Positions 1 to 5,477 of a stretch of DNA of 5,477 nucleotides are shown piece after piece. The notes under the pieces were generated by a model. It saw nothing but the letters and a program-made list of their open reading frames with translations, was not told the DNA's origin and searched no databases. The stretch is from Chloroflexota bacterium (GTDB taxonomy: Bacteria; Chloroflexota; UBA6077; CF-72). Each line of letters starts with the position of its first letter. Positions within the stretch are counted from its first letter, which is position 1. The stretch covers positions 1 through 5,477 of the forward strand of contig JAFAWJ010000613.1 in the NCBI GenBank assembly GCA_019242065.1, in the 5' to 3' direction. The position numbers and the translations under genes were made by a program.

Positions 1-2
1 GC

Positions 3-62
3 GTTGCCTCAGAATGTTCCCGACCCGGCAGGTGGCCGTTGCCTCAAACCTATCCGACCCGG
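3..62. repeat. Two imperfect direct repeats, likely insertion-sequence end
   Basis: Copies lie at 3-28 and 38-62. Both begin GTTGCCTCA and end CCGACCCGG, with a different 7-8 base core between these matching arms, and they are separated by 9 bases. They lie immediately before a transposase remnant reading away from them. Repeated short sites at an element end are typical transposase-binding sites, so I read this as one end of the insertion sequence whose transposase remnant follows. The outer boundary of the element is probably outside the window or at its very edge. The repeats are seen directly; the binding-site role is inferred. Confidence 0.55.
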
Positions 63-65
63 GGC

Positions 66-376
66 GATGACGATGAGGGTGCGCAGCGAGCCAGTCGGTA
101 CGATCTGGCGCGGGCTCCGGCGCCACGCTACGCGCGGGCCAGCAGACGGGAGAAAAGCCGCCCACACAGCTACGGACCGGCTGAGGTGGCGGTGTTGCGC
201 ATGTGCTGGTCGGCCACCGAGGCATCTGTTCAAAGCGTCTGGCGCCGTTTCTCCCCGAGCTGCTCCAAAAGCTCCGCCGAGACGATCGAGCGTTCAAGGT
301 TGACGAGACTGTTATCAAGGCCGATGCAGCGCAAGCAAGCAGGAGCGTGTTGGCCACGAGGACATACGATCGAGGG
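66..376 (+). pseudogene. Truncated, frameshifted integrase-type transposase remnant
   Basis: Two frames must be joined. The frame through 69-225 gives an N-terminal-like stretch (SRYDLARAPAPRYARASRRE, then a YGPAEVAVL segment). The frame from about 203 continues with CSKRLAPFLPELLQKL, KVDETV and a segment resembling the 'ATIDR' motif. From memory, these are landmarks of the N-terminal region of a family of rve/DDE integrase-type transposases. Between the REKSR and YGPAEV segments, the usual helix-turn-helix part (a 'DEF..TGYHRK..' type segment) seems deleted. A frameshift falls near 215-225, and another probably affects the original start near 74. The catalytic DDE core is absent: homology stops near 376, where an ATP-grasp remnant on the other strand begins. 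It is a dead element fragment. The family assignment rests on motif memory only, without alignment. Confidence 0.55.
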
Positions 377-831
377 TCGCGCCGTCGATGGCCGATGGGT
401 ACTCGCATCGCTCAAAGCTGATGCTATTGGGATACATTACGGAATCCACAATTCCGATCACCGTCAGCTCGCCGCTCTACACGTAACCGTCCAAGGTGAC
501 CTGAGAACCGGTTAGCACCTCCTCGGCCAACATGTAGCTTGCGTTGCAAGGAAAGTCCGTATAGCTCGCGGCCATCTGATTGAACGGAGGGAAGTACTCG
601 ACGTGATGTCTGACCACACCCTCGGAGCCCACGAACTCGACTAGCTGTTCAAAGGCGTCGATCCGGCACGCATATTCTGAGAACGCGGACTTGGCCGGCT
701 TGACGAAGATCGGGAAACTTGAGCGCCATGGCGGCTTGATCCAGATTGCACGGGTCTATCAACATGTAGCGCGGAGTGAAGTGTGGCACAGCAACACTCT
801 GTACGAGACCGGAGTAATATTTAGGAGCGCA
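363..831 (-). pseudogene. Degraded ATP-grasp enzyme gene
   Basis: Reading the minus strand from 831 to about 715 gives YYSGLVQSVAVPHFTPRYML and DPCNLDQAAMALKFP. One frame over, from about 714 down, it continues FPIFVKPAKSAFSEYACRID, then FNQM, MLAEEVLTGSQVTLDGYV, an in-frame TAG at 477-479, then SGELTVIGIVDSVMYPNS and ISFERCEYPS. This is the ATP-grasp pattern: a strand with the ATP-binding Lys (FVKP), the acidic hinge strand (LAEE), and the following E/V..DGYV and IGIVDS strands. The N-terminal ~90-100 residues and the C-terminal metal-binding end are missing. Lesions are a frameshift near 711-717 (GGGAAA run), the TAG, and truncation next to the transposase remnant. It starts about 37 bases after the ferritin-like gene on the same strand, so it was probably the last gene of the operon. 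ATP-grasp enzymes ligate carboxylates to amines or thiols using ATP; in RiPP loci they form macrocycles or add amino acids. The specific role here is unknown. Confidence 0.72.
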
Positions 832-867
832 CTACTCGGCCTGGTACGTGCACGTGGCACTGTCGAA

Positions 868-2040
868 TCACAGGGCAGGTAATCCGCTGATGAGCCATCT
901 TACGCCGTTGTCACCCCCCAGCTCAGGATAATTACTCGCGACGTCGTCACACAGCCGGATGAGCTGAGCCTTTTTCGACTGGTCTTCGGCGAATTGATGG
1001 AACTGAAAGGTCGGCGCCGCGTGCTGCTGCCCGCCGCTCAGTGGTGTCCGCACCAGTAAATCGGCCACCGGAAACAACAGACCACCCATTGCGGCGATGA
1101 AGTTCCGTTCCAGGCCATACCGAGTACTCGTCGCACCCGGCTGCACAGTCGATCGTGAGGTCGTATAGATGGCGTCCAGCATGCTCAGAACGAAGCAGTA
1201 GCCGGCATTGAACAGATCCGACAAGCCGCGGACCGGGGGCTCAAAGTCGGCCGTGCGTGGATTCCTTGGCACCGGATAGACAGTGCCGATGCCGTCGATG
1301 CCGTCGGCAATGCGTCGGAACTTTGCATAGTGCGACAACTCGTCCTCACCGAGCACAGGGTCGGCCGGCTCGATGGGCACGCTCGTATCGTGCGGCCGCG
1401 CACCTTCCCCCTGCTCAACGATGGTATCTAGGGCCTGCATCGCAGACTGAATGTCGCAAACGGTAATGGGTTCGCCGCCCCCGTCCTGATTCCAGTAGGC
1501 GCTCGTGTACTGGAGATCGGGACGATTGTTCGCCCACAGAGACGGGGTGTCCAGTGCCTGGAAGCCGAGTCGTATGGCCGCGTAGAACTGCCCGATGGTT
1601 CCGTACCGGTGCGGCTCGGGAGGCGCGTCGGCCTTCTCTGGTAATTCGAGCGGAACAAAAACCTGTGCCATCAACTCGCGTGAACACGGTTCCAGTGGAA
1701 GCTCTAGCGCTGGTATTCGGTGCAACATCCGCGTTGGATACGTTGGCAAGAATCGTTCGTCGTAAAACCGCATCTGGTCGCCGGCCCCGATCGCAACCAT
1801 CAGATTGCGCACAAGCGACAGGTGCAGCATTTCTTCGATCACGACACTTCGGATGGCTCGAAATGCGGAAACCCCAGGTGACCATTGCGAGTAGCTGCGT
1901 GTCTGAATCGAGTAACCCGCATACAGGTACAGGGGAATCGTTGACATTTCCAGTTGAGCTGCCTGATACAGGTGGGCTACGAGGTCGCCCACCGTAGCTA
2001 TGGGTCTTTGCGCATCAACCGCATACGGTGAATCTGTCAT
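868..2040 (-). CDS. VioB-type ferritin-like protein (candidate diiron enzyme)
   Basis: This 390-aa protein belongs by appearance to the ferritin-like family that includes the VioB iminophenyl-pyruvate dimer synthase N-terminal domain. Helix 1 (about residues 15-40) carries LYQAAQLEMSTIPLYLYAGY with Glu31. Helix 2 carries VVIEEMLHLSLVRNLM with Glu70 and His73 in the ExxH arrangement. Later acidic/His positions, Glu209 in IVEQGEG and Glu235/His237 in ELSHYAKF, complete a plausible diiron set. The first half is typical of the family; the C-terminal ~100 residues are less familiar. The start is ATG 2038-2040, chosen because AGGAG (2049-2053 on the plus strand, complement) lies 8 bases upstream and because the ATG overlaps the TGA of the preceding gene (TGATG). 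An in-frame start at 2106 would lie inside that gene and is unlikely. The role is inferred: oxidative tailoring or iron/oxygen chemistry on the peptide made by the operon. Substrate unknown. No signal peptide is visible, so it is probably cytoplasmic. Confidence 0.85.
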   Translation of the reverse strand: MTDSPYAVDAQRPIATVGDLVAHLYQAAQLEMSTIPLYLYAGYSIQTRSYSQWSPGVSAFRAIRSVVIEEMLHLSLVRNLMVAIGAGDQMRFYDERFLPTYPTRMLHRIPALELPLEPCSRELMAQVFVPLELPEKADAPPEPHRYGTIGQFYAAIRLGFQALDTPSLWANNRPDLQYTSAYWNQDGGGEPITVCDIQSAMQALDTIVEQGEGARPHDTSVPIEPADPVLGEDELSHYAKFRRIADGIDGIGTVYPVPRNPRTADFEPPVRGLSDLFNAGYCFVLSMLDAIYTTSRSTVQPGATSTRYGLERNFIAAMGGLLFPVADLLVRTPLSGGQQHAAPTFQFHQFAEDQSKKAQLIRLCDDVASNYPELGGDNGVRWLISGLPAL

Positions 2041-3839
2041 CAACACAGCTCCTGCCTGGGTATTTCGCGAGGGGCAACGCACCCTATGTAGCCTCGCGCA
2101 ATCCACGTCTGCAACCAGGTGCTGACAGCACGCGGAGAGGCCCCGCTTGCCAGCGTCGCTGTTTTGAGCGAGGCGTCGTTCAGCACAAGCTCGAGCACCT
2201 CGCTTTCGAGCGGTTCGAGCCGCGCGACTCTGACGGTGTAATCCGTCCGATTCAGCGCCACGATTGTGTCCTGCGGCGCCGGTATGGGCGTTGGCCTGCC
2301 GTGCTTCACAGCCTCGAAGTACTCATGGACTGGATAGCGAGACCGCTGAACATGCACGCCGGGTGAAACGCGCAGCTCACAGTCGAGCAATCCGCCTTCG
2401 TTTGCAGCACAGCGACCGCACGTCGGCTTGGCGACACGCTCGCAATCCGACCCGTTGTACACCGCAGTGAAGGTGTGCTCGAAGGCGGCCAACTCGATGA
2501 TGAAGTCTGGCCAAGCTGGCGCGTGCCCCGCACCGCGTCTCTTAGGACGGGTGGCGACGAGGTAATCCACAAAGTTGTCGTCTAGATTTGCAAGCGTATA
2601 GCTCGTCGACGGGTGTTGATCAAGATATGCCAATGCAAACTGGTCGAACAACCCTTGCCCCAGCGCATGCAGCAGGGCCGGATGTAGCGAGCGCATCGCC
2701 TCGAGACGACGCCGTCGGCTGCTGAGGCGAGTAAGTCCAACACGCTGCTCAGCGCTCAAACCCCGGGACGCGGCGATGACTCTGTCCAACCTGCCTTGCG
2801 CCGCGGGCAGCGCTGCACGCGCGCGTCTGCTTCTCGCGCCGGCCGCCACGCTGTGTGGATGTCCAAGCACCAGTTGTGTCCAAAGCTGCACCGACCTTAA
2901 ATGGCTTGGGGCGGTCGAGACGCAAGTGGCGACGCCTCGACGATCGCCGCGCGTCGGCGCCGCGGCCTGTTGGTTGGATGCTCTCTCTCTGCAAATGTTG
3001 GTTGGTTCTCGACCAGCGGCCCCATACGCCCTGGCTTTGTCAAGCTCTCCCTCCAGCACGGGAAACGCCGGCAAGTGCTCATCCCACTCGAGGAGCGTCG
3101 ACACCCCATTCGTCAGCGAGACCGCCAGCCGGAACAGGTTCCAAACCGAGTCCGCGACAGGGCCGTCATGCGTGTCGACTGCATGCGTGGAGTTGAGGGC
3201 GTGCCCAGCGACGTGCATCTGTACCACGCGGCTGGGCGGCAACGCCCGCAGATAGGTCTCCGGATCGAACCCGTGATTCACCGACGAAACGAACACGTTG
3301 TTCACGTCGAGCAACAGACCGCAATCCGCCTCTTCCGCCATCCTGGCCAGGAAGTCCCATTCGGTCAACGTCGATTCGATATAGCTGAAGTACGTGCTCG
3401 GATTTTCGAGCACCAGTGGGCGCTCGAGATAGTCCTGGACAATCCGGATCCGCTCCACCACGTGCGCCAGGGACGCTTCCGTCAGTGGGAACGGCACAAG
3501 CTCGTGGGTATTGGTCCCTGCCACCCCTGTCCAGCACACGTGATCCGATACCCAGATTGCTCGGGTCGAGCTTGCCAGTTGCTTGACCTGGGCAAGATAT
3601 TCAAAATTTACGGGGTCGGTACTGGCAATCGAGAGTGAGACGCCATGCATGACGACTGGATACTGCTCGGCGACAGAGTCGAGTACATAGCGTGGCCAAC
3701 CGCTGGACCTGAGAAAATTCTCAGACACGATCTCGAACCAGTCGACTCGAGATCGGTGGTGCAGGACGTAGTCAAAGTGCGCCGAGCGCAACCCCACCCC
3801 GAGACCGAGCGATGGGAGACCCAGCCGTGACTGCGTCAT
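2040..3839 (-). CDS. MNIO (DUF692) oxidase fused to DUF2063 (BufC/HvfC-like) domain
   Basis: This 599-aa protein has an N-terminal DUF692/MNIO TIM-barrel (residues ~8-272), the family of MbnB, TglH and BufB: iron-dependent oxidases that modify Cys or other residues of ribosomal peptides. Candidate metal ligands are His65 (MHGVSLS), Asp99-His100 (SDHVCW), Glu145 (LVLENPSTY), Asp178-Asn180 (LDVNN), His209/His213 (MHVAGH), Asp222/His224 (DTHDGP) and Glu251 (LEWDEH). After an Arg/Ala-rich linker (~274-312) comes a DUF2063-like domain (~313-515: RSVQLWTQLVLGHP, LSAEQRV, LEAMRSLHPALLHALG, HPSTSYTLANL, WPDFIIELAAFEH, YPVHEYFEAV). In bufferin loci this domain is the separate partner BufC, which recognises the precursor leader. 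The last ~80 residues complete the partner module. The start is ATG 3837-3839, overlapping the precursor stop as ATGA; an in-frame TTG two codons upstream is less likely. The stop overlaps the ferritin-like start. Odd points: the Tyr-rich motif after LSAEQR, usual in DUF2063, reads LTRLSSRRRR here, and the linker may hide a frameshift. Confidence 0.9.
   Translation of the reverse strand: MTQSRLGLPSLGLGVGLRSAHFDYVLHHRSRVDWFEIVSENFLRSSGWPRYVLDSVAEQYPVVMHGVSLSIASTDPVNFEYLAQVKQLASSTRAIWVSDHVCWTGVAGTNTHELVPFPLTEASLAHVVERIRIVQDYLERPLVLENPSTYFSYIESTLTEWDFLARMAEEADCGLLLDVNNVFVSSVNHGFDPETYLRALPPSRVVQMHVAGHALNSTHAVDTHDGPVADSVWNLFRLAVSLTNGVSTLLEWDEHLPAFPVLEGELDKARAYGAAGREPTNICRERASNQQAAAPTRGDRRGVATCVSTAPSHLRSVQLWTQLVLGHPHSVAAGARSRRARAALPAAQGRLDRVIAASRGLSAEQRVGLTRLSSRRRRLEAMRSLHPALLHALGQGLFDQFALAYLDQHPSTSYTLANLDDNFVDYLVATRPKRRGAGHAPAWPDFIIELAAFEHTFTAVYNGSDCERVAKPTCGRCAANEGGLLDCELRVSPGVHVQRSRYPVHEYFEAVKHGRPTPIPAPQDTIVALNRTDYTVRVARLEPLESEVLELVLNDASLKTATLASGASPRAVSTWLQTWIARGYIGCVAPREIPRQELC
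2049..2053 (-). promoter_or_regulatory. Shine-Dalgarno for the ferritin-like gene
   Basis: The minus strand reads AGGAG eight bases before ATG 2040-2038. It lies inside the last codons of the MNIO gene. This site fixes the ferritin-like start at 2040 rather than at the longer in-frame opening at 2106, and together with the TGATG overlap it points to coupled translation. Confidence 0.7.
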
Positions 3840-4348
3840 TCGCAACCGGTGAACTCTTTTTCGTACAAAGGTACGAGATCGTCGGGGTAACCTTCCCCAG
3901 GAGACGGCCCAAAGGGAACGCCCGCATCGTACATCCGCTGTTCAAAGAGCGCACGCGCCAGTTTCCAGACGCTCCTTCCCTTATTCTGACCGGCAGAGCT
4001 GACGCGACTGACGTTGATGGGACTTGCGCAGCTTCCATTGGACGCACACGCTTGGGCACCAGGCTTGCCCTGCTCCACCTCCGAGCCAGCGTACCCACAT
4101 CCCCCCTGCCCTCGACAGGCGTTGGACCCGTGGCACACGTGCATGGCAGTCGCACAGTTGCCCATGCCCGCCATCGCCCCGGTGTTTCCGGCACCATGCT
4201 GGCTGCAGGCATTCAGGCCCATACACACGTGCAGCTCAACGGCAGCTTGAACTTCCTGTGGCGGCCTGCGTGGGCCACCGGCCTCGTGAGCGGCTGCACG
4301 GCGCTGGCGGGCGGCCGACTGGCCTGGCGTGGACTCTTCGGACATCAC
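3836..4348 (-). CDS. Cys-rich candidate RiPP precursor with C-x5-C repeats
   Basis: This 170-aa protein has a polar, Arg/Ala-rich N-terminus with no hydrophobic signal peptide. A Cys-rich Gly/Asn segment follows at residues 40-107, and a conserved-looking tail at ~109-170 (SPINVSRVSS, SVWKLARALFEQRM, VPFGPSPGEGYPDDL). Cys lie at 42, 48, 65, 72, 78, 84, 101, 107 and 169. Spacing is strikingly regular: 42/48, 72/78/84 and 101/107 are all C-x5-C, and HVCMGLNAC and HVCHGSNAC are near repeats. I recall similar uncharacterised Cys-repeat proteins beside DUF692 genes. It directly precedes the MNIO gene (ATGA overlap), so it is the natural substrate; Cys oxidation to thiooxazole-, thioamide- or oxazolone-type groups, and metal binding, are inferred. 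The start is uncertain: GTG 4348-4346 is 9 bases after AGGAG, while ATG 4345-4343 is 12 bases after it but makes a TGATG overlap with the upstream ORF. The two starts differ by one residue. Confidence 0.82.
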   Translation of the reverse strand: MMSEESTPGQSAARQRRAAAHEAGGPRRPPQEVQAAVELHVCMGLNACSQHGAGNTGAMAGMGNCATAMHVCHGSNACRGQGGCGYAGSEVEQGKPGAQACASNGSCASPINVSRVSSAGQNKGRSVWKLARALFEQRMYDAGVPFGPSPGEGYPDDLVPLYEKEFTGCE

Positions 4349-4620
4349 GAGTTATGACTCCTCTCCAGGTGGCGAAGCCTCGGGACGCCGGCCTCAACCA
4401 GGAACGACAGCATATCGCGGCGCTGTGTGGCAGTCCACCATCCGAATGTGTCGTTCTCTGCGCAGAGCGCTCCGACGCCGGCCTCCGCTGCACTGACCCA
4501 CGCAATGCTCCGACGGACACCTTCGAAGTGGCCCCCTGGATCGTTGCGTCGCACTCGACCATCTACAGGACTCTTGCGACGGTGGGGGGTCGGGTCCGCT
4601 TCTATCGCCGCAAAAGTCAC
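4345..4620 (-). CDS. Small hypothetical ORF upstream of and overlapping the precursor
   Basis: This 91-codon frame starts at GTG 4620-4618 with no convincing ribosome-binding site. The C-terminal half looks protein-like: ALCAENDTFGWWTATQRRDM followed by LSFLVEAGVPRLRHLERS, probably one or two amphipathic helices. I do not recognise the family. Its TGA (4347-4345) overlaps ATG 4345-4343 of the precursor as TGATG, the same junction as between the MNIO and ferritin-like genes, which is the main argument that it is real. Third-position GC is only moderate. The N-terminal part (Pro/Arg-rich) looks less genuine. The frame may be the 3' remnant of a longer gene cut by rearrangement near the IS3-type element that begins downstream in window coordinates. 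It could also be a chance frame carrying the leader and ribosome-binding site of the precursor. Confidence 0.4.
   Translation of the reverse strand: MTFAAIEADPTPHRRKSPVDGRVRRNDPGGHFEGVRRSIAWVSAAEAGVGALCAENDTFGWWTATQRRDMLSFLVEAGVPRLRHLERSHNS
4358..4366 (-). promoter_or_regulatory. Strong Shine-Dalgarno for the precursor gene
   Basis: The minus strand reads GGAGAGGAG, followed by 9 bases to GTG or 12 to ATG. It is the strongest ribosome-binding site in the operon, as would suit a precursor peptide that must be made in excess of its modifying enzymes. It lies inside the end of the small upstream ORF. Confidence 0.65.
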
Positions 4621-4729
4621 GAGCGATAGGCGTAGACCGACGGAGCCCCTCCGTGTCTGTCCTTGGTGAGACCAGTTGAAGATCTGACATTAGCGAGGAG
4701 GAGGGCGTGAGGAAGGGTCGCCACATCCG
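4621..4729. other. Short divergent intergenic gap between operon and IS3 element
   Basis: This gap separates the leftward operon from the rightward transposase genes, so any promoter for the operon probably lies here or farther right, and the IS left end should also be here. I cannot identify a convincing -35/-10 pair or a terminal inverted repeat. It holds a perfect 6-bp hairpin (ACGGAG, 3-base loop CCC, CTCCGT, 4640-4654) without a T-run. It also has a purine-rich run (GAGGAGGAGGG, about 4695-4705), which sits about 25 bases from the transposase ATG, too far for a normal ribosome-binding site. Confidence 0.4.
4640..4654. repeat. Perfect 6-bp inverted repeat with CCC loop
   Basis: ACGGAG and CTCCGT flank a three-base CCC loop. 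It lies about 20 bases upstream of the small minus-strand ORF. There is no following U-tract in either direction, so terminator function is doubtful. It may be part of the insertion-sequence end or a chance hairpin in GC-rich DNA. Confidence 0.35.
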
Positions 4730-5163
4730 ATGCTGATGACAACCGAGCTGTCCGGCCGGCATGCTGTGCCGGTGGACGAGCCAGCCGACCCCGAGGTGCG
4801 CGAGCGTGCGAGGCGCCGGGTGTTTTCCGCGCAGTACGAACTGAAGATCCTGGCTGAGTACGAACGCAGGAGTCCAGTCATGCGAAGTGCGCTGCTTCGC
4901 CGCGAGGGGTTGTCCACCTCGTCGATCTCGGAGTGGCGCCGCCAGCGGGACGCGGGCGCACTGCAGGCGCTCGGGGGACCCGCGGCCGGCGGGTGGCTCA
5001 GCCGAGTGAGCGTGAGCTGGAGTGGCTGCGTCAGGAGGTGACGCGGTTGCAGGCCGAACTGGGCAAAGCCCAGCGGGTCATCGATGTCCAGCGCAAACTC
5101 TCCGCGCTGCTGGAGCAGCTCGCCACGGGCAGCGCGGAGCCGAGCGGCGGCGAGCCGACGTAG
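4730..5163 (+). pseudogene. IS3-family orfA, DNA-binding subunit, one frameshift
   Basis: From ATG 4730 the first frame encodes [19 protein letters not shown] and then [20 protein letters not shown], the helix-turn-helix of IS3-family orfA (about residues 29-75), continuing to [10 protein letters not shown]. The product then makes sense only in the next frame (-1 shift, somewhere in 4970-4995, near GGGGGA): [20 protein letters not shown], a leucine-zipper coiled coil typical of orfA, ending [15 protein letters not shown] with TAG 5161-5163. Staying in the first frame ends at 5041 in an unlike tail. The helix-turn-helix normally binds the element ends and the zipper mediates oligomerisation. 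The stop overlaps the orfB GTG (TAGTG). The nearest purine-rich site is about 25 bases upstream, so the true start could differ; the ATG at 4736 is an alternative. Confidence 0.75.
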
Positions 5164-5477
5164 TGGTGGATCAGACCATCGCCGACCTGGCGCCGAGCAT
5201 TGGCACACGCGCGGCCTGCGCGGCGCTGGGGCGTGCACGCGCCACCTACTATCGGCACCATCGCCAGAGCCCGCTGCCACCCCGAGCGTCTCGAGCTCCG
5301 AGGTCACAACCGCGGGCACTCAGTCAACGGAACGCGCTGAGGTGCTGGGCATCCTGCACCAGGAGCGTTTCGTCGATCAGGCGCCCGCCACGATCTACGC
5401 GACGTTGCTGGATGAAGGCCGCTACGTGTGCTCCGTGCCGACGATGTACCGCGTGCTGCGCGCCGCCGACGAGGTGC
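5163..5477 (+). pseudogene. IS3-family orfB transposase, 5' part, one frameshift
   Basis: From GTG 5163 (or GTG 5166) the frame reads VVDQTIADLAPSIGTRAACA, ALGRARATYYRHHRQS and then a Pro/Arg linker to RALS. The family then expects 'LSP.ER..VL'. This appears only after a shift near 5325: TERAEVLGILHQERFVDQAP, ATIYATLLDEGRYVCS, VPTMYRVLRAADEV, running off the window edge at 5477. Restoring one C in AGTCAACG would give LSPTER and rejoin the frames, so a single-base deletion explains the break. The visible part is the N-terminal helix-turn-helix region that precedes the rve/DDE catalytic core, which is beyond the window. The gene acts in cut-and-circularise transposition in intact relatives. Confidence 0.78.

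Follow-up and report, generated by a model that had tools for sequence, protein, structure and literature searches.

A conserved operon links a bufferin-like Cys-rich protein and its MNIO to a ferritin-like protein

We describe an operon in which genes for a Cys-rich protein (PREC), an MNIO, a DUF2063 partner and a ferritin-like PF12902 protein (FER) lie together, and which we found in four phyla. Our findings point to a metal-handling protein system undescribed in the literature that we searched, where no account of a PREC-MNIO-DUF2063-FER operon was found (subscription papers and supplements lay outside the scope of the search). With middling confidence, we propose that the operon is a maturation cassette derived from bufferin 2, whose modified PREC would be cytosolic and would work with a dedicated FER of the diiron type.

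The window, by which we mean the whole stretch of 5,477 nucleotides analysed here (Chloroflexota bacterium, contig JAFAWJ010000613.1), carries three ORFs on its minus strand, each overlapping the next. Both the ORF check and the Pfam domains bear out the initial annotation, which had described three overlapping minus-strand genes for a Cys-rich, an MNIO-DUF2063 and a ferritin-like protein. The features are:

3836..4348, minus strand: PREC, Cys-rich, putative MNIO substrate, 170 aa (start GTG 4348 or ATG 4345)
4091..4234, minus strand: Buf2-like six-Cys segment of PREC (C42, C48, C65, C72, C78, C84), from hhalign to BufA2
4013..4054, minus strand: extra PREC Cys pair C101, C107, invariant in 46 members and absent from the BufA2 alignment
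3926..3970, minus strand: conserved C-terminal helix of PREC (VWKLARALFEQRM), predicted helix 127-141, pLDDT 83-88
2040..3845, minus strand: MNIO-DUF2063 fusion gene (ATG 3839 the likely start)
3024..3803, minus strand: MNIO domain (PF05114), BufB family (Pfam E 1.6e-100; NF050167 335.6 vs cut-off 310)
2559..2780, minus strand: DUF2063 domain (PF09836), PME-type 1 partner (34.5 bits vs cut-off 27.2)
2172..2687, minus strand: HvfC-like partner region including a putative RRE part (NF050145 39.5 bits, below cut-off 142)
868..2040, minus strand: FER, ferritin-like protein, 390 aa (start ATG 2040)
1306..1971, minus strand: PF12902 domain of FER (Pfam E 2.2e-44, over cut-off)

The PREC stop and the MNIO ATG at 3839 overlap by 4 nt (ATGA), and the MNIO stop and the FER start by 1 nt (TGATG). 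The flank beside the operon, at window positions 4730-5163 and onward, shows traces of a transposase accessory gene of the IS66 type at 4730-5041 (NF047595, E 7e-4, under the cut-off), and nothing in the remainder of this flank could be assigned.

Genome contigs searched with the PREC alignment gave 94 confirmed relatives, and the 80 loci kept from these make 81 with the window; purpose-built HMMs were used to detect the four domains in them. All four are present on one strand in 77 of the 81 loci, the other four loci (L018, L041, L059 and L075) running into contig ends, and the domains detected share one strand everywhere (81/81). The gene order is PREC-MNIO-DUF2063-FER in 44 loci and FER-PREC-MNIO-DUF2063 in 33. 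Two of the 77 complete loci look broken, L031 (FER at 24 bits, DUF2063 short) and L044 (MNIO at 78 bits). In L044 (7980-9225) and L100 (3169-4857), deletion seems to have shortened the operons and joined pieces of PREC, MNIO and FER.

The conservation of the gene association across genomes, proposed as a check by the initial annotation, holds in these loci, and surveys of Streptomycetaceae and Bacteroidota agree. Among 200 Streptomycetaceae genomes, PREC was found in 11 (eight full, G458 and G376 partial, G416 at 24.5 bits), PF12902 in 91 and PF05114 in 158. MNIO and FER adjoin PREC in all eight intact PREC genomes. Among the matches listed, exactly eight Streptomycetaceae MNIOs exceed 340 bits, all adjoining PREC and FER, and the next scores 284.5 bits; by eye, no FER lies within 10 kb of the other MNIOs listed. 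The sample of 198 Bacteroidota genomes yielded PREC in five (four of them strong), PF12902 in six and PF05114 in 15, with FER and MNIO beside PREC in the four strong genomes (4/4). The Bacteroidota MNIO genomes looked at were these four PREC-linked ones and G652, whose locus (L114) has, in place of PREC, a precursor that is Buf2-like and hydrophobic at its N-terminus, and whose 9 kb stretch gave no match to FER or DUF2063. A search of the phylum Actinomycetota found PREC in 2 of 246 genomes, and this rare and patchy occurrence counts against our proposal.

Homologues of PREC at E<=1e-3 account for 346 of 519 candidates, so PREC is no chance ORF. The family spans 144-226 aa among the 120 matches listed, and its members are longer in some loci. 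The initial annotation had counted nine Cys in the putative substrate: eight of them (42, 48, 65, 72, 78, 84, 101 and 107) are invariant in an alignment of 46 members from Actinomycetota, Bacteroidota and Acidobacteriota with the window as row 1, whereas C169 varies. W128, A131, R132, F135 and E136 of the C-terminal helix are likewise invariant in the 46 members, and this helix is a possible recognition element. The predicted PREC fold, with a mean pLDDT of 63, had no match in the PDB at E<=0.001. Using a simple hydrophobicity window rather than a dedicated predictor, on the first 45 residues of PREC and 40 of BufA2, we obtained a median KD12 of 0.93 across the 81 loci vs 2.02-2.37 in six BufA2 proteins. 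By this measure PREC has no signal-peptide-like stretch; the hydrophobic N-terminus of L046 (KD12 2.9, start uncertain) counts against a cytosolic PREC. Since PREC is a conserved protein without such a stretch, the label 'metallopeptide' given in the initial annotation appears doubtful. Upstream of the operon, neither metal-regulator boxes nor shared dyads beat shuffles, and the outcome for the boxes counts against our proposal.

The closest known system is bufferin 2, with which the operon shares a BufB-type MNIO, a DUF2063 partner, the A-B-C gene order and the six-Cys motif. Six BufA2 proteins from plasmid operons, all over the BufA2 cut-off, align with PREC by hhalign at E 1.3e-9, with 44% identity over 36 columns; the alignment spans C42 to C78 and the match of C84 was added by eye. 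In this way, six of the eight invariant PREC Cys fit the Buf2 bufferin motif. A likeness to BufA2 below threshold extends to 32/32 members of one PREC alignment at E<=1 (best 3.2e-6). However, the BufA2 model gives the window PREC 15.7 bits vs a cut-off of 60, which counts against our proposal, and the cut-off was passed in none of 14 genomes. Unlike BufA2, PREC lacks a signal peptide and has the extra Cys pair and the C-terminal helix, and unlike in Buf2, a FER gene is always near; no FER match came from the seven bufferin plasmid loci L102-L108, whose MNIO is of the same kind. In the MNIO tree, the FER-linked MNIOs nest among the Buf2-type ones, with L101 and L114 left without a resolved place; the FER-linked rows require two label changes and the branch of 30 rows stands at 93/94, below the star. 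The initial annotation had suggested a class distinct from the characterised MNIO systems; the BufB equivalog match, the nesting within the Buf2 type and the six-Cys motif do not support so remote a place.

Other MNIO systems are more remote. Captophorins and oxazolins (EGKCG precursors of the HvfABC type; available text of PMC13097082) have the same MNIO and DUF2063 partner and a Cys-rich precursor, but the window MNIO falls below the HvfB model (239.9 vs 360) and PREC has no EGKCG repeat. The MbnB model of methanobactin (TIGR04159) is also missed (58.7 vs 325). DUF692-DUF2063 clusters with six Cys are mentioned in the accessible part of PMC8692599. The adjamnio-I family, as described in the available main text of PMC12452194, resembles PREC in its Cys-rich precursors (122-293 residues, 8-21 Cys) without a signal peptide, encoded before the MNIO; that description sets it apart, its published partner being PME-type 2 vs DUF2063 (PME-type 1) here, where DUF2063 was over cut-off in 10/10 partners tested among the relatives. 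The same text links signal peptides to PME-type 1 and precursors without them to PME-type 2, and the PREC system breaks this rule as stated there. The word 'ferritin' is absent from the main text of PMC12452194 and from the text of PMC8692599, and in the accessible text of PMC8224329 'ferritin-like' appears solely within a reference.

The fusion of MNIO and DUF2063, presented in the initial annotation as marking the system, is a sporadic trait, as only 3 of the 81 loci (the window, L013 and L014) have both in one ORF. The fused frame is open in the window and in P0121 (599 aa, 99% identical but not identical). We considered an assembly fault in the window, which is unlikely since P0121 has the same fusion. 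Both flanking domains share one frame, and the linker (about residues 280-360) has a codon-position GC of 0.66/0.66/0.68; with the three positions so alike, the linker could still hold compensating shifts. P0125 and P0200 were also listed as fusions, with a junction that looks frameshifted by eye; the length limits of that list, from which P0121 too was taken, exclude most unfused MNIOs, so it gives no prevalence. Matches to TAL effectors at residues 330-402 of the fusion gene were taken as a compositional likeness of an Ala/Leu/Arg-rich stretch and set aside.

FER had been called VioB-type. Its PF12902 domain upholds the ferritin-like part of this claim, and FER shares the fold and the ligand-type residues with VioB and other PF12902 proteins (3hl1), but its score on the model for VioB itself (iminophenyl-pyruvate dimer synthase, TIGR04492) is 41.8 vs a cut-off of 1250. 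The residues E31, E70, H73, E212, E234 and H237, of the diiron type, are invariant in 50 sequences with the window as row 1, and would bind metal. In a tree where every unlinked FER comes from Streptomycetaceae, the FERs linked to an MNIO are separate from the 19 unlinked PF12902 proteins sampled; MNIO, PREC and DUF2063 were not found within stretches of 3-7 kb around these 19 hand-chosen genes. By eye, other Streptomycetaceae PF12902 genes adjoin ORFs resembling flavin oxidoreductases (L083, L085).

A natural fusion links FER directly to PREC. A tblastn search of plasmids with PREC returned two weak Pseudoalteromonas matches that turned out to be this fusion: in Pseudoalteromonas sp. NC201 (L101), a 775-aa ORF combines PF12902 (E 3.7e-18) with a Cys domain resembling PREC (probability 96 and E 3.3e-9 by hhalign), followed downstream by MNIO and DUF2063. 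P. piscicida has the protein at 99.4% identity, giving two plasmid records in total. The fused protein keeps only part of the eight Cys of PREC. About 2 kb away from this fusion is a tricorn-type peptidase, which counts against our proposal.

We also looked at the surrounding genes, considering only clusters present in five or more loci and reading them by eye. Eleven Flavobacterium loci (L047, L065, L069, L071, L072, L074, L076-L080) have two extra enzyme genes upstream of FER, one encoding a protein that resembles flavin amino-acid oxidases (PDB 7x7i, E 3.4e-152) and the other a thiamine-diphosphate enzyme whose nearest matches, below cut-off, are indolepyruvate decarboxylases. In these loci, the two enzymes indicate small-molecule oxidation over metal buffering. 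An NF040572-type heme-binding protein is encoded near the operon in fourteen loci, nine from Bacteroidota and five from Saccharothrix (L006-L008, L011, L016, L061, L065, L066, L069, L072, L076, L078-L080; two representatives pass the cut-off). A phosphatidylserine-decarboxylase-like gene (PF02666 and PF12588) adjoins the operon in nine Streptomyces, Kitasatospora and 'Streptosporangium' loci (L022, L025, L026, L028, L030, L032-L034, L038). At least one of the four extra gene types occurs in 27 of the 80 loci, or 28 counting a weak match in L046, and none was found in the stretches examined of the other 53. Generic ABC ATPases near seven loci, in scattered places, count against our proposal.

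Several other explanations may be proposed. PREC could be a permanent subunit carrying a peptide-derived cofactor or metal site built by the MNIO, and serving as redox or metal-transfer partner of a FER oxidase whose substrate is a small molecule, e.g. an amino-acid-derived imine. We regard this as unlikely, although the FER-PREC fusion, a PREC conservation resembling that of an enzyme subunit, and the Flavobacterium enzyme genes all speak for it. Flavin oxidases are paired with PF12902 proteins in VioA-VioB and RebO-RebD. In fungi, according to the accessible text of PMC4417212, lodA-type oxidases have PF12902 genes nearby. Against this, no common small-molecule enzyme is evident, as the 53 loci lacking the extra gene types illustrate, and the six-Cys motif belongs to a copper-binding family. 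FER could instead act as an additional tailoring enzyme and carry the oxidation of PREC further, e.g. at C101/C107, a pair that is invariant, co-occurs with FER and is absent in BufA2; the fusion, moreover, brings PREC within the reach of FER. This role is quite improbable. PF12902 proteins are not known to act as peptide-modifying enzymes, and according to the available text of PMC12452194 the major precursor families seldom carry secondary modifications.

The least probable role for FER, in our view, is to supply or oxidise iron for the MNIO centre. MNIOs do need a mixed-valent iron centre (PMC13419390, as far as its accessible text goes) and FER does have a ferritin-type site, but the fusion partner of FER is PREC and not MNIO, and bufferin loci with the same kind of MNIO have no FER match; the fusion favours FER acting with PREC over iron supply to MNIO. 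It is also very improbable that what the window carries is a remnant, decaying or accidental, as the IS66-type trace beside the operon and the deletion scars in the relatives L044 and L100 might suggest, since the window ORFs are all open with neat overlaps, the invariant residues named above are all present, and the same fusion is kept in P0121, with such fusions also in L013 and L014.

Returning to the bufferin-2-derived cassette, we envisage that the MNIO, aided by its DUF2063/RRE-type partner (fused to it in the window), would oxidise several PREC Cys, the most likely outcome being 5-thiooxazoles like those of bufferins; the accessible texts of PMC13097082 and PMC12538549 report that MNIO plus PME1 yields 5-thiooxazoles. 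The product would be a protein binding Cu(I) or another soft metal. Because PREC has no signal-peptide-like stretch, it would be cytosolic, most likely remaining whole there as the partner of its dedicated ferritin-like protein, and the diiron-type site of FER may handle or oxidise either the metal or PREC. As a recognition element, the signal peptide may have given way to the C-terminal helix of PREC. A bolder idea, which we find doubtful, is that the MNIO makes no metallophore but a permanent metal or redox site derived from the peptide, so that PREC would be the small cytosolic subunit, matured by a RiPP-type enzyme, of a diiron FER enzyme and sometimes fused to it.

The MNIO literature that we surveyed centres on exported copper-binding peptides. 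If our proposal is true, MNIOs would also mature resident cytosolic proteins, in a system where the bufferin enzyme pair was kept, the signal peptide is gone and FER was added. Likewise, the operon departs from the pairing of signal peptides with PME-type 1 drawn in the available text of PMC12452194, and would thereby offer a way to test directly what such partners recognise.
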